A stretch of 64,000 nucleotides of DNA from Candidatus Eisenbacteria bacterium. Lineage in GTDB: Bacteria > Eisenbacteria > RBG-16-71-46 > CAIMUX01 > JAHJDP01. The notes beneath the pieces are model-generated. The model was not told the DNA's origin. It saw only the letters and a list, made by a program, of their open reading frames with translations, and ran no database searches. Shown piece by piece: positions 1-64,000 of the stretch. The DNA lies in assembly GCA_018831195.1 (NCBI GenBank), contig JAHJDP010000077.1, forward strand, positions 62,001-126,000, given 5' to 3'. Position 1 is the stretch's first letter. Every line of letters starts with the position of its first letter. A program made the translations under genes and the position numbers.

Positions 1-653
1 CAGGTTCCCAGCTTGTCGACAACGGCCTTTTCCGGCTGGTGATGGTTTCCGATCGCATCCGCCATCGCTTCCGGGAAATTCCACTTCCGGCAGATGAGGC
101 GGCCTATTTCGGCGTGATCGATTCCGACAATTTGGCATTCCGCCTCAATCAATGAGATCTCCTTTTCATCCAGGAGATCGAGCACAGCGCCAAACTCTTC
201 TGGGAAGTACTGATCGAGAACAATACAACCCAGATCGTGCATGAGGCCGGTTAGAAAGGCTGTCTCGGGGTCGGCTTCCACGCGAAGGGCCAGTTGCTTG
301 GCTGCTGCGCCAGTGGCGATGGCGTGCTTCCACAAAGCCTTCCTATTAAACCGCCGATTTCTCCCGGGGCCGCCAAAGGTCTTCAGAAGTTGCGCACTGA
401 AAACCAGATTCCTGATGGCCCTGAATCCCAGAAAAATCACACCCTGTCCAACGGAAGAGACTTTGCGGCTCAGTCCGTAGAATGGTGAATTCACGACCTT
501 CAAGATGGTAGAAACCAGGCTGGGATCCTTGGAAATGACATTCGCGATATCGTAGGCGGACGCATCAGGATCATCCACCATCGTCATGACCTTGGTCAGG
601 ATTTCAGGCAAAGTGGGAATATTCTCCACCACATTCAGCCGCTTGTGAATCAT
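1..653 (-). CDS. HDOD domain protein (3' end cut off by window edge)
   Basis: The minus-strand reading frame runs off the left edge after about 217 codons. The visible part starts MIHKRLNVVENIPTLPEIL and carries typical HDOD features: a DPSLVSTILKVVNSPFYG block near residue 50, an MHDLG block near 140 and a NHHQPE block near 210. HDOD proteins resemble HD phosphohydrolases but usually lack their full metal site, and they act in signalling and regulation. The start at 653 is supported by a GGAGGC ribosome binding site about 7 nt upstream. The gene is the most downstream member of the minus-strand series that begins near 5,663, but 120 bp separate it from the amidase, so it may have its own promoter. 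What follows the HDOD domain cannot be seen. Confidence 0.8.
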   Translation of the reverse strand, partial: MIHKRLNVVENIPTLPEILTKVMTMVDDPDASAYDIANVISKDPSLVSTILKVVNSPFYGLSRKVSSVGQGVIFLGFRAIRNLVFSAQLLKTFGGPGRNRRFNRKALWKHAIATGAAAKQLALRVEADPETAFLTGLMHDLGCIVLDQYFPEEFGAVLDLLDEKEISLIEAECQIVGIDHAEIGRLICRKWNFPEAMADAIGNHHQPEKAVVDKLGT

Positions 654-776
654 TGAAACAGCCTCCTTCGCCACAGAATATTTTGGATGAATGAGGGGCG
701 TTAAAGCCCTGCCGGCTTTCGAGCCGTTGCCCTATCTATCGGGACGTCATGAGGCTTCCTTGAAAACTGAGAGGGA

Positions 777-1886
777 TCAGTCAACCCGCTGTGGAGCATA
801 TTTTTCGTGGTAACCGATGATCCCATCGAAGAGGGTTTTGGCCAGCAACTGCCGGTGGGATGGCTGGCGAAGCCGATGGCAATCGCTGGAGTTGGAGATA
901 AATCCCAATTCCACCAGGGCGGATGGGATATGATACGACTTAAGGACGACAAACCGAGCCTGCTTGACGCCGCGACTGGCGGCCAATCCCTCCGCCTCAA
1001 CGGATTTCAGAAGTGATTCGGCTAACAGACTGGAACGCAATATAGTATCAGATTGAATCAGATCAAAAGAAAATGGCAAATCCCGGACCGATTCATCGAT
1101 GGGAGCATCAATCTCATAATCGGCCTGGTTCTCCAGGAGGGCTAGTTCTCTCGAGGCCTCATCGGTCGCCCCTTTGAGGCTCAGGAAAAAGACCTCTACC
1201 CCGTGAGCCTGCCGGGCCTTTGCCGCATTGACATGAATGCTGATGAAAACGTCGGCCTCAACGTCTTGCGCTTTCTGGATTCTGGACCGAAGACCCATCG
1301 CATGATTTTTATCGCGGGTCAAATAGGTCTTGATGCCGGATTTGGCATCGAGAAGGCTTTTGACCCGTTTGGCGACATCCAGAACGATTTCCGATTCGCG
1401 GTCTCCCTCACGCGTGGTCGCCCCGGGATCTTGCCCGCCATGACCTGGATCGAGAACGACGATCCAGGGCCGTCCCACGGGGAGCGTCCCCTTCCCGCTC
1501 CGATAGACATCACAGACCAGCCGGTACCCCTTCCCGCCCTCAGGAGGAAGGGTAAAGACCTCGAAACGCGCCTCGCGGCTCAAATCGAGGACAATCTGGG
1601 CTTTGGGACCCGAAAGGGAGTTCAAGCGGATGCGCTGAACCAGGTCATCATCCAGAGCGATTGGTTTTACATTATTGTTGAAAACGGAGTTCGCTATATT
1701 GATCGCGATGCGGTGGGGATCGTCGGGAGTCCAGATACGGTACTTGGGAGCTTCGGACAGATCGATCACAACCCGAACGCGGCCTTCGGTCACACCCGTC
1801 CGAATCTGCTCGACGTTAAGAACGGCATGACCGGCGCCGCACAGAACGATTTGAAGTATCAGTGACAAACGAATCAGACGTCTCAT
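777..1886 (-). CDS. N-acetylmuramoyl-L-alanine amidase, AmiC-like (AMIN + Amidase_3)
   Basis: A 369-residue exported amidase that cuts the bond between MurNAc and the stem peptide in the periplasm. A signal peptide (about residues 1-20) is followed by an AMIN-type peptidoglycan targeting domain (about 25-130) and an Amidase_3 catalytic domain (about 140-365). Zinc ligands are visible: His149 in LDPGHGG, Glu166 in ESEIVLD and His218 in SIHVNA, and the ALVELGF motif near residue 325 supplies the catalytic Glu. The start lies 3 nt after the stop of the DUF523 gene, so the two are probably cotranscribed. The neighbouring M23 peptidase fits a cell-separation role, since M23 proteins of the EnvC/NlpD group activate such amidases. 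That link is an inference. Confidence 0.9.
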   Translation of the reverse strand: MRRLIRLSLILQIVLCGAGHAVLNVEQIRTGVTEGRVRVVIDLSEAPKYRIWTPDDPHRIAINIANSVFNNNVKPIALDDDLVQRIRLNSLSGPKAQIVLDLSREARFEVFTLPPEGGKGYRLVCDVYRSGKGTLPVGRPWIVVLDPGHGGQDPGATTREGDRESEIVLDVAKRVKSLLDAKSGIKTYLTRDKNHAMGLRSRIQKAQDVEADVFISIHVNAAKARQAHGVEVFFLSLKGATDEASRELALLENQADYEIDAPIDESVRDLPFSFDLIQSDTILRSSLLAESLLKSVEAEGLAASRGVKQARFVVLKSYHIPSALVELGFISNSSDCHRLRQPSHRQLLAKTLFDGIIGYHEKYAPQRVD

Positions 1887-1889
1887 GAC

Positions 1890-2342
1890 TCAATCCAGCC
1901 CGGCGAATTCTTCTTCGTTCTGCACACTGACCCCGTTGCGAAGCAGCAAAGCCGTCGTCACTCCAACCCCTGAAACGAGGTCCCCCCCGCGGTAGATACG
2001 CCGGCAGCCGCAAGAAGGGCTTCGAGCTTTTAGAACCGCAACCTGTATGGAAAGTTCCCGGCATATTGTTAAAGTGGCTTCCGCTCCCCTGATATAGGCG
2101 GCGGTTACGTCGAGTCCCGACCGGGTCAGGACAAGCGTCTCCCCATCGAGCACCTGATTCCCATCTCCGCCTTGGATGTCAGCCGGCTCACGGGGCGTCG
2201 ATAAGCCACCGAGTTGTTCGGGGCAGACGGGAATCCAAAGATTATTCTTGGATGGGATAAGCGCCGGGCATTTTAAAGAAGCGCCGTCATATCGGCAGGG
2301 GATTCCCAATAGACAGGCGCTGAGGAGGGTTCGGACCACCAC
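1890..2342 (-). CDS. DUF523 family protein
   Basis: A 150-residue protein with the DUF523 signature: an N-terminal SACLLGIPCRYDG block, a PVCPEQLGGLSTPR block near residue 38 and a KARSPSCGC block near 106. The conserved cysteines in these blocks suggest metal or sulfur chemistry, but the family has no agreed function. Translation starts at a GTG at 2342, preceded by a GGAGGT site. A short G/C inverted repeat (AGGGGGT and ACCCCCT) lies between the M23 stop and this start and may affect initiation. It sits between the M23 peptidase and the amidase in one minus-strand run. Confidence 0.85.
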   Translation of the reverse strand: MVVRTLLSACLLGIPCRYDGASLKCPALIPSKNNLWIPVCPEQLGGLSTPREPADIQGGDGNQVLDGETLVLTRSGLDVTAAYIRGAEATLTICRELSIQVAVLKARSPSCGCRRIYRGGDLVSGVGVTTALLLRNGVSVQNEEEFAGLD

Positions 2343-2367
2343 TGACCTCCAGGGGGTCCCTTACCCC

Positions 2368-3294
2368 CTAATCGACGATGCGTTCCTCATCCAAGAGATA
2401 CTTGGCGGGGTTGACCGGGCAGCCATTCTTCTGGATTTCATAATGCAGGTGCGGTCCCGTCGTCCGACCGGTGGCTCCGATATGGCCGATGATCTGGCCC
2501 CGTTCAACCTCATCATTGAGTTTGACGAGGATTTTGTCGGCATGCCCAAAAATCGTGACGATTCCATTACCATGATCGATCTTTATGACCTTGCCGAAGT
2601 CTCCACTCCGCCCCGCAAAGATCACCCGGCCGCGAGCGGCGGCTTGGAAGGGTGTGCCGTGTGCGGCACAAAAATCAAAACCCTCGTGCATCGACATCCG
2701 GCCGGTGAAGGGATCGGGACGGCGCCCGAAACCGCTGGAAAGATAAAACTCTCCCACAACCGGATTGATCGTTGGAATGTGATCGAGCTCTTCGGTTCGA
2801 ATTCTCAACTCGCTGAGGATGAGATCATAACTTTGTTCTTGGAACGAAAGATGCCGATCGAGGGCGGCTAACCGCTGGCTGACACCGGCCAATTGATTCC
2901 CCAGCTCCTTATCAACTCCCTTATGCCGGTAGGCCAGATCAGGTCCACCAATACCCAATTGGCGCGTCTCATCATCGAGCGGATTGAGCCCGGCCAGGAG
3001 GCGGGCTTTGTTTTCCATTTCGATGGTCGTGTCGAGGCGACATTCCAAATCGGTCAGACTCTTTTGAAAGATCTCGAGATCGGAGTTAAGGACGGTGTTT
3101 TCCTGGGCAACCAGTGTATACTTTTTGTGGACCTGATGCGCATTCCAATAAATGCCAACGGCACACATGATAAGACCGAGAAATCCGGTGGCGGTGATGC
3201 TAAGTATATAGGCGGAGAAAACAGGTAAACGAAAACGGCGGATTGCATTCCCATCGCTAGGGACAACGATAATATCCAGGCTCTTTCTGGCCAT
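2368..3294 (-). CDS. M23 (LytM-like) peptidase with N-terminal membrane anchor and coiled coil
   Basis: A 308-residue membrane-anchored peptidoglycan endopeptidase-like protein. One transmembrane segment (about residues 20-42) is followed by coiled coil (about 50-145) and a C-terminal M23 domain (about 180-300). The M23 motifs are visible: SSGFGRRPDPFTG, HEGFDF (first zinc His and Asp), IFGHA and GPHLHYE. All metal positions are present, so it could be active and not only an amidase activator. The start at 3294 (MARKSLDII) was chosen over one 69 nt upstream because a G-rich site stands next to it and the upstream residues do not look like protein. The amidase lies two genes downstream. Confidence 0.87.
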   Translation of the reverse strand: MARKSLDIIVVPSDGNAIRRFRLPVFSAYILSITATGFLGLIMCAVGIYWNAHQVHKKYTLVAQENTVLNSDLEIFQKSLTDLECRLDTTIEMENKARLLAGLNPLDDETRQLGIGGPDLAYRHKGVDKELGNQLAGVSQRLAALDRHLSFQEQSYDLILSELRIRTEELDHIPTINPVVGEFYLSSGFGRRPDPFTGRMSMHEGFDFCAAHGTPFQAAARGRVIFAGRSGDFGKVIKIDHGNGIVTIFGHADKILVKLNDEVERGQIIGHIGATGRTTGPHLHYEIQKNGCPVNPAKYLLDEERIVD

Positions 3295-3447
3295 CCTACC
3301 CCCACATCCTTGTGAACCCACCATGGGCGGGCAACTCTGCCACGAATCATAAACAACGCACATCGCGTGTTAACCTAACAAGGTTCTGTACCCCTGTCAA
3401 GAAAACAACCGGCCGGTTGCTGCCTCCCCCAACCTGCATCGTGGCCG

Positions 3448-3480
3448 GAGATTAGTCGCTCTTCATCGGCGATTAATCTC
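3448..3480. repeat. Inverted repeat between HtrA-like gene and M23 gene
   Basis: Two 12-bp arms (GAGATTAGTCGC and GCGATTAATCTC) differ at one position and are separated by 9 nt. A 12-bp palindrome, AACCGGCCGGTT, lies just to the left at 3407-3418. Neither is followed by a T-run, so a simple terminator is unlikely. Both sit in the 220-bp gap upstream of the M23 gene and could be operator sites or part of its leader. Confidence 0.4.
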
Positions 3481-3515
3481 CCCTCACCTATTATCGTCAC
3501 TAATACCAGACGTGA

Positions 3516-5174
3516 TTAGGGTTGATCTGGTGTGATGGCAATATACGAATAGGCCCCATTGCGGAAAACTCGGAGAATCATCGCCTTTCCGCCTTGGTGC
3601 GCCCGCTCCAGGGCCTGGGCCAAGTCATCCATCCCACTCCCTAAGAAAGTGTTATCCGCTTCGACCAGAAAATCACCTTCGCGAATCCCGGCCCGGAAGG
3701 CCGGTCCGGTGATCCGAAGACGTATCACTTGAAGCGAACGCTCTCCCCCGGGACCATCCGCCACCATATCGACCGCGACACCCAGGAGATCCCAGATGCG
3801 GTCCCCGGTCGATTCCGGCGAAGCCGGTTCTTGCGACTCGGGCTGGGTCGGATGAAGAGCCGCGACAACATCGGGCCGTTCCGCCAGGACAACATGCGTC
3901 GATTCGATTTTCCCGTCCCGCCAAAAGATGACCTCGACCTTTTTCTCTACCAGTGTTTGCGCAACCAATAATCGAAAGGGCTGGACATCGAGAACAGGCT
4001 TTCCATCGAACTGAAGAAGAACATCGCCGGCCTGGAAGCCGGCATCGGAGGCCGGTGTTCCGTCGATGACATCCGAAACGATCACACCGGTCCTGCCCTC
4101 CAGACCCCAGGCCTCCGCGAGTTGGGAATCCAGAGCCTGCAACGTCACACCAAGATAACCGCGTATGACATGTCCGTTTGTGATCAGATCGCTGATAATC
4201 CGTTCCGCCATCCGCATCGAAATGGCGAAGCTGATCCCTCGGCCCGGCGCATTAAAGGCGGTATTGATTCCAACCACTTCGCCCCGGGTGTTGACCAGGG
4301 GGCCGCCGCTGTTGCCGAAATTGATCGAGGCGTCGGTTTGGATGAAATCCTGATAAACGGGGCTTCCCCCCGCGATCGCCAATTCATTCCGGCCCTTGGC
4401 GCTGACAACGCCGACGGTGAGCGTGCCCTCCAGATTCCCAAAGGGATTCCCAATCGCCGCGACCCAGTCCCCGATTTTCAAATCTTCTGCATTCCCAAGT
4501 TCAACATAGGGAAGATCGCGGCCGGCGGCGATTTTTAGAACGGCGATATCCGACGGCGGATCGGCGCCCACCAATTCGGCATCATGGCTGCTCCCATCCG
4601 CCAGGGTGACCGAGATATTTTGGGCATCGTAGACAACATGGAAGTTGGTCACGACATAACCTTGAGAACTGATCAGAAACCCGGAACCGGTCGATGGTAT
4701 TTCAATCTCCTCCCCTTCAAGTTCCGGGAAGAGCTGCCGCATCGGGTCGTCAGCTGATCCGCCCAGATCACCATGTCTGAAAAGTCTCTCTGCATCGATA
4801 TTGACGACAGCCGGCAGGACTTTCTCAGCGACGGCGACAAAGGGGCTGCGGCCCGGCGCCTCGGAGATGCCGGTTTCATCCGGATAAGTTCTCGAATCGG
4901 GAGAGGGCCAAACTGGTGATTCCATTTCCCGCTGATCTGGCTGTGTGTGTTTTTGTGAGAAGAGAGGAAATCCGACGCGGGGTGTGGTCTTCTCCGCGAG
5001 TCCGGTGGAATCATGGCCTTCCGAAAGCCACAGCCCCCATTTGATGGGGGTCTGGTTTGAGGCCGCATCTGATTCGAGACGGCCGATACCCCAAAAGAGC
5101 CCGACACCCAGACCCAGGGCGGCCAGGAGTAACAAAATCGCTCCAAGGTAACTTCCCAGCGGCAATCGGCTCAT
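3516..5174 (-). CDS. HtrA/Deg-type serine protease with two PDZ domains
   Basis: A 552-residue envelope protease of the S1C family. An N-terminal membrane anchor (about 8-30) and a low-complexity linker (40-105) precede the trypsin-like domain (about 110-310). The catalytic triad is complete: His179 in TNFHVV, Asp209 in SDIAVL and Ser289 in GNSGGPL. Two PDZ domains follow (about 320-420 and 450-545). The family degrades or refolds damaged periplasmic proteins; here the anchor keeps the enzyme at the inner membrane. The long charged linker between anchor and protease domain is unusual. It starts 30 nt after the coiled-coil gene, which suggests cotranscription. Confidence 0.92.
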   Translation of the reverse strand: MSRLPLGSYLGAILLLLAALGLGVGLFWGIGRLESDAASNQTPIKWGLWLSEGHDSTGLAEKTTPRVGFPLFSQKHTQPDQREMESPVWPSPDSRTYPDETGISEAPGRSPFVAVAEKVLPAVVNIDAERLFRHGDLGGSADDPMRQLFPELEGEEIEIPSTGSGFLISSQGYVVTNFHVVYDAQNISVTLADGSSHDAELVGADPPSDIAVLKIAAGRDLPYVELGNAEDLKIGDWVAAIGNPFGNLEGTLTVGVVSAKGRNELAIAGGSPVYQDFIQTDASINFGNSGGPLVNTRGEVVGINTAFNAPGRGISFAISMRMAERIISDLITNGHVIRGYLGVTLQALDSQLAEAWGLEGRTGVIVSDVIDGTPASDAGFQAGDVLLQFDGKPVLDVQPFRLLVAQTLVEKKVEVIFWRDGKIESTHVVLAERPDVVAALHPTQPESQEPASPESTGDRIWDLLGVAVDMVADGPGGERSLQVIRLRITGPAFRAGIREGDFLVEADNTFLGSGMDDLAQALERAHQGGKAMILRVFRNGAYSYIAITPDQP

Positions 5175-5204
5175 TTCACGCTCTCTTCAAGAATGTGTGA
5201 AAGA

Positions 5205-5663
5205 TCAGACCCCGTCCGGTTGGGAGTCGTCATCCTCGGTTGCGGTGGATGCTTCCGGCTTTTCCTCGGGGCGCGCCACCCCATCAGAGCCCTTCTCGTG
5301 GAGCGTGCCGGCACCGGCCTTCGTTTCCTCCTCACGGGCCTTGCGGGCTTCCTCGCGGATTTTGGAAATCTCAGCCTCCAGTTCACCGATCTCAACTTCC
5401 AATTTCCGGATACGTCCGATAATCGCTTTGACGGTGACATCCGGGAGAATCGACTCGGTATCATCGCGCTGACTTAGCTCGTACACCCTTTCGCCCAGTG
5501 AGCGCTTTTCGCGGGCGACATCACGGCTCAGACTGAGGATATCCAACCGCTTTTTCCCGATCCGGGCATACTCCTCCGTTTTCACGCTGGCAACAGAGTA
5601 GATTTCCCGGATTTGTCTTTTTAGACGATCCCCAAGCTTATCTTCACTCGCGGACTTTTCCAT
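5205..5663 (-). CDS. Coiled-coil hypothetical protein
   Basis: A charged, hydrophilic protein of 152 residues with no recognisable family. Residues about 70-115 are heptad-rich and should form a coiled coil. The C-terminal 40 residues are acidic and disordered. It has no signal peptide. The start at 5663 (MEKSASEDK) is supported by an AAAGGAAG site; an in-frame ATG 27 nt upstream lacks one. Being first in a possible operon with the HtrA-like protease, it may take part in envelope stress handling, which is only a guess from position. Confidence 0.65.
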   Translation of the reverse strand: MEKSASEDKLGDRLKRQIREIYSVASVKTEEYARIGKKRLDILSLSRDVAREKRSLGERVYELSQRDDTESILPDVTVKAIIGRIRKLEVEIGELEAEISKIREEARKAREEETKAGAGTLHEKGSDGVARPEEKPEASTATEDDDSQPDGV

Positions 5664-5820
5664 GAGACTTCCTTTCATCGCGGACGGCAACGCAAAAGAC
5701 TGGTTCTGGGGTACGGCCTACTCCCGCTTCCGGTAAACCTAGCACAACGCCCATCCCGGTTCTATTGATACCCAGTGCTTATCTTTTGCCCCGGTTGATG
5801 ATCTGCTACGCTGTTGCATC

Positions 5821-6660
5821 ATGACGCACCAATCGAGGACAGAAGGTTCATCGAAGCCGGTCCGGTCCAATGGGATAGCCCTTTTCCTCAGTGATCTCCA
5901 CCTGGGCGTGGCTTCCGATGTCCCGGAAAGGGTCGCCTGGCTGCTTGATCTTTTACACCAGGCGCGGCACCGGGTTTCGGAGGTCTACCTGCTGGGCGAT
6001 CTCTTTGATTTCTGGTTCGAGTACCACCGCGCCATTCCCAAGGGGTATTTTCACTTTTTGCGAGCTTTATCGGCATTGGTGGATGAAGGCATCCCCGTCA
6101 CCTATCTCGGTGGGAACCACGATTTTTGGGTAGGCCCCTATCTCGAGAGGGAACTCGGGATCGAGGTCTTCGATCGTCCGGTGGAGAGGCAAATTCAGGG
6201 CCGCCGGATCTTTCTGGCGCATGGGGACGGATTAGCGCGGGGTGACAATCTTTACCGGGTGCTGAATAAAATCCTGAAGAACAGGTTCTGCATCGCGCTC
6301 TACCGCTTGCTCCATCCGGATCTCGGCATACCCTTTGCCCATTGGGTTTCAAATATCAGCCGGCGCCATAAATTAGTCAGAGAAATCTTACTGCCCCGGC
6401 TGTACCAAGATATCGCGCTGCCCCGTTTTGAAGCCGGCTACGACGCGGTTGTCATGGGCCACGTCCATGCTCCGGCCCACATCAGGAGAAAAGACCCCCT
6501 CGGTGAAAAAGAGTATATCATTCTGGGTGATTGGATAAAGAATTTCACATACATGGAGATGGAAGGCGGGCGGTTCCGTCTCATGCGATGGAATCCTCAG
6601 GGAGAATCGAGACTCTGCGCTCCGGAAAGCCCGCCCATTAAAACGCCTACCAGAGCTTGA
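5821..6660 (+). CDS. lpxH: UDP-2,3-diacylglucosamine diphosphatase (LpxH-like)
   Basis: A 279-residue calcineurin-type metallophosphoesterase. All metal motifs are visible in order: SDLHLG (about 24), GDLFDFW (about 59), GGNHDFW (about 98), AHGDG (about 137) and MGHVHAP (about 217). In lipid A synthesis LpxH removes UMP from UDP-2,3-diacylglucosamine at the inner membrane. The GDLFDFW motif and the YLGGNHD block are typical of LpxH and not of general phosphoesterases. No strong ribosome binding site precedes the ATG. The gene is transcribed alone, and its 3' end overlaps the convergent PorV-like gene by 14 bp. It implies an LPS-bearing host. Confidence 0.85.
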   Translation: MTHQSRTEGSSKPVRSNGIALFLSDLHLGVASDVPERVAWLLDLLHQARHRVSEVYLLGDLFDFWFEYHRAIPKGYFHFLRALSALVDEGIPVTYLGGNHDFWVGPYLERELGIEVFDRPVERQIQGRRIFLAHGDGLARGDNLYRVLNKILKNRFCIALYRLLHPDLGIPFAHWVSNISRRHKLVREILLPRLYQDIALPRFEAGYDAVVMGHVHAPAHIRRKDPLGEKEYIILGDWIKNFTYMEMEGGRFRLMRWNPQGESRLCAPESPPIKTPTRA

Positions 6661-7585
6661 CGCCCAGGCCGAACCGATGCGAGTCCCCCAGAAGGCTGTC
6701 TGATTGCGGCAGGAAAGCATACTGAAGCTCGACGCGATCCCGGTGAAAGGTGAAACCAAAACTCAGATCCTGGCTGTCGAGAGCGGTCCGGTATCCAACA
6801 CCAAGACTCACCATTTGAAGGTGCTGATACTCCACTCCATAACGTATCGACGTGTCCCTATCTTTCGCCGAACGGACATCAGCGGAAACCATGAGACCGC
6901 CGGAGAGCGAATTCAATGGGAATGTATAACTTCCACCGGCTTGAAAGATCGTCGGGATGGGAAACGATTCGTCGATAAAAGTCGGATCCGATCCAAGATT
7001 AAGGACCGCCGCGCCCAGCTGCAAGGGCATGGTCCCCGCCATCCACTGCGCTCCCAGATCGACGGCCCATCCGGTGGCCGAATAGACATCGATCGCTTCG
7101 CGCAGATATTTCACCCCGGCCCCGACGCGGAAATGATCCCCCAAGGGCATTCCGGCGGCCAACCCCGCGGCCATCCCGTAATAGCCGAAGCTCCCCTCAA
7201 ACGTACCGCTGCCATCATATCCGTCCAGATCGTCGGTCCAAACACCCTCGAAATGGGCGCCCAGCGCCACCGATCCGTAATTTCTGGCGATGGCGGCGAA
7301 TTCCCGGCGGATATCGGCAAAGGACGCGGCATGCGTCACAAGCCCTTCACCTCCGTCGATCCCCGCTAAACCGGCGGGGTTCCACAGGGTCGCGGAAGCA
7401 TCCGCAACATTCGATACCACCGCACCGCCGAGAAGGGCGGAACGGACATCCGGTTGATTGGCCAGCCATGCCATCCCTGTCATCTCAGCCCAACCGGTGG
7501 ACCCGGCGGCGGCGAGAAAGAAGAGGGCCAAGCATGCGGCAATGATCATTCTGATCCTGATGGAATGGCGGGACGATCGGGACAT
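6647..7585 (-). CDS. PorV/PorQ-like outer membrane beta-barrel protein
   Basis: A 312-residue exported protein. A signal peptide (about 1-33, ending in GWA) is followed by the pattern seen in PorV/PorQ and UPF0164 proteins: GGA near residue 52, then ADASATLWNPAGLAG, then alternating amphipathic strands ending in LGVKLW. Such proteins form barrels in the outer membrane; PorV takes part in type IX secretion in Bacteroidetes, but many relatives have no known role. The start at 7585 follows a GAGGAGAA site. No other type IX gene is visible here. Confidence 0.75.
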   Translation of the reverse strand: MSRSSRHSIRIRMIIAACLALFFLAAAGSTGWAEMTGMAWLANQPDVRSALLGGAVVSNVADASATLWNPAGLAGIDGGEGLVTHAASFADIRREFAAIARNYGSVALGAHFEGVWTDDLDGYDGSGTFEGSFGYYGMAAGLAAGMPLGDHFRVGAGVKYLREAIDVYSATGWAVDLGAQWMAGTMPLQLGAAVLNLGSDPTFIDESFPIPTIFQAGGSYTFPLNSLSGGLMVSADVRSAKDRDTSIRYGVEYQHLQMVSLGVGYRTALDSQDLSFGFTFHRDRVELQYAFLPQSDSLLGDSHRFGLGVKLW

Positions 7586-7735
7586 GAAATTCTCCTCAAA
7601 CCTTTGATTCAACGGATGCCAGTGGCTGACTCACACCTTGCCCCAGCATAATTCTTTTCAGGCGGAGGGGTCAATCGACCCCGGAGAGCCCGCGCGGCAA
7701 ACCGGCGAGCCCTCCGGTGATGGGGAGGCTTCCGG

Positions 7736-8920
7736 TCAGCGGCTGCGGGGCTTGCCCTTCTGGTCTTTTTTATCGTCCTTTTTAGGTTTCTTCTGTGTCT
7801 CTTGCTTTTGTGGTTTCTTCGCTTTCTTAGGTGGCTCCGGTTTCTGAACCTCTCTTTTGATTTCTGGTTTCGCAGGCTTTTCGATCCGGGTCTTATCTTT
7901 TACCGTCACCCGCTTCTTCTTCTCCACTTTTATCGGCTCTAATTTCTGTTTTTCCGGCTTCTTTTGCGGAAGCTTCCCATCAATCCGCTCCGGCTTTTCC
8001 TTCGGCCGCTCCGGACTGATACGCACGGGATTCGGTTTGTCCGGATTGGGCCGGTCGGGTCGTCCCCTCACATCCCCCGGACGTTCACGGCCTGGTCTAT
8101 CCTGATATGGTTCCCGAGACCTATGACGGATGTGGGGAGGCCGCGGCCGGTTTGGATAATGCCGCACCGGATGTTTATACCTCAGGGGGTGAAAAACCCT
8201 ATGGCCGAGCGCCGGTCTCTGATGGTGGCGCCCGCCGCCCCACCAGAAATCGTTGCAAATATACCAGGCCGTCTCATGGGAGTCTCCCATCACCCAATAG
8301 AACCCGGTCCATTCATAGATGAAGCCCAATTGGAGGGCTCTCTGTTGATAAGTGGAACAAGTGTATCCCAAACGGAACCAGCGTTCCGGAACCAGATATC
8401 TCGGCATGGTGGGCAGCAGAGGATACGGGGCGCTCACAGCGAAAATCGTCATATCCTCCGCGGTCACCCAGGGATGATCGGCCATCGAGATGTGGAGCAG
8501 CGCCGGTTCATAGAATATCCGTTCGGTCGGAGTCGCTGGGTACAGCAGGATCAGCTCACCCCATTCGGTGATCCCGAAGATCAATAGATGCGACGGTTCA
8601 TAGGGGCGGACATGGATCGTGATGGTGGGATTGCTGTCATTTTCCCACCGGTCTCCATACCAATCGGGAATGACACGGATATCGACACTCGATGTGCTGA
8701 ACGTCTCTATGTTGTCGGGATCGTATGGCGAACCCCAATCGAGAGAGGCCCCCACCTCGACGCCACCGGAGATGACGACATCGGATCCCAGGGAGGTTCC
8801 AGTCCAAATCAAACCCAGGATGAGCACAAGAATCGGGAAGGACAGGATGGCCGCCAGCTTGGTTGCCGGCGCCTGACGCCGGCCTCCCTCATTGTTTCGT
8901 TTCACATTCTTCGATTTCAT
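7736..8920 (-). CDS. Exported DUF4384-like protein with Lys/Pro-rich tail
   Basis: A 394-residue protein with three parts. A leader of about 45 residues ends in a hydrophobic stretch (about 22-42) that acts as signal or anchor. A folded domain (about 50-215) has a strand pattern like DUF4384 (THVRPYE...LLIFGITEWGELILLYP). The last 180 residues are strongly basic, first His/Arg/Pro-rich and then Lys/Pro/Glu-rich repeats. DUF4384 domains often occur at the surface, but the assignment rests on pattern only. The start at 8920 has a GGAGGAGA site; the longer reading frame upstream shows no coding character. The tail may bind cell wall or nucleic acid, which is inference. Confidence 0.65.
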   Translation of the reverse strand: MKSKNVKRNNEGGRRQAPATKLAAILSFPILVLILGLIWTGTSLGSDVVISGGVEVGASLDWGSPYDPDNIETFSTSSVDIRVIPDWYGDRWENDSNPTITIHVRPYEPSHLLIFGITEWGELILLYPATPTERIFYEPALLHISMADHPWVTAEDMTIFAVSAPYPLLPTMPRYLVPERWFRLGYTCSTYQQRALQLGFIYEWTGFYWVMGDSHETAWYICNDFWWGGGRHHQRPALGHRVFHPLRYKHPVRHYPNRPRPPHIRHRSREPYQDRPGRERPGDVRGRPDRPNPDKPNPVRISPERPKEKPERIDGKLPQKKPEKQKLEPIKVEKKKRVTVKDKTRIEKPAKPEIKREVQKPEPPKKAKKPQKQETQKKPKKDDKKDQKGKPRSR

Positions 8921-8991
8921 GACTTTCTCCTCCTGTCTTTGTAGCATCGAGCTGCAGCATCGGTCGCCAGACTCGGGATTGGCCATCGATG

Positions 8992-9888
8992 TCACGGAGC
9001 GCTTTTCGGCGCACGCTGCACGCCGGGGGATAGACTCAACTCCTGATTCCCGGGCTCGAGCTGATAGGCCCAATAGAGATCGACTTCCTCCTGCGTCATA
9101 TCATTAATGAAGATTTTGGCGTAGCGGTCGTTGCGGGTCCAAATGACATAGGTATGTTTCGGGATCGCTTCCACCCAGCCATTGGTGGACCAGCCGTCGG
9201 CTGGAGCCCAGCCGATGATGTCCGGATCAATATATCCGGCATCCTGCAAATCGGTCGGTACATCATGACCCTCATCCGCCGCATAGATACGGTATCCGCC
9301 TTGACTGGTATATTCAAAGAAGATGTCGGCGCCGGGATCATCCCACGCGACGCGCCCGCCCAATTCCGAGAAATCAAACCCACTGGAGCCCGGGCGGACC
9401 ATGGCATTCCAAAGCGTCACGGACCCATCGGGGCGCGGTGTGTCCATGAGAAGCTCTTCGTTAAAGTCACTCTCCAGGCCTTCCCGGTCGTAGGCTTTGA
9501 TGCCGTAATACCAGGTATCCCCGTTGTCGACTTGATCATCAATGAAACAGATGAAGCCCCCATCAGGGCAACTATTCCCACTCAAACCGACCTCGCCGAT
9601 GAGCCGGTAGTGACCATCCGGTCGGGGGTTTCGATAGATCCGGTACCCCCGGAGATCCGGCTCGGTATTGGGATACCAATAAATGTAAACCTCTTCATTC
9701 CCCGTGACCGTGAACGCTCCTTGGGGCGGCGCCGGTTCCCATCCGCCGCATGAATCGACGATGATATCGTCGCAATCGTCACAGCCGGCCAATGAAGAGA
9801 TGAGGATGATCAGTCCGAACGACAGGGCCCACCGCCACATGGAGCCTTCGTTGAAGATACGCCCTTTGAATTCTCCGACCCGTTTCAT
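8992..9888 (-). CDS. Secreted lipoprotein with fibronectin type III-like domains
   Basis: A 298-residue protein with a lipoprotein signal: a hydrophobic stretch ends in SSLAGC, giving Cys35 as the lipidation site. Residues about 50-150 match a fibronectin type III fold (PNTEPDLRGYRIYR, then WYYGIKAYDREGLESD). A second domain (about 155-275) is of unknown type. The start follows an AGGAGGT site. It probably sits in the outer membrane. The DUF4384-like gene begins 71 nt downstream, so the two may form an operon. The approximately 1 kb upstream holds no gene. Confidence 0.72.
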   Translation of the reverse strand: MKRVGEFKGRIFNEGSMWRWALSFGLIILISSLAGCDDCDDIIVDSCGGWEPAPPQGAFTVTGNEEVYIYWYPNTEPDLRGYRIYRNPRPDGHYRLIGEVGLSGNSCPDGGFICFIDDQVDNGDTWYYGIKAYDREGLESDFNEELLMDTPRPDGSVTLWNAMVRPGSSGFDFSELGGRVAWDDPGADIFFEYTSQGGYRIYAADEGHDVPTDLQDAGYIDPDIIGWAPADGWSTNGWVEAIPKHTYVIWTRNDRYAKIFINDMTQEEVDLYWAYQLEPGNQELSLSPGVQRAPKSAP

Positions 9889-10849
9889 GATAGTACCTCC
9901 TGGTGTGCCGCATGGGCGCCGGCGTCATGCCCGCCCTCGGGCATCTATCTGTTGACTAATACAAGCCTCGTGCCGCTTTCTACCATCTTCGCAATAAAAT
10001 GATCCTTTATTCACGGCAAGCCTCAGAGATGAGAATACACCCGTTAGTAGATTGTCATGCTGAACGTTATGAAACGGCTCTTCGGCCACTCCTCTGGATC
10101 TGCGCTGAAAAGGGTTCGGAGCGGCCGTAAATACAAGGGCCCCATTGAGGATGGCCCATGGTGCGGTTGTGGTGATGGTGTGACACAGGATTCGATCCTT
10201 GCGACAGGGCGTGGCATCTGCGGCACAATGGGCTGAAACAAAGGGGATGAATTAAATTGGTGGGCGCTTCAGTTCCGACGACAGCCTGGACATCCCCCAT
10301 GTACTGGTCTGCAACGCCGGTTGAAATCGCCCACCAAAACGGGACGACACCAAGGGAAGCGATTGCGGGCGGAATTTTATGATCCCCGGAAAGGAAGACG
10401 GGGATCCAGGCGCCCCTGGCATCGTCCGAAAACCTATTTTAAAACCGCCGGGGGCCCGGCGGTTGAAGCCGGTTGACCGGCCGATCGAAACATCTAAAAC
10501 GCGCGAGGTCTGGATCCGAAGAACCGAAATTTTCGGTTATGATCGGAAGGTTTCAATCGGCTCGGTTCCGGCTGTCTGGAGGTCCCCCCTCCGCTCATTA
10601 ACATAAGCGATGATTGTGCCAAAACGATTTGTAAAAGCGTTGGATCTTCAACGTCTTATATGACATAAAGTTACAAAGATCCTTAGACGCGGCATGAGGA
10701 CCCGTCCCGTGATACCGGTCTCAAAAAAACAAAAGAAATAGTCCAATTTTAGAGATGATCCTGTAATGTTTTGTAGAACAATATGTTAACCAATAAACTT
10801 TATTTATAATCACATTTGTCACTCAGCGAATAAAATCGAAAGATCTGCC
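9889..10849. other. Non-coding gap of about 1 kb
   Basis: No reading frame here has a convincing start site and protein-like composition. The right part (10,620-10,850) is distinctly AT-rich. The stretch holds a sigma54-like promoter candidate at 10,606-10,621 on the minus strand. It could contain the regulatory leader of the lipoprotein gene or a small RNA, but I see no clear fold. Confidence 0.5.
10606..10621 (-). promoter_or_regulatory. Candidate sigma54 (-24/-12) promoter
   Basis: On the minus strand the sequence is TGGCAC, five bases, then TCGCT. The -24 box is a perfect match and the GG-N10-GC spacing is right; the -12 box has one mismatch from TTGCT. It reads toward the lipoprotein gene about 700 nt away. 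Two sigma54-type activators are encoded nearby, which makes such a promoter plausible. Confidence 0.3.
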
Positions 10850-10876
10850 AAAAAGCCGGCGCGAGGATCGGCCGGC
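10850..10876 (-). terminator. Rho-independent terminator after the TPR-GAF-sigma54 activator gene
   Basis: On the minus strand GCCGGC, a 10-nt loop, GCCGGC and then TTTTT lie about 33 nt downstream of the stop of the 1,039-residue activator gene. The stem is only 6 bp but is all G/C. Confidence 0.5.
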
Positions 10877-10908
10877 ACAAAAAAAAGACGGATTTGAGGG
10901 ATTGATGC

Positions 10909-13900
10909 TTACCCTTTGCGAATCTTATAAATTTTAATCTTTTTCAGCAGATTTGGATAGCTGATCTTCAGACGTCGTGCGGCCTCGGATCGGTTCCAAT
11001 CGACTTCTCTGAGACAACCCTCAATCACCCGGCGTTCCAATCTCGAGAGTTCCCCTTTGAGACCTTCGCCGGAAAGTTCAACCGGCTCATTGATAAAATC
11101 AGCGGGAAGCAGATCAGGAGCAATGACCGCTCCGTCTTCCGCCAGAACGACAAGGCGCTTGACCATTTTCTCCAGTTCGCGGACATTCCCCCGCCAGGGC
11201 GCATCCATAAAAAGACGCAGAAGCTTGCGGGAGATGCCGCGAGGGGCGCGGTGCATCTCCGCGACGGACCGCTGGAAGAAATGTTCGACCAGCAAAGGAA
11301 TATCCTCCCGCCGGTCGCGAAGGGGCGGGATTGTCACGATAAAATCGTTCATCCGATAGTAGAGATCTTCCAGGAACTCGCCCTTCTCGATTGATTCGCG
11401 AAGCTGCGCATTGGTGGCGCATAGAACACGCGCGTTGACCTTTGACCATTTATTCGACCCGACAGGACGAATCTCCCGCTGATCGAGAACATGCAGCAAT
11501 TTTGCCTGGAGGGTCGGTGACGTCTTATCGACCTCATCCAGGAACAATGTTCCACCTTCCGCCTCTTCAAAAAGACCCTTCCGGGATTGAGTGGCGCCGG
11601 TGAAAGCTCCCTTCACAAAACCAAACAGCTCGCTTTCCAGAAGGGTTTCGGGCAGCGCCGCGCAATTCACTTGCAGGAACGGCCCGTCTCTTCTCGTTGG
11701 ATTGGCGTCATGAATGCACCGCGCTAATAGGCCCTTGCCCGTTCCCGTTTCGCCCATGAGGAGAATAGTGACATCGGAAGACTGGATCCTCTCCAGCAGC
11801 TTCAGAGAGCGGCGGAGTTTCGGATCGCGCGTGATAAAATCGGTGAAGAAGTGATTCTCCCGATCATTCGCCGTCTCGCGTTGCCTTACCCTGTCGGCCA
11901 GCGCCATAGAGGCCAAACTTCCGACAAGAGAGAGAAGACGAACATCGGAATCGCCGTACGACCCGCGAAGATTCTTCAGTCCCCTATCAAGATAGAGAAG
12001 CCCCTGATGCTGGCCGGCAATATCCAAACGTAGGGCGACCAGCGAACGGACATCGGCGAAGTGGCTGCCGGCATACTGAACAAACCGGGGATCATGTGTG
12101 AGATCGGTGGCGAGGCAAAGATGCCGGCCCGCCTCAGGCCGGATATACTCCCAAATCCTTTGTGAAATCTGCTCCGCCGTCCTCCGAGGAAGCCCGGAGA
12201 CGTTTTCGACCATCGGTTTTCCATGATCATAAAAGGCGAGGAAACCGCGGTCCGAGCGGATATGACCAAGGGCGAATTCCAAGACGCGGCTGATCCGTTC
12301 AGACCCCGAGGATCCCATCCAGACAAGATTCCACTCCTCCGCCGCGCGCAATTCGGGCGCATCGAGGAGAGCATCTTCGGCCGATTGTTCTTCCAATCGA
12401 GTCCGGATCTTTTCAAGAGATTCAACAAGTTCGACGCGCCCGATCCGTTCTGCGGCTTGATAGGCGCGGGACAATTTCTCCAGGGCGCCCGCCAGCCGGC
12501 CGGCGTCACCCTCGAGACTCGCGATTTCCGCCATGAGTTCAACCGACTTGGGAGAGAGGTCCATCTTCTCCATCGCCCGGAAGGCGGCGTCGAGCAGCCG
12601 CCAGGCCCGGTGAAGTTCTTGGCCTTCGTCGGATGCGCCGAATAGACGCACCGACCGGATGATGAATTTCGCATATCGGACCTGAAGGATAGTCCGTTCG
12701 AGGATATCGGGACCATTTTCAAGGATCTCGACGGCGGCGGCATAGATCCGCCCGGCTGATTCGAGAACGCCGCTCTGTTCCAGAACCTGCGCCAAAACGC
12801 CCATCCCCGCTCCCATGTCGGGCATATATTCCAGATGGTGACTGATGGAAATGCTTTCCCAGGCCAGACTGTAGGCGTCGCGTAAATTCCCCCGCTCCAC
12901 TTCAACGTGCGCAAGGCGATGGGCAAGCTCCGCGACCATATCGCCCCTTGGCGCCAGCTTTCTTGCATCCGCCAAAGCGGGGACGAGGAGATCTCCCGCC
13001 TCCTTTATACTGCTGCGCTCAAGATGGAGATCCGATTGAAATTCGATCGCCAGGAGACGTTCACGATGAAAGGCGTGCTGTGTCGCGAGGGTCAGCGCCT
13101 CGCCAAAATGATACTCGGCCTGCGCCGCCTGACCCAGCCGGTGACGCAACCATCCGGCGGCCAAATGGACCTTGGTCAGGAAGGCGAGATTGTTGATATC
13201 CTTTGCGATTGTGAAAGCTCTGTTAATATGTGTTTGTGCTTGCGCCCACTCGCCTATCTTGGTCTCAAGGATGGCGAGATTCAGCGAACAGAACCCCACC
13301 CTCGCATAGTGGCCCAGTTCTTCGGAAATCGTTAACGCCCGTGAAAAGGCATCCTTCGCTTCATTCCAACGGGGCGTGTTCTTTAATAACAATCCAAGAT
13401 TGTTCAAACACCTCGCGACGCCCTCGCGATGGCCGATCCGGCGGAAAGAATAAAGCGCGCTTTTGAAAGCCTCTTGCGCTTTTTCAACCTCTCCCAGCCG
13501 GTTGTAGGCTCGTCCCAGGGTATGTTCAAGGACGGCCAGTTCCTCATGTTCGTTCGAGGAGCGGAGACGCTCGTAGGCTTGCAGACCGAGACGGAGCGAA
13601 CCCTGATAATCGCCGCGTACAACGCAAATCTGCGCCTCTCGCGCCCAGATTTTTCCTTCAAGAACCGGATCGGGTGAAGCCCCAAGGGATTCCTGAGCCC
13701 TGCGGATCGCTACGAGGGCATTGTCCAACTGGCCCCGGCGGCGGAGACATTCAGCAATCTTCAATTCGGTCTGGGTAAGATAATCGAACTCTTCGGTTGA
13801 ATCCAGGAGGGCGAGAGCACGCTCATAATACGTCTGGGCGTTTGAGAATTGATCGGCTGAGAAATGAAGATCACCTAAACGTACAAGCCGGACGCCCTCA

Positions 13901-14028
13901 CCCAGTTCTCGAACATCCCGTTGAGGGCTGCTCGGAGAGCTCGGCCGGCCGGAGGAGCCTTCAGTCTCTCCAGGCCCAAATATGGTGCCTTTCTCGTCCA
14001 TGCAGGGGGGACCCTTTCCAACAACCAT
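10909..14028 (-). CDS. TPR-GAF-AAA sigma54-dependent transcriptional activator
   Basis: A 1,039-residue regulator. Residues about 40-470 are tetratricopeptide-like repeats, about 570-710 a GAF sensor domain, about 735-965 a sigma54-activating AAA+ domain, and about 985-1035 a Fis-type helix-turn-helix. The AAA part has Walker A GETGTGKG, the GAFTGA loop that contacts sigma54 and Walker B TLFLDEVD. It has no receiver domain, so it is not controlled by a phosphorelay in the usual way; TPR repeats and GAF should sense a partner or ligand. The start is uncertain: another ATG lies 27 nt downstream. The gene seems monocistronic and ends at a terminator. Its targets are unknown. Confidence 0.88.
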   Translation of the reverse strand: MVVGKGPPCMDEKGTIFGPGETEGSSGRPSSPSSPQRDVRELGEGVRLVRLGDLHFSADQFSNAQTYYERALALLDSTEEFDYLTQTELKIAECLRRRGQLDNALVAIRRAQESLGASPDPVLEGKIWAREAQICVVRGDYQGSLRLGLQAYERLRSSNEHEELAVLEHTLGRAYNRLGEVEKAQEAFKSALYSFRRIGHREGVARCLNNLGLLLKNTPRWNEAKDAFSRALTISEELGHYARVGFCSLNLAILETKIGEWAQAQTHINRAFTIAKDINNLAFLTKVHLAAGWLRHRLGQAAQAEYHFGEALTLATQHAFHRERLLAIEFQSDLHLERSSIKEAGDLLVPALADARKLAPRGDMVAELAHRLAHVEVERGNLRDAYSLAWESISISHHLEYMPDMGAGMGVLAQVLEQSGVLESAGRIYAAAVEILENGPDILERTILQVRYAKFIIRSVRLFGASDEGQELHRAWRLLDAAFRAMEKMDLSPKSVELMAEIASLEGDAGRLAGALEKLSRAYQAAERIGRVELVESLEKIRTRLEEQSAEDALLDAPELRAAEEWNLVWMGSSGSERISRVLEFALGHIRSDRGFLAFYDHGKPMVENVSGLPRRTAEQISQRIWEYIRPEAGRHLCLATDLTHDPRFVQYAGSHFADVRSLVALRLDIAGQHQGLLYLDRGLKNLRGSYGDSDVRLLSLVGSLASMALADRVRQRETANDRENHFFTDFITRDPKLRRSLKLLERIQSSDVTILLMGETGTGKGLLARCIHDANPTRRDGPFLQVNCAALPETLLESELFGFVKGAFTGATQSRKGLFEEAEGGTLFLDEVDKTSPTLQAKLLHVLDQREIRPVGSNKWSKVNARVLCATNAQLRESIEKGEFLEDLYYRMNDFIVTIPPLRDRREDIPLLVEHFFQRSVAEMHRAPRGISRKLLRLFMDAPWRGNVRELEKMVKRLVVLAEDGAVIAPDLLPADFINEPVELSGEGLKGELSRLERRVIEGCLREVDWNRSEAARRLKISYPNLLKKIKIYKIRKG

Positions 14029-14034
14029 CCATGG

Positions 14035-14304
14035 CTACAGTCCGAGAACTCTTACGATTCGAATCAGAGTGACAGCAATGATCACGGTGAGTTCATCCTC
14101 ATCCGGATCACCGTCATGGTTGTCATGCCCTGACCCGATCTCATCGGGCCCATGGCCGACAGTATCCGTCGGCGAGGCGTCATCTCCCAAGCCAGGCGGG
14201 ATACCGGCGGCCCACACGGGCGCCATGTACCCTGCCAGCATGAAACTCAGTATGAGAAGTATACCAATGAGATGAAGGTGGGATTTTCTGGATTTATTAA
14301 GCAT
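14035..14304 (-). CDS. Small exported hypothetical protein
   Basis: An 89-residue protein with a clear signal peptide (hydrophobic core about 10-30, ending in VWA), a middle part rich in Asp, Gly and His, and a hydrophobic end (ELTVIIAVTLIRIVRVLGL). It matches no family I recognise. The start at 14304 has a GGGAGTGGA site. It lies just upstream of the TPR-GAF activator with only 6 nt between stop and the activator start, so the two could be cotranscribed. The acidic His-rich stretch might bind metal. Confidence 0.55.
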   Translation of the reverse strand: MLNKSRKSHLHLIGILLILSFMLAGYMAPVWAAGIPPGLGDDASPTDTVGHGPDEIGSGHDNHDGDPDEDELTVIIAVTLIRIVRVLGL

Positions 14305-14509
14305 GGCGTCCACTCCCAGGCGGAAAATAGAACGAATCAACTACCTGCCACGCACCAAGCAGGTTCGACGAGGGGGGACTCGATCAAAGCGTCAATGGGG
14401 CCTCTCCGCGACCACCAGAGGATAACACTCCTGTGACACTCATAATTATTATAGTCCCGTTCATCGGATTAGCAAAGCTTTTTCCACCTATCAAAAGAGG
14501 CAAGAATCC

Positions 14510-14926
14510 TTACAGCAGATAATCTTCGATGTCCCCTCTTCTTTGTTTTTCGGCCCGCTGGATCGATTTCCCCAGAAATGCCGCTCTTCGCTGTAAGGGG
14601 TCTTCCGCCTCCTTACCCTGCCAAATACCGCTCAAGGCGGATAATAGAATCCCGGCCTCCGGCGCCGGCTTTTCGGCAGGTCCATACAGGATTTGCCGTC
14701 CCTTCCTCTTGCCTTGAACCAGACCGGCGTCTCGCAGCCTTTTAAGATGATGCGAGACATCGGGTTGACTGACTTCAAACAATTCCACCAGTTCGCCGAC
14801 GGGACGCGGCCGCTCAAAAACAGCGTGCAGAATCCGCAACCGGATGGGATCTCCCATCGCCCTTAGGATCTGGAGGATGGTTTCCGTTTCGCTCTTCAGT
14901 AAATTATCTGCCATCTGGTTCGCCAT
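14510..14926 (-). CDS. ArsR-type winged-helix regulator
   Basis: A 138-residue DNA-binding protein. Residues about 18-90 match an ArsR/SmtB winged helix (LRAMGDPIRLRILH, then ELVELFEVSQPDVSHHLKRLRDAGLV, then GRQILYG). The classic metal-binding ELCVC motif is absent, so it may sense something other than a metal. The C-terminal 45 residues are charged and helical. The start at 14926 is preceded by a GGAG; two in-frame ATGs lie close by. About 300 bp without visible genes separate it from the divergent rlmN gene. Confidence 0.8.
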   Translation of the reverse strand: MANQMADNLLKSETETILQILRAMGDPIRLRILHAVFERPRPVGELVELFEVSQPDVSHHLKRLRDAGLVQGKRKGRQILYGPAEKPAPEAGILLSALSGIWQGKEAEDPLQRRAAFLGKSIQRAEKQRRGDIEDYLL

Positions 14927-15224
14927 GATGTCAACGCTCCAACCTCCACTGGATACGAAACGCCCGGACACAAAAACCCGTGACAGGTTTCTATACTGAT
15001 GCGGCGACCGAACCCACTACCAAGCTAGTTGGATCGGCTAGTCTCTTCAAGCAAGGAAGATCATGAGAGATGCAGCATTCTGGACGCTTGCCCCCGTGAT
15101 GTCTAAGATGTCCAAGATGGAGCTTGGGGAAATAGATTTCGATCGGGCCCGGGATGGCTGGTGATAGCAAAATGATGGAAGTTGAGCGGCTAAAAGTTGG
15201 ATCGCCCAAAGGAAGGTGGCTCGT

Positions 15225-16319
15225 ATGACAAGGCCGGTTGTTTCAGGATCCCGCCCGATCCGTCTCTTGGGATTGACCCTATCCGAGATCGCCGGCCTAC
15301 CCGAACTGGAGGGCCAACCGGACTATCGATCCGGACAACTTGGTTCCTGGCTCTTCGCGAGGGGGGTCCAGCGCTGGGACGATATGACCGACCTGCCCCG
15401 CTCGCTGCGGGATCGACTCTCCCGGAGTCTCGACATCTCCCGCGATCCGGTCGTCCTGCGAACGGAAGATCCAAATGGGGAAGCGGTCAAATTCCTTATC
15501 CAATTACGGGACCATCGATCTGTTGAGGCGGTCCTCATCCAGGGACGCCGTCAAACCTTCTGCGTCAGCAGTCAAGCGGGGTGCGCCTATGGTTGTACAT
15601 TCTGCGCCACCGCCAAGATGGGGCCGGGGCGCAATCTGACCGCGGCGGAGATCATCTCCCAGGTTCTTCAATTGCGGGATGAAATCCGCAAACAGGGCCG
15701 GACCGACAGCTTCAACCTCGTTTTTATGGGGATGGGGGAACCTCTGGCCAATCTGACGGAAGTTATACAATCTCTGCGCATCCTTCAGGATCCCTCCGGA
15801 TTCGCGATCGGGCGGCGGCGGATTACGATCTCCACGGTGGGGCTTCCCCATGAAATCCGCAAACTCTCGCAGGAACCAGTGGCTCCACGGCTGGCCTTTT
15901 CTCTCTCGGCCACGACCCCCGAAACACGCCGGGAATTGATGCCGGTGGAGAAAAAGTATTCCTTTACGGAAGTTTTAAATGCGATGAGAGAATACAAAAA
16001 GGCCACGGGCCAGCGGATTACATTGGAGTATGTCTTGATAAAAGATGTCAACGACGCTCGGGACGATGCGGCGCGCTTACGAAGGATCGCGGAAGAAACG
16101 GGCGCCAAGGTTAATGTCATCGCCTTCAACGCCCATGCTTTGACAAAACATGAAACACCTCTTCCTGAGGTTATGGAAGCTTTTTTGGAGGTCCTAAAAC
16201 CCTTGCACTCGCCGGTCACCGTCCGGCATAGCCGCGGCAGCCGCATCCAAGCGGCGTGCGGACAATTGCTCGCGGAGACGACGGGGTTTTTGCCGGGCGC
16301 GGAAACACCGTCACCATGA
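15225..16319 (+). CDS. rlmN: 23S rRNA (adenine-2503-C2)-methyltransferase RlmN
   Basis: A 364-residue radical SAM enzyme that methylates C2 of A2503 in 23S rRNA, and A37 of some tRNAs. The radical SAM cluster motif CAYGCTFC is present, as are MGMGEPLAN, TISTVG, SLSATTP and the C-terminal RGSRIQAACGQL block that carries the second catalytic Cys. The ATG at 15225 has a GGAAGG site; a GTG 9 nt upstream is in frame but lies inside that site. The stop overlaps the kinase start (ATGA), so rlmN heads a translationally coupled set with the two-component genes. Confidence 0.93.
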   Translation: MTRPVVSGSRPIRLLGLTLSEIAGLPELEGQPDYRSGQLGSWLFARGVQRWDDMTDLPRSLRDRLSRSLDISRDPVVLRTEDPNGEAVKFLIQLRDHRSVEAVLIQGRRQTFCVSSQAGCAYGCTFCATAKMGPGRNLTAAEIISQVLQLRDEIRKQGRTDSFNLVFMGMGEPLANLTEVIQSLRILQDPSGFAIGRRRITISTVGLPHEIRKLSQEPVAPRLAFSLSATTPETRRELMPVEKKYSFTEVLNAMREYKKATGQRITLEYVLIKDVNDARDDAARLRRIAEETGAKVNVIAFNAHALTKHETPLPEVMEAFLEVLKPLHSPVTVRHSRGSRIQAACGQLLAETTGFLPGAETPSP

Positions 16320-17824
16320 GGCTCTTCAGCTCACTCCGATCGCGCATCCTGGCCTTGGTTCTGGCGTCGGCGCTCCTTCCGCTCACCCTGCTCTCGTTCG
16401 TCCTGGCGCGCGAGACAAAGGATTTGTTGACACTCTGGCAGCCGATCCGGCTCAACCGCGGCCTGTCCGCCTCCCTGGAAACGCAGAGGATATTGTTAAA
16501 CACACAGGGAGAAACCCAGGGGAATTGGGTGGAGCGGCTGGCTTCGGGCGGCATCGACTCCGCATCGATTCCTGCCGGTTATTTGATCCAGAGCCCCCGT
16601 GGAGCGCAGACCCTCCCGCCCACGCTGGCCGGGCGCGTCGAGGAGCGCCTGCCGGCAGACCGGCCGGGATTGACCGGGCCCGAACCCCCTTTCCGCATTC
16701 TATATCTGCCGGCGCCCGATGGGGATTACCTGGTCGCCGCCGCCAGAAACAGAACGGATCCCCCGACGGCTCCGGATTGGACTCTCATCGCCCGCCGCTT
16801 TCCGGCGGGCACCCTTGAACGCCTTGAGGAGTTGGGACGGGATATCGCCTATCTCAATCGCTTGGAGGAGATCACCGCCGTCGCGGGCACGGCGCTGGGT
16901 ATTATGGTTCTCGCCATTGCGTCGCTGGCCGCGATCGTGGCCATCCTTCTCGCCTTTTTCTTGGCACGCAGCGTGACGCGGCCGGTGGAAGAATTGGCGC
17001 GGGGTATGGCGCAGCTGGGCGAAGGGGATCCCTTGCCACCGGTCCATCCCCGCGGCGCCACAGAGGTCCGGTTCCTCGCCATCGCCTTCAACCGTCTCTC
17101 ATCGCAGCTGAAAGAGGCACAGGCTCGATTGGCCGCGCAGAGCCGATCATTGGGGTTTCGTGATTCGGCCCGCCATGTGGCGCACGAGACAAAAAACGCC
17201 TTAACACCGATCCTCAGCGCCTTGGGTGTTCTAAAGCCCCACTTGGAGCCGGCGGGAGAGGCGCCGAACCGGGCGCTGAGACTTATTGAGGCGGAAGCAG
17301 CGCGATTGGAGCGGCTGGCTGCGGCCTTTTCGCGTTTGGGGCATCTCCCCCCTCCCCAACCCCAATGGATCAACCCCATCGATTCCCTGCGCCGGGCGCT
17401 GAGTCTCTATCTCCCACCCGCCATTTCCATCACTCCAGATGATTTGGGAAATCTCACCGGGGCGGGACCCGGAATGAGCCGGGTTCTCATCGATCCCGAA
17501 AGCCTTGATGCTGTTTGGGTCAATTTGGTGAAAAACGCCGCGGAAGCGATGCCGGAAGGAGGATCAATCCGTCTGGAAATATGGAATGATGGCGAGGATG
17601 AACATCCGTCTTTACATATCGTTTTAATCGACAGCGGTCCCGGCCTGCCCAAGGGGGGTGAAACCCGGCTCTTTGAACCGGGCTATACAACCAAGAATGA
17701 GGGATCGGGATTGGGTCTCTATGTTTCCCGGCTCTTGCTGCGGGCGGCCGGCGGTGACCTGAAACTTGAACCGGATCCCCAGGGGGGAGCGCGGGCGCAT
17801 GTCGTCTTGCGACTGACACTTTGA
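16316..17824 (+). CDS. NtrB/NtrY-like sensor histidine kinase
   Basis: A 502-residue membrane kinase. One transmembrane segment (about 10-32), a periplasmic sensor region (about 35-195) and a second segment (about 200-228) lead into a HAMP domain (about 228-285). The phosphoacceptor helix carries ARHVAHETKNALTPI near residue 305, and the ATPase domain has N box NLVKNAAEAMPEG, DSGPGLP and GSGLGLYVSRLL. The His-Glu-x-Lys-Asn box is typical of NtrB/NtrY kinases that pair with NtrC-type regulators. The start overlaps the rlmN stop by 4 nt. The partner regulator follows 38 nt downstream but is frameshifted. Confidence 0.88.
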   Translation: MRLFSSLRSRILALVLASALLPLTLLSFVLARETKDLLTLWQPIRLNRGLSASLETQRILLNTQGETQGNWVERLASGGIDSASIPAGYLIQSPRGAQTLPPTLAGRVEERLPADRPGLTGPEPPFRILYLPAPDGDYLVAAARNRTDPPTAPDWTLIARRFPAGTLERLEELGRDIAYLNRLEEITAVAGTALGIMVLAIASLAAIVAILLAFFLARSVTRPVEELARGMAQLGEGDPLPPVHPRGATEVRFLAIAFNRLSSQLKEAQARLAAQSRSLGFRDSARHVAHETKNALTPILSALGVLKPHLEPAGEAPNRALRLIEAEAARLERLAAAFSRLGHLPPPQPQWINPIDSLRRALSLYLPPAISITPDDLGNLTGAGPGMSRVLIDPESLDAVWVNLVKNAAEAMPEGGSIRLEIWNDGEDEHPSLHIVLIDSGPGLPKGGETRLFEPGYTTKNEGSGLGLYVSRLLLRAAGGDLKLEPDPQGGARAHVVLRLTL

Positions 17825-17862
17825 GATAGACACTCTGTGACAGACATTTTGAGGAACCGAGA

Positions 17863-18480
17863 ATGCAAAAACCACAGCTCCTCATCGTGGATGATGAGGA
17901 ACGGATTCGGGAAGGCCTTCAATTGGTGTTGGAGCCGATGGGCCTGGAGGTTGTTTGCGCCGGCAGCGCGGAAGAGGGATTGGAGGCTCTGCAGAGCCAC
18001 TCTATCAATATCATCCTCATGGATCTTTACCTTCCCGGAATGAACGGCATCGAGGCTTTGGAAAGGATCGTGCGGGATCATCCCCAAATCCCCTGTATCA
18101 TGATTTCCGGACAGGGCGGCATCGCCGATGCGGTTCGCGCCGTTCAACTCGGCGCCTTTGATTTTATCGAGAAGCCGGTCCAGCCCAATCGCCTCGCGGT
18201 AACTATTGAGAAGGCTCTACGCCACCACAAGATCCTCAATGAACTGAAAGCGCACCGGGATGAAATACGCCGGGAATGGCAACTGGTGGGATCCTGCCCT
18301 GCCATGAAAAAACTCAAGGCCGAAATTTCCAGGTCCGCGCCCAGTACAGGATGGGTCTTGATCGAAGGTGAAAATGGAACGGGGAGGAACTGGTGGCGCG
18401 TCTTATCCATGAAGAGAGCGCGCGGCGGGACCAGCCCTTCATCCGTCTCAACAGCGCCGCCCTCCCCACTGAGCTGGTAG
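17863..18480 (+). pseudogene. NtrC-like response regulator, N-terminal part (frameshifted)
   Basis: The first part of a sigma54-type response regulator. Residues 1-120 form a receiver domain with the acidic pocket VDDEE, phosphoacceptor Asp in ILMDLYLPG near residue 53, the SGQ switch and a KP pair. The AAA+ domain begins near residue 145 and breaks in the Walker A loop: GENGTG is followed by RNWWRVL instead of KELVARL. Losing one base in the run at about 18,381-18,388 explains this, since the expected protein continues in the next frame. As read here the product would end at 18480 without ATPase activity. Either the gene is recently inactivated or the base is a sequencing error. Confidence 0.8.
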
Positions 18481-19328
18481 AGAGTGAACTTTTTGGTCAT
18501 GAGGCGGGCGCTTTCACCGGTGCTACAAAACGCAGAAAGGGCAAGCTGGAGCAGGCCCATGAAGGGACCCTTTTTTTGGATGAGGTCGCTGATATGGATC
18601 TGGCCGCGCAGGCAAAACTGCTGCGGGCCCTGGGAACAGGTGAGGTGGAGCGGGTCGGCGGATCGGAGATCCTGCATGTTGATGTCCGTCTTGTTTGCGC
18701 CACCAACCGCAATCTGCGGGCTGAGGTTGACGCGGGGCGTTTCCGCGAGGATCTCTATTTCCGAATCTGCGTCATCCCCATTGCGGTTCCCGCGCTGAGG
18801 GATCGCAATGGCGATATCCTTGAACTGGCGGAGCACTTCCTCGCGAGGTGTTGCGCGGAAAACGGCCGTCCCCCCCTTCAATTGGAGGCCGACGCCCGGC
18901 GGGTCTTACAGGAGCATCAATGGCCCGGGAATGTCAGGGAGTTGAGGAATCTGATGGAACGGCTCGCCATCATGCATCCAACCAACATTGTTAGCGCGGA
19001 GGGATTGTACAATTATCTCCCGCCGGCCGGGCCGTCCAGCGCCCTCGGCGCGGGAACGCCGCGAGGAGAACAGGCGGCTTTGGCGGATGAGGATTTGGGT
19101 CCTGCGCCGGCGGCCGGCCATGCGGCTCCCGACGCCGATTCCGAATCGTCCGCCCTTCTTAAAGAGCGGTTGGAAGAGGCGGAGAAAAAGATCATCGAGG
19201 ATGTTCTGCAGCGCTGGGGTTGGAATGTTACGCGGGCGGCCGAGGAGTTGGGCGTCGACCGGGCGACCCTGCATCGGCGAACCCGCCGCTTAGGTGTTCA
19301 GCGGCCCCGGCCCGATGCCTCCGATTGA
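18393..19328 (+). pseudogene. NtrC-like response regulator, C-terminal part (sigma54 AAA+ and Fis-type HTH)
   Basis: This is the continuation of the regulator in the shifted frame. It begins inside the AAA+ domain (ARLIHEESARRDQPFIRLN) and contains GAFTGA, Walker B TLFLDEVAD, the RLVCATNR sensor block and the WPGNVREL motif. It ends in a Fis-type helix-turn-helix (RAAEELGVDRATLHRRTRRL). Joined to the upstream part it would give about 488 residues, normal for NtrC/NtrX regulators. No separate ribosome binding site is evident, so independent translation is unlikely. Everything apart from the one-base defect is intact, which favours a very recent mutation or a sequencing artefact. Confidence 0.8.
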
Positions 19329-19615
19329 GTCACCCATTCTGGATTCAGGGCTGATACCGCCGGCGCAACAATGTGCGGCAGAGATGTACCATCGGTTGCA
19401 AGTTGAACGTTACAAGACTGCCACACTCCATCGGGGTCAATGGAGTTGCCGGGAGAGGCCTTTCCAAGCAAGGGCCCAGCAACAGGTTGGATCAGGGTAT
19501 CGCCAACGGGAACCGGCATGAAGCATGCTATAGAGGAGAACCGGGGGAGCATCGTATCCCGTGGAATCCCCGCCCACAAGACTCTGATATTGGTTTCTCG
19601 CAAGGAGACAAAGAG

Positions 19616-20899
19616 ATGAGACAGCCTTCATGCCTCTTCTGGATCCCGGTCCTCCTGCTGTGCCTTGGCCTGATGAACTCGTCTATTGAGGCGGCTCAGC
19701 AATCTCCACTCCCCTTTGATTTGGAGACAGGCTGGGAAAGAGATGATTTTGAGCCTCTTTTTATCATGAATAGGGTACAAGACTACAGTTTTGGCGCCAC
19801 CTGGAAACTTTTAAATGAGGAATCATATTATCCCAATCTCAAGATATCGACGCTCTACAGCACCGGCACAAAAGTCTGGTATCCCGGGATCTATGCCGAA
19901 CAGCCCTTTATCTCTTCCGGTTTGTTAAATCTCTGGGTGGATTATGGAAAAGAGGCCCAACCGTTCGGCTTTGACGATCATATCCTGACACGCGCAGAAA
20001 ACACCGCCGCCGCCTTTTTTATTCGTGAAGATTTTATGGATTATGTAGAAGTGCGCCGGGTTGCCGGCGGTCTGCGGATCGGCCCCTTTGCCGATCAGTC
20101 GCTCTCTTTGGGGATGACGAGCGAGCGCCACCGGTCAATGAACCGGGTGACGCAGCTCTCCGGGCTCTTCGGCGGCCACAAGGTTTTCCCGCCTAATGCG
20201 ATGGCCTCGGAAATGGAGCCGATCCTCCTTAAGGCTAGGTATGATTGGAGAATCCCCGGCGGTTGGACACCCTGGAGCCGTGAGGTTTGGAACAACCGCG
20301 ATTCCGGTCTCTGGATGACATGGGAGGGCTGGTGGGCGCACCCCGATCTGGGAGGAAAGATGAACCTTTCCCGCCACCTGGTCGAAGGCCGTTTTCACCT
20401 GGCGCTGAACCGGTTTGTTAAATTGAGGGCCCGCGCCGCGGTCGGCTGGACTCCCCATGGGAACCGCGAAGGCTTCGGCTTTCCGATTTACCCCGGCCGG
20501 GAAGGGACACTGGTGGCGGAACCGGGTGGGGACTCTTTCCTCACCGGTCCCGGAAGAGTCCCACCCCAATGGACCTTTCATGCCGGCGGGATCGGGACTC
20601 TCAGGGGTCATGATGAGAAGGAATTCGTGGGGGATCAACTCCTCTTGGCGAACTTGGAATACGCCATCCGGCCCGAAAGGTCATTCGAAATCTATTTGTT
20701 CACAGATTTAGGGAAAGCATGGTATCAAGACTCTGCCCCCTATGCCGGCGAGGGGTTCTTCGGCAAAGGGCAGCTGGAGTGGGATGGCGGCCTTGGGGTC
20801 GAGATGGCGAACGGCGGTGTCCGCGTGCAAATGGGTCAAAACCTCCGGGATATGGACAAGGATCCGAGGTTTACACTGAGGTTACAGCGAGCCTTTTAA
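19616..20899 (+). CDS. Outer membrane beta-barrel protein (Omp85/surface-antigen-like)
   Basis: A 427-residue exported barrel. A signal peptide (about 1-28) is followed by strand-rich sequence with many aromatic girdle residues and a C-terminal Phe (LRLQRAF). Near residue 325, GGIGTLRGHDEKEFVGDQLLLANLEYAI resembles in parts the LRGY motif and following strand of Omp85/bacterial surface antigen barrels. No POTRA domains precede the barrel, as in patatin-type or DUF5686-like barrels. The start at 19616 follows AAGGAGACAAAGAG; a much longer frame upstream (from 19373) looks non-coding. The 287 bp before it show no gene. The DUF4390 gene follows at once. Confidence 0.7.
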   Translation: MRQPSCLFWIPVLLLCLGLMNSSIEAAQQSPLPFDLETGWERDDFEPLFIMNRVQDYSFGATWKLLNEESYYPNLKISTLYSTGTKVWYPGIYAEQPFISSGLLNLWVDYGKEAQPFGFDDHILTRAENTAAAFFIREDFMDYVEVRRVAGGLRIGPFADQSLSLGMTSERHRSMNRVTQLSGLFGGHKVFPPNAMASEMEPILLKARYDWRIPGGWTPWSREVWNNRDSGLWMTWEGWWAHPDLGGKMNLSRHLVEGRFHLALNRFVKLRARAAVGWTPHGNREGFGFPIYPGREGTLVAEPGGDSFLTGPGRVPPQWTFHAGGIGTLRGHDEKEFVGDQLLLANLEYAIRPERSFEIYLFTDLGKAWYQDSAPYAGEGFFGKGQLEWDGGLGVEMANGGVRVQMGQNLRDMDKDPRFTLRLQRAF

Positions 20900-20901
20900 T
20901 T

Positions 20902-21576
20902 TTGTATAAAAAGAACCGCACCACGATTTGCACATTGTTTTGCGCCCTAACCCTGGGCGCCATGGCTTCCCCATCCCCCGCGTTGAATGTTGAATTCGAG
21001 TCGATACAGATCGATTCGACGGGATTGGTCATCGGGCTGGAATTTCCTGATCTCTATGCGCCGCTGCATGAGCGTTTGTTGCAGGGACTGCCTGCCACCA
21101 TTGTCATGGAATGCGAGCTTTGGAAGAATCGATCAACCTGGTTCGACAGCCGGATCCTCCGGAACGCCTATCTGCTGAAAATGGACTACGACACGTGGAA
21201 CCAGGAATTTCTTCTTAGAAACACAGAGAGAGAGTACCGCGAGACCGATACACTGATTGTAAAATCTTTGGTTGAAAGGCAGAAATTGACCTTTCCCTGG
21301 AATCCTCCCCCCGACTCTTCCCGCGTCTACTATCTCACCGTGCAGGCGACATTGAAGCTCCTAACCGTCGACGATATCCGGGAGGTGGAGGATTGGCTCG
21401 GCGGCCATCTCAAACGGCGCAAATCGCCGCTCGGGATACCCTTCAGCCTGTTGGGAATCTTGAAGGAAGCGTCGGGGTTGGGTGATCGAACAGCAAGGGC
21501 GAATTCGGGCAGGTTCCGGATCGAGATTAGCGCAGAAGGGTTATACGTCCACAGAATCCCTGCGTCGCCGTCGTGA
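20902..21576 (+). CDS. DUF4390 family exported protein
   Basis: About 224 residues: a hydrophobic leader (about 5-28, ending ASPSPA) and a folded domain with the DUF4390 look (long strand-rich region, KLTFPWNPPPDSSRVYYLTVQATLKLL, EVEDWLGG). The start is uncertain. I chose the TTG at 20902 because it keeps the leader and lies 3 nt after the preceding stop; no upstream ATG is plausible. In several proteobacteria DUF4390 genes stand next to ntrY-type kinases, which matches the nearby kinase, but the function is unknown. The 3' end overlaps the convergent peptidase gene by about 50 bp. Confidence 0.68.
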   Translation: MYKKNRTTICTLFCALTLGAMASPSPALNVEFESIQIDSTGLVIGLEFPDLYAPLHERLLQGLPATIVMECELWKNRSTWFDSRILRNAYLLKMDYDTWNQEFLLRNTEREYRETDTLIVKSLVERQKLTFPWNPPPDSSRVYYLTVQATLKLLTVDDIREVEDWLGGHLKRRKSPLGIPFSLLGILKEASGLGDRTARANSGRFRIEISAEGLYVHRIPASPS

Positions 21577-22582
21577 GTTTAACAAAGTAGGCTCCCGCGG
21601 AAAGGACCCGGCCCGCGGCGTCGCATCCATCCCACACAATGGTGAAACGATCCCGCCCGTCAGCCTGAAAATCCCGTTCATAGACCCTGCGGCCGCTGAT
21701 ATCCAGAATCTCGACCGTCCCCTTGCCCTGCTCAGGGATGCGAAACGTCAAATGCTGGCCCGGCCGGAAGGGGTTCGGGCCGATCACCAGCGGTTCTATC
21801 GCGGGCGCCGCACTCACCAGCGGCAGCAGCGACGCCATGAAGTCGGCCAAACCGGACACATCTCTCGGATCCGCCAGGTTGCGATTCTCGTGACCCGTCG
21901 CCCGCGCCCTGGACCCTCCGAAAAGAATCCGGAAATCTTCGGCGAAGATCTCGTGAGGCCTGTTGGCGTGCTCCGCCTGGGCGTTATAGATCGTATAGTC
22001 TTCAATGCCCCGTATCCTTCGATACATTTCCCATCCCTCGGCATTTTGATCTTTCAAGTAGAGCTGATGGATCACATGTCCCGCCTCATGCGCCACCAGA
22101 AAATGAATCTGTTCTTCGGTGTATTCCAGAACGCCGGGGGAAATATAAACCGCGCCTCTACTCGCCGTCGACCGGAGTTGACCGGAACGCGGATAGGGGA
22201 GGATAAAAACCCTGATGTTCAGTGCATGAGCAAACCGCAGATCTAAAGCCGAAAGGGCCTCATCGACCGTCTCGATGGAGGCGGGGTGAAAAAGACCGTC
22301 TCCGGGATTCGCAATCTCGGAATCCTTGACATCAGTGATAAAGCGGACCGTTGATCCATCTTCCTGCATGAAATGAAGATCGCCATTCAAGGTGAGGGTC
22401 GAAGAGCGAAGGATCTCATCGGGTGCAATGACTTGAACGGCGGCATGCGCCGGATACAGCAGAGCGGACGTTGACAGAAGCAGCCCGATCGCGGCGGCAA
22501 GAATCCATCCGCCCGTCATTGCGGAATGCCGCTGAGCCGATCCCCTACTGGTCGAAATATGTCCAATCGCCGTGTGAGTCAT
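21527..22582 (-). CDS. Secreted zinc metallopeptidase-like protein with FlgD-type Ig tail
   Basis: A 351-residue exported protein. A signal segment lies at about 25-48 (a start at 22,519 would give a standard signal peptide). A peptidase-like domain (about 60-250) contains the zinc motif HEAGHVIH near residue 164, with EIFAED near 210 as a likely third ligand. The last 85 residues (about 265-351) match a FlgD-type Ig domain (NPFRPGQ, then VEILDISGRRV, then WDGCDAAGRVLSAGAYFVKL). Such tails are common on secreted proteins in FCB bacteria. It is monocistronic and convergent with the DUF4390 gene. Confidence 0.75.
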   Translation of the reverse strand: MTHTAIGHISTSRGSAQRHSAMTGGWILAAAIGLLLSTSALLYPAHAAVQVIAPDEILRSSTLTLNGDLHFMQEDGSTVRFITDVKDSEIANPGDGLFHPASIETVDEALSALDLRFAHALNIRVFILPYPRSGQLRSTASRGAVYISPGVLEYTEEQIHFLVAHEAGHVIHQLYLKDQNAEGWEMYRRIRGIEDYTIYNAQAEHANRPHEIFAEDFRILFGGSRARATGHENRNLADPRDVSGLADFMASLLPLVSAAPAIEPLVIGPNPFRPGQHLTFRIPEQGKGTVEILDISGRRVYERDFQADGRDRFTIVWDGCDAAGRVLSAGAYFVKLTTATQGFCGRITLLR

Positions 22583-22661
22583 GTATACATTTTAACAGAC
22601 TCCGGCCCTGATCGGACGATGAAAAATTATTTGCCGAGTTTTTTATATAAGTTGGGTCAAA

Positions 22662-23990
22662 TCACCCATTGATGGTCGGATTCGCTCCAGGTTGTTGAGG
22701 ATCAGGTGGTTTATTCGGCGGTTGGAACGGCTGCGTTTCCATGTGTGTTTCTATTTGAGACATACCTTGAGGGAGACCTCGAGAGGCGGCCGGAGGGTAG
22801 GCCGCCGCCGGGCCCGGATTCGGCCGGCTGCCGATACGGCTGAGGAGCACGGCGCCCATCCCCACGGAGGTGATGACGAGCTTCAGTGCGACCAGCAGAA
22901 ATCCCAGGGCGGCGGCGCCGGGGATATTGACGTACTGCCAAATATTGACGATCTCAACAATGACAAAGAGCAACGCCAGGCCAAGCGCATAACTCATCTC
23001 AAAACCTGATTCCTTTTTCCGCATCGAGAAGAGCAGCGTCCGCCCAATCGACCAGAGAACGGCGCAAAAACCCATAAAGGTGAGAATCGCCATGACAAAG
23101 GGCAGCAAAATGGCCGCGGGAATGCCAATGATCGTGATGAGAAGAAGAATGAACAGCAGTACCGATCCCGGAATGGTAATTATCCCGAGAAAGAGAGAGG
23201 GGAAAAACTTTTGTTCAACCGTGATCCGTATATTCTCCATGCGCCGGGAGCTGATCGCTTGGAAGAGCCATCCGAAGAGAAACGCTCCGATAAACAGCGC
23301 CATGATCAGGATGGAGCGGAGGCCGGGGGGAGGACCCTGATGGAATTTGGTGCGGAAGATTTGGGGCGTGAAAATTGGACTGAAAGCGCCGATTGAGATC
23401 TCCTTGCCGCCGACCACGGCGTCCGGATCCGAGTCTACCCCTCCCCCAACCGAAACACAGTCACCATCAACGACGGCGGTGGCCAAAAGGACGACATCAC
23501 CGCCGACGGCGACGACGTCCCCCTCGACCACGCCTCGGACACGAATCGAGCCGCCGATGCAAACCACGGAACCGTCAATCCGGTCCCCTTCTTCAATAAC
23601 AACATTTTCCCCCATCCGAATGATGTCGCCCGTCGTCCGGTTGTTTTGGGAACTGCGGACCGTCACCCGCTTTTTCAAATCTTTTCTAAGCTCTTCATGG
23701 CCGATCAATGCGATCAGCGAGTCGAGATCGGCGGTCAGATCCCCCTTGAGCATCATCGCGAGGGAATCTTCACCGGACGGAAGGCGGACCCAGACCCGTG
23801 TCATATCGTCGGAATCGTATTCTACAGAGTAGCGCCCCACATCCTTTGCATCAGTGCTTTCCTGCGCGTGAGCCGGCGACACGAGGAGATAATGCGCAAC
23901 GAAGCCCGCCAGAAGGCCCAATGCTACGGCGAGAACCGATGCGGAAATGTTCATCATGAGGGCCCTAAGGCTCACATTATGAGTGGACAT
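22662..23990 (-). CDS. Membrane protein with bactofilin-like (polymer-forming) domain
   Basis: A 442-residue protein: an N-terminal leader (about 10-40), a domain of about 100 residues, a right-handed beta-helix-like repeat stretch near residues 125-185 (VVIEEGDRIDGSVVCIGG, then VEGDVVAVGGDVV, then VVDGDCVSVGG) as in bactofilins, then four or five transmembrane segments (about 230-400) and a Pro/Gln-rich tail. The start at 23990 has a GGGAGGTG site and overlaps the anti-sigma stop by 14 nt. It is the last gene of the sigma/anti-sigma operon, so it may be an envelope-stress effector. This combination with an extracytoplasmic sigma factor recurs in several phyla; its role is unknown. Confidence 0.72.
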   Translation of the reverse strand: MSTHNVSLRALMMNISASVLAVALGLLAGFVAHYLLVSPAHAQESTDAKDVGRYSVEYDSDDMTRVWVRLPSGEDSLAMMLKGDLTADLDSLIALIGHEELRKDLKKRVTVRSSQNNRTTGDIIRMGENVVIEEGDRIDGSVVCIGGSIRVRGVVEGDVVAVGGDVVLLATAVVDGDCVSVGGGVDSDPDAVVGGKEISIGAFSPIFTPQIFRTKFHQGPPPGLRSILIMALFIGAFLFGWLFQAISSRRMENIRITVEQKFFPSLFLGIITIPGSVLLFILLLITIIGIPAAILLPFVMAILTFMGFCAVLWSIGRTLLFSMRKKESGFEMSYALGLALLFVIVEIVNIWQYVNIPGAAALGFLLVALKLVITSVGMGAVLLSRIGSRPNPGPAAAYPPAASRGLPQGMSQIETHMETQPFQPPNKPPDPQQPGANPTING

Positions 23991-24600
23991 GATGCACCTC
24001 CCTCTGCGTTTTGGATTCGGGATGACCCACAATGCGCCAAAGTATCGCGACGGATAAAAGCATGAACCCAAAGATGAGGAGGATTGATTCAACAGGAAAG
24101 GCCGCGCGGAGCAACGCTTCCGGATTTAAGACCCGTCCGACAATGTTAAAGAGACGGGCGGCGATATCGACAATCTTCGAGAAAGAGACAAGGACGACGA
24201 CGGCATCCATTCCAAGTTCCGTCAGACGATCCCATCCCACGCTGACAACCGACCAGGCGAGAGAGCCGGCGCGACCGGCCAGCTGCCCGCCGGCAAGGAG
24301 AAACGAGATGACCAAGGCGGCCGCCGCCAAGATCCGAATGGCCCGGCGCGAAGCCGATTCCCGTCGTGAAACCGCGGTGGGGCGCTGAAATACGGTTCTG
24401 ACAATCGATTCGGTTAAATCCTTGGGTGTCTCTTTATAAGGAAGATTCTGCAATCCTTGCAAGAGACGGCTATAGGCCGCCAATTCCGCCCGGCAACGCG
24501 TGCATGTCGCAACATGTCCGTCCATGACGCTTCGGGAGGCTTCGTCCATTTCACCGGTGAGGTACTCCCAATGCTCTTTTACTTTATAGCGACAAGTCAT
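23977..24600 (-). CDS. Anti-sigma factor with zinc-finger (ZAS) domain
   Basis: A 207-residue protein. The first 50 residues hold the zinc anti-sigma motif His-x3-Cys-x2-Cys (HVATCTRC). Residues about 85-110 form one transmembrane segment, and a second hydrophobic segment (about 170-193) stands near the end. It should hold the upstream ECF sigma factor at the membrane until a signal releases it. No long periplasmic sensor domain is present. It lies 103 bp after the sigma gene and overlaps the following membrane protein gene. Confidence 0.82.
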   Translation of the reverse strand: MTCRYKVKEHWEYLTGEMDEASRSVMDGHVATCTRCRAELAAYSRLLQGLQNLPYKETPKDLTESIVRTVFQRPTAVSRRESASRRAIRILAAAALVISFLLAGGQLAGRAGSLAWSVVSVGWDRLTELGMDAVVVLVSFSKIVDIAARLFNIVGRVLNPEALLRAAFPVESILLIFGFMLLSVAILWRIVGHPESKTQREVHHVHS

Positions 24601-24703
24601 CCTGTCTGATGTCCTTCAACCCGGAATAAGAATTCCGGTTTTTTCGGGAGTTACCCCGTCTCCGCCCGTTTCAGAACTCCGGCCCGCAAGGATGGGAGGA
24701 TTC

Positions 24704-25270
24704 CTATCCTCTCTTTTCCATCAGGTTCTTGAGATGCCGGTGCGCCCGATGAAGCCTGGCTTTCACCGTTCCCAAAGGAGTCCCCAAAATCTCCGCCATC
24801 TCTTCATAGGTGAGCTGCTCCCGATACCGCAGATGCAGGATCAAACGGTAAATCGGCGGCAGTCTCTCCAAATAGGTTTCGACCGTCTCCGCGAGTGTTG
24901 TAACCTCATGCAGCCGGTCGGGCCGCGGTTCCTTGCCGGGGAGCGCCATCGGTTCCTTTCGGTCTCCAGCCGGTGAATCCGCGTCGATCGAAATCGTGCG
25001 CAACCGCCTCTTTCTATGGTGGTCAATACACAGATTCGTCGCGATCCTGTACAACCAGGTCGAAAAGGTGCGCGTCGCATCGAAGGTTTTCAGGCCCCGA
25101 AAGACCCGAATGAAGACCTCCTGCGTCAGATCTCTCGCATCCTCTTCGTTTCGAACCATCCTCCAAGCGATGTTGTAGACAGCCCGCTGGTATTTCACCA
25201 CCAGTTTCTGAAAGGCGATCTCATCACCCTTCAGGATCTTTTGGACGAGGGAGAGATCTTCTGTATTCAT
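24704..25270 (-). CDS. ECF RNA polymerase sigma factor (RpoE-like)
   Basis: A 188-residue sigma-70 family protein with only regions 2 and 4. Region 2 has DARDLTQEVFIRVF and FSTWLYRIATNLCIDHHR; region 4 has LPPIYRLILHLRYREQLTYEEMAEILGTPLGTVKARLHRA. The start at 25270 (MNTEDLSL) has a GGAGAGA site; the frame extends further upstream but that part does not look like protein. Together with the zinc anti-sigma factor it forms a standard stress-response pair. It is divergent from enolase. Confidence 0.9.
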   Translation of the reverse strand: MNTEDLSLVQKILKGDEIAFQKLVVKYQRAVYNIAWRMVRNEEDARDLTQEVFIRVFRGLKTFDATRTFSTWLYRIATNLCIDHHRKRRLRTISIDADSPAGDRKEPMALPGKEPRPDRLHEVTTLAETVETYLERLPPIYRLILHLRYREQLTYEEMAEILGTPLGTVKARLHRAHRHLKNLMEKRG

Positions 25271-25429
25271 CTTTCTCTCCGGTTTCGTCCTACCCCCACT
25301 TACGGAATGATCGCATCGGGGGTTGCGGACAGAGCCCACATTGAGGGGCGTCACCAGGGGGCATCGAGGCAACCCTAGGTCCATGAGGGAGTTGGGTCAA
25401 TCTTCAGAATCCCCCTCCGGCTTCTTCGC

Positions 25430-25458
25430 TTGACAGGGATGTGGGGGCCATCTAGGCT
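25430..25458 (+). promoter_or_regulatory. Sigma70-type promoter for enolase
   Basis: A perfect -35 box TTGACA (25430-25435), a 17-bp spacer and a -10 box TAGGCT (25453-25458) lie about 80 bp upstream of the eno start. The -10 matches TATAAT at three of six positions. Confidence 0.45.
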
Positions 25459-25475
25459 CCCGAGCGTCCTCATGA

Positions 25476-26849
<1,374 letters not shown>

Positions 26850-26853
26850 TTCC

Positions 26854-27318
26854 TTGACCCTGAACCGGACATCGCTGAATCCACCCCGGTGGCGTTCGAC
26901 GGCGGCCTTCCGTCCCCCTGATAAGAACCGCCCGGCGCCGGAACCGTTGCACCACCACTATCGGCAGCGGGATGAAAGACGGGGTCTCAACTGGCAGGTC
27001 TGTCTGATCCTGGTGCTCTTCTTGTGGGCCGGTTACACCGCTCTGGCCGGACCGCAGGGGCTCGTTCGTCTGATCGAAGTGAAGCAGTATGAGAAATCGG
27101 TGGAGAATGAGGTCAACCTGCTCGCCGCCCAGCTCGACTCGGTAAAGACCCAGCTGCATCAGCTCGATACTGATTACTTTCTGCGCGAAAAGACCGCGCG
27201 GGAAACGTATGGAATGGCCCGGAAGGATGAGCTGATCTATTACGAATCGACGGATGGGGCGCATAAAGAGGTGCAGCCGGGCCGGATCATCCCCCAAATG
27301 GAGGATCAGGAGCCGTGA
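26854..27318 (+). CDS. FtsB/DivIC-like septum formation initiator
   Basis: A 154-residue single-pass protein. A basic, Pro-rich cytoplasmic part (1-48) precedes a transmembrane segment (about 49-70) and a coiled coil (about 75-125) ending in REKTARETYGMARKDELIYYE, which is the hallmark end of FtsB/DivIC proteins. FtsB joins FtsL and FtsQ in the divisome. The start is a TTG at 26854 with GAAGAGGTG before it, 4 nt after the eno stop. The cytoplasmic extension is longer than in E. coli. Confidence 0.78.
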   Translation: MTLNRTSLNPPRWRSTAAFRPPDKNRPAPEPLHHHYRQRDERRGLNWQVCLILVLFLWAGYTALAGPQGLVRLIEVKQYEKSVENEVNLLAAQLDSVKTQLHQLDTDYFLREKTARETYGMARKDELIYYESTDGAHKEVQPGRIIPQMEDQEP

Positions 27319-27326
27319 CGGCGCTC

Positions 27327-27355
27327 TTGACAGATCCAAGTCCAAGTGCGATAAA
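27327..27355 (+). promoter_or_regulatory. Promoter of the initiator tRNA
   Basis: A perfect TTGACA at 27327-27332, a 17-bp spacer and GATAAA at 27350-27355 end 11 nt before the first tRNA base. Spacing and position fit a strong housekeeping promoter for a stable RNA. Confidence 0.6.
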
Positions 27356-27366
27356 GGTGAACTGAT

Positions 27367-27440
<74 letters not shown>

Positions 27441-27494
27441 CAGACGGACCGTTAATGGTAGACCTTTACACATCAATGGTTTCGGTCCGTGGGG

Positions 27495-27531
27495 CGGTCG
27501 GTGCTGTCAACACCGACCGTCCGTTTTTTTT
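27495..27531 (+). terminator. Rho-independent terminator after tRNA-fMet
   Basis: A perfect 9-bp stem CGGTCGGTG / CACCGACCG with a 7-nt loop is followed by TCCG and eight T. Just upstream, ACGGACCG (27444-27451) and CGGTCCGT (27483-27490) form a second 8-bp inverted repeat. Confidence 0.85.
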
Positions 27532-27540
27532 GGTTAGAAT

Positions 27541-27650
27541 AAAAAAAGTCGAGGCCACAAAAAACCGCCGGTTGTGTATCGAAAGGAGAAAATCCCTTCA
27601 CCGACGCCTGTGACCTCGACTCTTTTCATAATCCTCTCCTTCCGATACAC
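27541..27650 (-). ncRNA. Pseudoknotted structured RNA element, copy 1
   Basis: On the minus strand this element can form four helices. Helix A pairs 27548-27559 with 27609-27620 (12 pairs). Helix C pairs 27566-27572 with 27600-27606. Hairpin D pairs 27581-27587 with 27593-27599 around a short loop. Helix B pairs 27574-27580 with 27644-27650 and crosses A and C, making a pseudoknot. Every mispair seen on the plus strand (C-A or A-C) becomes a G-U wobble on the minus strand, so the RNA is most likely minus-strand. Seven U follow helix A, as in a terminator. It lies 83 nt after the secreted-protein gene. A second copy is at 28309-28418. Confidence 0.6.
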
Positions 27651-27732
27651 GAACCATTATTCGGACAACTCGCGAGAGAAGTCAAGGAGGATAAAGAAAT
27701 TATTTTGTTTGCTGTTACTCAGTTCTCGGAAA

Positions 27733-28263
27733 TTACTCCTTGCTGCAATTACTTCGCATCTCATTAATCGCTGCCGTGGATCCAGTTAGAGAGAATTTGA
27801 AGTAGATTCTCCCTTCACTAAACCAATCCAATTCAAGCAACACGGTACCCGATTGAGCGATCTTAGAGATCGCTTGGCTGCCATCGCTGAAATGAAGGCC
27901 ATTCGCGCCCCATTTCTGAATCAGCGTGGTATTTTCTAAGTTGTCGTCCCACTTAATGCGTGTATTGATAAGGTTGTATCCATCTTTGAGCTCTGTATCT
28001 ACCAGATTTGGGGAATCAGTGAATTCAATATAAACCCATTCCTTCTGCCCATCTGACGCTATCCACAACCAAGCCATGATATCCCCATAGGGAAAGCCCA
28101 TCGGTTTAGTAGGTTGCGCGCCCGGGGACCTTGTAAAGCAAGTTTTCTCCCCCGTCATTTCATCTTTTGAGACGCCGGTTTTCCATTCAGCCGATGCGGG
28201 AATTGAAAGCGATAATACGAAAATGGAAAGGCAAACCATTATTCCAACGGTCTTGTAATTCAT
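27733..28263 (-). CDS. Secreted hypothetical protein (cargo gene)
   Basis: A 176-residue protein with a good signal peptide (about 1-25, ending in ASA) and a mature domain of about 150 residues rich in beta-strand pattern (WKTGVSKDEMTGEK near the start, then EWVYIEFTDSP, then RIKWDDN, and a C-terminal IYFKFSLTGSTAAINEMRSNC). The pattern resembles VasI-like or other small periplasmic proteins measuring changes in conserved Trp/Thr positions, but no family is certain. Start at 28263 has an AGGAGG site. It is flanked by the two structured RNA copies on the same strand. The gene is AT-rich compared with the chromosome. Confidence 0.7.
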   Translation of the reverse strand: MNYKTVGIMVCLSIFVLSLSIPASAEWKTGVSKDEMTGEKTCFTRSPGAQPTKPMGFPYGDIMAWLWIASDGQKEWVYIEFTDSPNLVDTELKDGYNLINTRIKWDDNLENTTLIQKWGANGLHFSDGSQAISKIAQSGTVLLELDWFSEGRIYFKFSLTGSTAAINEMRSNCSKE

Positions 28264-28308
28264 ACTATTCAGCCTCCTTAACCAGTTTAACGCCAATCTT
28301 TTCAGGGT

Positions 28309-28418
28309 AAAAAAAATCGAGGCCACAAATATTCGCCGGTGTGCTCAGTGGGAGATTCCCACCGACAGCGACTCATGGCCTCGACTCTTTTCAGGAGAAA
28401 TCCCCCTTAGCTGAGCAC
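28309..28418 (-). ncRNA. Pseudoknotted structured RNA element, copy 2
   Basis: Second, direct copy. Helix A pairs 28317-28325 with 28376-28384 (9 pairs, extendable by G-U on the minus strand). Helix C pairs 28335-28340 with 28361-28366. Hairpin D pairs 28350-28353 with 28357-28360. Helix B pairs 28341-28348 with 28411-28418 (8 perfect pairs). Compared with copy 1, helix B keeps its GTG start but the next four pairs are all different and all still pair, which is compensatory change. Eight U follow on the minus strand. It ends 46 nt before the start of the secreted-protein gene and 131 nt after the DUF2335 gene, so it could be a leader or a terminator. Confidence 0.6.
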
Positions 28419-28549
28419 GCACTATTTTATTTCCAAACTGAGGAAGATGTCAACGAAATGGGGAGAAATTCTTTGGAGAAAGACAGCGGAAGGGTATTAA
28501 AAGATGCGCAACTAATTATCTAGGATTCAATTAAAGCCCAAAAGTATTT

Positions 28550-28993
28550 TTATCTCTTTCGATCAAGTTCCTGTGTTTGCTTCCGCTTGCCAACAACAAA
28601 TACCGTTACTAGAGAGCCGAGAGTAGTGATTAAGGTCGCCAGTCCGGTCGTGCTTTTCCCCTGATAAAGCAAAACCAGCGAGCCCGAAAACACAACAAGC
28701 GCCAGGAAAAATCCCATACGTTGACCCCACTTTGCCAACTGATTATTTGACGTAACAACTGAAGACTCAAGACCTCTTCGATGGCGCGATTGTTCTTCGG
28801 CCATACCCAATATCCGATCAGCGGCGCCGGGCAAAAGTTTTTCATAATCTGCAAGCATTTCAGGCGGGGGTATTGGACCAGTGAAGTGTTTTCCGGTAAA
28901 TGTCGCTACTACAACCTCTTGCCCTCGCTTTGATGGGTGAAATCCGTCATGCACTTTGGGATGTTTGGGATTTTTATTCTTCTTGCTACCCAT
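28550..28993 (-). CDS. DUF2335 membrane protein
   Basis: A 147-residue protein with the DUF2335 signature in the middle (FTGPIPPPEMLADYEKLLPGAADRILGMAEEQ split over residues 33-66) followed by two transmembrane segments (about 93-112 and 115-135) and a basic tail. DUF2335 proteins are small predicted membrane proteins often found in mobile elements, without known function. The ATG at 28993 lies 3 nt from the stop of a small upstream gene, so the pair is translationally linked; a GTG at 29011 is the alternative. Its minus-strand transcript would run into RNA copy 2. Confidence 0.78.
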   Translation of the reverse strand: MGSKKNKNPKHPKVHDGFHPSKRGQEVVVATFTGKHFTGPIPPPEMLADYEKLLPGAADRILGMAEEQSRHRRGLESSVVTSNNQLAKWGQRMGFFLALVVFSGSLVLLYQGKSTTGLATLITTLGSLVTVFVVGKRKQTQELDRKR

Positions 28994-28995
28994 TT

Positions 28996-29235
28996 TTAGT
29001 GTTTTGAGCACAACTCGGGATGGCTGCCCAAAAATACATCCAATCCTGAATCGAAATCCTTACTCATCATCATCCAATCCGAGGTCAATGCGCGTTGATC
29101 CGCTTCTTCACCTGTTCGACTACGGTTATATGAGTCAAAGTTGCCCCCGAGATCCAATAGTCGAGCCGCTCCGAATAGCCCAGAGGGCTGCGCAAAGAGA
29201 AAATCTGACCGTAAATTTGAAAATAATTGATCCAT
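28996..29235 (-). CDS. Small hypothetical protein upstream of the DUF2335 gene
   Basis: A 79-residue acidic protein (MDQLFSNLRSDF; then LFGAARLLDLGGNFDSYNRS; then GEEADQRALTSDWMMMSKDF). A GGGGGACAG site stands directly before the ATG at 29235. It has no membrane segment. The phrase with Glu-Glu-Ala-Asp and Ser-Asp-Trp looks conserved in small mobile-element proteins, but I cannot name a family. It is coupled to the DUF2335 gene, which suggests the two act together. Confidence 0.6.
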   Translation of the reverse strand: MDQLFSNLRSDFLFAQPSGLFGAARLLDLGGNFDSYNRSRTGEEADQRALTSDWMMMSKDFDSGLDVFLGSHPELCSKH

Positions 29236-29416
29236 CTGTCCCCCATAGCAATTGATATCGATAAGTTTATCGCATCTATCGGCCACTTTCAAGCAACCCT
29301 GCAATAATTTACGTCATTATTACAACCCCTATTCAGTGAGAATGATTCATGTTTTTGCGCACAAAATGTATAGATCATTATTTTACAACAAGATACGGGC
29401 TATATTGGTTCATCCA

Positions 29417-30304
29417 TCACAACCCTAAACTCAACACTTCCATCTTCTCCCTCATCCACTCAATATTCAGCCGGGCATACCGGGTCGTTGTCTGGATGCT
29501 CCGATGACCGAGCATCTGCTGTACCAACCTCAAATCCCCGGTTTTGAATAGGAGATGGGATGCACAACTGTGCCTGAGATGGTGGATCGTGTAGGGCTTC
29601 TCGATCCGGGCCTCCCGGAGGGCTCGCCTCCAGGGCTTCCGGATATCGGCATATGGCATCCCGGTCCGTGGACTGGGGAAAATCCATGGGTTGGCGGATC
29701 CGTATCGCTCTTGAATGATCTCCATCGCGGGCTCAATCAGGGGGACACTCACCAGCCTCAGCGATTTTGAGGCCGTGAGTCGGATGGCCTTGCCGTGGAA
29801 ATCTACCTGCTCCGCCGTCAGATCAAGCACCTCGCGCTTCCGCCGGCCAGTGAGATAGATGAATTCAAAGATGCCCTTGTACTCAATCTCAGCGGCTTTG
29901 AAGACTGCCCTGAGTTCGTCTTCGCTCAAGACACTGATGGGCGGTTCTGGCACCGATAGCAATTGACACCTCACCGTTCGTTTTGTAATGAGCTTCCACC
30001 GAGAGGAGCGATTGAGAATCGATGAGACGAGAAGAAGGCAATTGTTCACCGACTTCGCAGAGAGGCCACGATTTAAGAATTTGCCCGCCAGTCGATCGAG
30101 CTCATATTCTGTGAGCCCGTCCGGCGTCATATCACCAATCAACGGTATGATATGACATCGAAGCCTGGAGGCATTGGCGCCATGACTCCGACAATGATGG
30201 CGGCTCCAATCTTCAAGCCACCGTTCGGCCAAATCACCGAATGTCAGGGATCCGTTGGTCTTTGCATTGCGTCGGATTACCGACGCCATATTTTGGATAA
30301 TCAT
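29417..30304 (-). CDS. int: Tyrosine recombinase (phage integrase)
   Basis: A 295-residue site-specific recombinase. An N-terminal SAM-like core-binding domain (about 20-100) is followed by the catalytic domain. The catalytic residues can be seen: Arg in YLTGRRKREVL, Lys in LTASKSLRL, HHLRHSCASH with the His-x2-Arg pair, GHRS and the nucleophile Tyr in TTRYARL. The ATG at 30304 with CCAGGGA in front is chosen; the frame also opens at a TTG at 30382. No arm-type DNA-binding motif is clear. It is the enzyme expected to have integrated the element next to the tRNA. Confidence 0.9.
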   Translation of the reverse strand: MIIQNMASVIRRNAKTNGSLTFGDLAERWLEDWSRHHCRSHGANASRLRCHIIPLIGDMTPDGLTEYELDRLAGKFLNRGLSAKSVNNCLLLVSSILNRSSRWKLITKRTVRCQLLSVPEPPISVLSEDELRAVFKAAEIEYKGIFEFIYLTGRRKREVLDLTAEQVDFHGKAIRLTASKSLRLVSVPLIEPAMEIIQERYGSANPWIFPSPRTGMPYADIRKPWRRALREARIEKPYTIHHLRHSCASHLLFKTGDLRLVQQMLGHRSIQTTTRYARLNIEWMREKMEVLSLGL

Positions 30305-30757
30305 TTCCCTGGGGCGGGTCCATCCGCTGCCCCCTGGTTGCTCCACACATCCAGTGAGGAGCCTCCGCGGGAAACGGTCCAAGGGCTGCCAAATATCATA
30401 GTCTATTTTTTAGACGCAGTCAACCCCCGTGGTCTAACCAGAATACTGGGAAGGCCTAAAATAGGGCGGCTGTAATTTATATCAGCGGAAAACGGAATGC
30501 ATGGTTAACCCCGAAGTCCAGCACCAAAGGTGGATCATGTCTCCTCCTCAGCTGTTGAATAACTCAGTTGTGCGCACCCCGGACAGTTACCAATCAGAGC
30601 ATTAAACCTCGCATGAATCATTCCAATATCGTATGTAAACACTTGCCTCGTTGGTAATTAGATTATGGGATTGAAAGCCGGCTGTGAAGCCCCTATTTTT
30701 ATTTTGCCATTCAGCAGCGACCCTTTTCTCTCAACCAACATTGTCGGGAGGGGAATT
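30305..30757. other. Intergenic region between divergent integrase and SWIM genes
   Basis: About 450 bp without a convincing gene, rich in A/T toward the right. A short palindrome GTCTA-TTTTT-TAGAC lies at 30401-30415. Both flanking genes point away, so it should hold their promoters and perhaps an operator for integration control. Confidence 0.45.
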
Positions 30758-31384
30758 ATGATTGGAGCCATTGTTATGTTTACTCTCGCCGGAATTCTGC
30801 TGATCGCTTTGGGACTGAAAGCGCGGTCAAATGCCCGGAAGGGGGAGAGTAGAAGTGTCAGGCAATCCCCGGACTACATCAAAGTCCCACAACGGCCTGA
30901 ATCTATAAATAAGATATACGATGCATTCAGCGACACGGCAAAGGGAGCGTCTTATAAAATAAACCCTTATGAGATGACGTGCACATGCCCTGATTTTGTT
31001 GATAGGAGGGCAAACTATAAGCCCAATGATGTCCGAAGAGCCTGCAAGCATCTCGCGAGATTTTTGAGGAATCTCGATGTAATTTGTGATGAAGATGAGT
31101 TCCTTGCAGAGCTCTTGGAGGAGAGTGGAGGTAGAGGCGGAGTCCCACATTTCCTCTATCAACGTCAGATTTTCGACACAACTCCTGTATTAATCGGATT
31201 CAGCCCGAGTTGGTCAGGAGTGAAAGTGTTCTCCAGAGAGAGACAACCAAGGGATGCTCCAAAGCAATACACCGGTCCGGTGAATTGCACAGAGTATGAT
31301 CTGGAGCGGAGGGCGTGGACCAGCATTGACAAGCCGTATGGTGCCCGTGAGATCAAGCGCCTAATTAACAACATTGTCCGGTAG
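30758..31384 (+). CDS. Membrane-anchored SWIM zinc-finger protein
   Basis: A 208-residue protein. The N-terminus is a transmembrane segment (about 2-22, IGAIVMFTLAGILLIALGL). Near residue 76 is a SWIM-like zinc finger: Cys-x-Cys (TCTCPDF) and, 26 residues on, Cys-x-His (ACKHLARFL). The C-terminal 90 residues match nothing I know. SWIM fingers bind DNA or proteins. A membrane anchor on such a finger is unusual. The ATG at 30758 has a GGGAGGGGAATT site; the frame opens earlier without one. It is the only plus-strand gene of the prophage part and ends at a strong terminator. Confidence 0.68.
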   Translation: MIGAIVMFTLAGILLIALGLKARSNARKGESRSVRQSPDYIKVPQRPESINKIYDAFSDTAKGASYKINPYEMTCTCPDFVDRRANYKPNDVRRACKHLARFLRNLDVICDEDEFLAELLEESGGRGGVPHFLYQRQIFDTTPVLIGFSPSWSGVKVFSRERQPRDAPKQYTGPVNCTEYDLERRAWTSIDKPYGAREIKRLINNIVR

Positions 31385-31518
31385 GGCCATTATGGAGAGA
31401 ACGATAGGGTCCCTCAAAAGAAGGGTAAAAAGCGGAAGTGTCAGAAACAGCATTGGGATTCCTGTTCGGATCCATAGGTGGTGCGCCCGGTTTGGGAGTG
31501 CAATTACGGTTCTGATCA

Positions 31519-31545
31519 AGCGGGGGATTGCTCCCCCGCTTTTTT
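31519..31545 (+). terminator. Strong rho-independent terminator after the SWIM gene
   Basis: A 9-bp stem AGCGGGGGA / TCCCCCGCT with a TTGC loop and six T. It lies between the plus-strand SWIM gene and the convergent phage late genes. Confidence 0.88.
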
Positions 31546-31552
31546 ACTTTCC

Positions 31553-31918
31553 TTATGCCGCCTCTGGAAGCTCCGTGGGTGAAGGCTTGCAGAAGAACAT
31601 TGCGAGCCCCCTGATGAACCTCGGAACAAACATGTGCTCGAGCTTCGACTCGAGAATTCCCCCAACGATCGGGAGGTTCGGGTCGATGCCGAAGTAGATC
31701 GCTTCAGCGGTCTCCGTGATGAGCCGGTAGATGTCCTCCTTGTCGATCGTTCCGTCGGCCGCGAGGATTGCCGCTCTCGCGCCGGTCTCCGTCACGATCA
31801 ACTCGATGAGGTCTATAGCCTCACCCCCGGTTATCCGCCCATCCGCCATCATCTTTTCCCACTCATCCTTGATCTTTTTTTCAAGATCACCGTTTTCCAA
31901 CAGTATCTCTTTTGACAT
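31553..31918 (-). CDS. Phage hypothetical protein at the end of the lysis module
   Basis: A 121-residue soluble, helical protein (MSKEILLENGDLEKKIKDEWEKMM). The start follows a perfect AAGGAGG site. It has an EF-hand-like acidic stretch (ADGTIDKEDIYRL, near residue 55) that may be chance. The C-terminus is hydrophobic (FIRGLAMFFCKPSP). It is the last gene of the late operon, after endolysin. No family is recognised. Confidence 0.65.
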   Translation of the reverse strand: MSKEILLENGDLEKKIKDEWEKMMADGRITGGEAIDLIELIVTETGARAAILAADGTIDKEDIYRLITETAEAIYFGIDPNLPIVGGILESKLEHMFVPRFIRGLAMFFCKPSPTELPEAA

Positions 31919-32180
31919 AAATCCTCCTTGTGTGAACTGACCGGCCCCGGGGTGGGCTACGGAGAGGGACAAGAGCGCAGCCCACCAGCCCAGAGCCAAC
32001 GGATTCTATTTGTTTTTCTTTGTGGCGGCGACGAGCTCCCCCTCGATACGCCTCGCTGATCTCGAGACCCATCCTGAAATCGAAGTGGCACATCTCCAGC
32101 GGACCTCTTGGACCGAACCCCAGTGCATCTGGAGCCTCCCAGGTGACTGATCCGTCCTCTGACCAGATGGCAAAGTCCAC
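31887..32180 (-). CDS. Possible small protein after endolysin
   Basis: A 97-codon frame that opens with GTG only 2 nt after the endolysin stop. Its first half (DFAIWSEDGSVTWEAPDALG, then LEMCHFDFRMGLEISEAYRG) looks protein-like; the second half is basic and less convincing, and it overlaps the next gene start by 32 nt. Another short frame ending in GELVAATKKNK overlaps it. I am not sure which is used. Confidence 0.3.
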   Translation of the reverse strand: MDFAIWSEDGSVTWEAPDALGFGPRGPLEMCHFDFRMGLEISEAYRGGARRRHKEKQIESVGSGLVGCALVPLRSPPRGRSVHTRRIYVKRDTVGKR

Positions 32181-32182
32181 CC

Positions 32183-32728
32183 TCAGGAGTATGCCCGGTT
32201 GAGCCAGCCGTCCCGGAACGCCGCTTGATCGGCGTCGCGCGCCACCCTGAGTCGGTACTCGCCGGCGGCCTCGGAGCGAAGCGCGGCCATGAGCGCAGCC
32301 GCGTCGGCGCGCCTGGAAGCCCCGCAGGTCTTGAGCCCGAGAAGGCCATCGACCTTGACCCGGAGGCCGCAGGCGCGCAGGGCACGCTGGAGGCAGATGA
32401 CTGCTGTCTGATCCCCGAGGTTCACGGCGAGGTCGAAGACCTTGCTGGCCACTGGCTCGGGCAGCTGCTCGTAACCGTGGCCCAACCAGTAGCGCTGCCA
32501 GTAGATATCGATCGCCTGCTCGCGGGTGAGCTCCCGCACGTTCACATCGGGGTTCCACTGCTGCGAGATCCCGAATTTCGTGGGCCCGCCGCGGTCTTCC
32601 GGGTGATCATTGAGGACCTCGCCCTCGTGCTCGAGGACGAATTCGATCGCCTGCTCAAATAGCACCCTGCTCATCACGCCCTGCTCCTCCGTGGAAACGG
32701 AGACGATTCTTTTGATCTCCCGGCTCAT
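32183..32728 (-). CDS. Endolysin: GH108-type muramidase with peptidoglycan-binding domain
   Basis: A 181-residue lysin. The GH108 domain (about 18-110) starts with FEQAIEFVLEHEGEVLNDHPEDRGGPTKFGIS in parts; the Glu in HEGE is the catalytic acid. The FDLAVNLGDQTAVICLQRAL block leads into a PG_binding_3-type domain (about 115-175). No signal peptide is present, so it needs the holin to leave the cell. The start at 32728 overlaps the holin-like gene (TGAGATG); an internal ATG at 32674 with GGAGGA is an alternative. It should degrade host cell wall at lysis. Confidence 0.85.
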   Translation of the reverse strand: MSREIKRIVSVSTEEQGVMSRVLFEQAIEFVLEHEGEVLNDHPEDRGGPTKFGISQQWNPDVNVRELTREQAIDIYWQRYWLGHGYEQLPEPVASKVFDLAVNLGDQTAVICLQRALRACGLRVKVDGLLGLKTCGASRRADAAALMAALRSEAAGEYRLRVARDADQAAFRDGWLNRAYS

Positions 32729-32729
32729 C

Positions 32730-33083
32730 TCAACTGCCCCCGTTCGCCTTTTTAATCTCTTTGGCAAACTCGGCCGGCAATGCGCGCATCGCCGCAATCT
32801 GTTTATCATTGGATTCGCGCAGAAGCTGAAACATATCCCGATGATCGCGGAGGACAGTTTCGCGAAATGATTTTGCCCTCTCGCTCTCTGCGACTCGAGA
32901 TTCTTTGATGGAGCGCACCAACCCGACAACCTCGTCGCACTTTTGATTGGACGATCCCTCATTCCCGTTTAGGCTCTTCGGTTTGTATCCCTTCACGAAT
33001 CCAAACACGAGTTCCAGTATCTTGAGGGCAAAAAGCCCGCCCAAACCCAGTGCGCCGATCTCTGTCGCGTTACCCAATGGCAT
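32730..33083 (-). CDS. Holin-like membrane protein
   Basis: A 117-residue protein with one N-terminal transmembrane segment (about 10-32, ALGLGGLFALKILELVFGF) and a long charged coiled coil (about 50-115). Position directly upstream of endolysin, with a near-overlap, and small size suggest a holin or a spanin-type lysis protein. The single membrane segment would make it a class III holin. Start follows AGGGGGGC. Confidence 0.6.
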   Translation of the reverse strand: MPLGNATEIGALGLGGLFALKILELVFGFVKGYKPKSLNGNEGSSNQKCDEVVGLVRSIKESRVAESERAKSFRETVLRDHRDMFQLLRESNDKQIAAMRALPAEFAKEIKKANGGS

Positions 33084-33095
33084 TCCAAAGCCCCC

Positions 33096-34517
33096 CTAAA
33101 ACCTTGTTATATTGTAGACCGCGTCGACGTGCACGAGCTGGATATAAGTGAAGCTTGTCCCTGACAATGTGAGTGTAAGCTTTATCGTCATATCTGTTCC
33201 GGGGGCATCCGATGGCAAGGTCCCTCCTGCTATAACAAAGGGCCCATGCTCCTGCCTTCTGTAGTCGTACGTCGTCGTGTCATCGAGGATATAATCGGCC
33301 GCGTCAGTCACCCCCGTCGTCACCATCGTCGAGGTGATCTTGGTCGCTGATTCGCCATAGCCATATTGTTTGTATGAGAGATCAAATCGCACTTCCCAGT
33401 TTGCCGCCGTAACATCTACCGGCGAATAGACAATATAGAATTCTAGGTCTTCTGAAATGTCGAATTCTGGCGGGATGTACCAATCGAAGTTAATCGCATC
33501 GGCCGTTGTAAGCAGAATGCACGGGACGTTCGTATCTGTTCCTGTGCCATCTTTCAGCATATCACCGCCGCCGCCAGGTCCAGCCGATGACGCATCGTCC
33601 CAAAAAATAATCGGTTGAGTTGTTAAGCCGTCGACCGAATAAGTCGCGTGGGGCGGTCGAAAGATAACCTCTCTTCGTTTGGTATCTAAAACGAATAGGG
33701 TTTCACGCACCGTCATCGTTTTAAAGCTCCACAAGGAATCCATATCATAAGAAAGAAACTTGCTTTCCGGAATGAGCTTCGTAACAAGAAGGTTCGAATT
33801 GTTAATGAACCCAGGGGAGCAATCGACGCCAAGAAGGGTTCCATCGATAATCTCTTCGGTTCCTACGGCGCCGGCGCCGATGACTCGTTTGGTCGCCGCG
33901 CCCGTAGCCATATGGATGGTGTCGACCTCCATGGTATCGATTTTGGATCCGGGTATAGACCAATCGATCAGGTCAGCGCCAGGCACGCTATTATTCAGGA
34001 TATGCGCACCGGTGAGTGTGCTCGTGACGACATGCTTCCCTTGAATGATTCTGCTCTGCAAAAACTTGCTATCATTGATGATCGAGTCGGTGAATGCCCA
34101 GGATGGGATAATGGCAACCTGAAATGCCGATTGGCCGATGGATTCAGCCGGAAGCGTATCTCCCCAGATCGGTATAAATCGATAATTGGACGAGCACAGA
34201 CTGTCAACGCCAACCGTGTCCCAGAATGACGCTTTGGTCGTTGGGGGACTATCAAACGCCCATACTCCGATTGTATCGCCGTCTTCATCGGAGTAGTCCC
34301 ACATCAGATCAGGATGGAGAGTGTCACCCTCAACATCGGTAATGATCATCACGTAGGAATCTATAACCCTGCGGAAGATTCCGCTCGGGTATCGGAAGCT
34401 GAAGCAATGCCGCCCAGTGACATCGCCATAGCCTACCGCTCCGGCCGGTAGGAAGTCCGTCAAGCACAAGCCGACAATTATTAGGATCCCCAATAGATAG
34501 AATAATAAGCGATTCAT
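33096..34517 (-). CDS. Phage structural protein with N-terminal signal sequence
   Basis: A 473-residue beta-rich protein rich in Asp, Thr and Gly, as in tail fibres. It begins with a perfect signal-peptide-like segment (RLLFYLLGILIIVGLCLTDF, about 3-22, then LPAGAVG). Later residues (150-240) show loosely repeated phrases such as GAHILNNSVPGADLIDWSIPGS and GAGAVGTEEIIDGTLLG, typical of beta-helix or fibre shafts. It lies between the giant tail protein and the holin, where fibre genes are found. Start overlaps the upstream stop (TAATG). A signal sequence is odd for a virion part and could mean export to the lysogen surface. Confidence 0.68.
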   Translation of the reverse strand: MNRLLFYLLGILIIVGLCLTDFLPAGAVGYGDVTGRHCFSFRYPSGIFRRVIDSYVMIITDVEGDTLHPDLMWDYSDEDGDTIGVWAFDSPPTTKASFWDTVGVDSLCSSNYRFIPIWGDTLPAESIGQSAFQVAIIPSWAFTDSIINDSKFLQSRIIQGKHVVTSTLTGAHILNNSVPGADLIDWSIPGSKIDTMEVDTIHMATGAATKRVIGAGAVGTEEIIDGTLLGVDCSPGFINNSNLLVTKLIPESKFLSYDMDSLWSFKTMTVRETLFVLDTKRREVIFRPPHATYSVDGLTTQPIIFWDDASSAGPGGGGDMLKDGTGTDTNVPCILLTTADAINFDWYIPPEFDISEDLEFYIVYSPVDVTAANWEVRFDLSYKQYGYGESATKITSTMVTTGVTDAADYILDDTTTYDYRRQEHGPFVIAGGTLPSDAPGTDMTIKLTLTLSGTSFTYIQLVHVDAVYNITRF

Positions 34518-37500
34518 TAGACAATTCCCCCCTCCGGTACTCCCATCCCTGTAGCCGCTTCGGGATCGCCGGCGGCTGCCGTTTCTGAGATGAGGTTCAA
34601 TATTGTTTTGCGCTGAGACGAGTAATGCGCGTATCCCCTCAGGACACAGATGATTTCATTATTCGGTTCATCCGGGAGATCGTATTCAGATCTCACGCGG
34701 ATTCGATTGACCCCTGAAATCCAAGGGGCATAGGGAATCTCTGCATCAAAAGGCAGCTTTGGATCCTTCAGATATTGAGTCAGGGCATAGGCGAGATGAG
34801 GGGCAACCAATGTTGAGATATAATAATTCTCATCGAGCGTCAGCTTCTTCTTCCCGGATCTCAGAATGCTCGATGGGCTGTCCGAGGTGGCCGTGAAAAA
34901 CTCAGCCTTCACCGCTCTCGCGCCGGTAAAGTCCAATTCCACAACGTCACCAACAAGCCAGCGTCTTTCCTCGATATTGTCGGTATTCTCCACATTGAAT
35001 TGAGCGACGAGTCCGGTGTTCCCAATGTAGACGGGTCGGCCGTGGATAGGATGCAGATAAAAGCGTATGGGAGCGCCTCCATAATGGATGGCCATCTCCG
35101 TATCAAAGTAGGCCCTGGTGGCCAAAAGTTCTTTCTGACCGGGGTAATACCCATCAGCACTATCGAGCCGACTGACTCTGGTAATCAGAAAGGCCTCATA
35201 TCCGATTTCCGCCACGTACCCCGTATATGGAAATTCTGTCGGGGTGACATAAATCGTGACTGGATTGCCAGTGGCCGGGATCGTGTCAATAATCTGGCCG
35301 TGCCCCTCAAGGCCGGTTTGGTATTCCTGCACCGCCTTATAGCCGCGCATGGGAACGATCTTAACGGTTGTTCCTCGAGGGATAATTGGAGCTACCCACT
35401 CAGCGCTTGGTGTCAATTGCATTTCGTTTACTGTCGTGAAGCGTTTAATGGTAGCCCGGGCTTCATCACCGATGAAAATATAGTCCCCTGCCGGCGGCAT
35501 GGTATTCCCGAGATCGCGGGTTGACCAAATCTCAGCATCTCCCAATAGTCGATGGCGATTATATCCGTCGGGGTGATATCGGAGACCAACGAGGCTGCAG
35601 ATGTTGGAGGCTGTATCAAAATCAGCTGCCAGTTCAGTGAGGAATTCCTGAGTATCCTCAGCGACAGAGAAGAGTACAGAGCTCGCCCAATCGCCCTCAC
35701 GCCCTACAGGTACCCCTGAGATTTCGCCTTCAAGAATTCCAGCAATACCATCCCGAACACAGGTCAGCACAACCCTTCGTGCGGAATCGGAGAGGGCGTG
35801 AGCGGAGACCTGCACGCATGGGTTTATATCCTCACGGCGAGCAACCAGAGAAAGCTTTACACCGACTGTCGGGATATCAGCGATATAGGGGACAATTGAG
35901 ATCTGATTCTGGACATCATCCCCTGCAAGGGGTTTCCGATGAAGATTTAAAAGGTGGATTTTCCTATCAGACCAATCGGACGAGTCCTCATCGGATGCGA
36001 CAAGAGTGAGTTCCGGTTCTGATTCTGTGTCGCGTTTCTTGATATAGAATTCCCCGTCATCATTGAAGTCGAATACCCAGTTCGGGCCACAGGACTGGAG
36101 ATGCAGTTTTAACGCATCATAAGCCGTTTCAACATTTTCCTCTGAATAGTCGCAGATCGGAACGCGGACCTCAATTTTGTCATCCAGGTTCCAGAGGTTG
36201 TAATTCCCTTCGGTATTGTATTTTGGATAACCATCTGATTCCCTCACCGGGAAATTAGTTACAGGCGGGCCCGGCGCGCTGAACCCTAAAATCTTGGCAT
36301 CGGTTCCATCTTGAGTTGACGCGGGAAGAATAACGAGCTGAGAGCATGCAAGCCATGTGTCGGATTCCGCAATCCTTTGACCTTGGCCTTCAATCCGAGC
36401 TCTACCTCCATTGCAATCCATTCTCCATAGGGTGCCATCGGCGCAGTTGACAAAGTAGACTGCTTGAAAGCCAGGGACAGCTGTAGATTTCATATATGGA
36501 CGAAGGCCGACGAGGGGCGCTGAAGATGACGGGCCAAAATACTCTCCGGTCGAATCATCCATCATGGTGGAGGTTCGGAGATTAAACATAAACATTCGAT
36601 ATGTGCGGTTTTTGCGATTTAGTTTCACCCCGACGAGCCATGGGTCCCCCACATTCGGAATTCCAGTAGCGCTCGGAACGACGCACATGCTTAAGAAGGT
36701 TGGGAATTCCTGATCGGTATTAACCGGGGCAACGGAATGAAGTTGTACCGGAGTTTGTGCTCCGGATGAGAGATTGATTCTGAAGAGGCGGGTCTGGTGG
36801 GCATACTCCGGAAGCCATTGGAAGCCAATCGTGGCAATATACATATAATTCACTGTGCCGAGCTGTTGATCGGCGGCATCATAAACACAAGTTCCGGTAG
36901 GTTGCCGCTGATAGAACACTTCGCCGGAGACACCGCTAAAATTTAGGTCAAACCCGGAGGGGGGAATTGTTGGTGATGAGGTGAGATATCTGACATGTTG
37001 CCATTTTTGGAGGACATCATTCCATCTGAGCCATACGATCCACTTATGCAGATCCAACCAGTGACACGGTTCCGGATGTGAATTGAGATGATTCCAGGCT
37101 GCTCCAGGTTGGTTTAAACCGGTTCCGCAAAGACTCCATCCGGCATGATCTTTAATGAATACCGGTGATGATTGCGTAGAAACCGGCTCGTCGTAATCAT
37201 CGTGGCCTCCTTTTTGCCGCAGGTTTGGCCAGATCCCCGATAGCCGGTCATAATAAGTCATGCCGGATCCAGGGTTCTCATAAATACCCATAATGGCCTG
37301 CGAGAAGGGAATTGTCAGCTGTTCGCCTCGAGGTCCACCCAGGGCATCATCATGATAGCCGATCCAATAAAAACCATTATACCCTTCCTCGGATTTTTGA
37401 ACTGTGTCATTGCAAGTCCAGCAATAATCGTCTACATAATTGACCGAAGAAATGCCTGACTTCGCAATTCTCCAAATTTTAAGCTGGCGGTTATAAAATC

Positions 37501-38467
37501 CCCTCATATTATTCGGGTAAGAATTACCGATAGTCGCAACCCATACATAATTCCCATCCGGCTTGATGAACTTAATCGGATGGTGGGCATCCGTTCCGGT
37601 CCAAATCAGTGTGGATTGGTTCGTGCTTGGACATACGTGATAGAGCTTGGCAATGCCATTGGCATCCATTGTTGAATACCAGACTCGATCAGTGTTCGAA
37701 TCATCTTCTTTGTTGCAGGTCGGTATATCGTTTTGATCTGTAATATAGTCCTTATTGAATGCATCGTATTGAGGCTGACGACCCCGTCGATTCATATAGG
37801 GTCCGATATATTCATCGTCTTCTTCACTCGTATATGGCTTCCCATCGATCAGCACCGTCGCCGGCGGCGATCCCTCCTCAAAGTGAATATCATCGATGCA
37901 GTAGCAAGAAATGCGCTTCATCGCATAGCCGACAGGCACATCCCGGAACCACCTGTCACCGTCTTTAAGGCTTTTGAGGCTGACGGACATGAAGAGCTTC
38001 TTCCATGGCTGCAACGTGACATAGGCATAAGGCCGTTTTATTTCAGGCTGACCATCAATGAAGAAATACCCGATGGTGCGTTCGGTCCCTGTATCATCCG
38101 TTTCAGGCACCCAGCGTAGGCGGACTCGAGCCCTATGAAATGATTGAAGGGTTCTGATGTTGTTGGATGAGTCGATCAATTGGACCGACTTAGTCCGGCA
38201 AAAGAATCCATCTTCATTTCGCAGTTTTAGAGTGATGGGTTGAGATCCGAAAACCCACACGTTCCGCTCTGAGACCCGTTCAATATCAGGATATTCAGCC
38301 AGACGGGCAACGCCGGGATCCTGTCTCAACGGAGGGTGCTTCGTCGCGTACAGCTTCGTGATCTCGCACCATCGCCAACCGCCATCTTCATAGACACCGA
38401 TATCCACAGCGAGTCTATAAGAGATTCCACCGGCCGTGATGGCGGCTATTTGCTCATAGCTCGCCAT
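34517..38467 (-). CDS. Large phage tail protein (tail tip/host specificity, gpJ position)
   Basis: A 1,316-residue protein. The first 200 residues look like a tail-hub domain (SYRLAVDIGVYEDGGWRWCE). Residues about 250-750 hold many short strand blocks with Trp, Asp and Gly that could be a beta-propeller (for example NYVWVATIGNSYP). The C-terminal 500 residues contain further strand-rich parts. It stands two genes after the tape measure, where lambda has gpJ. It shares no clear motif with gpJ, so it may be an unrelated replacement. It overlaps both neighbours by 1 nt. Confidence 0.7.
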   Translation of the reverse strand: MASYEQIAAITAGGISYRLAVDIGVYEDGGWRWCEITKLYATKHPPLRQDPGVARLAEYPDIERVSERNVWVFGSQPITLKLRNEDGFFCRTKSVQLIDSSNNIRTLQSFHRARVRLRWVPETDDTGTERTIGYFFIDGQPEIKRPYAYVTLQPWKKLFMSVSLKSLKDGDRWFRDVPVGYAMKRISCYCIDDIHFEEGSPPATVLIDGKPYTSEEDDEYIGPYMNRRGRQPQYDAFNKDYITDQNDIPTCNKEDDSNTDRVWYSTMDANGIAKLYHVCPSTNQSTLIWTGTDAHHPIKFIKPDGNYVWVATIGNSYPNNMRGFYNRQLKIWRIAKSGISSVNYVDDYCWTCNDTVQKSEEGYNGFYWIGYHDDALGGPRGEQLTIPFSQAIMGIYENPGSGMTYYDRLSGIWPNLRQKGGHDDYDEPVSTQSSPVFIKDHAGWSLCGTGLNQPGAAWNHLNSHPEPCHWLDLHKWIVWLRWNDVLQKWQHVRYLTSSPTIPPSGFDLNFSGVSGEVFYQRQPTGTCVYDAADQQLGTVNYMYIATIGFQWLPEYAHQTRLFRINLSSGAQTPVQLHSVAPVNTDQEFPTFLSMCVVPSATGIPNVGDPWLVGVKLNRKNRTYRMFMFNLRTSTMMDDSTGEYFGPSSSAPLVGLRPYMKSTAVPGFQAVYFVNCADGTLWRMDCNGGRARIEGQGQRIAESDTWLACSQLVILPASTQDGTDAKILGFSAPGPPVTNFPVRESDGYPKYNTEGNYNLWNLDDKIEVRVPICDYSEENVETAYDALKLHLQSCGPNWVFDFNDDGEFYIKKRDTESEPELTLVASDEDSSDWSDRKIHLLNLHRKPLAGDDVQNQISIVPYIADIPTVGVKLSLVARREDINPCVQVSAHALSDSARRVVLTCVRDGIAGILEGEISGVPVGREGDWASSVLFSVAEDTQEFLTELAADFDTASNICSLVGLRYHPDGYNRHRLLGDAEIWSTRDLGNTMPPAGDYIFIGDEARATIKRFTTVNEMQLTPSAEWVAPIIPRGTTVKIVPMRGYKAVQEYQTGLEGHGQIIDTIPATGNPVTIYVTPTEFPYTGYVAEIGYEAFLITRVSRLDSADGYYPGQKELLATRAYFDTEMAIHYGGAPIRFYLHPIHGRPVYIGNTGLVAQFNVENTDNIEERRWLVGDVVELDFTGARAVKAEFFTATSDSPSSILRSGKKKLTLDENYYISTLVAPHLAYALTQYLKDPKLPFDAEIPYAPWISGVNRIRVRSEYDLPDEPNNEIICVLRGYAHYSSQRKTILNLISETAAAGDPEAATGMGVPEGGIV

Positions 38468-39546
38468 TACCGCAACCTCTCAACAAAGTAGAAGGTGCCG
38501 TGAAATCTGGGAGGATCCGGAACCCATCCGAAGGTTTGTGGCTTCATCGGGAATGTCTTGCCAAGCATGGTGGCATACCATACCTGCTTGAAATATTCTC
38601 TCTCATGCGTAATGAGAAGAGGCCAGCAGCGGCCACCAAGATAGCCAGAGCCAGATGGCACTTTGTCGCTGTGAGTCGGAGAACCCTTATTGATTTGCCA
38701 CAACAAGAGCATTCTTCTATAAAACTCGCCGTCTTGATCGTCGAAATGCCACGAGGCCGAAGCGCGCTGGATGCCCCCGGAGAGGTTATACTCAATCGGT
38801 TCCCCATCTATCGCGGAATCGAGGAAGGCTTCCTGATTGTAGCCGGCGTCAAAATCCTTGCTTCCAGGATACTCATCCAACTCATATGGATCAGTTGGCA
38901 GGAACTCATCTTTTCCGAATCCCAGACCAAAATTGTCCATGGCAAAGTAATTCGACCCCGCTCCTGATTGGCTACTAATGACACCACATAAGCGCAGAGA
39001 TTTGGCAGCGATATTGAAGGCGCAGTTGGCAATCTCTACGCGATCAAATGTCCAGGACAGTGCATTATCGGCATATTTATAAATTCTTAATCCGATATCA
39101 CTACCCGTTAAATAATCACCATTGTGATCATATTGCTGCAAAAACAAGTAGATATAGGCATTAGGATCGTTGCCGATGACGGCCCGATACTTCGTCGCGA
39201 AGATCAAATCTTCAGCGGTGCTGGGAGCGCTGCCCATCCACGGGATAAATCCGAAATCAGATGGTGGAGACCAAAAGCCATCCTCTGGAAACAGCGCGCC
39301 GTGAGTTGAGGAGCCCGGCCATCTAATTTGTTGAGATCTCCCGGTACCCGATGGATCTGCCGCCCAAAGGCCGGATATGGGAATTTCCCGGGAAGTATCG
39401 TAAGGATGCAATCCGTAAAACACATTGGTCATGTTTGCGCCGGCACTCCACCCTTTGCTCAATCCCTCGAAGGATGCATTTCCAGGGTAACTAAAGTTCG
39501 AGTCCGGGAACGGAATTCCTATATGTATTTTAGGTATAGAACCCAT
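38467..39546 (-). CDS. Phage tail protein with jelly-roll-like N-terminal domain
   Basis: A 359-residue protein. The N-terminal 170 residues look like a carbohydrate-binding jelly roll (FSYPGNASFEGLSKGW; NYFAMDNFGLGF ends a similar block). The C-terminal 130 residues (WHFDDQDGEFYRRMLLLWQI, then LLITHEREYFKQVWYATMLGK) resemble distal tail proteins. It follows the tape measure directly, overlapping by 1 nt. It probably caps the tail tube and contacts the giant tail protein, which is a guess by position. Confidence 0.65.
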   Translation of the reverse strand: MGSIPKIHIGIPFPDSNFSYPGNASFEGLSKGWSAGANMTNVFYGLHPYDTSREIPISGLWAADPSGTGRSQQIRWPGSSTHGALFPEDGFWSPPSDFGFIPWMGSAPSTAEDLIFATKYRAVIGNDPNAYIYLFLQQYDHNGDYLTGSDIGLRIYKYADNALSWTFDRVEIANCAFNIAAKSLRLCGVISSQSGAGSNYFAMDNFGLGFGKDEFLPTDPYELDEYPGSKDFDAGYNQEAFLDSAIDGEPIEYNLSGGIQRASASWHFDDQDGEFYRRMLLLWQINKGSPTHSDKVPSGSGYLGGRCWPLLITHEREYFKQVWYATMLGKTFPMKPQTFGWVPDPPRFHGTFYFVERLR

Positions 39547-42197
39547 TATTCATAATCCCGATCTTTTCTTACGTCTCTCAGAACTGGCGCTATTTCTTTT
39601 CGTACAACTTTTCTGAATCCCTCCTCATCGTAGACATTGCCGTGGATATGGATCTCAAGCCGGCTCCCTTCCCCGCCGGCGCCGGCGCCGGCATACGCGG
39701 CATCTCTCATCCCAACCAGGCCACCAAACCCGGTCCCTTTGCCGATCATCGCCCCGAGGATTGGCCTGAACTGCTTAGCGGCGCGCACTGGAACAACAAA
39801 CTCACCTCGAGTCAGCATTGCGGGAACCTGATCCGGGCCCGAAGGGCCGTCAACAAAACCTCCCGCGGCGAATTTCTGAGCCTTAGCCTTACGGAGAGCG
39901 GCATACATAATCGCGATAAAACCGGCGGCAATCCCGAGCCCAACAAATGGGATGCCGGCATGGGCCTTGAAGAAACCCGTGACAGCGTTCCAGATGTTGA
40001 TAGCGCCCTGTTTGATGTCACTCGCCATCTCCTTTGCACCGATGGCGATCCGGGCCATGACGCCCTGGGTTTTAGCAGTTGTTTTAACCGTCTCTCCGGC
40101 TTGGGTTGCGGCTGCCTGAGTGGTTTCGGCAAAGATCCATTGGCTGGTCATTTTCCCGAGATGGCGCCACAGCGACGTGGACATGGATGACCAGATGGCT
40201 TCCCGCCGCTCCGTGCCGGTCATATCCATATCAATCATGGAATCCCAAGCTGTTTGATAGGTGCTGGTCATGGCCTCCGTCATGCCTTCGACAATGGTGA
40301 TCGCCTCATCGGCGCTCGTCCTGAGACTGCCCAGATCCACCGGTACCGGCGGTCCCATTATTTCATCCGGCAACGTCATCTCGGGCGTCTCCGGTCCCAT
40401 GATCCCAGCCGTGCTGGTGGTTTTAGTCGCTGCCAACGCGGCCCTTGTTTCCTTGACGATCCTCTCGAGGCGGGCCTGATGCTCGGCCTGCAACCGGTCC
40501 ATCTCTGCCGCATGTTCGACCCCCAAGCCACTCCAGATCCCATCGACTTTTGTCTGGGTTGTCTCATACATGCCATCGAGTGCCGTGGCGAGACTGGATT
40601 TGAGGCCGTCGAGAATCTCTCCCCGTTTCCATGGCTCCATGATTAATCTCCCGATCGAAGAGAAGACTTCGACGACCAGGCCTCCGAAGGTCTTTATCGC
40701 TTCCCATGAATCCTTCAGAACAACCCATATGGTTTCACCAACCTTGGCAAAAACTTCCGCGATATATTTAATGTTTTCCCAGTATTTCTTGGTCTCCAGG
40801 ATCAGGAATGAAAGGCCAACTCTCATGCCGGCCTGCAGCTTAATCCAAGCTGCACGCCAGCCTCCTAAATGTTTAACGACGAGCAAGATAGCGGCTATCA
40901 GAAGGTAAATAACAGTCACAACCCACATGAGTGGATTCATCCTTTGGACCATATTTAGGACTTTCCAAGCGGTCGCCACGATATAGATGGCGCCGGCGAG
41001 AATCCCAAGGACTTCGATAAAGAATGTGACTGTATTCCAGTGCCGCACCAGAAATCCGAAAACAGCTGAGATAACCTCGATGGCTGTTTGAACAGCTGAT
41101 ACGATCCGAGCCGTGTAATCCTGGATTTTCTGGTAATTGTCTTGTATCAGGTTGGTGGCCCAAACAATCGCCCGGTTCAGCGGCCCCTTCATCACGTCAA
41201 ATATGCGTAACGCCATTTCCTGGAGGGCTGACAGAAGGATCTTCACCCGGCCCTGAGTGGTATCCATCTGTCTCTGATAAGCAGCGAAGGCCTGATCCGT
41301 ACCGGTAACGCTTCTCTGGAGCTCCTCGAGAGCTCCGGATCCCTGCCTCATCAAGATCGCCAGGCCCGGCCCGGCTCGCCGGCCGAGCTCCTCGAGAGGA
41401 ACCTGAGCTGAAACCCCAGCCTCCTCGAGGCGCCGAACCGCGCCGATAATCCCCTCTGTTGAGACATCCCAATCCTTGAGTACATCCCCTAAAGTTCCGG
41501 CCCCGGACTTGGCGACATCGGACAATTCAAGGAGGACGTTTTTGAGATAGGTTCCTGAAGTGCCGCCATCGAGGCCGGCATTCGCGAAGGCGCCGATCGT
41601 GGCGACAGTCGCTTCGAGACTCATCCCCATTGTGGCGGCGATGGGGCCACCCTGCTTCATTCCCTCAAAGAGCCGATCGAGGGTGAGGCGGGAATTCGCT
41701 ATGCCGGCAGCGTAGGCATTAACAACCCTATTCGTATCTGAGGCTTGAAGCGCGAATTGTGATAGGGCTGAAGTGGTCGCCTCCGCGGCATAGCCCAGCT
41801 CGGATTGTGTCGCTCCCGCCAGGCGCATTACGCCCGGGAGCGCCTGTATCACCTGTTTGGTCTTCAGACCGGCTGAGACAAGGGCATATTGCGCCTCGGC
41901 TGCCTCCCTGGCCGCAAAGGCTGTGGTTGCCCCCATATCACGAGCAGACCGCTCGAGGGCCTGCATTTCGACCTGTGAGGCATTGGCCACGGACCCCACA
42001 TTCGCCATGGACTGTTCAAAGCTGGCGCCGATCCCGGCTGCCGCGATCGCAACGACAGCCATCCCGAGTGCAACGCGCTTCATCTGCTGATTCATGTTAC
42101 GCCGGAAGCGCTGCATATCAGCCTGGGCGCGTTTCAGGTTGCGCTCGAATTGCTTCCCATGAAGCCTGAGGAAGATTTTTATTTCGCGATCTGACAT
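39546..42197 (-). CDS. Tail tape measure protein
   Basis: An 883-residue protein, the length ruler for the tail. The N-terminus is coiled coil (RNLKRAQADMQRFRRNMNQQ), then a TP901-type core (about 65-330: GASFEQSMANVGSVANAS, then RSARDMGATTAFAAREAAEAQYALVSAGL). Two or three hydrophobic helices (about 385-450 and 755-785) are typical membrane-penetrating parts. A Gly/Ala-rich C-terminus (FAAGGFVDGPSGPDQVPAMLTRGEFVVP) is the well-known end motif of such proteins. At about 880 residues it predicts a tail near 130 nm by the usual 1.5 angstrom per residue. Confidence 0.92.
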   Translation of the reverse strand: MSDREIKIFLRLHGKQFERNLKRAQADMQRFRRNMNQQMKRVALGMAVVAIAAAGIGASFEQSMANVGSVANASQVEMQALERSARDMGATTAFAAREAAEAQYALVSAGLKTKQVIQALPGVMRLAGATQSELGYAAEATTSALSQFALQASDTNRVVNAYAAGIANSRLTLDRLFEGMKQGGPIAATMGMSLEATVATIGAFANAGLDGGTSGTYLKNVLLELSDVAKSGAGTLGDVLKDWDVSTEGIIGAVRRLEEAGVSAQVPLEELGRRAGPGLAILMRQGSGALEELQRSVTGTDQAFAAYQRQMDTTQGRVKILLSALQEMALRIFDVMKGPLNRAIVWATNLIQDNYQKIQDYTARIVSAVQTAIEVISAVFGFLVRHWNTVTFFIEVLGILAGAIYIVATAWKVLNMVQRMNPLMWVVTVIYLLIAAILLVVKHLGGWRAAWIKLQAGMRVGLSFLILETKKYWENIKYIAEVFAKVGETIWVVLKDSWEAIKTFGGLVVEVFSSIGRLIMEPWKRGEILDGLKSSLATALDGMYETTQTKVDGIWSGLGVEHAAEMDRLQAEHQARLERIVKETRAALAATKTTSTAGIMGPETPEMTLPDEIMGPPVPVDLGSLRTSADEAITIVEGMTEAMTSTYQTAWDSMIDMDMTGTERREAIWSSMSTSLWRHLGKMTSQWIFAETTQAAATQAGETVKTTAKTQGVMARIAIGAKEMASDIKQGAINIWNAVTGFFKAHAGIPFVGLGIAAGFIAIMYAALRKAKAQKFAAGGFVDGPSGPDQVPAMLTRGEFVVPVRAAKQFRPILGAMIGKGTGFGGLVGMRDAAYAGAGAGGEGSRLEIHIHGNVYDEEGFRKVVRKEIAPVLRDVRKDRDYE

Positions 42198-42198
42198 T

Positions 42199-42537
42199 TT
42201 AAACCTGAGTCCATGGTTTTAGGTGCTTCTCAAGGTTCCTTTTGTGTCTGGCGACCGTCTCTTTCCTTTCCTTCCATGCGCTTGTTTCCTCTTCCACGAT
42301 ATCCAGCATGTGCATGGTCCGCTCATCTTGATCGAGCACCCCGCCGTTTTCTGGCAGAGTGCCCTTCCAAGTAGTCATTCGCCGCCAAAGTTTCATATAG
42401 ATGGAAACCCATGGCGCTATTTCTGGTTGATCACCATGTAAGGCCGGGCAGGTGTGGCAGTACGTTTCGGGGCGTTGACACGTCTCGCAATCGAGTATCT
42501 CCCCTCCGCCGTCTTGAGTTTCCAAGACGAAACGCAC
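42199..42537 (-). CDS. Tail assembly chaperone-like protein (second frame position)
   Basis: A 112-residue protein between tape measure and the tail assembly gene, the place of lambda gpT or of DUF1799-like proteins. It has a Cys cluster (CETCQRPETYCHTC, about 18-31) that could bind zinc. It starts at GTG 42537, 8 nt after the previous stop, so it is not produced by a plain overlap. Whether a G/GT-type ribosomal frameshift exists cannot be decided by eye. Confidence 0.55.
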   Translation of the reverse strand: MRFVLETQDGGGEILDCETCQRPETYCHTCPALHGDQPEIAPWVSIYMKLWRRMTTWKGTLPENGGVLDQDERTMHMLDIVEEETSAWKERKETVARHKRNLEKHLKPWTQV

Positions 42538-42545
42538 TGCCTGTC

Positions 42546-42986
42546 TTATTCCTCCTCATCGTCCTCATCGTATTCGTTGATTTTGGTGATGTGGTCGGCG
42601 ATGGCGGTGATGATCCAAGACTCAAAACGATCGTACAGATCGTATGTGAGTTTGCTTTCCGTGTTCCCGGAGGAGTCCCGCACTCCTTTGATCCAGACAT
42701 TGGATCGGACAGCCTTTTCCCGCATGACTTTTCCGGGTTGGTACTTCTGTTTCCCCTTGCGTCCGCCGGTGACCATCATGTCGGATATAACGCGTTCGTC
42801 TTTGCCGTTCATCGGCCGGAAGGCGAGTTGCATCTCGCCGGCGGGAGGTGCATCCCCATCCGATTCATACTTCGACATATCCTCATTGAATTGAAGCTTG
42901 AGGACATTAATTCTCGGTTCATCGCTAACGATGTAGTCAAGCGGTTTCGTGGGAGCCGAATGGGCTCCAGGAATTTCCTCATCCAT
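42546..42986 (-). CDS. Tail assembly chaperone-like protein (gpG position)
   Basis: A 146-residue protein with an acidic end (EYDEDDEEE) between the tail tube and tape measure genes. The middle (LAFRPMNGKDERVISDMMVTGG, in parts) recalls small tail assembly proteins. Start follows AAAGGAAAAG. Its place fits lambda gpG, whose longer gpGT form arises by frameshifting. No sequence motif proves this. Confidence 0.55.
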   Translation of the reverse strand: MDEEIPGAHSAPTKPLDYIVSDEPRINVLKLQFNEDMSKYESDGDAPPAGEMQLAFRPMNGKDERVISDMMVTGGRKGKQKYQPGKVMREKAVRSNVWIKGVRDSSGNTESKLTYDLYDRFESWIITAIADHITKINEYDEDDEEE

Positions 42987-43038
42987 GCTTCACTTTTCCT
43001 TTCTGTTGTCCTACTTTTCAAAAGCGATCGGAACCGGG

Positions 43039-44031
43039 TTAAATCCAGTACGCGCCCACAGTCCCGTCAATGATGGTGAACCCGACGATGGGCGAGGCGG
43101 ATTCATATCGAAACGCCTTGCACTGAAGGGTCCCCATGATGGTTTCAGCCCCAGTCCCGATGGCTTCGCCGAACTTCCCGACGACCTGACCGAATACTTT
43201 GGTCATGATCGCGGAGCTCGTTCCGGTAACTGCTTTCCATGTGACGGAGATGACCTGCTTGGCCTTAAAAGCTTCCCATTGCGCCTTTGCATGCGTTCCG
43301 CAGAACTCCTTCGTGATCTCGAAGGTGATCCCACGACCCGCTTCATTCATGCGAGTGGGCTGCTCGCTTTCCAGGCCATATCCTGAAGGTGTCTGCTCCC
43401 TAGTGCCGGCAATCTTGAAACCGAGCACTTCGGGATCTGAAGTGGCAGGATCCGCACCATCGACTCCATACTTGAAATAGCCGCCCAGAGCTGTTGTTAG
43501 GCAAGCCCAGGACAGCGGAGCATTGTTAGCGCCGTATGTCATTGAAGGGGAGAGAGCGGCGCCAAGCTCTGTATTACAGGCCATGCCCGATAATCCCATT
43601 TTGAAAAAAGCGTTCCGTTGGAACTCGATGCTCCATTCGCTGATCTTGGCGCCGAACGCCCGCTGTGTCGGGGTGGAGGTTCCAAGGTCTTGTACCTTAT
43701 CGACAAGCGCATTGATGTATTGGGAGCTGTTGGCTGCCTCGATGTCATGATGATCGGTATCCCAGGTATCACCGCCCAACGCGCAGGCCATCGCATATCC
43801 AAGGGTGTTGACGTTGGGTTCGATACCGTTGATATGCCAAGGGAGCTCGAAGCCGCCATGCTCGATGCGCGGTGTGTCGGGCGTGATGTTATTGATGGCT
43901 TCGTAGGTTTGGGGGTTCAATTCGATGTCAGCGTCATCGCAGACAAAGAATTTATAACCCGTCGCTGGTTTGTCCGCTGCGCTGGAGGCCCGAACAAAAG
44001 CGACCGCCCCTTCATGTTTTCCGTATCCCAT
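43039..44031 (-). CDS. Major tail tube protein
   Basis: A 330-residue beta-rich protein. Strand patterns (DADIELNPQTYEAINNITPD, EWSIEFQRNAFFKMGLSG, GRGITFEITKEFCG, ISVTWKAVTG) fit tail tube proteins of siphoviruses. It lies directly upstream of the assembly chaperones and is the largest small-protein gene of the tail module. It should form the hollow tube rings. No extra C-terminal Ig domain is apparent. Confidence 0.75.
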   Translation of the reverse strand: MGYGKHEGAVAFVRASSAADKPATGYKFFVCDDADIELNPQTYEAINNITPDTPRIEHGGFELPWHINGIEPNVNTLGYAMACALGGDTWDTDHHDIEAANSSQYINALVDKVQDLGTSTPTQRAFGAKISEWSIEFQRNAFFKMGLSGMACNTELGAALSPSMTYGANNAPLSWACLTTALGGYFKYGVDGADPATSDPEVLGFKIAGTREQTPSGYGLESEQPTRMNEAGRGITFEITKEFCGTHAKAQWEAFKAKQVISVTWKAVTGTSSAIMTKVFGQVVGKFGEAIGTGAETIMGTLQCKAFRYESASPIVGFTIIDGTVGAYWI

Positions 44032-44033
44032 AC

Positions 44034-44264
44034 TTACGTCTCCTTCTTTTCCTTCGGGGTTTTCGCGGTCGAGGCCGCAGCGACCTTCTCCTTTGGCTCA
44101 TCAGGCGGCTGGTTTACTGGGGGGATTCCTTTTACTTCCTTAAATGGCTCACCCTGGCGGACCAGCTGCTGAAACAACTCTTCCGACATGGGATAGACAC
44201 CATTGGGTTTCACATCACAAAAACGATAAGATTTGGGTTCTGTCCCTGTATAAATCACCTGCAT
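44034..44264 (-). CDS. Small phage tail protein
   Basis: A 76-residue protein with an N-terminal strand domain (MQVIYTGTEPKSYRFCDV) and a Lys/Pro/Ala-rich tail. Start at 44264 has GAGGAGGATATCCG before it. It lies between the terminator-like gene and the tail tube gene. Similar small FAD-like or phage-FOG proteins occur here, but the function is unknown. Confidence 0.6.
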   Translation of the reverse strand: MQVIYTGTEPKSYRFCDVKPNGVYPMSEELFQQLVRQGEPFKEVKGIPPVNQPPDEPKEKVAAASTAKTPKEKKET

Positions 44265-44277
44265 CGGATATCCTCCT

Positions 44278-44736
44278 CTAACCCGTCGCCACGATCGTCG
44301 TCGGGTCCACCGCATAAATAATGTAGGAGAGCCGAAAAATCATTCGGAGTAATCCTGTAGGACGCTCCGCCTCTCCCGAGGCGTCAAAATTTGAAGATGA
44401 GATGACGGCTCTTTGTACCAATCCGCCCAATGTTGGATCAGTAGATATCTTTGTTTCAACTTCAGCTGCGATATCATCACACCGATCATCCACGGCAACA
44501 CCAGTCACGGGCCTGGCCCGAACCTCCACCACGACAAGCAATTCATGTTCTGTTCTGTAGTTGACAGTTGTTTTGTCATGGTCGGTTTCGTCGTCTTTTG
44601 TCCAAATATTCAGATTAGGGAGCTTGGCTTTGTTGCTGTTATAGACTTTTGATACGTAGACATTATTTCCGGTATAGGTCAGACCCGTGAGCAAGCTCTT
44701 GAATTTCGCGCGGATTTGTTGTCTAGCGTGCGGCAT
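44278..44736 (-). CDS. Tail terminator-like protein (gpU position)
   Basis: A 152-residue protein. The phrase ARQQIRAKFKSLLTGLTYTG, then VYVSKVYNSNKAKLPNLNIW, then HELLVVVEVRA and DIAAEVETKISTDPTLGG, fits tail terminators of the gpU type. Such proteins close the tail tube top. The start at 44736 (MPHAR) has a GGAGG site; overlap with the Z-like gene is 14 nt. Confidence 0.62.
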   Translation of the reverse strand: MPHARQQIRAKFKSLLTGLTYTGNNVYVSKVYNSNKAKLPNLNIWTKDDETDHDKTTVNYRTEHELLVVVEVRARPVTGVAVDDRCDDIAAEVETKISTDPTLGGLVQRAVISSSNFDASGEAERPTGLLRMIFRLSYIIYAVDPTTIVATG

Positions 44737-45280
44737 TATTAAGCCTCCACTCCAGCTCATGCGGAAATGTAATCATGACCCGTTCCGAAGCACGGTCAGC
44801 CCACTTCAATATTAATTTTTCAGCGACTGGTTGAATTTTGATCGACATATACTGTATCTTGTAGTTCTTCTTTGTGAAACGGCGAAACACCTTCTCAGGA
44901 GCGACGCCGCGGAAGCCTTGTCTCAGGGGTCTTCTGATAAATGCATGCGGCCATGAATGTTGGTAAGCCGAGACGCCTGTTTTTGTTTGGCGGGCCCCTT
45001 TTAGTTTTCTTGCGGATATGGGCCGTGTAAAACAACCCATTGTGGTAAACAACATTCCTCTTCGCGCTCTCCAAACTTTAAACCTTTTGGATACCAATAG
45101 TTGGGGGCTGACCTTGGCGAGAATAGCAATCTCGCGGATTACCCGCGTTCTCGCCCATCGAGTGGCTTTGTTCAATGAGCTGACAGCGGCCATCTCATAG
45201 ACCTTTTCGCCGGCAGCGATCAGCCTCATGGCTTCGCCCATTTCAACATAAGATTCACGAAATGATGAGGGTCCTGGCAT
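44723..45280 (-). CDS. Minor tail protein Z-like
   Basis: A 185-residue basic protein located between the head-tail joiners and the tail terminator, as gpZ in lambda. The middle (VSPQLLVSKRFKVWRARRGM, then GVSAYQHSWPHAFIRR) fits the prophage minor tail Z family, including strong basic character and a MITFPHELEWRLN end. It may join tail and head. Confidence 0.62.
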   Translation of the reverse strand: MPGPSSFRESYVEMGEAMRLIAAGEKVYEMAAVSSLNKATRWARTRVIREIAILAKVSPQLLVSKRFKVWRARRGMLFTTMGCFTRPISARKLKGARQTKTGVSAYQHSWPHAFIRRPLRQGFRGVAPEKVFRRFTKKNYKIQYMSIKIQPVAEKLILKWADRASERVMITFPHELEWRLNNAAR

Positions 45281-45282
45281 TT

Positions 45283-46260
45283 CTAGGTCTCCGTATACTT
45301 GATCCTCAGATAAGGACGCTTTTCGCCGGTTGCATAGAACTCGACCGGGCCGCCCTCTTCTGAATTGTGAAAGATGATTGATTTCCTAGTGGCGTCCTCC
45401 GGCTTCAAGAGATTGAGGAATGTTATCAATGCGGCGCCTGATAGAATGATTGACCTCCCGGCCGGTAATCCATTACCTGATCCAATTGGATTTCCAAAGT
45501 CGTAATCTCTTGCACCGTTAAGACATCCCCATGTGTCCCATTGGTACGGCGGGATAAGCGGTCCGGGGCCTTCGTATTTGTATACCTTCCAGGAGGAACC
45601 GGGCGTCGGGGTTCCGTTCGGGAGGATCGGCAGCGGTTCGCCCATTGCTTCCGCGTCTTTTAGAACGGGATAGGCAATCCACGCTGGAGCGGTCCCATAG
45701 GCCGTGCCCTTTGCGGTCACCCATATTTCAGCCTCGGAGATAACGGCATCGGCTGGGATCTGGTTCCCGTCGCCGAATATTCGGTAGATCGTCAGGATAG
45801 CATGGGCATCATAGCCTTCCTCTTCGCCGGCGCCGCGAATCCTGGCTTCGTCTCCAACCCTTCCCTGGTATCCTGGAGGATCGTATTCCCAGTTGGGTTG
45901 CACGATATATTCTTGATCGAGGAACCCGGCCGAAACGACAGCGGGGCCGGATATGGAGACCATCTTCGTGTTAGGGGTTGCATTCTCTTCCAACTGGAGA
46001 AGCGTTTGGCCAGTTCCATCGGGTTCAATGCCTATGACAAAGAAACCCAACCCTTTAACCGTTGCGGAATCTCCATGAAGAATGAGGCTTGGCAAATCCT
46101 CGCTTGGACATAACACTGAAGGCCGATAGCCCTCGGTTTTGAGTGCTGACACGCTGGTTTTCCTGGCGATTCCTGAGAGGGTTATTCCATTGATGATCAC
46201 CGGGACGGCAAATCCATCACTCTCATTGTAAAATTGCCTAAGGTTCTCTTCCATTGGCAT
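45283..46260 (-). CDS. FII-like head-tail joiner fused to a DNRLRE-like domain
   Basis: A 325-residue protein in two parts. The first 90 residues resemble the neighbouring 101-residue joiner, with FAVPVIINGITLSGIA and GFFVIGIEPDGTGQTLLQLEEN near the end of that domain. The rest (about 110-325) looks like a DNRLRE-type stalk/adhesin domain: TIYRIFGDGNQIPADAVISEAEIW, then SSWKVYKYEGPGP, then WDTWGCLNGARDYD, then GRSIILSGAALITFLNLL. It thus seems a duplicated joiner with a decoration domain. Start follows the joiner stop by 3 nt. Confidence 0.6.
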   Translation of the reverse strand: MPMEENLRQFYNESDGFAVPVIINGITLSGIARKTSVSALKTEGYRPSVLCPSEDLPSLILHGDSATVKGLGFFVIGIEPDGTGQTLLQLEENATPNTKMVSISGPAVVSAGFLDQEYIVQPNWEYDPPGYQGRVGDEARIRGAGEEEGYDAHAILTIYRIFGDGNQIPADAVISEAEIWVTAKGTAYGTAPAWIAYPVLKDAEAMGEPLPILPNGTPTPGSSWKVYKYEGPGPLIPPYQWDTWGCLNGARDYDFGNPIGSGNGLPAGRSIILSGAALITFLNLLKPEDATRKSIIFHNSEEGGPVEFYATGEKRPYLRIKYTET

Positions 46261-46262
46261 AA

Positions 46263-46568
46263 CTACAGCTCTCCAATTGGCATTAACGACACCTCTTCCA
46301 GAATCAACAGCGTGAAGACCTCAGATTCAGTCGGTTGCATCCCGACAATTGTATAATCCTTAGACTTCACATTGACGGCCGTCCCATGATCGGTTCCGGA
46401 GGGGATAGCATTAGTTGCGACAAAGAGAGTCGGATGTCTCCCCTCGGTTTCCTCCACTTCAACGAATTGTTCCTTGAATATGCCGGTAACAGGCTCCCCG
46501 GCGATCGTTCCAGCTTCTGCGAACTCATCAGTCCGCAGAAATTCCGAAGGATCTTCTACAAAGGCCAT
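46263..46568 (-). CDS. Head-tail joining protein (FII-like)
   Basis: A 101-residue beta-rich protein (EFLRTDEFAEAGTIAG, then ATNAIPSGTDHGTAVNVKSKDYTIVGM, then VFTLLILEE). Length, strand order and place between head completion and tail terminator genes fit lambda gpFII. It would sit at the neck of the virion. The next gene repeats this fold with an added domain. Confidence 0.65.
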   Translation of the reverse strand: MAFVEDPSEFLRTDEFAEAGTIAGEPVTGIFKEQFVEVEETEGRHPTLFVATNAIPSGTDHGTAVNVKSKDYTIVGMQPTESEVFTLLILEEVSLMPIGEL

Positions 46569-46577
46569 GTCAGATCC

Positions 46578-47081
46578 TTACTGATTCTTCCTCGAGCGAC
46601 CAAAATTACAGCGCCTGCCACCAGACGTTTGCTCCGATTCGTCTTTCTTTGCGGTCTCCGATGGATCCTCGGTGGGAGTGATGTCAGGCGGGTCCCCATC
46701 GTCCCCATCGTCTCCATCCTCGTCATCATCCTCCAAGGTATCCTCCGGAGAGGCTCCATCTTCGGAATCCTCGTCTTCGCCATCCTCCGTCGAAGCGAAG
46801 ACGCCGTCCGAATCCACACCTTCGGTTTTCTCCGTCGTCTTCCCATCCGGGTCCTTGGTTTCATCCCCATCCGGATCTGTTGACAGCTCCCCGCCCTTGA
46901 GATCATCTTCGGGGATCTCTTCAGCGGGAACGGGTTTCAGGGGCGGAAGGATTCGCCCCTTGTTTGCATTCTGAATTTCAAGCGCCACATGCTCAGGGAC
47001 GAGGATGATATCTCCTGGAGAAACATCCCCCTCATCAGCCACCCGAGTATGCCGCGTTATCTCGACCTGTCTTTTCATCAT
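46578..47081 (-). CDS. Acidic phage head protein
   Basis: A 167-residue protein. The first 45 residues (RHTRVADEGDVSPGDIILVPEHVA) form a small folded domain. Residues 50-150 are almost all Asp, Glu, Gly, Ser, Pro and Thr in repeats such as DDDEDGDDGDDGD, and the end is basic (RRCNFGRSRKNQ). It lies between the decoration-like gene and the joiners. Two ATG codons stand next to each other at the start. Low complexity may have arisen by slippage. Confidence 0.62.
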   Translation of the reverse strand: MMKRQVEITRHTRVADEGDVSPGDIILVPEHVALEIQNANKGRILPPLKPVPAEEIPEDDLKGGELSTDPDGDETKDPDGKTTEKTEGVDSDGVFASTEDGEDEDSEDGASPEDTLEDDDEDGDDGDDGDPPDITPTEDPSETAKKDESEQTSGGRRCNFGRSRKNQ

Positions 47082-47129
47082 CAGTCACCTCAAAAAATGT
47101 TAAAGGTCAGTGGTTTCGGGGCGGACTGA

Positions 47130-47525
47130 TTACGAGACCGGCGCCGTGGCCGGGTGTCCCCGAAGAACCGTCACACCGGAAACGAGACCCGTTGAGGGGC
47201 TCCCTGTGATGGTTTGGACCGCACGGATATACCGTTTGTCCCCGACGTACCCGACCTTGTAGATCTGGTCATCGTTGGCGTCGGATGTGACCGTGGGCGC
47301 CGTTCCCTGGAGGTAGGCGGAGTTCACAGCCGTGTAGGTGCTGTCGTCATCGCTTTCCTCGATCGAAAAGGTGTGGGTTCCGTCCGTCCAGTTCCCGATG
47401 TGGAAGACCACCAGAGCGCTATCGAATCCTCTGATATCCACGCCCGTTCCATTGGCCGAGGCTGCCAGAAGCGCCGGCGCCAATGATTCGGCCGGTGACA
47501 GATTGCTATACAAATCCCTTTTCAT
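47130..47525 (-). CDS. Phage head-associated protein (decoration-like)
   Basis: A 131-residue beta-rich protein downstream of capsid (MKRDLYSNLSPAESLAPALLAA, then FDSALVVFHIGNWTDGTHTFSIEESDD, then RYIRAVQTITGS). Similar small proteins follow capsid genes in many HK97-type phages, where some decorate the head. No direct proof here. Confidence 0.62.
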   Translation of the reverse strand: MKRDLYSNLSPAESLAPALLAASANGTGVDIRGFDSALVVFHIGNWTDGTHTFSIEESDDDSTYTAVNSAYLQGTAPTVTSDANDDQIYKVGYVGDKRYIRAVQTITGSPSTGLVSGVTVLRGHPATAPVS

Positions 47526-47612
47526 TCTTCAAATCTCCTCTGTTGAAACTTTGAATCTCCCGGGCGGGTTCAATCCGCCCGGGAGTAAGGGTTAACTTCT
47601 GACCACCTCCAC

Positions 47613-49580
47613 CTACATCGTGGTGATGGCGTCGAGAATGACAGCCATCGACTGAGCGTGGCGGAGAATGAGATCCATATCGAAGTACGCCTCAATCCGG
47701 ATAACACCGCCACCCGGGTTGAAGGGATTGACCAGAACATCCAGGACGCCCCAGGTGCCAACGACAACATCCTTCCAGTTGCCGAAGAGGATGGCGCTCA
47801 GATCGGTCCCAGATCCCTTTGTTAGAGAGGAGGTGACCTGGTTGGTTGCATAGGCCGGATACGCTCCTATGCGCCCATCGGCTTTACTCCCCGGAAGCGG
47901 ATCCTGCCAGACCTCCCGCCCGGTACCGGAAAACTTCTCCGTGGTCATCAACTTCGCCATAACCTGAGGGTTCGTGACATAGTTGAGGCTTCCGCGAAGA
48001 GCGTTATCGACGGCAATTTCTTTGATCAGGCTGACAACCTTCGGCCAGGTGGGAGCTCCACCGTTGGTGTCGATCGGGACGAGACCGATGCCCGTTGTGT
48101 TGAGGATTCCGAGCGGCTGTACGCCGCCGGTCCCTTGGAAGCAGGCGAGATCCGCCGTCGCGGCCATGCGGTCCGTGAGGTCGTCACGAACAAAGAGCTC
48201 CGCGCCCAGCGAGGTCTGCATGATGAACGTCCGCTTGAGATCGGTCCGAGCGACGACGGACTTGGGTCTCATGGCCAGCTGGCCAAAGGCCTGATCGCTT
48301 TCGGTGGGTGCTGTCTGCTCGCCAACCCAATAGCAGGTGGCGCCGCCGGTCTGTTTGGGGATAGCAACATCCCCAACCAAACCCGGCAGAAGCCGCGCGA
48401 GTTGGAAGACAACGGTCTTATTGCTGAGGAGCTCAATGAACTCCCCGGTCAGGAGCTGTGTTGCGACCGTATAACCTCCACCAGGGTCCGATCCAACGGA
48501 CAGGTCACGCTGTTGGGGTGAGCGCGACCAGCGATTGAGGATGTCCATGGGCACGAAGAAGCTTTTTGCTGATCGGCCGGCGACCTTAGCCGCGGCCTCG
48601 CTTACCTCGAACTCGAAGGCGGCTTCATCCTGCAGTTTCTTGCTTTGCGGTTCGGCGCACGCCCGGATGGCCTTCATCATCCGGTAGGTGTCGATTTCCT
48701 TATCCGACATCCCGATGGTGGGAGGGGTATTAACCTCCCTGATCGGACTGTCCTCCCGCTTACTGACCTCGACTCTTGCGGCTTCGCAAAAGTCGTCGAC
48801 GCTCTTCCCATTGTTGATGAAGGTCCGAGCCAGGTCCGGCAGCTTGAACATTTCACCAAAGGTCAGGATCTGGCGGGCCCTCTTCTGCTCAGAGGACCGC
48901 GCCGCGCTTTCGATCTCCTCCCGGGCCCGGACGGAGATCTCCGGATGTCTGTTCTCAGGAGGGTCTTGTACGCTCCTGGCCTCTTCTTCTTGTCCCACTT
49001 CTGGTTTGGTCATATCGCTATCCTCTCTAATTGTGAAAGTAAACGACTTGTCGGCCTCTCGACCGGTTTCGGCATTTATATCCGCTGGGATTGAGGCAAG
49101 GGAAAGTTCATAGGGTTCCCAATCGATGACCCTATAGGTACCGAGGGCCCCGTCTTTTCCTTTGCGCTCAAGAATTGCGTCATGCAATCGGTAATAAATG
49201 CTCCAAAATTTTCGAACATCATTGACAACATCATCGAATGCCTCTTTGGCTTTAACGCTATTGCCGAAACGCGCACGGGCCCGACCCTTCTTGTCTGCAT
49301 CGATCGATGCTCTATCGACGACACCGACATGTTCCGTAACCATGTGATTGACAAGAACGGCGCAGCCTTTTTTCATTCGTTCCATCCGAACGGATTTCGG
49401 ATTGTGATCAAGAATCTCAATCCCCCACCAGCGATCCACCGGCGTCTCGGTACTGAACACCAGTTCCACAGTCCGATTTTCAATGTCGATCGAATCGCGG
49501 TCGATTTCGGCGGTGCGGAAAAATAGACCTTTTTGCTCTACTTTCCTATTCGTCATCTTTGTCATCTGTTTCGTCGTCAT
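47613..49580 (-). CDS. Prohead protease fused to HK97-type major capsid protein
   Basis: A 655-residue fusion. Residues about 18-185 are an S78-type prohead protease: catalytic His79 in LVNHMVTEH, the Ser in YELSLASIPAD near residue 160. Residues about 195-320 are a helical delta/scaffold part, and about 330-655 are the HK97-fold capsid (RDLSVGSDPGGGYTVATQL, then IPKQTGGATCYWVGE, then VVVGTWGVLDVLVNPF). Self-cleavage after assembly would release the mature coat. The start (MTTKQM) has GAGGACAAAG and overlaps the portal gene by 35 nt. Fusions of this kind exist but separate genes are more common. Confidence 0.92.
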   Translation of the reverse strand: MTTKQMTKMTNRKVEQKGLFFRTAEIDRDSIDIENRTVELVFSTETPVDRWWGIEILDHNPKSVRMERMKKGCAVLVNHMVTEHVGVVDRASIDADKKGRARARFGNSVKAKEAFDDVVNDVRKFWSIYYRLHDAILERKGKDGALGTYRVIDWEPYELSLASIPADINAETGREADKSFTFTIREDSDMTKPEVGQEEEARSVQDPPENRHPEISVRAREEIESAARSSEQKRARQILTFGEMFKLPDLARTFINNGKSVDDFCEAARVEVSKREDSPIREVNTPPTIGMSDKEIDTYRMMKAIRACAEPQSKKLQDEAAFEFEVSEAAAKVAGRSAKSFFVPMDILNRWSRSPQQRDLSVGSDPGGGYTVATQLLTGEFIELLSNKTVVFQLARLLPGLVGDVAIPKQTGGATCYWVGEQTAPTESDQAFGQLAMRPKSVVARTDLKRTFIMQTSLGAELFVRDDLTDRMAATADLACFQGTGGVQPLGILNTTGIGLVPIDTNGGAPTWPKVVSLIKEIAVDNALRGSLNYVTNPQVMAKLMTTEKFSGTGREVWQDPLPGSKADGRIGAYPAYATNQVTSSLTKGSGTDLSAILFGNWKDVVVGTWGVLDVLVNPFNPGGGVIRIEAYFDMDLILRHAQSMAVILDAITTM

Positions 49581-51111
49581 CGTCTTTGTCCTCTTTTTGG
49601 TTTCCCGAGGCTTTTGGCTTTTTGGCGGGCGTTATTCCGAGTTCCTTCATTCGATTGAGTTCCCAGGCTCTCTCCCGGAAGACCTCATCGGGGTCGTTGC
49701 CTTCTTCGCGAATCACCGCGCTCGCCGTTTTAACGTTTTCATTAATCGCCTTTTCATTGGCTTCCATCTCTTTTTTGGGATCCACCCATTTCCAGCCCCG
49801 CGGCATCCAGACAACTTCCCGGTATTTCATTTCGCGTTCTGGGCTCAAAGGAGCCCCGGCGGCCCATAGTTTTCTATTCAACAAAGCCATCTGGAGCCAA
49901 TTGCGATAAACCCGTTGGTGGAAATATTCGATCATCCATTGCTGGAGGGCTTGCCAGACACTGCGTTCCTCAAGGAGGCCGGCTCTTATGGAGGAGAAGT
50001 TCACATCTTTGAGATTCCCGCTCAAAGATGTATAAGAAACCCCGAGGCCGGCAGCTATGCGGCGAAGTTGAGCTGCTTCGAAACCGTCATATTCACCATT
50101 GGGATATTCTGGATCCCATTTTTCTACTTTCTCGCCGGGATTGAGATGGCGGAAAACACCCGGCTCAACTTCTATGACGGTATTTCCAAGCCCATCTTCA
50201 CCGTCGCCTTTGTGCTGTCCATGCTCGGATGTGATAAACCCCATCTGTGAGGCGCCGAATCTGGCATTGACCAAGGCTGCATCGTCATATCCATCCAGCA
50301 TTTTCATGTGAAAAATTGATGTGGCATTCCAAGGAAGCCCGCGCTTCTGCCCGACACGCTCCACGATAAAGAGATGGATGATTTTCTCGGCGGAAATAGG
50401 ACGATACTTTCGGCTCGAATATGAATAGGAATAGTCCGATGATTTTGCGTCGATGAGATGGTAGGCGACGGGGCGGCCTAATTGAGTAAACTCAATCCCC
50501 ATCCGAATGTAATTCCCGTTCGGTAGGTCTTCCCGATCATAGTTCACGTCAAGTAATTCAGGATCGAGATGCTGAAGAGCATATCCATAAGGTCCAGCGT
50601 TGGCGCCGCGATGCTCAATCATCAGGGCCTCACCGTCTTCCACGACGGTGTTAATGACAAGATTCTGTTGTACTTTCCAGGAGAGTGTCCCGGTCACATC
50701 GCAATATCCAGGCTCCCCCCATTTTCTAAAGCCATCCTCAATCGCATCATTGGCATCAATGTCCGGCGTTTTATTATTCCATTTCGCTCTGGCCTGCAGA
50801 CCGATCCCTTGCGGCCCAATGATATTCGATCGCGCCAAGCTCTTGAATTTCTTTTGATAATCGTTTTTATCACCGGCATCCCGTGATCGTGCGCGAAGGG
50901 TCCGCAGGCTCATTCTCACGACTTCATCGATGGTTAAGGGGCGCGTCGTCCAACCTGTAGCCAGGCGATCCGTTTTCGCGCCATCGTACAACCGCATCGC
51001 GCCGGCGCCGCCTCGAGGGCGGCGCTCACTTGAATTTTGCGGGGGCGCGCCGGGCCTGGAGACGGACAGGGTTCTGTTGGAGTACCCGATATTAAAGCCC
51101 AGGGCTTTCAT
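49546..51111 (-). CDS. Portal protein (lambda gpB family)
   Basis: A 521-residue portal. It fits the lambda-type family: LRARSRDAGDKNDYQKKFKSL near 70, GIGLQA, VVEDGEALM, LQHLDPELLD, GIEFTQLGRPVAYHLI, then the late RIAAGLGVSYTSLSGNLKDVNFSSIRAG. It forms the 12-part ring for DNA packaging. The C-terminal 25 residues are Lys/Asp-rich. Start overlaps the gpW-like gene by ATGA. Confidence 0.92.
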   Translation of the reverse strand: MKALGFNIGYSNRTLSVSRPGAPPQNSSERRPRGGAGAMRLYDGAKTDRLATGWTTRPLTIDEVVRMSLRTLRARSRDAGDKNDYQKKFKSLARSNIIGPQGIGLQARAKWNNKTPDIDANDAIEDGFRKWGEPGYCDVTGTLSWKVQQNLVINTVVEDGEALMIEHRGANAGPYGYALQHLDPELLDVNYDREDLPNGNYIRMGIEFTQLGRPVAYHLIDAKSSDYSYSYSSRKYRPISAEKIIHLFIVERVGQKRGLPWNATSIFHMKMLDGYDDAALVNARFGASQMGFITSEHGQHKGDGEDGLGNTVIEVEPGVFRHLNPGEKVEKWDPEYPNGEYDGFEAAQLRRIAAGLGVSYTSLSGNLKDVNFSSIRAGLLEERSVWQALQQWMIEYFHQRVYRNWLQMALLNRKLWAAGAPLSPEREMKYREVVWMPRGWKWVDPKKEMEANEKAINENVKTASAVIREEGNDPDEVFRERAWELNRMKELGITPAKKPKASGNQKEDKDDDDETDDKDDE

Positions 51112-51674
51112 TCAACGAACCTCACAAGAAATCTTCCAGAATGCCCAAGGCCCTTGGTGGTTCGTTCCGATTGCAGAAGGGAGTTGTATTCAGCACGATA
51201 TAGATCCCGCCAGCGAAGCAAATCTTCTGGTGGGATCCTGTCTAGTGATCGCCCTTCGATGCTGTAACCCAGCTGATCGACGCTGGCTTTTCCGAGGATG
51301 GTTGCTTCGAGGGCATCCAGAACTTTCTTGACGTGCTCCAGATCATCGAGGCCTTCGGTGGCTAGGGCGTAGTCTGGTTTAGCCTCTATTCTACCGGTGC
51401 GAAGGGTATATCGCTCAGACCTCTTCGAGGCACAGGCTTTCCATCGATACAATCCAGCCGTGAACGCCCCGCTTGCGGTAACATCAAGAGTGATTAAATG
51501 GTAGCCGTCACCATTGTCTGATCCAGCGATGGATTGTTGATCGCCGTCTTTAACAAAATAGTATGTCAGGGTCCATCCATCGGATGGAAGATAATCTGAT
51601 AAAAGGATTTTAAATTGTACAGTGTCACCGATTGTGAACTCATCCGGCTCGACTGTTTTGATATCGGCTGGCAT
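51108..51674 (-). CDS. Head-tail connector with gpW-like C-terminal domain
   Basis: A 188-residue protein. The first 100 residues form a beta-rich Ig-like domain (EPDEFTIGDTVQFKILLSDY). Residues about 110-170 fit gpW (VLDALEATILGKASVDQLGY, then SIEGRSLDRIPPEDLLRWRDLYRAEY). In lambda gpW is a 68-residue head completion protein found between terminase and portal, as here. The N-terminal extension is unusual. Confidence 0.65.
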   Translation of the reverse strand: MPADIKTVEPDEFTIGDTVQFKILLSDYLPSDGWTLTYYFVKDGDQQSIAGSDNGDGYHLITLDVTASGAFTAGLYRWKACASKRSERYTLRTGRIEAKPDYALATEGLDDLEHVKKVLDALEATILGKASVDQLGYSIEGRSLDRIPPEDLLRWRDLYRAEYNSLLQSERTTKGLGHSGRFLVRFVE

Positions 51675-51734
51675 ACTCGCCTCCTCGCAGGGACCGTAAG
51701 GCCCTACGAAAAGACGACAAGACGATTAGAGCAG

Positions 51735-51782
51735 ATGTCCCGCTATGTCCCGGAATGTCCCGCTATATCCCGGAATGTCCCG
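51735..51782. repeat. Short tandem repeat between terminase and gpW-like gene
   Basis: A 20-bp unit (ATGTCCCGCTATGTCCCGGA) occurs twice with one change and is followed by 8 bp of a third. Each unit is itself two near-identical 10-bp halves. It occupies most of the gap after the terminase stop. Role unknown; it could be a protein-binding or packaging site. Confidence 0.75.
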
Positions 51783-51787
51783 ATTGT

Positions 51788-53695
51788 TTACATGTTCCGC
51801 CAAGAATTTAGCCAGTTTTGACGCCGGCGGGGTCGGATTTGGGGTTCAGTGAAACTCCCAGCAGGTTTTTTCAGGCTCTCTTTTTTCCTTTCCATGCGCG
51901 CCAATATCGGGGCCCAATCGGGATCGAGCACATAAAGGGCACCGAGTGAGAGCACGGAACAATCCCACGCTTCATTTCGAGTGCGGGTTTTCACCCAGAC
52001 ACGTTTCTGGAAACCTCGATTGTACTGGGTGGTGAGTTTTTCAGAGGCAAGTTGCCTAAAATATTCTTCGTTAAATTGTTTCAGCAAGGGGAAATGCCAA
52101 TAGGCGGGGCCATGCTCTTTGAGCTCCAGCCGTGATTTCAATAAGAGTTTAGCTTCATCCACGCCAACAATCACCAGCTCCACCGGCCGGCGGTTTTTAC
52201 CTGTGCGCTTCTTCAGCGGGGAGGTAACGATCGGCCGGCCTTCACCAGCTTTCCCAATCGCCGCGAAGATAGTGCGATACTGTTTCCCTTTGCAGAAATC
52301 ATAGACAGCCTGAGTCCTATGGCCCAGGGCATCTATTAAGGCGGCGGAGATCCGCATGGGGAATCCATTCTCACTTGTGTAGGTTCGGGATAGGGCATCA
52401 TCCAGAGCATCCTTCGTGTCTCGATCCGATGGATCTCCCCAGATGATCCTGTAGTCGATGGTCCACCGCTCTTCACCAACCCCAAACCCGTCAACCTGCA
52501 TTTCGAAGCGATTGTCATGGGTATCGACGCCGGCAGTCAGGAGCAGGGCGCCGGCGGGAACCTCGGCTCGGTATTTCTCTCTGCGGGCGAATAGGGTTTT
52601 GTTATCGACCGTCTCGCCGGAATCTTCCCATGTTTCACCGAGGCGAGTATTGGTCCAGACCTTCATCCGTTCTCGATCCCGCTTCTTGGCGGCTGAGCGG
52701 TGCTCGATGATGATTTTCTCCCATTTGAGCCAGGGGCTATAGAGACCATTGAGATGAAATCCAGCGCTGCGGGAGGATGGATTATCTTTCTCCCACCTCC
52801 CATTTCGAAGCATCCAGTGTTTCCTGGATTCCCGGATGCCTGTCTCACAATGCTCGCAGATGTACCGGATTTTCTTCGGGTGGCCGGCCGAATCTTTCCA
52901 GTATTTGATCTGGCACCATTTGAGGGTTTGGAAGGCGCCGCAATGCGGGCAGGGGACATGGAATCGTCTTTGATCGCTCTCATTGAACAGCTTTTCGATG
53001 CGCGAGAACCCCCTGATGGTTGGGGTCGATGTCCAGAGAAATTTCCGATTATGAAAGGCGTCAGCTCGGACCTTCATCACCCCGAGTGGATCTCCTTCAT
53101 CGCCCACGGATTCCGGGAATCTATCGACCTCATCCCCGATAACGATGCGTTTTGGCCGGCTCGCCAGGGAGGATGGACTATTGGCGCCGGAGAGCGTGAT
53201 CTGCCCGCAGGGGAATACTTTGCGAAGGAGCGTATTGCCTGAATCTCGAGATTTGACAGGGCCGAAGATGCGGCTGAGAACAGGTGTATCCCTGATCATT
53301 GGATCCAACCGATCCTTACTAAAATCCTCTGCCATGATGAGGGTTGGCAGGACGAGCATCATAGGGCTGGGGTCATTTTCTGCGAAGTACCCAATGGTGT
53401 TCAGGATCGCTTCGGTCTTCCCGAACTGAGCGCAGCCCATAACCACGACCTCTTCGATGTCTGGCTCCAGGATGGCATCCATGATGTCTTTGAGATATGG
53501 AGCCGCGGGGGTATGCCATTTCCCGGGGGAGGCGCTGCTTTCTGGGCTCAAGAATCGGAATTCATCGGCCCATTCACTGATAAGGATATCTGGAGGTGGG
53601 GCCAACCTTGTGGCCAGGCTCTCGACGAGCTCGAGGATGACCGGATCGTTAATCTGGGTAGGCTTTGTATTCTGAGATTTCTTCAAGGGCCTCAC
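51788..53695 (-). CDS. Terminase large subunit (GpA family)
   Basis: A 635-residue packaging motor and nuclease. The ATPase part has a Walker A-like MGCAQFGKTE (residues 86-95) and Walker B IVIGDEVD (about 184-191). A four-Cys zinc site (C249, C252, C280, C283) follows, as in GpA. The C-terminal nuclease has LLTAGVDTHDNRFEMQV with a metal-binding Asp near residue 397 and later acidic blocks. Together with the Nu1-like subunit it packages DNA at cos-type sites. Confidence 0.93.
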   Translation of the reverse strand: MRPLKKSQNTKPTQINDPVILELVESLATRLAPPPDILISEWADEFRFLSPESSASPGKWHTPAAPYLKDIMDAILEPDIEEVVVMGCAQFGKTEAILNTIGYFAENDPSPMMLVLPTLIMAEDFSKDRLDPMIRDTPVLSRIFGPVKSRDSGNTLLRKVFPCGQITLSGANSPSSLASRPKRIVIGDEVDRFPESVGDEGDPLGVMKVRADAFHNRKFLWTSTPTIRGFSRIEKLFNESDQRRFHVPCPHCGAFQTLKWCQIKYWKDSAGHPKKIRYICEHCETGIRESRKHWMLRNGRWEKDNPSSRSAGFHLNGLYSPWLKWEKIIIEHRSAAKKRDRERMKVWTNTRLGETWEDSGETVDNKTLFARREKYRAEVPAGALLLTAGVDTHDNRFEMQVDGFGVGEERWTIDYRIIWGDPSDRDTKDALDDALSRTYTSENGFPMRISAALIDALGHRTQAVYDFCKGKQYRTIFAAIGKAGEGRPIVTSPLKKRTGKNRRPVELVIVGVDEAKLLLKSRLELKEHGPAYWHFPLLKQFNEEYFRQLASEKLTTQYNRGFQKRVWVKTRTRNEAWDCSVLSLGALYVLDPDWAPILARMERKKESLKKPAGSFTEPQIRPRRRQNWLNSWRNM

Positions 53696-54098
53696 CGACT
53701 GCTTCCTTCAGCATCAACTCAATCTTGGCTGTGTTTTTGAGGCCCGTGAGCCGGAGGGATAATTTAGAGGGGATGGATAGCATCCTGGTCCGGAAGTTCA
53801 TAAGCATTACGGATACAGCAAGTTCCACCTCCTCCGTGGAAACGGTTTCGCCTCTAATTTTCTGGATTTCGAGTTCTGTTTTCTCCGCTTGCGCGGCGGC
53901 GAGGCGAGCCCGTTCTCGCGAAAGATCCAATTCATGGGGTGTTTTCTCCCGCTCAATGAGCCATTCAACCACGGACCCAACATCAAAACTCCACTGGCGT
54001 CCATCTTTTTTAGCGGGGCAGCCGCGCCGGATCCACGTATCCACGGTACTTCTATTCACCTTGAAGACTTCAGCGACTTGTACTTTATTGAGGTCCAT
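53649..54098 (-). CDS. Terminase small subunit (Nu1-like)
   Basis: A 149-residue DNA-recognition subunit. The N-terminal winged helix (LNKVQVAEVFKVNRSTVDTW, then IRRGCPAKKDGRQWSFDVGSV in parts) is that of Nu1, followed by a helical dimer region. It overlaps the large subunit by 47 nt. Its Shine-Dalgarno lies inside the palindrome at 54109-54120. Confidence 0.85.
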   Translation of the reverse strand: MDLNKVQVAEVFKVNRSTVDTWIRRGCPAKKDGRQWSFDVGSVVEWLIEREKTPHELDLSRERARLAAAQAEKTELEIQKIRGETVSTEEVELAVSVMLMNFRTRMLSIPSKLSLRLTGLKNTAKIELMLKEAVGEALEEISEYKAYPD

Positions 54099-54108
54099 GA
54101 TGTTGTTG

Positions 54109-54120
54109 CCCCCTAGGGGG
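54109..54120. repeat. Palindrome CCCCCTAGGGGG upstream of terminase
   Basis: A 12-bp perfect palindrome 11 nt before the Nu1-like start, followed on the plus strand by TTTTAG. It covers the likely ribosome binding site. It lies at the edge of the non-coding 54,099-54,231 gap, where a cos site would be expected. Confidence 0.5.
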
Positions 54121-54231
54121 TTTTAGAGCTAGCCAGATACGGCGCCGCAGCATGGCCCTTTCCACAGGCTTCAGGAAGGACCCCAACGAGTTACGCTGAT
54201 AATTATTTAAGGTTTTCACGAATCTCCATCA

Positions 54232-54462
54232 TTATCCCGCAATTTGATCCCCTGTTTTGATTCCCATTTCCTTGATGTTTCCAGATCCCCTACTCTTTTC
54301 CCATTCCACAAAGCTTCTCGACGGATAAAGGATGCGGCCGCCGACGCGGATCCAGGTGGGCCCTTTCCCTTCAGCTCTCCAATTGGTAAGCGTCTTCATC
54401 GATACCCGTCCCCGGAATCGCTCAACAACTTCCTCTGGCGTTAGGTACATCCCAGCTGACAT
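54232..54462 (-). CDS. Small helix-turn-helix (AlpA/excisionase-like) protein
   Basis: A 76-residue DNA-binding protein (MYLTPEEVVERFRG, then SMKTLTNWRAEGKGPTWIRVG, then ILYPSRSFVEWEKS), a typical MerR-like HTH_17 excisionase or AlpA. The start at 54462 has an AAGGAGGACAAGG site. It lies just before the terminase genes, separated by 130 bp, and 12 bp after the DUF5131 gene. It may regulate late genes. Confidence 0.8.
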   Translation of the reverse strand: MSAGMYLTPEEVVERFRGRVSMKTLTNWRAEGKGPTWIRVGGRILYPSRSFVEWEKSRGSGNIKEMGIKTGDQIAG

Positions 54463-54473
54463 CCTTGTCCTCC

Positions 54474-55250
54474 TTATCCTCTTCTGCTCTGAGGCCACTC
54501 CCTGATCTGCAGATACCCCGGCGTCAGCAGCCCCTGCCCCATCTTCTTGAAGAAGAATGGTATGGCAACGGCAATGCATTGATTGCAAATATCATGCGCC
54601 CAGTCTGGGTGCATCGGGCGTGCACCGGGACCTGTCTCGCCGCCGGCGATGACCCAATCCAGGCCTTGTCCTCCCTCGCCATGAAGCCCTCTTACAACAG
54701 CGTGGTGGGGCGGAACTCCATTCGGCGCGAGGAAGAACCGACGCAGGTCCATAGTCCCAAGCAACGGCTCACAGCTCACAAACCGAATAGCGGCAGGAGT
54801 ATCCAGCAGGATCGGGATTCGTTCATCGGCAGCCTTCTGATTCTCCGCTGTAACCCCAAGCCAGAGATGCTTGAATGGCCCAGCATTGAATTGCTCGGCG
54901 GAGCAAAACTCGCGCATCCGTTCCGGGCGTTTGGTTAATATCTGATATGTATGATGCGATGCACGCGCCATTATTAGAAACACCTCAACAATAAATTCCC
55001 ACGGGACATCCTCATGAAATAAATCGCCCATCGAACAGACGAAAACCATCCGCGGCTTTCTCCTATGCAGAGGTTCTTCCAGCCGCTCCGGATGAAGTGT
55101 CACCTTGAACGGCTCATCCCTCGGATACCCAAACCGGCCGGCAAGCCTCTTTGCCATCCGTTCCGCATAACAGTTCTTACAGCCCACGCTGATCTTTGTG
55201 CACCCCGTCACCGGGTTCCACGTCTCATTTGTCCACTCGATCTTTGTCAT
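54474..55250 (-). CDS. DUF5131 (phage Gp37/Gp68) family protein
   Basis: A 258-residue protein with the complete DUF5131 look: IEWTNETWNPVTGCTKIS, then VGCKNCYAERMAKRL, FVCSMGDLFH, YQILTKRPERM, WLGVTAENQ, FVSCEPLLG and WVIAGGETGPGARPM. The Cys-x7-Cys-x2-Cys cluster suggests an iron-sulfur radical SAM-like fold. The family is frequent in phages and mobile elements; its substrate is unknown. Start overlaps the previous gene by ATGA. Confidence 0.88.
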   Translation of the reverse strand: MTKIEWTNETWNPVTGCTKISVGCKNCYAERMAKRLAGRFGYPRDEPFKVTLHPERLEEPLHRRKPRMVFVCSMGDLFHEDVPWEFIVEVFLIMARASHHTYQILTKRPERMREFCSAEQFNAGPFKHLWLGVTAENQKAADERIPILLDTPAAIRFVSCEPLLGTMDLRRFFLAPNGVPPHHAVVRGLHGEGGQGLDWVIAGGETGPGARPMHPDWAHDICNQCIAVAIPFFFKKMGQGLLTPGYLQIREWPQSRRG

Positions 55251-55477
55251 GGCTTCTCGCTTCCTCTTGGACCATATTTCGCGAGTCTGATCTTATCCCT
55301 AACAACAATCAGAGGCGGTACATTTCTCATATCAGCCAGGTCCAAAATACTCCGAATGTCCTTCTTGTTATCCTCGCCGATCTCTGCCGCCTCTTCGGCA
55401 ACGGCTTTTATTGTCTGCTTTGAATGTCGCGTCACCATCGCCAGATCAATGATCTGTCTCTGTGTTATCGGTCCCAT
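55247..55477 (-). CDS. Small phage early protein
   Basis: A 76-residue helical protein (MGPITQRQIIDLAMVTRHSK, then EIGEDNKKDIRSILDLADM). It overlaps both neighbours by 1-4 nt (TAATG at the start, ATGA at the end), a strong sign of a real gene in a coupled operon. The middle could be a small helix-turn-helix. No family recognised. Confidence 0.65.
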   Translation of the reverse strand: MGPITQRQIIDLAMVTRHSKQTIKAVAEEAAEIGEDNKKDIRSILDLADMRNVPPLIVVRDKIRLAKYGPRGSEKP

Positions 55478-55854
55478 TAATCTCCACCTCTCGTCCTTCC
55501 GACTATGAAACTCTCGTCGAACCCATTCAGCATCGCTTTGAGCTCTTTCATACGAGAGTCCCGCTCCTGTTCCAATTCTGAAATCCGATTCTTTAGTGCA
55601 CTCATAGGGTGATCTGGGCATTGTTCGATATGTTCCTTTAGGACATCTGCCATAGAAGCCGGAACATCTGTGTTTGGCCCATATCTATGCCCGCAATAAA
55701 CGCAGTTAATGTACATTCCATTTTGAAGATCTGCAACCCAGTCCTTCAATCGTTTAATTTCAGCTTTGAGTTCAATTGCATAGGCGTCAAACCTGGCCCC
55801 AATGTATTCTTCGCGCCCGCATCCTACGCATCGAAAATTGAAACGTTCATCCAT
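55477..55854 (-). CDS. Phage zinc-ribbon protein
   Basis: A 125-residue protein. Two Cys pairs near the N-terminus (RCVGCGREE) and middle (NCVYCGHRYGP), then an EHIEQCPDHP phrase near residue 80, make one or two zinc ribbons. The end is coiled coil. The ATG at 55854 has a GGAGGCTGGGG site. Similar proteins are common in phage early regions, function unknown. Confidence 0.68.
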   Translation of the reverse strand: MDERFNFRCVGCGREEYIGARFDAYAIELKAEIKRLKDWVADLQNGMYINCVYCGHRYGPNTDVPASMADVLKEHIEQCPDHPMSALKNRISELEQERDSRMKELKAMLNGFDESFIVGRTRGGD

Positions 55855-56149
55855 CCCCAGCCTCCTGTTTTGGAATCTCAACCCATGAATAACCACAGCT
55901 ATTACATTCCCCTAAATTAACAAGGGGGCCATTCGGCCCATCTTCCGAAAGACGGACATTCTTGTACATGATCACACAGGTTGAAGCGCATCGGACACAG
56001 ACAAGGGTCTCATCCATCTGGATATCGAATTTAGACATATCCTTCACAAGTGCAGAATATGGTATAGCAAGGGATCGGGCGATATAGGACAAGTGCTTTT
56101 TAATATCGTATGAAAAGTCATTATTCGGAAATCGTGGGTCAAATATCAT
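55847..56149 (-). CDS. Phage zinc-ribbon protein
   Basis: A 100-residue protein. Helical N-terminal half (FSYDIKKHLSYIARSLAIPY); C-terminal half has four Cys in two pairs (CVRCAST and CNSCGYSW), a zinc ribbon. It overlaps the next gene by 8 nt. It may bind nucleic acid or another protein. Confidence 0.65.
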   Translation of the reverse strand: MIFDPRFPNNDFSYDIKKHLSYIARSLAIPYSALVKDMSKFDIQMDETLVCVRCASTCVIMYKNVRLSEDGPNGPLVNLGECNSCGYSWVEIPKQEAGDG

Positions 56150-56153
56150 ATCA

Positions 56154-56417
56154 TCACCAATCTTGCCTTAAGCGAAGGATCCTCTCAGCCGCTTCATCAC
56201 CGGTGGCGCATTGTCCGGCTACAAAGGCGGCTGCTTCCAGGGCATAGATGATCAGTTGTTGTTCTGAATCGCGTGAAGCCCTAGAAGCCGCTCGTCTCTT
56301 CACATTCCACTCAGCGCGCAGCGCATCCACCCGATCTGAAGATGGCGGAGATGTCCCCTTCGGTCGTTGCCTGGGTTCTCCTGGTTGGAGATTGGTTCTG
56401 AATCTTACATCGCCCAT
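56154..56417 (-). CDS. Small phage early protein
   Basis: An 87-residue helical protein with basic N-terminus and a C-terminal helix (QQLIIYALEAAAFVAGQCAT). The start at 56417 overlaps the replication protein stop (ATGACATG context). Position right after the replication gene is that of a lambda P-like helper, but no motif proves it. Confidence 0.55.
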   Translation of the reverse strand: MGDVRFRTNLQPGEPRQRPKGTSPPSSDRVDALRAEWNVKRRAASRASRDSEQQLIIYALEAAAFVAGQCATGDEAAERILRLRQDW

Positions 56418-56418
56418 G

Positions 56419-57960
56419 TCATGCCCCCTTTGGCTTTTGATGTTCCTTGGCCAACTCATCCATCCACTGCCTCAGCTCCCCCTGTGTCGCTGTCTTCCCA
56501 ACCGGCACTGATCCGAGGTCATGGCGCCATCTCTCCCAAATCTCAGCGAAACAGAGAGCCCTAAATTTCGGGCCCCCTGATCCCCGCGCCAATTTTTGGC
56601 CGGTCGGACAATCACAGAAACAGATCGCCGATGCAGGCGGGCTGCCGTTTGAACTGAAAACCGGTATCTTCAGCATCCCACTTGGTTTTTCCGGAGGATC
56701 CCCGCACCGCCGGCAGGGCGCCGGCTTCCTGGACTTCCTGGAGTTCTCCCGGGCCTTTGAGATCAGGAACTCGATCTGATCCCGGCTCCCGAGAATGGAA
56801 GACAAGCGGGCAATGATCTTTCCCTTTCCATCCTGGCCTTCTGGGTTCTTTCCCTGGTGCCAAGACGAAAACCCCCAGCCCTCGAGAGCTTCAAACACTT
56901 CCTCCTTCGTGGAGTGCTTCAACGCCTCCCGGATGAGCGTCCTCCGCTTTGGCGTTAGTTTCGTTTCTGCAGGGTCCAGGCCTGTGGCTTTAACCCAATG
57001 CAAAAAAACACCCAGCTCCTCGAGCGATGTGGAATCCGACAGAATTTGATCTGGTTTTTTTCCGCAGTGCTGGTTTCTTTCGCTGCCTGGAGTTTTTTCT
57101 CCCGGGGCTGAATGATTTCCGCCTGGGGGTTTTTCTTTCTCCTGGCCCGGATGGTTTTCCTGGGAACGGGAGCATGTCGGTCCATCCGTTCGCGGAAGAG
57201 TGCAGGTCTCGCCGGCCCTCGGGATTTCTTTCCCCGGTGGTTCGCTCGGAGGCACCGGCTTCAAAATCACCGCGGCGGGCGGAGCGGTAATCTCCGCCTC
57301 CCCCTCACACTCCCCCTCCTGTTTCTTTTCCCTATTCTTATCCCTATCCCTATCCCTATCCTGTTCCGCCAACGTTCCCTGTAGCGTTCCAGGAACGTTC
57401 CTGGAACCTTCCGCCAACGTTCCATGTAACGTTCCGGGAACGTTCCCGAAACCTTCCGGCAACGTTATGGCTAACGTCTCCAAATACCGAGCTCTGAAGT
57501 CCTCACTGAACCGCTCTCCCTTTTTTGTCAGCATCGTATCCAATTTAGAGGCAATAAGTTGGATGGCGTACGTCTTCAGGTCGCAGTCCGGGATTTGATC
57601 AATGTACGGGAACCAACTCTTGACCTTGTTGGGGTTGTACGGCCGATTGCATTCCCGCTCGATCTCGTCGGGAAGGAAGATGACGCGATTCTCCCAATCA
57701 GCTATCGCCATTCCACTGTTTTGTAACTCTTCAAAGACGTTCATGAAACGTTCCCGGTAACGTTCCCCGAACGTTTCAAGCCAGTCCAGATCCTCGCAGA
57801 TGGAAGCGATGCCAGCCGAGAAAAGTCCAGGCGTTGCCGATGAACACGGACCCGTCTGGAGATAGAGATACAGAGTTTGGGCATTGGGTTCCGGCTTTGA
57901 TAACGCTCGGAAGTTTTTAGAACGCCATTGCCCCGATTCGATTTTCCGATGAATACCCAT
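56419..57960 (-). CDS. Phage replication protein (O-like, with Pro/Glu-rich middle)
   Basis: A 513-residue protein. Residues about 10-165 resemble N-terminal winged-helix domains of phage replication initiators (GIHRKIESGQWRSKNFRALS, then NAQTLYLYLQTGP). Residues 165-200 hold two copies of a phrase NVPGTL(H/Q)GTLAE, then a disordered Asp/Arg/Glu/Pro-rich stretch up to about 330. The C-terminus (about 330-513) has a helical domain (LGVFLHWVKATGLDPAET) and a Cys cluster (PCRRCGDPP and CFCDCPTG). The repeats are encoded by the iteron-like DNA at 57371-57766. The ATG at 57960 has GGGGGCGTG before it. Confidence 0.68.
   Translation of the reverse strand: MGIHRKIESGQWRSKNFRALSKPEPNAQTLYLYLQTGPCSSATPGLFSAGIASICEDLDWLETFGERYRERFMNVFEELQNSGMAIADWENRVIFLPDEIERECNRPYNPNKVKSWFPYIDQIPDCDLKTYAIQLIASKLDTMLTKKGERFSEDFRARYLETLAITLPEGFGNVPGTLHGTLAEGSRNVPGTLQGTLAEQDRDRDRDKNREKKQEGECEGEAEITAPPAAVILKPVPPSEPPGKEIPRAGETCTLPRTDGPTCSRSQENHPGQEKEKPPGGNHSAPGEKTPGSERNQHCGKKPDQILSDSTSLEELGVFLHWVKATGLDPAETKLTPKRRTLIREALKHSTKEEVFEALEGWGFSSWHQGKNPEGQDGKGKIIARLSSILGSRDQIEFLISKARENSRKSRKPAPCRRCGDPPEKPSGMLKIPVFSSNGSPPASAICFCDCPTGQKLARGSGGPKFRALCFAEIWERWRHDLGSVPVGKTATQGELRQWMDELAKEHQKPKGA
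57371..57766. repeat. Iteron-like repeats inside the replication gene (possible origin)
   Basis: The octamer AACGTTCC occurs at 57371, 57394, 57416, 57428, 57439, 57747 and 57759, with near copies at 57383 and 57770. Several are part of the larger palindromes GGAACGTTCC and GGGAACGTTCCC. The group of five lies within 76 bp. In lambda the replication origin consists of iterons inside the O gene, the same arrangement. Confidence 0.55.
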
Positions 57961-58090
57961 CACGCCCCCAGCATGTTTTGAAGATTGTGTGGCCGAAACC
58001 GCCTGTAAGGCCTCAGGAGACACGAACGGTGCCAAAGACGACCCATGGCACCTGATTGGGGATGAGATGCCGCGCCATCCCTGCGAGATC

Positions 58091-58381
58091 TCATGAAAGC
58101 CCCCTTGCTCTCCCCTGCCGTGCTTTGGATTTCCCGTTTCTGCGATTGACCTTTTCAACGTCCTTGAGATGACGCTCCCACCGCCCGGGGTAGCAGAGTC
58201 TCATCCTTTTGATGCACCGGCTCATCCGAGCTCGCCAATCCTCAATGGATGTGGTTAATATTTCCGCGTCGCAGCCGGCGCATCCCGGCAACCCGTCATT
58301 CGGCCCCTGGCATACGTCTCGATCCCTCACCCAGCACTTGGGTCGGGTATGAGCTGGGAATTTGAAAAGCCGCTTATCCAT
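58091..58381 (-). CDS. Small Cys-rich phage protein
   Basis: A 96-residue basic protein with four clustered Cys (CWVRDRDVCQGPNDGLPGCA, then GCDAEIL), likely a zinc-binding HNH-like or ribbon fold, and an Arg/Lys-rich end. The start at 58381 overlaps the previous gene. It lies upstream of the replication gene by about 130 bp. Confidence 0.55.
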   Translation of the reverse strand: MDKRLFKFPAHTRPKCWVRDRDVCQGPNDGLPGCAGCDAEILTTSIEDWRARMSRCIKRMRLCYPGRWERHLKDVEKVNRRNGKSKARQGRARGLS

Positions 58382-59351
58382 GGGCATCAGCACTCGCTGT
58401 CAACGTCAACTCCGGAAAGTCAGGGATGATGCGATGCGCCAACGGATGACCGGGCTCCCAAGCCCAGGTGATACAGGCGCCCACTCGATTGGCGTGGAAC
58501 ATGGCTTGCCTGAGAAGCGTTTCCCAATACTCCTGGGAAAAAACCTCCCGGCGCACCACCTCGAAGAAAGAGAGACTCAAGGGTGATTGTTTCACATCGT
58601 CAGGGGACAGCTTTGACAGCACCGGAGCGGCGAGATTTTCCCTATACCAACCGGGGCCGCCCCATTCCTCAGAATCCCACCATTGTTTCCACCGGCCGCC
58701 GGCGGCGCGCTGAGGAGGATTCTCAAACTTCACGAGATCCCATTGCGTCCGGAGCCAATTCTTATCGAGCATGTACTGGGAGCCGGCTTGGCATCCCATG
58801 AGAAGATCCCTGGAATCGCCGATCAGGCGGAGGGCCTTGGCGAATCGGCATGTATTGTTATGCCAATCAGAAGGGCTGAATTGCGAAGGATCGGCACCCT
58901 TCCACATCCATATGGGATTGGTATAGAGCGCCTCCAACATGTAACCATCGAAAAAACCCTTCCAGCGATCGGCGTGATCGGCAACCGCATCAATCAGGTA
59001 GTCGACATAGCTTTGATCTTCAAACCGCGCCAACCAATAATGCCCACCATACGACCGCCGGCCGGTGAACCACTCCGGGTGACTGGAGGCGGCTTTGAAG
59101 CTCAGCTGGTAATTTAGATCCCAGACCAGGTCGTTTGGATTGCGCCACTGAATGAATTCGAGTGGGATCAGGACATCGAAATTAATGATCTGAAGGCGGA
59201 CCTGGTCAGGGTTGCGAGCCTTCATCTCCGCATAGTGATCCGGCCGAACGACGTTGCCGAGAACGAGATCGAATTTCGAGATGCGGTCCTTCTCCTCCTC
59301 CGTCGCGCGATCGTAGGGCACTCCGGATCCAATATAGACTGCCGTCTTCAT
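58374..59351 (-). CDS. Putative glycoside-hydrolase-like (TIM barrel) protein
   Basis: A 325-residue protein with many Trp and Tyr and a barrel-like pattern: FDLVLGNVVRPDHYAEMK, then IINFDVLIPLEF, then GFFDGYMLEALY near residue 152, then WDLVKFENPP, and ACITWAWEPGHPL near the end. The order FDG-Y-E followed by later Glu resembles hypothetical glycosyl hydrolase (GHL15-type) proteins. It has no signal peptide. The start at 59351 follows GAGGAGAAA. Found among early phage genes, its role is unclear. Confidence 0.5.
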   Translation of the reverse strand: MKTAVYIGSGVPYDRATEEEKDRISKFDLVLGNVVRPDHYAEMKARNPDQVRLQIINFDVLIPLEFIQWRNPNDLVWDLNYQLSFKAASSHPEWFTGRRSYGGHYWLARFEDQSYVDYLIDAVADHADRWKGFFDGYMLEALYTNPIWMWKGADPSQFSPSDWHNNTCRFAKALRLIGDSRDLLMGCQAGSQYMLDKNWLRTQWDLVKFENPPQRAAGGRWKQWWDSEEWGGPGWYRENLAAPVLSKLSPDDVKQSPLSLSFFEVVRREVFSQEYWETLLRQAMFHANRVGACITWAWEPGHPLAHRIIPDFPELTLTASADAHG

Positions 59352-59422
59352 TTCTTTCTCCTCGTGTTGAAAGTTATAAGGGGCGCCATCCCTGGCGTGA
59401 TCACCATCCATGGAGCAGACAT

Positions 59423-59629
59423 TTATGGATCTTTCCTTGCCATGGCCACCTTTGACTTGGCCTTTGGAAGAATGACCGCTCCGAAGTTTTGTGCATCTCT
59501 CTGGGCAGCTGAGACAGCTTTCTGGACAAGCGTCTCAACCTCAGCCGCTTGAAACCAATCCGGGTGACTCAGGCCGTCCCTCTTTCGCCTGAGAACAGCC
59601 TCATAGACAATTTGAGATGGAGATTTCAT
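59423..59629 (-). CDS. Small phage early protein
   Basis: A 68-residue protein (MKSPSQIVYEAVLRRKRDGL, then ETLVQKAVSAAQRDAQNFGA). It overlaps the upstream gene by ATGA, supporting it. Basic, helical; function unknown. Confidence 0.55.
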   Translation of the reverse strand: MKSPSQIVYEAVLRRKRDGLSHPDWFQAAEVETLVQKAVSAAQRDAQNFGAVILPKAKSKVAMARKDP

Positions 59630-59832
59630 CGGTCAAAAAGCCCCCAAAACACCATGCGGCGAATGACTCGCCAGATAAACCGCAGTTGTTCTTTAAAAGG
59701 CCATTGCCTGAATGGCCGAAGTTTCACATCTTCAATGTACAGACCGTCACATCCGATCTTGTCCATTTCCGTTGGAGAACTGCTCCAACTGACCTCACCA
59801 ATCCTTATATCAAAACGCCCTTTGTGTTCCAT
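59626..59832 (-). CDS. Small phage early protein
   Basis: A 68-residue protein with many Trp and Arg (RFDIRIGEVSWSSSPTEMDK, then LRFIWRVIRRMVFWGLFDR). The C-terminus is an amphipathic basic helix. Start has GAGGA before it and lies 3 nt after the membrane-protein gene. Confidence 0.55.
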   Translation of the reverse strand: MEHKGRFDIRIGEVSWSSSPTEMDKIGCDGLYIEDVKLRPFRQWPFKEQLRFIWRVIRRMVFWGLFDR

Positions 59833-59835
59833 TCC

Positions 59836-60210
59836 TCAGCATCCTCTCCAAACGAAATACCCGACGATCCAACCCGGCCAGAATGTCAGGGCATCCAACA
59901 GTGAGGCCTTCCAAACTGTCGGGGTCTTCAGCTGACAGATGATCCTTTCCCTGTATCCCATCCGGGTCGCGGCCGAATAAGCTGCCAATCCAAGCAGGCC
60001 TTGTCTGGATTGGCGATGAGACCAGGCGGTGGTGACAATCTCCATCACCACTTCCCAGGCAATCCCGAAACCGATGGTCATCAAAATGCCAACCAAAACG
60101 GAAGATCCGCATCTCACATGAACAGCAGAATAGATTCCAAAACCCCACGCGAAGTGCGCGGAGACGCTCTCCTTTTTGTCGATGACGTATTGGAGTAATC
60201 TCTTAAACAT
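59836..60210 (-). CDS. Phage membrane protein
   Basis: A 124-residue protein with two or three hydrophobic segments (about 20-37, 38-60 and 105-122: SVLVGILMTIGFGIAWEVVM; ALTFWPGWIVGYFVWRG). The start follows CAGGAGAAACCAG. It overlaps its upstream neighbour by 8 nt. Function unknown. Confidence 0.6.
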   Translation of the reverse strand: MFKRLLQYVIDKKESVSAHFAWGFGIYSAVHVRCGSSVLVGILMTIGFGIAWEVVMEIVTTAWSHRQSRQGLLGLAAYSAATRMGYRERIICQLKTPTVWKASLLDALTFWPGWIVGYFVWRGC

Positions 60211-60415
60211 CTGGTTTCTCCTGTTGTGAGAGGCGGCGATAGAGCTCTTCGATGTGCGCCTGAATGAGATCTCTCAACTCGTCCATATCTCCTGAATGGA
60301 TGTCCTTCTTCGACAGGATGAGCTTCGCCATGTGAGCCACAACGTCACCGGTTATGGATATGGCAACTTCCCGGCAGATCTCGAGTTGGGGTTCCTGAAG
60401 CTCTTTTGGAGTCAT
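60203..60415 (-). CDS. Small phage early protein
   Basis: A 70-residue acidic helical protein (MTPKELQEPQLEICREVAIS, then LSKKDIHSGDMDELRDLIQ). It overlaps the upstream gene by ATGA and the downstream one by 8 nt, which supports its reality. Confidence 0.6.
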   Translation of the reverse strand: MTPKELQEPQLEICREVAISITGDVVAHMAKLILSKKDIHSGDMDELRDLIQAHIEELYRRLSQQEKPDV

Positions 60416-60855
60416 TCTGCCCAGCCTTCCTCGTCAAAAGTCACCCAATGGCGAATTGAGAACAGCCCACAAAACGTGTGGTGAGTAATGGGTTCCCAAT
60501 CCGTGCCGCAATTTGAGGTTTGACATAGACAGCTCTTGCGGATTGCGAGCCCTTGAGAATCATCCCACCCTGCGGGACGAGCAACTTTCCCCGCAGACAT
60601 GTCCTTGAGAGCATCAAAGAATTGTGCTCTTATCACGAACCGCTTCTTCTCGTCCTGTTTCAGCGCCCGACACAGTTCTCTATTCTGGATCTTGTAATAC
60701 ATGTACTCGGGCATCTCGCGCATGTGCTGGATGAGATCGGCCGTCAGATCAAAGCCTCTGTTTATGGTGAGCAAGACTCCCTGCCAGGGTGTTATACATT
60801 CCATAACCGGCGCCGGAACCTTCAGCTCCTCGGATTTCCCGGGTTCTATATCCAT
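60412..60855 (-). CDS. Phage early hypothetical protein
   Basis: A 147-residue protein. Helical middle (QGVLLTINRGFDLTADLIQH, then FDALKDMSAGKVARPAGWDD); a Cys cluster near residue 110 (KSCLCQTSNCG) and C-terminal His/Cys (HHTFCGLF) could bind metal. No family recognised. Confidence 0.6.
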   Translation of the reverse strand: MDIEPGKSEELKVPAPVMECITPWQGVLLTINRGFDLTADLIQHMREMPEYMYYKIQNRELCRALKQDEKKRFVIRAQFFDALKDMSAGKVARPAGWDDSQGLAIRKSCLCQTSNCGTDWEPITHHTFCGLFSIRHWVTFDEEGWAE

Positions 60856-60866
60856 TCTCCACCTCC

Positions 60867-61220
60867 CTATGAACTTGTTGACGACACGTATTCAAATTCG
60901 ATCCTGTTGACGACGGTATGAAATTCACACCTGTGGCTGGCTTTGAACATCCTCATGAATTCAACAGGTGTTAATTTTGGGAAGCCTTCCTTAATACACT
61001 CAAGATCTGTGACGCGGAAGAGGGGTTCCTTGCGGACGGAAATAATTCTGAGCTGGCAGATGTGTTTAACCTTTTCGCCTTTCTTGAGGCCCATGCCCTT
61101 TTCAACGGCACATACAACATCTCCAGGCTTCAACTTCCACCAACCCAGCCGGCGTGTGACGGTCTTCGTCTGATTCCGGACCTGGTTGGTGGTTATGGAA
61201 AAGCTCATGTTTCTAGGCAT
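60867..61220 (-). CDS. ASCH/PUA-like domain phage protein
   Basis: A 117-residue protein with the ASCH beginning (SFSITTNQVRNQTKTVTRRL, then GWWKLKPGDVVCAVEKG) and RIISVRKEPLFRVTDLE. ASCH domains bind RNA and serve in modified-nucleotide or tRNA steps. The start at 61220 has AGGAG 7 nt before. Such proteins are frequent in phages of this type. Confidence 0.75.
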   Translation of the reverse strand: MPRNMSFSITTNQVRNQTKTVTRRLGWWKLKPGDVVCAVEKGMGLKKGEKVKHICQLRIISVRKEPLFRVTDLECIKEGFPKLTPVEFMRMFKASHRCEFHTVVNRIEFEYVSSTSS

Positions 61221-61236
61221 TAACAGACTCCTAGCC

Positions 61237-61650
61237 TCAATCCTCGGAATCCTCGACCAAACCCGCATTTGTCCAGGTTGTCATTCCGTTTCCCTCTGGG
61301 AGTTCGGCCTTGTGCTTGCCGGCGTGCCCTTTCCTTCGATTGCAGCGGATCAGCGTCGAGCTCTGATCCATGTCGACGAGAACAGCGCCGCAGACATCCT
61401 CGGCCACAGTGGGCAGATCGCGTTCAAAGCTGCCGGTCTGCATTGCCTGCTTCAGACGATCCAGAGCGCTTTCCTCCTCGGCCCACGACACTGGCGACAT
61501 TTGGACGACCGAATAGAGGAATGGCTGGCCTCCGAGTTGTCCTGATTCTGCATTCTCGAGGAAGCCTTTGAGATTCGAGACATGCACCTGCAGGTTTTCG
61601 AGAGTCTCGAATGTTAAAACGAAGCCGGAACTTCTTGAGATCACGATCAT
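61237..61650 (-). CDS. Phage early hypothetical protein
   Basis: A 137-residue acidic protein (FVLTFETLENLQVHVSNLKG, then PVSWAEEESALDRLKQAMQ). Two Cys in RCNRRKGHAGKHKAE with nearby His form a possible half zinc site. No family recognised. It lies upstream of the ASCH gene by 16 nt. Confidence 0.6.
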   Translation of the reverse strand: MIVISRSSGFVLTFETLENLQVHVSNLKGFLENAESGQLGGQPFLYSVVQMSPVSWAEEESALDRLKQAMQTGSFERDLPTVAEDVCGAVLVDMDQSSTLIRCNRRKGHAGKHKAELPEGNGMTTWTNAGLVEDSED

Positions 61651-61713
61651 TGTGAAGCCCTCCTATTTGGCCATTCCCGCGCTCTTCTTTCATTCTATCC
61701 TCCTCGTAAGGGA

Positions 61714-61832
61714 CGGGCTGGCAGGACTCGAACCTGCAATACTGTCCGGGTGCTTGCTCGCCTTTGTCATGGTCACTTGCGTCCCATGATGTACGAGGGC
61801 TCGCCGCGCCTATGCCATTTGGCCACAGCCCA
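61714..61832 (-). tRNA. tRNA-like sequence (degenerate or interrupted)
   Basis: On the minus strand an acceptor stem (TGGGCTG with CAGCCCG), a D arm (GCC...GGC with GG in the loop) and a perfect T arm (GCAGG-TTCGAGT-CCTGC) are present. The middle is about 70 nt instead of the usual 22-40, and I cannot find a 7-nt anticodon loop on a 5-bp stem. CCA is absent. It may be a decayed tRNA, a tRNA with an insert, or a tRNA mimic. Confidence 0.4.
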
Positions 61833-61856
61833 TCCTCCAGATACCGTCCCTACTGT

Positions 61857-62000
61857 TCACAATCCGAGCACCCATGCCACGGCATCTGAAATGGCGTGCG
61901 CAAACCATATCCCGGCAACACAAGTCAGCCACAGAAGCCCGGCGCCGGCGGCGAGCAATGCCGCGCAAGCCGCCCAGCGGCGAATTTGATAAAGATCCAT
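61857..62000 (-). CDS. Small single-pass membrane protein
   Basis: A 47-residue protein (MDLYQIRRWAACAALLAAGA, then GLLWLTCVAGIWFAHAI): a basic start and a long hydrophobic segment (about 9-36). An AAAGAG lies upstream. Size and form fit a small phage inner-membrane peptide. Weak evidence, but the pattern is clear. Confidence 0.45.
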   Translation of the reverse strand: MDLYQIRRWAACAALLAAGAGLLWLTCVAGIWFAHAISDAVAWVLGL

Positions 62001-62024
62001 ATGACTCATCTCTTTAACCTGTGT

Positions 62025-62062
62025 GGGGCTCCGTCAGCGATACGAGGGCCAATCGGAGCCCC
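62025..62062 (+). terminator. Terminator-like hairpin
   Basis: A perfect 9-bp stem GGGGCTCCG / CGGAGCCCC with a 20-nt loop; T-rich sequence follows only on the plus strand (ending at about 62,076). Genes around it are on the minus strand, so it may end antisense transcription or be a processing site. Confidence 0.4.
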
Positions 62063-62102
62063 TTCTTGTTTTTTTGTCTCTTTGCCTCTCCGGCGCCGGC
62101 GA

Positions 62103-62816
62103 TTAAGCCAGGATTGTCTCGTCGGGGAGCTCCGTATTCAGGTAGTCTCTGATGCCCTGGATCGCGTCCAGCTTCCATTGATCTCCATCAGTTGAGATGA
62201 GCGCACAGGAAATACCGGGTCTTACTCGCAAGACGAAATCAGAGGCCGGCTGATCAATCTCTCTAAAAGTCCGGTAGGGCTTAAGATTGAATGGATTCTT
62301 GATTTCTGCGGTCCTAACCAGCGCCGCTCCAGCCTTCACCGTGACTTGCTGGCTGAATCCATCATCATTCGAGGTCCGGATCGCTTCGTCTTTGATGTTG
62401 CTGACGAGCTTTAGCAATTCATCGCGGGCTGGAGTTCGCAGAAAAGAACCCTGAAGCCAGATGATGAACTCCTCGACCGGGATAAAATTCCCGATCATGT
62501 CCTTTCCGGAATACAGGGCTGCACCAACAGACGCGAAGACTTGTCGATCGCGGAACGGCCCGGCCGGCGGAGTGATCACTTTGACATCTACAGGCGAAAC
62601 AATCTGGATAACTCGGGTGGAATAAGAAGGGTGTTCCTTGTCCATCCCTGAGTTGATGTAATCAACCAACCCAGTCAGCGTGTGCAAACAGAGATTAGGG
62701 ATTTGTGGATCTCTCACAGCACGGAGCTCGCAGGTTGCGTAGGACCGTCCATCAACCTCAATGACATCCTCTTTTTTGAGCTCGAGAATCTTTTCAATGG
62801 CTTCTGGAGTCAGCAT
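62103..62816 (-). CDS. Phage early hypothetical protein
   Basis: A 237-residue protein (LTPEAIEKILELKKEDVIEV, then LCLHTLTGLVDYINSGMDKE, then WLQGSFLRTPARDELLKLV). Similar proteins of about 230 residues (resembling DUF2303) are common early phage genes of unknown role. The start at 62816 has GGGAGGTAAGG. It overlaps its upstream gene by 23 nt. Confidence 0.65.
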   Translation of the reverse strand: MLTPEAIEKILELKKEDVIEVDGRSYATCELRAVRDPQIPNLCLHTLTGLVDYINSGMDKEHPSYSTRVIQIVSPVDVKVITPPAGPFRDRQVFASVGAALYSGKDMIGNFIPVEEFIIWLQGSFLRTPARDELLKLVSNIKDEAIRTSNDDGFSQQVTVKAGAALVRTAEIKNPFNLKPYRTFREIDQPASDFVLRVRPGISCALISTDGDQWKLDAIQGIRDYLNTELPDETILA

Positions 62817-63153
62817 CCTTACCTCCCTCAATTACGGTTGGAGAGTCAAAGGCGTCCATTTGTGCGGGATTGCGCATAAACGCCAACATTTTCCCGGCCT
62901 TCCGGCCCATGAAGATGGTTGCCGTGGCGGGCTGATAGACCGGGAGCTTGGGCCTGCATGAGATGAGAATTTCCGCCATCTCCCGGTCCTTGGATGGCTT
63001 GATGGATATCTCGAGCGTGATCTTACGGACGGCATCAGCCTTCGTATTGGGGTCATCGATGTTCGCCAATACATTGGCAAGTTCATAATCGAAGAGCTCG
63101 CCGGCGGCGCCGGCGGCGAGTGAAACCAAACTCATTTCCTTTGGGTTCGACAT
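62794..63153 (-). CDS. Phage early hypothetical protein
   Basis: A 119-residue protein (GELFDYELANVLANIDDPNT, then RKITLEISIKPSKDREMAEI). It occurs together with the 237-residue protein in many phages, which suggests a shared function in early infection. Start follows AGGAGATGAACCC. Confidence 0.65.
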   Translation of the reverse strand: MSNPKEMSLVSLAAGAAGELFDYELANVLANIDDPNTKADAVRKITLEISIKPSKDREMAEILISCRPKLPVYQPATATIFMGRKAGKMLAFMRNPAQMDAFDSPTVIEGGKDADSRSH

Positions 63154-63157
63154 GGGT

Positions 63158-63328
63158 TCATCTCCTGTCTATTTGGGAACCAAGATTCTCGAGCCGCTCC
63201 GATGGGGTACGTAGATTGTTGAACGGCCGCTCCGAGCTCGAGAGGGTCCTGTGATACAAATCTTCTGGGTTGGGGCGTGATACTTCCGGCGCAACTTCAG
63301 GATGGATAGGCTCCTTGGTATTCGGCAT
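63158..63328 (-). CDS. Small phage protein (alternative frame)
   Basis: A 56-residue Pro/Glu/Arg-rich frame (MPNTKEPIHPEVAPEVSRPN, then SERPFNNLRTPSERLENLG). It lies inside the longer zinc-ribbon frame in another phase. Composition looks natural, but the start site is weak, so it may be one of two overlapping genes or the only one used. Confidence 0.35.
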   Translation of the reverse strand: MPNTKEPIHPEVAPEVSRPNPEDLYHRTLSSSERPFNNLRTPSERLENLGSQIDRR

Positions 63329-63420
63329 CTCGGATTCCCGCAACGGATCCGTGTGTCGTCTTTGCGCCGGCTGATCCCAAACCACCCACATTCACAAGAA
63401 ACCTGCTTGAACCATTTCAT
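63169..63420 (-). CDS. Small zinc-ribbon phage protein
   Basis: An 83-residue protein with four Cys in two pairs (SCECGWFG and RCGNPRC), a zinc ribbon. The start overlaps the previous gene by ATGA, strong support. The second half is basic and less typical; it overlaps the 56-residue frame in another phase, so the true end is uncertain. Confidence 0.5.
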   Translation of the reverse strand: MKWFKQVSCECGWFGISRRKDDTRIRCGNPRCRIPRSLSILKLRRKYHAPTQKICITGPSRARSGRSTIYVPHRSGSRILVPK

Positions 63421-63932
63421 CGGATCCGCACCTCCAAGATCTGCTCGGGCTTGAAGACCCGCGGGAAGGCGATCCAGGTTTTTGTATAGCCCTCCCTGTG
63501 CCATAGTGGTGCAACGTCTTTGGGGTTTCGGCTCGAAAACTGCATCAAGCCACACTCCTCCGGGCCTGTGACTGACAGCCAGTAGATGAAATCTATGGAT
63601 TCCGTATCGGTCTGAATGTATAGACGCGGGGCCCGGAACAGTCCGTCGGTTTGCCAGAGTTTGCACCTGAACCAAATTAATGTATCTTGGGATGCGACAA
63701 TTTCTTGTTGGACATGCCCGCATACCCGCCTCTTTGCAGCCCGCAAAGCCGCGATGTCTTGCTCCAGATCGGCTCGGACGACATAGGGATATTCAGAGAC
63801 GATCTCTATAACGACTCCATCATCGTTTGTGGCGGACCACTGACCTTGTGCCGCCGGTAGGGCGCAGAGGAGGATGTACGAGACGAGAAGAAACAAAATG
63901 AATAGAACTGCATCGCCTATGGATTTGCGCAT
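63417..63932 (-). CDS. Exported phage protein
   Basis: A 171-residue protein with an N-terminal hydrophobic signal or anchor (about 8-32, DAVLFILFLLVSYILLCALP). The rest is beta-rich with two Cys pairs (RRVCGHV and FRCKLW; later GPEECGL). Start at 63932 lies 2 nt after the preceding stop. Export suggests action at the envelope of the lysogen. Confidence 0.58.
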   Translation of the reverse strand: MRKSIGDAVLFILFLLVSYILLCALPAAQGQWSATNDDGVVIEIVSEYPYVVRADLEQDIAALRAAKRRVCGHVQQEIVASQDTLIWFRCKLWQTDGLFRAPRLYIQTDTESIDFIYWLSVTGPEECGLMQFSSRNPKDVAPLWHREGYTKTWIAFPRVFKPEQILEVRIR

Positions 63933-63934
63933 GG

Positions 63935-64000
63935 CTAGTCCCATCCATTGCAGTCTGGATCCAGACCGCGTTGTTCAAACAATTCCAACATGAGACAAAT
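63935..64000 (-). CDS. 3' end of a further phage gene (cut off by window edge)
   Basis: An open minus-strand frame runs from the window edge to a TAG at 63935, ending LMLELFEQRGLDPDCNGWD. Its stop lies 2 nt before the next ATG, as in the other coupled genes. Too short to identify. Confidence 0.45.
   Translation of the reverse strand: MCLMLELFEQRGLDPDCNGWD

Follow-up and report, generated by a model that had tools for sequence, protein, structure and literature searches.

A prophage in the window (the whole 64-kb stretch of DNA that was analysed) very probably carries its replication origin inside its own initiator gene, as a two-part array of iterons together with an unwinding element. An origin at this place had been put forward in the initial annotation and the sequence supports it well, with DNA repeats that are read in three frames, the same layout in relatives and an easily melted tract. 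The features concerned are, in coordinates of the window:

56419..57963, minus strand: initiator gene, an ORF of 514 aa starting at GTG 57963 or ATG 57960, encoding an N-terminal winged helix, a linker and a C-terminal part that weakly resembles phage replication-initiation proteins
57670..57891, minus strand: winged-helix domain, residues 25-98
57718..57783, minus strand: codons of predicted helix 61-82, placed by DSSP of the structure model, with a recognition role suggested by winged-helix topology
57736..57775, minus strand: iteron cluster 2, sites 57770-57775, 57759-57764, 57747-57752 and 57736-57741 (the last with one mismatch)
57371..57478, minus strand: iteron cluster 1 (linker), ten sites starting at 57473, 57461, 57450, 57439, 57428, 57416, 57405, 57394, 57383 and 57371, those at 57473, 57450, 57405 and 57383 with one mismatch
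57386..57452: larger inverted repeats, arms 57386-57410 and 57428-57452
57328..57358, minus strand: hexamer tract (TAGGGA)n, candidate unwinding element, read as DRDRDRDKNRE

The prophage around the initiator gene has a portal of the lambda family and a terminase of the GpA type. Its protein matches no Pfam family at E<=0.1, and its PHROG profile matches are weak (phrog_25711, 1.8e-07; phrog_1701, a DnaD-like helicase loader, 0.0014; phrog_16167, 0.02), the N-terminal domain being the part that matches the phrog_1701 / phrog_25711 family of phage initiators. By tblastn the protein matches the annotated 'protein O' of Citrobacter phage Chris1 (1e-15), and also the annotated 'primosomal protein' of Actinobacillus phage pPE4; in Chris1 the relative is followed by an annotated replication P gene, and relative to both phages an insertion of 7 residues lies at the predicted recognition helix of the initiator. 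GC skew had been suggested as a check on the origin, and there is no switch at the site of the array. Just upstream of the initiator gene is a 345-residue ORF (58374-59411, minus strand) with no Pfam or PHROG match, and a DUF5131 gene (phrog_2045; 54474-55250, minus strand) lies between the initiator and terminase genes.

The repeat AACGTTCC has nine matches on the two strands of the window, all of them within this one minus-strand gene, compared to a mean of 1.75 and a maximum of 5 in 100 dinucleotide-shuffled versions of the window. Seven of the nine are at 57371-57446, the number that had been counted in the initial annotation, with two of these being the reverse-strand halves of overlapping palindromes, and the remaining two are at 57747-57766. 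The larger palindromes that were also reported are real, and they arise because palindromic units are evenly spaced. The core AACGTT occurs 13 times in the window and nine of these are in the initiator gene, where 4000 synonymous-codon shuffles, which leave the protein and the codon counts unchanged, give a mean of 1.92 and a maximum of 7. Within the linker array there are six exact cores (shuffled mean 1.00, maximum 4), whilst cluster 2 taken alone is weaker, with three against 0.78, a count reached by 71 of the 4000 shuffles.

Allowing one mismatch gives 14 sites, four within the DNA-binding domain and ten in the linker that follows it, with gaps of 11, 12 and 11 in cluster 2 and of 12, 11, 11, 11, 12, 11, 11, 11 and 12 in cluster 1, and 263 nt separating the two clusters. 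The reading frames of the sites run 2, 1, 1, 0 in cluster 2 and 2, 2, 1, 0, 2, 2, 1, 0, 2, 2 in cluster 1, such that one DNA word encodes NVP, GTL, ITL, ETF, ERY, ERF and NVF. As the sites are read in all three frames, the repeat unit is the DNA and not the peptide. The repeated peptide phrase that had been described is present in the linker group only (NVPGTL.GTLAE), where the unit of 45 nt equals four sites of 11-12 bp, and the peptide repeats because these four sites sum to a multiple of three; the second group does not share it, encoding ETFGERYRERFMNV in other frames.

Relatives were collected by five protein scans and one DNA-pattern scan, giving 107 distinct genes including this one; L206 is not counted in this set, nor are the contig duplicates L161, L163 and L165. 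The genes come from proteobacterial, spirochaete and Desulfovibrio genomes among others. Scans with this single domain found no relative in viral and genome contig collections and alignment queries were needed, and in a phylum search of 47 genomes the one genome with a match was the gene's own. The PHROG matches of the relatives range from 1e-16 to 1e-29, with four (L084, L039, L016, L008) matching both phrog_1701 and phrog_25711; initiators of these two families have the same N-terminal domain as here, although this gene matches them weakly. A blind search on the commonest 6-mer, which has little power, placed 5 of 76 distinct genes above all 60 of their shuffles, this gene included. The DNA-pattern scan gave 71 loci, of which 24 were inspected; seven of those were scanned against PHROGs and all seven match replication-initiation or helicase-loader families, with an eighth contig (L057, the same as L134) also recovered by the protein scan. 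Chance, or protein repeats of an unrelated kind, may account for many of the 71.

Four loci found by the DNA pattern alone (L055, L030, L022, L061) have AACGTT arrays in initiators of other PHROG families; the arrays follow the N-terminal domain and often precede a short tract of repeats, which is possibly convergent use of one word. Two further initiator matches (L202, L203) are on a single contig, JAHFTW010000006.1, labelled as a Thermoplasmata archaeon MAG, which perhaps reflects the mis-binning of a bacterial phage, or else an element of an unusual kind.

The hexamer tract adjoins the linker array and is at the 97th percentile of low duplex stability within 56001-58400; averaged over 79 relatives, the stability profile also has its minimum at the tract. 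Its general form after the linker array is (YARRRR)n, with CAGGAA in most relatives; a stricter reading as a YAG repeat was dropped, as L166 and L123 use CAAGAG. Runs of two or more QE are encoded in 60 of 76 distinct genes, with QEQEQE in most relatives, whilst in L153, L202 and L117 a CAGGAA-like tract is read in another frame to give GTG or GTA peptides, and in L022, of another initiator family, the tract has a period of 7. Amongst the 34 genes without a QE run of three, the tract is found in seven (expectation 3.27, maximum 5 of 200). In three of the seven the peptide is still Q/E/K, and another frame is used in L153, L202, L022 and this gene. The tract is read here as the putative unwinding element. 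In five relatives (L160, L134, L175, L176, L177) the place of the tract appears by eye to be pyrimidine-rich on the coding strand, as if inverted; melting, or the first loading of helicase, might then proceed in the opposite direction.

There is a substantial, if less than even, chance that the tract is instead a functionless microsatellite, expanded by slippage close to the origin. Amongst glutamine codons CAG accounts for 372 of 380 inside QE runs and 362 of 557 outside them, and as slippage would yield the same homogeneous codons it is a live alternative for the QE genes. Slippage fits less well with the recurrence of the tract at the same place with other peptides and in other frames, as in this gene, L153, L202 and L117, or with that place having the lowest mean stability in the relatives.

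The two positions occupied by the iterons are conserved. The first scan gave 75 distinct genes, in which AAGSCTT, a palindrome, occurs 351 times compared to 91.3 expected, with 151 just after the conserved E-E-L-x-W, the position of cluster 2 (33.5 expected), and 185 in the linker (50.1 expected); elsewhere there is one before, none between and 14 after (5.1 expected). The motif is at the first position in 70 of these relatives, at least twice in the linker in 59, and at both in 57, and the two clusters of this window lie at the same two places. The second group of repeats had been regarded as an addition to a lambda-like layout, which is contradicted by these 57 genes, and it is better described as a conserved half of the array. 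The search of relatives for the array, as the initial annotation had advised, finds the same two positions occupied, usually with other palindromes.

The motif itself differs between genes and is alike at both positions within a gene, being AACGTT in L016 and L166, AACSGTT in L115 and L162, GATGSCATC in L164 and AAGGGTT in L168. Across 19 representatives with less than 55% identity, 121 7-mers are common to cluster 2 and the gene's own linker, compared to 49.1 after synonymous shuffling (maximum 79, n=300), whilst six control pairs of regions were within about two standard deviations of expectation; the sharing within this gene taken singly was reached by 31 of 300 shuffles. Permuting cluster-linker pairs between genes was also tried and was found to be inflated by base composition, as other pairs of regions were raised too, link-C for example at 88 against 47.2, and the synonymous-shuffle version is the one that is trusted. 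The exceptions are L134, with AACGTT in the linker only and no cluster 2, and L205, with no 7-mer in common.

It is also conceivable, albeit unlikely, that cluster 1 and the tract suffice as the origin, and that the codons of cluster 2 are iteron-like by ancestry without a function. Lambda manages with one cluster, and the sites of cluster 2 are few (three or four), partly degenerate and absent from some genes; set against this are the more than fourfold excess of AAGSCTT at that position and the manner in which the motif of cluster 2 tracks that of the gene's own linker.

Iterons inside an initiator gene are a known kind of origin, as in lambda ori and SPP1 oriL. The lambda ori in gene O, along with its versions in Stx phages, is like the array here in having palindromic iterons within the initiator gene, downstream of the DNA-binding part, with an easily melted tract next to them, whereas its four 18-bp iterons form a single cluster with steps of 20-24 bp, compared to two clusters at 11-12 bp steps here; it also lacks a hexamer tract, and its melted tract differs in composition. 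In Stx phages iterons and residues are added together (PMC7466680). The likeness to lambda that had been claimed, with a different repeat, holds for the layout and does not extend to the protein, as Phage_rep_O (PF04492) gives no match to the initiator in a library in which lambda O scores 5.7e-36, and hhalign of the initiator with lambda O gives a probability of 0.1 and no similarity; by the tests run the initiator is not lambda O, and the likeness appears to be one of layout only.

SPP1 oriL, within gene 38 that encodes the replisome organizer G38P, also has repeats in the initiator gene beside an unwinding element, there direct repeats and an AT-rich element (PMC6316719). SPP1 has a second, distant origin, oriR, whereas the second cluster here is in the same gene, a comparison that concerns layout and not the G38P protein. 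In iteron plasmids with initiators of the RepA-type winged helix the iterons are in phase with the DNA helix beside a melting element (PMC5043065), and they are mostly direct repeats bound by monomers, in contrast to the palindromes inside coding sequence found here. Among the papers listed in searches of an open literature library, none dealt with this family, with iterons in recognition-helix codons or such a two-part array, or with the hexamer tract.

Palindrome arrays also act as operators and the initiator may autoregulate, thus the sites could be bound by the initiator or a phage repressor to regulate transcription through the gene and not the start of replication. This is improbable given that the array is within the gene and tied to initiator families, with an easily melted tract directly after it as in lambda and SPP1.

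AAGSCTT is found in both clusters in 83 of the 107 genes, where the sites of cluster 2 are in frame 1 in 177 of 177 cases and those of the linker in frame 0 in 192 of 216, and the frame of cluster 2 differs from that of the linker in 78 of the 83. Neither peptide conservation nor gene conversion of coding units gives such a pattern. That the linker and helix merely need repeated residues (GTL, EAF, KPS), with the likeness of the DNA following, is hardly credible: the linker here does repeat its phrase, and KPS recurs every 12 bp in a single frame in many relatives, yet the sites of this gene are in three frames, the two clusters differ in frame in nearly all of these 83 genes and the counts exceed those of synonymous shuffles. 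Octamers explained by peptide repeats alone, and broken by synonymous changes in relatives, were not what was found: in the relatives either the peptide differs while the DNA motif persists, or the motif is exchanged at both positions together.

The structure model of residues 1-202 (pLDDT 81.7, pTM 0.75) has the secondary structure of a winged helix by DSSP (H28-37, E47-49, H52-58, H61-82, E87-89, E94-96). This fold is widespread, and a match to it indicates no function. The best structural matches of the model are winged helices of the CRP type (Z 8.2, rmsd 1.9, 63 aligned), which rank above a weak resemblance to a solved Rep/initiator chain, 5kbj_C (Z 6.3, rmsd 5.6, 76 aligned). Foldseek with the winged-helix model gave no match at E<=0.001, and the domain profile matched only two PDB sequences, DHT03 proteins A and B, over a short stretch.

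From the topology of the model helix 61-82, the third of the winged helix, is the expected recognition helix, and cluster 2 is codons 63-76 inside it. If cluster 2 is bound by the initiator, then the helix that does the reading would be written in its own binding sites. An iteron of 12 bp spans four codons, which is roughly a single turn of a protein helix. In every motif class the peptide dictated by the iteron is the one present in the helix, with a 4-residue step in EAF.KAF, EGFGKGF and EDAIRDAI, and ETFRERFGNV across frames. It is tentatively suggested, at rather less than even confidence, that the origin and its reader may be the same DNA, with half of the iteron array forming the codons of the recognition helix. 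A change of iteron would then rewrite the helix, the 12-bp step becoming a 4-residue step, phages could diversify the specificity of their origins with site and protein kept matched, and the dipeptide runs (QE, DR, PN) would be incidental to an unwinding element built of hexamers.

In the two-part origin proposed here the winged helix of the initiator would bind the palindromic iterons, whose spacing is close to a helical turn, both within the recognition-helix codons and in the linker that immediately follows the domain, the two arrays being separated by about 260 bp. Binding at both arrays may loop or wrap the DNA and melt the adjoining purine-rich tract, where the C-terminal part of the initiator may help to load the host helicase.

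If this is true, it would provide a sequence rule for finding origins in a large and mostly unstudied group of temperate phages, and the odd dipeptide repeats in their initiators would be explained. Were cluster 2 to be bound, a binding site and the helix that reads it would be encoded by the same bases, and the relatives would offer natural matched pairs of iteron and recognition helix from which a specificity code could be derived.
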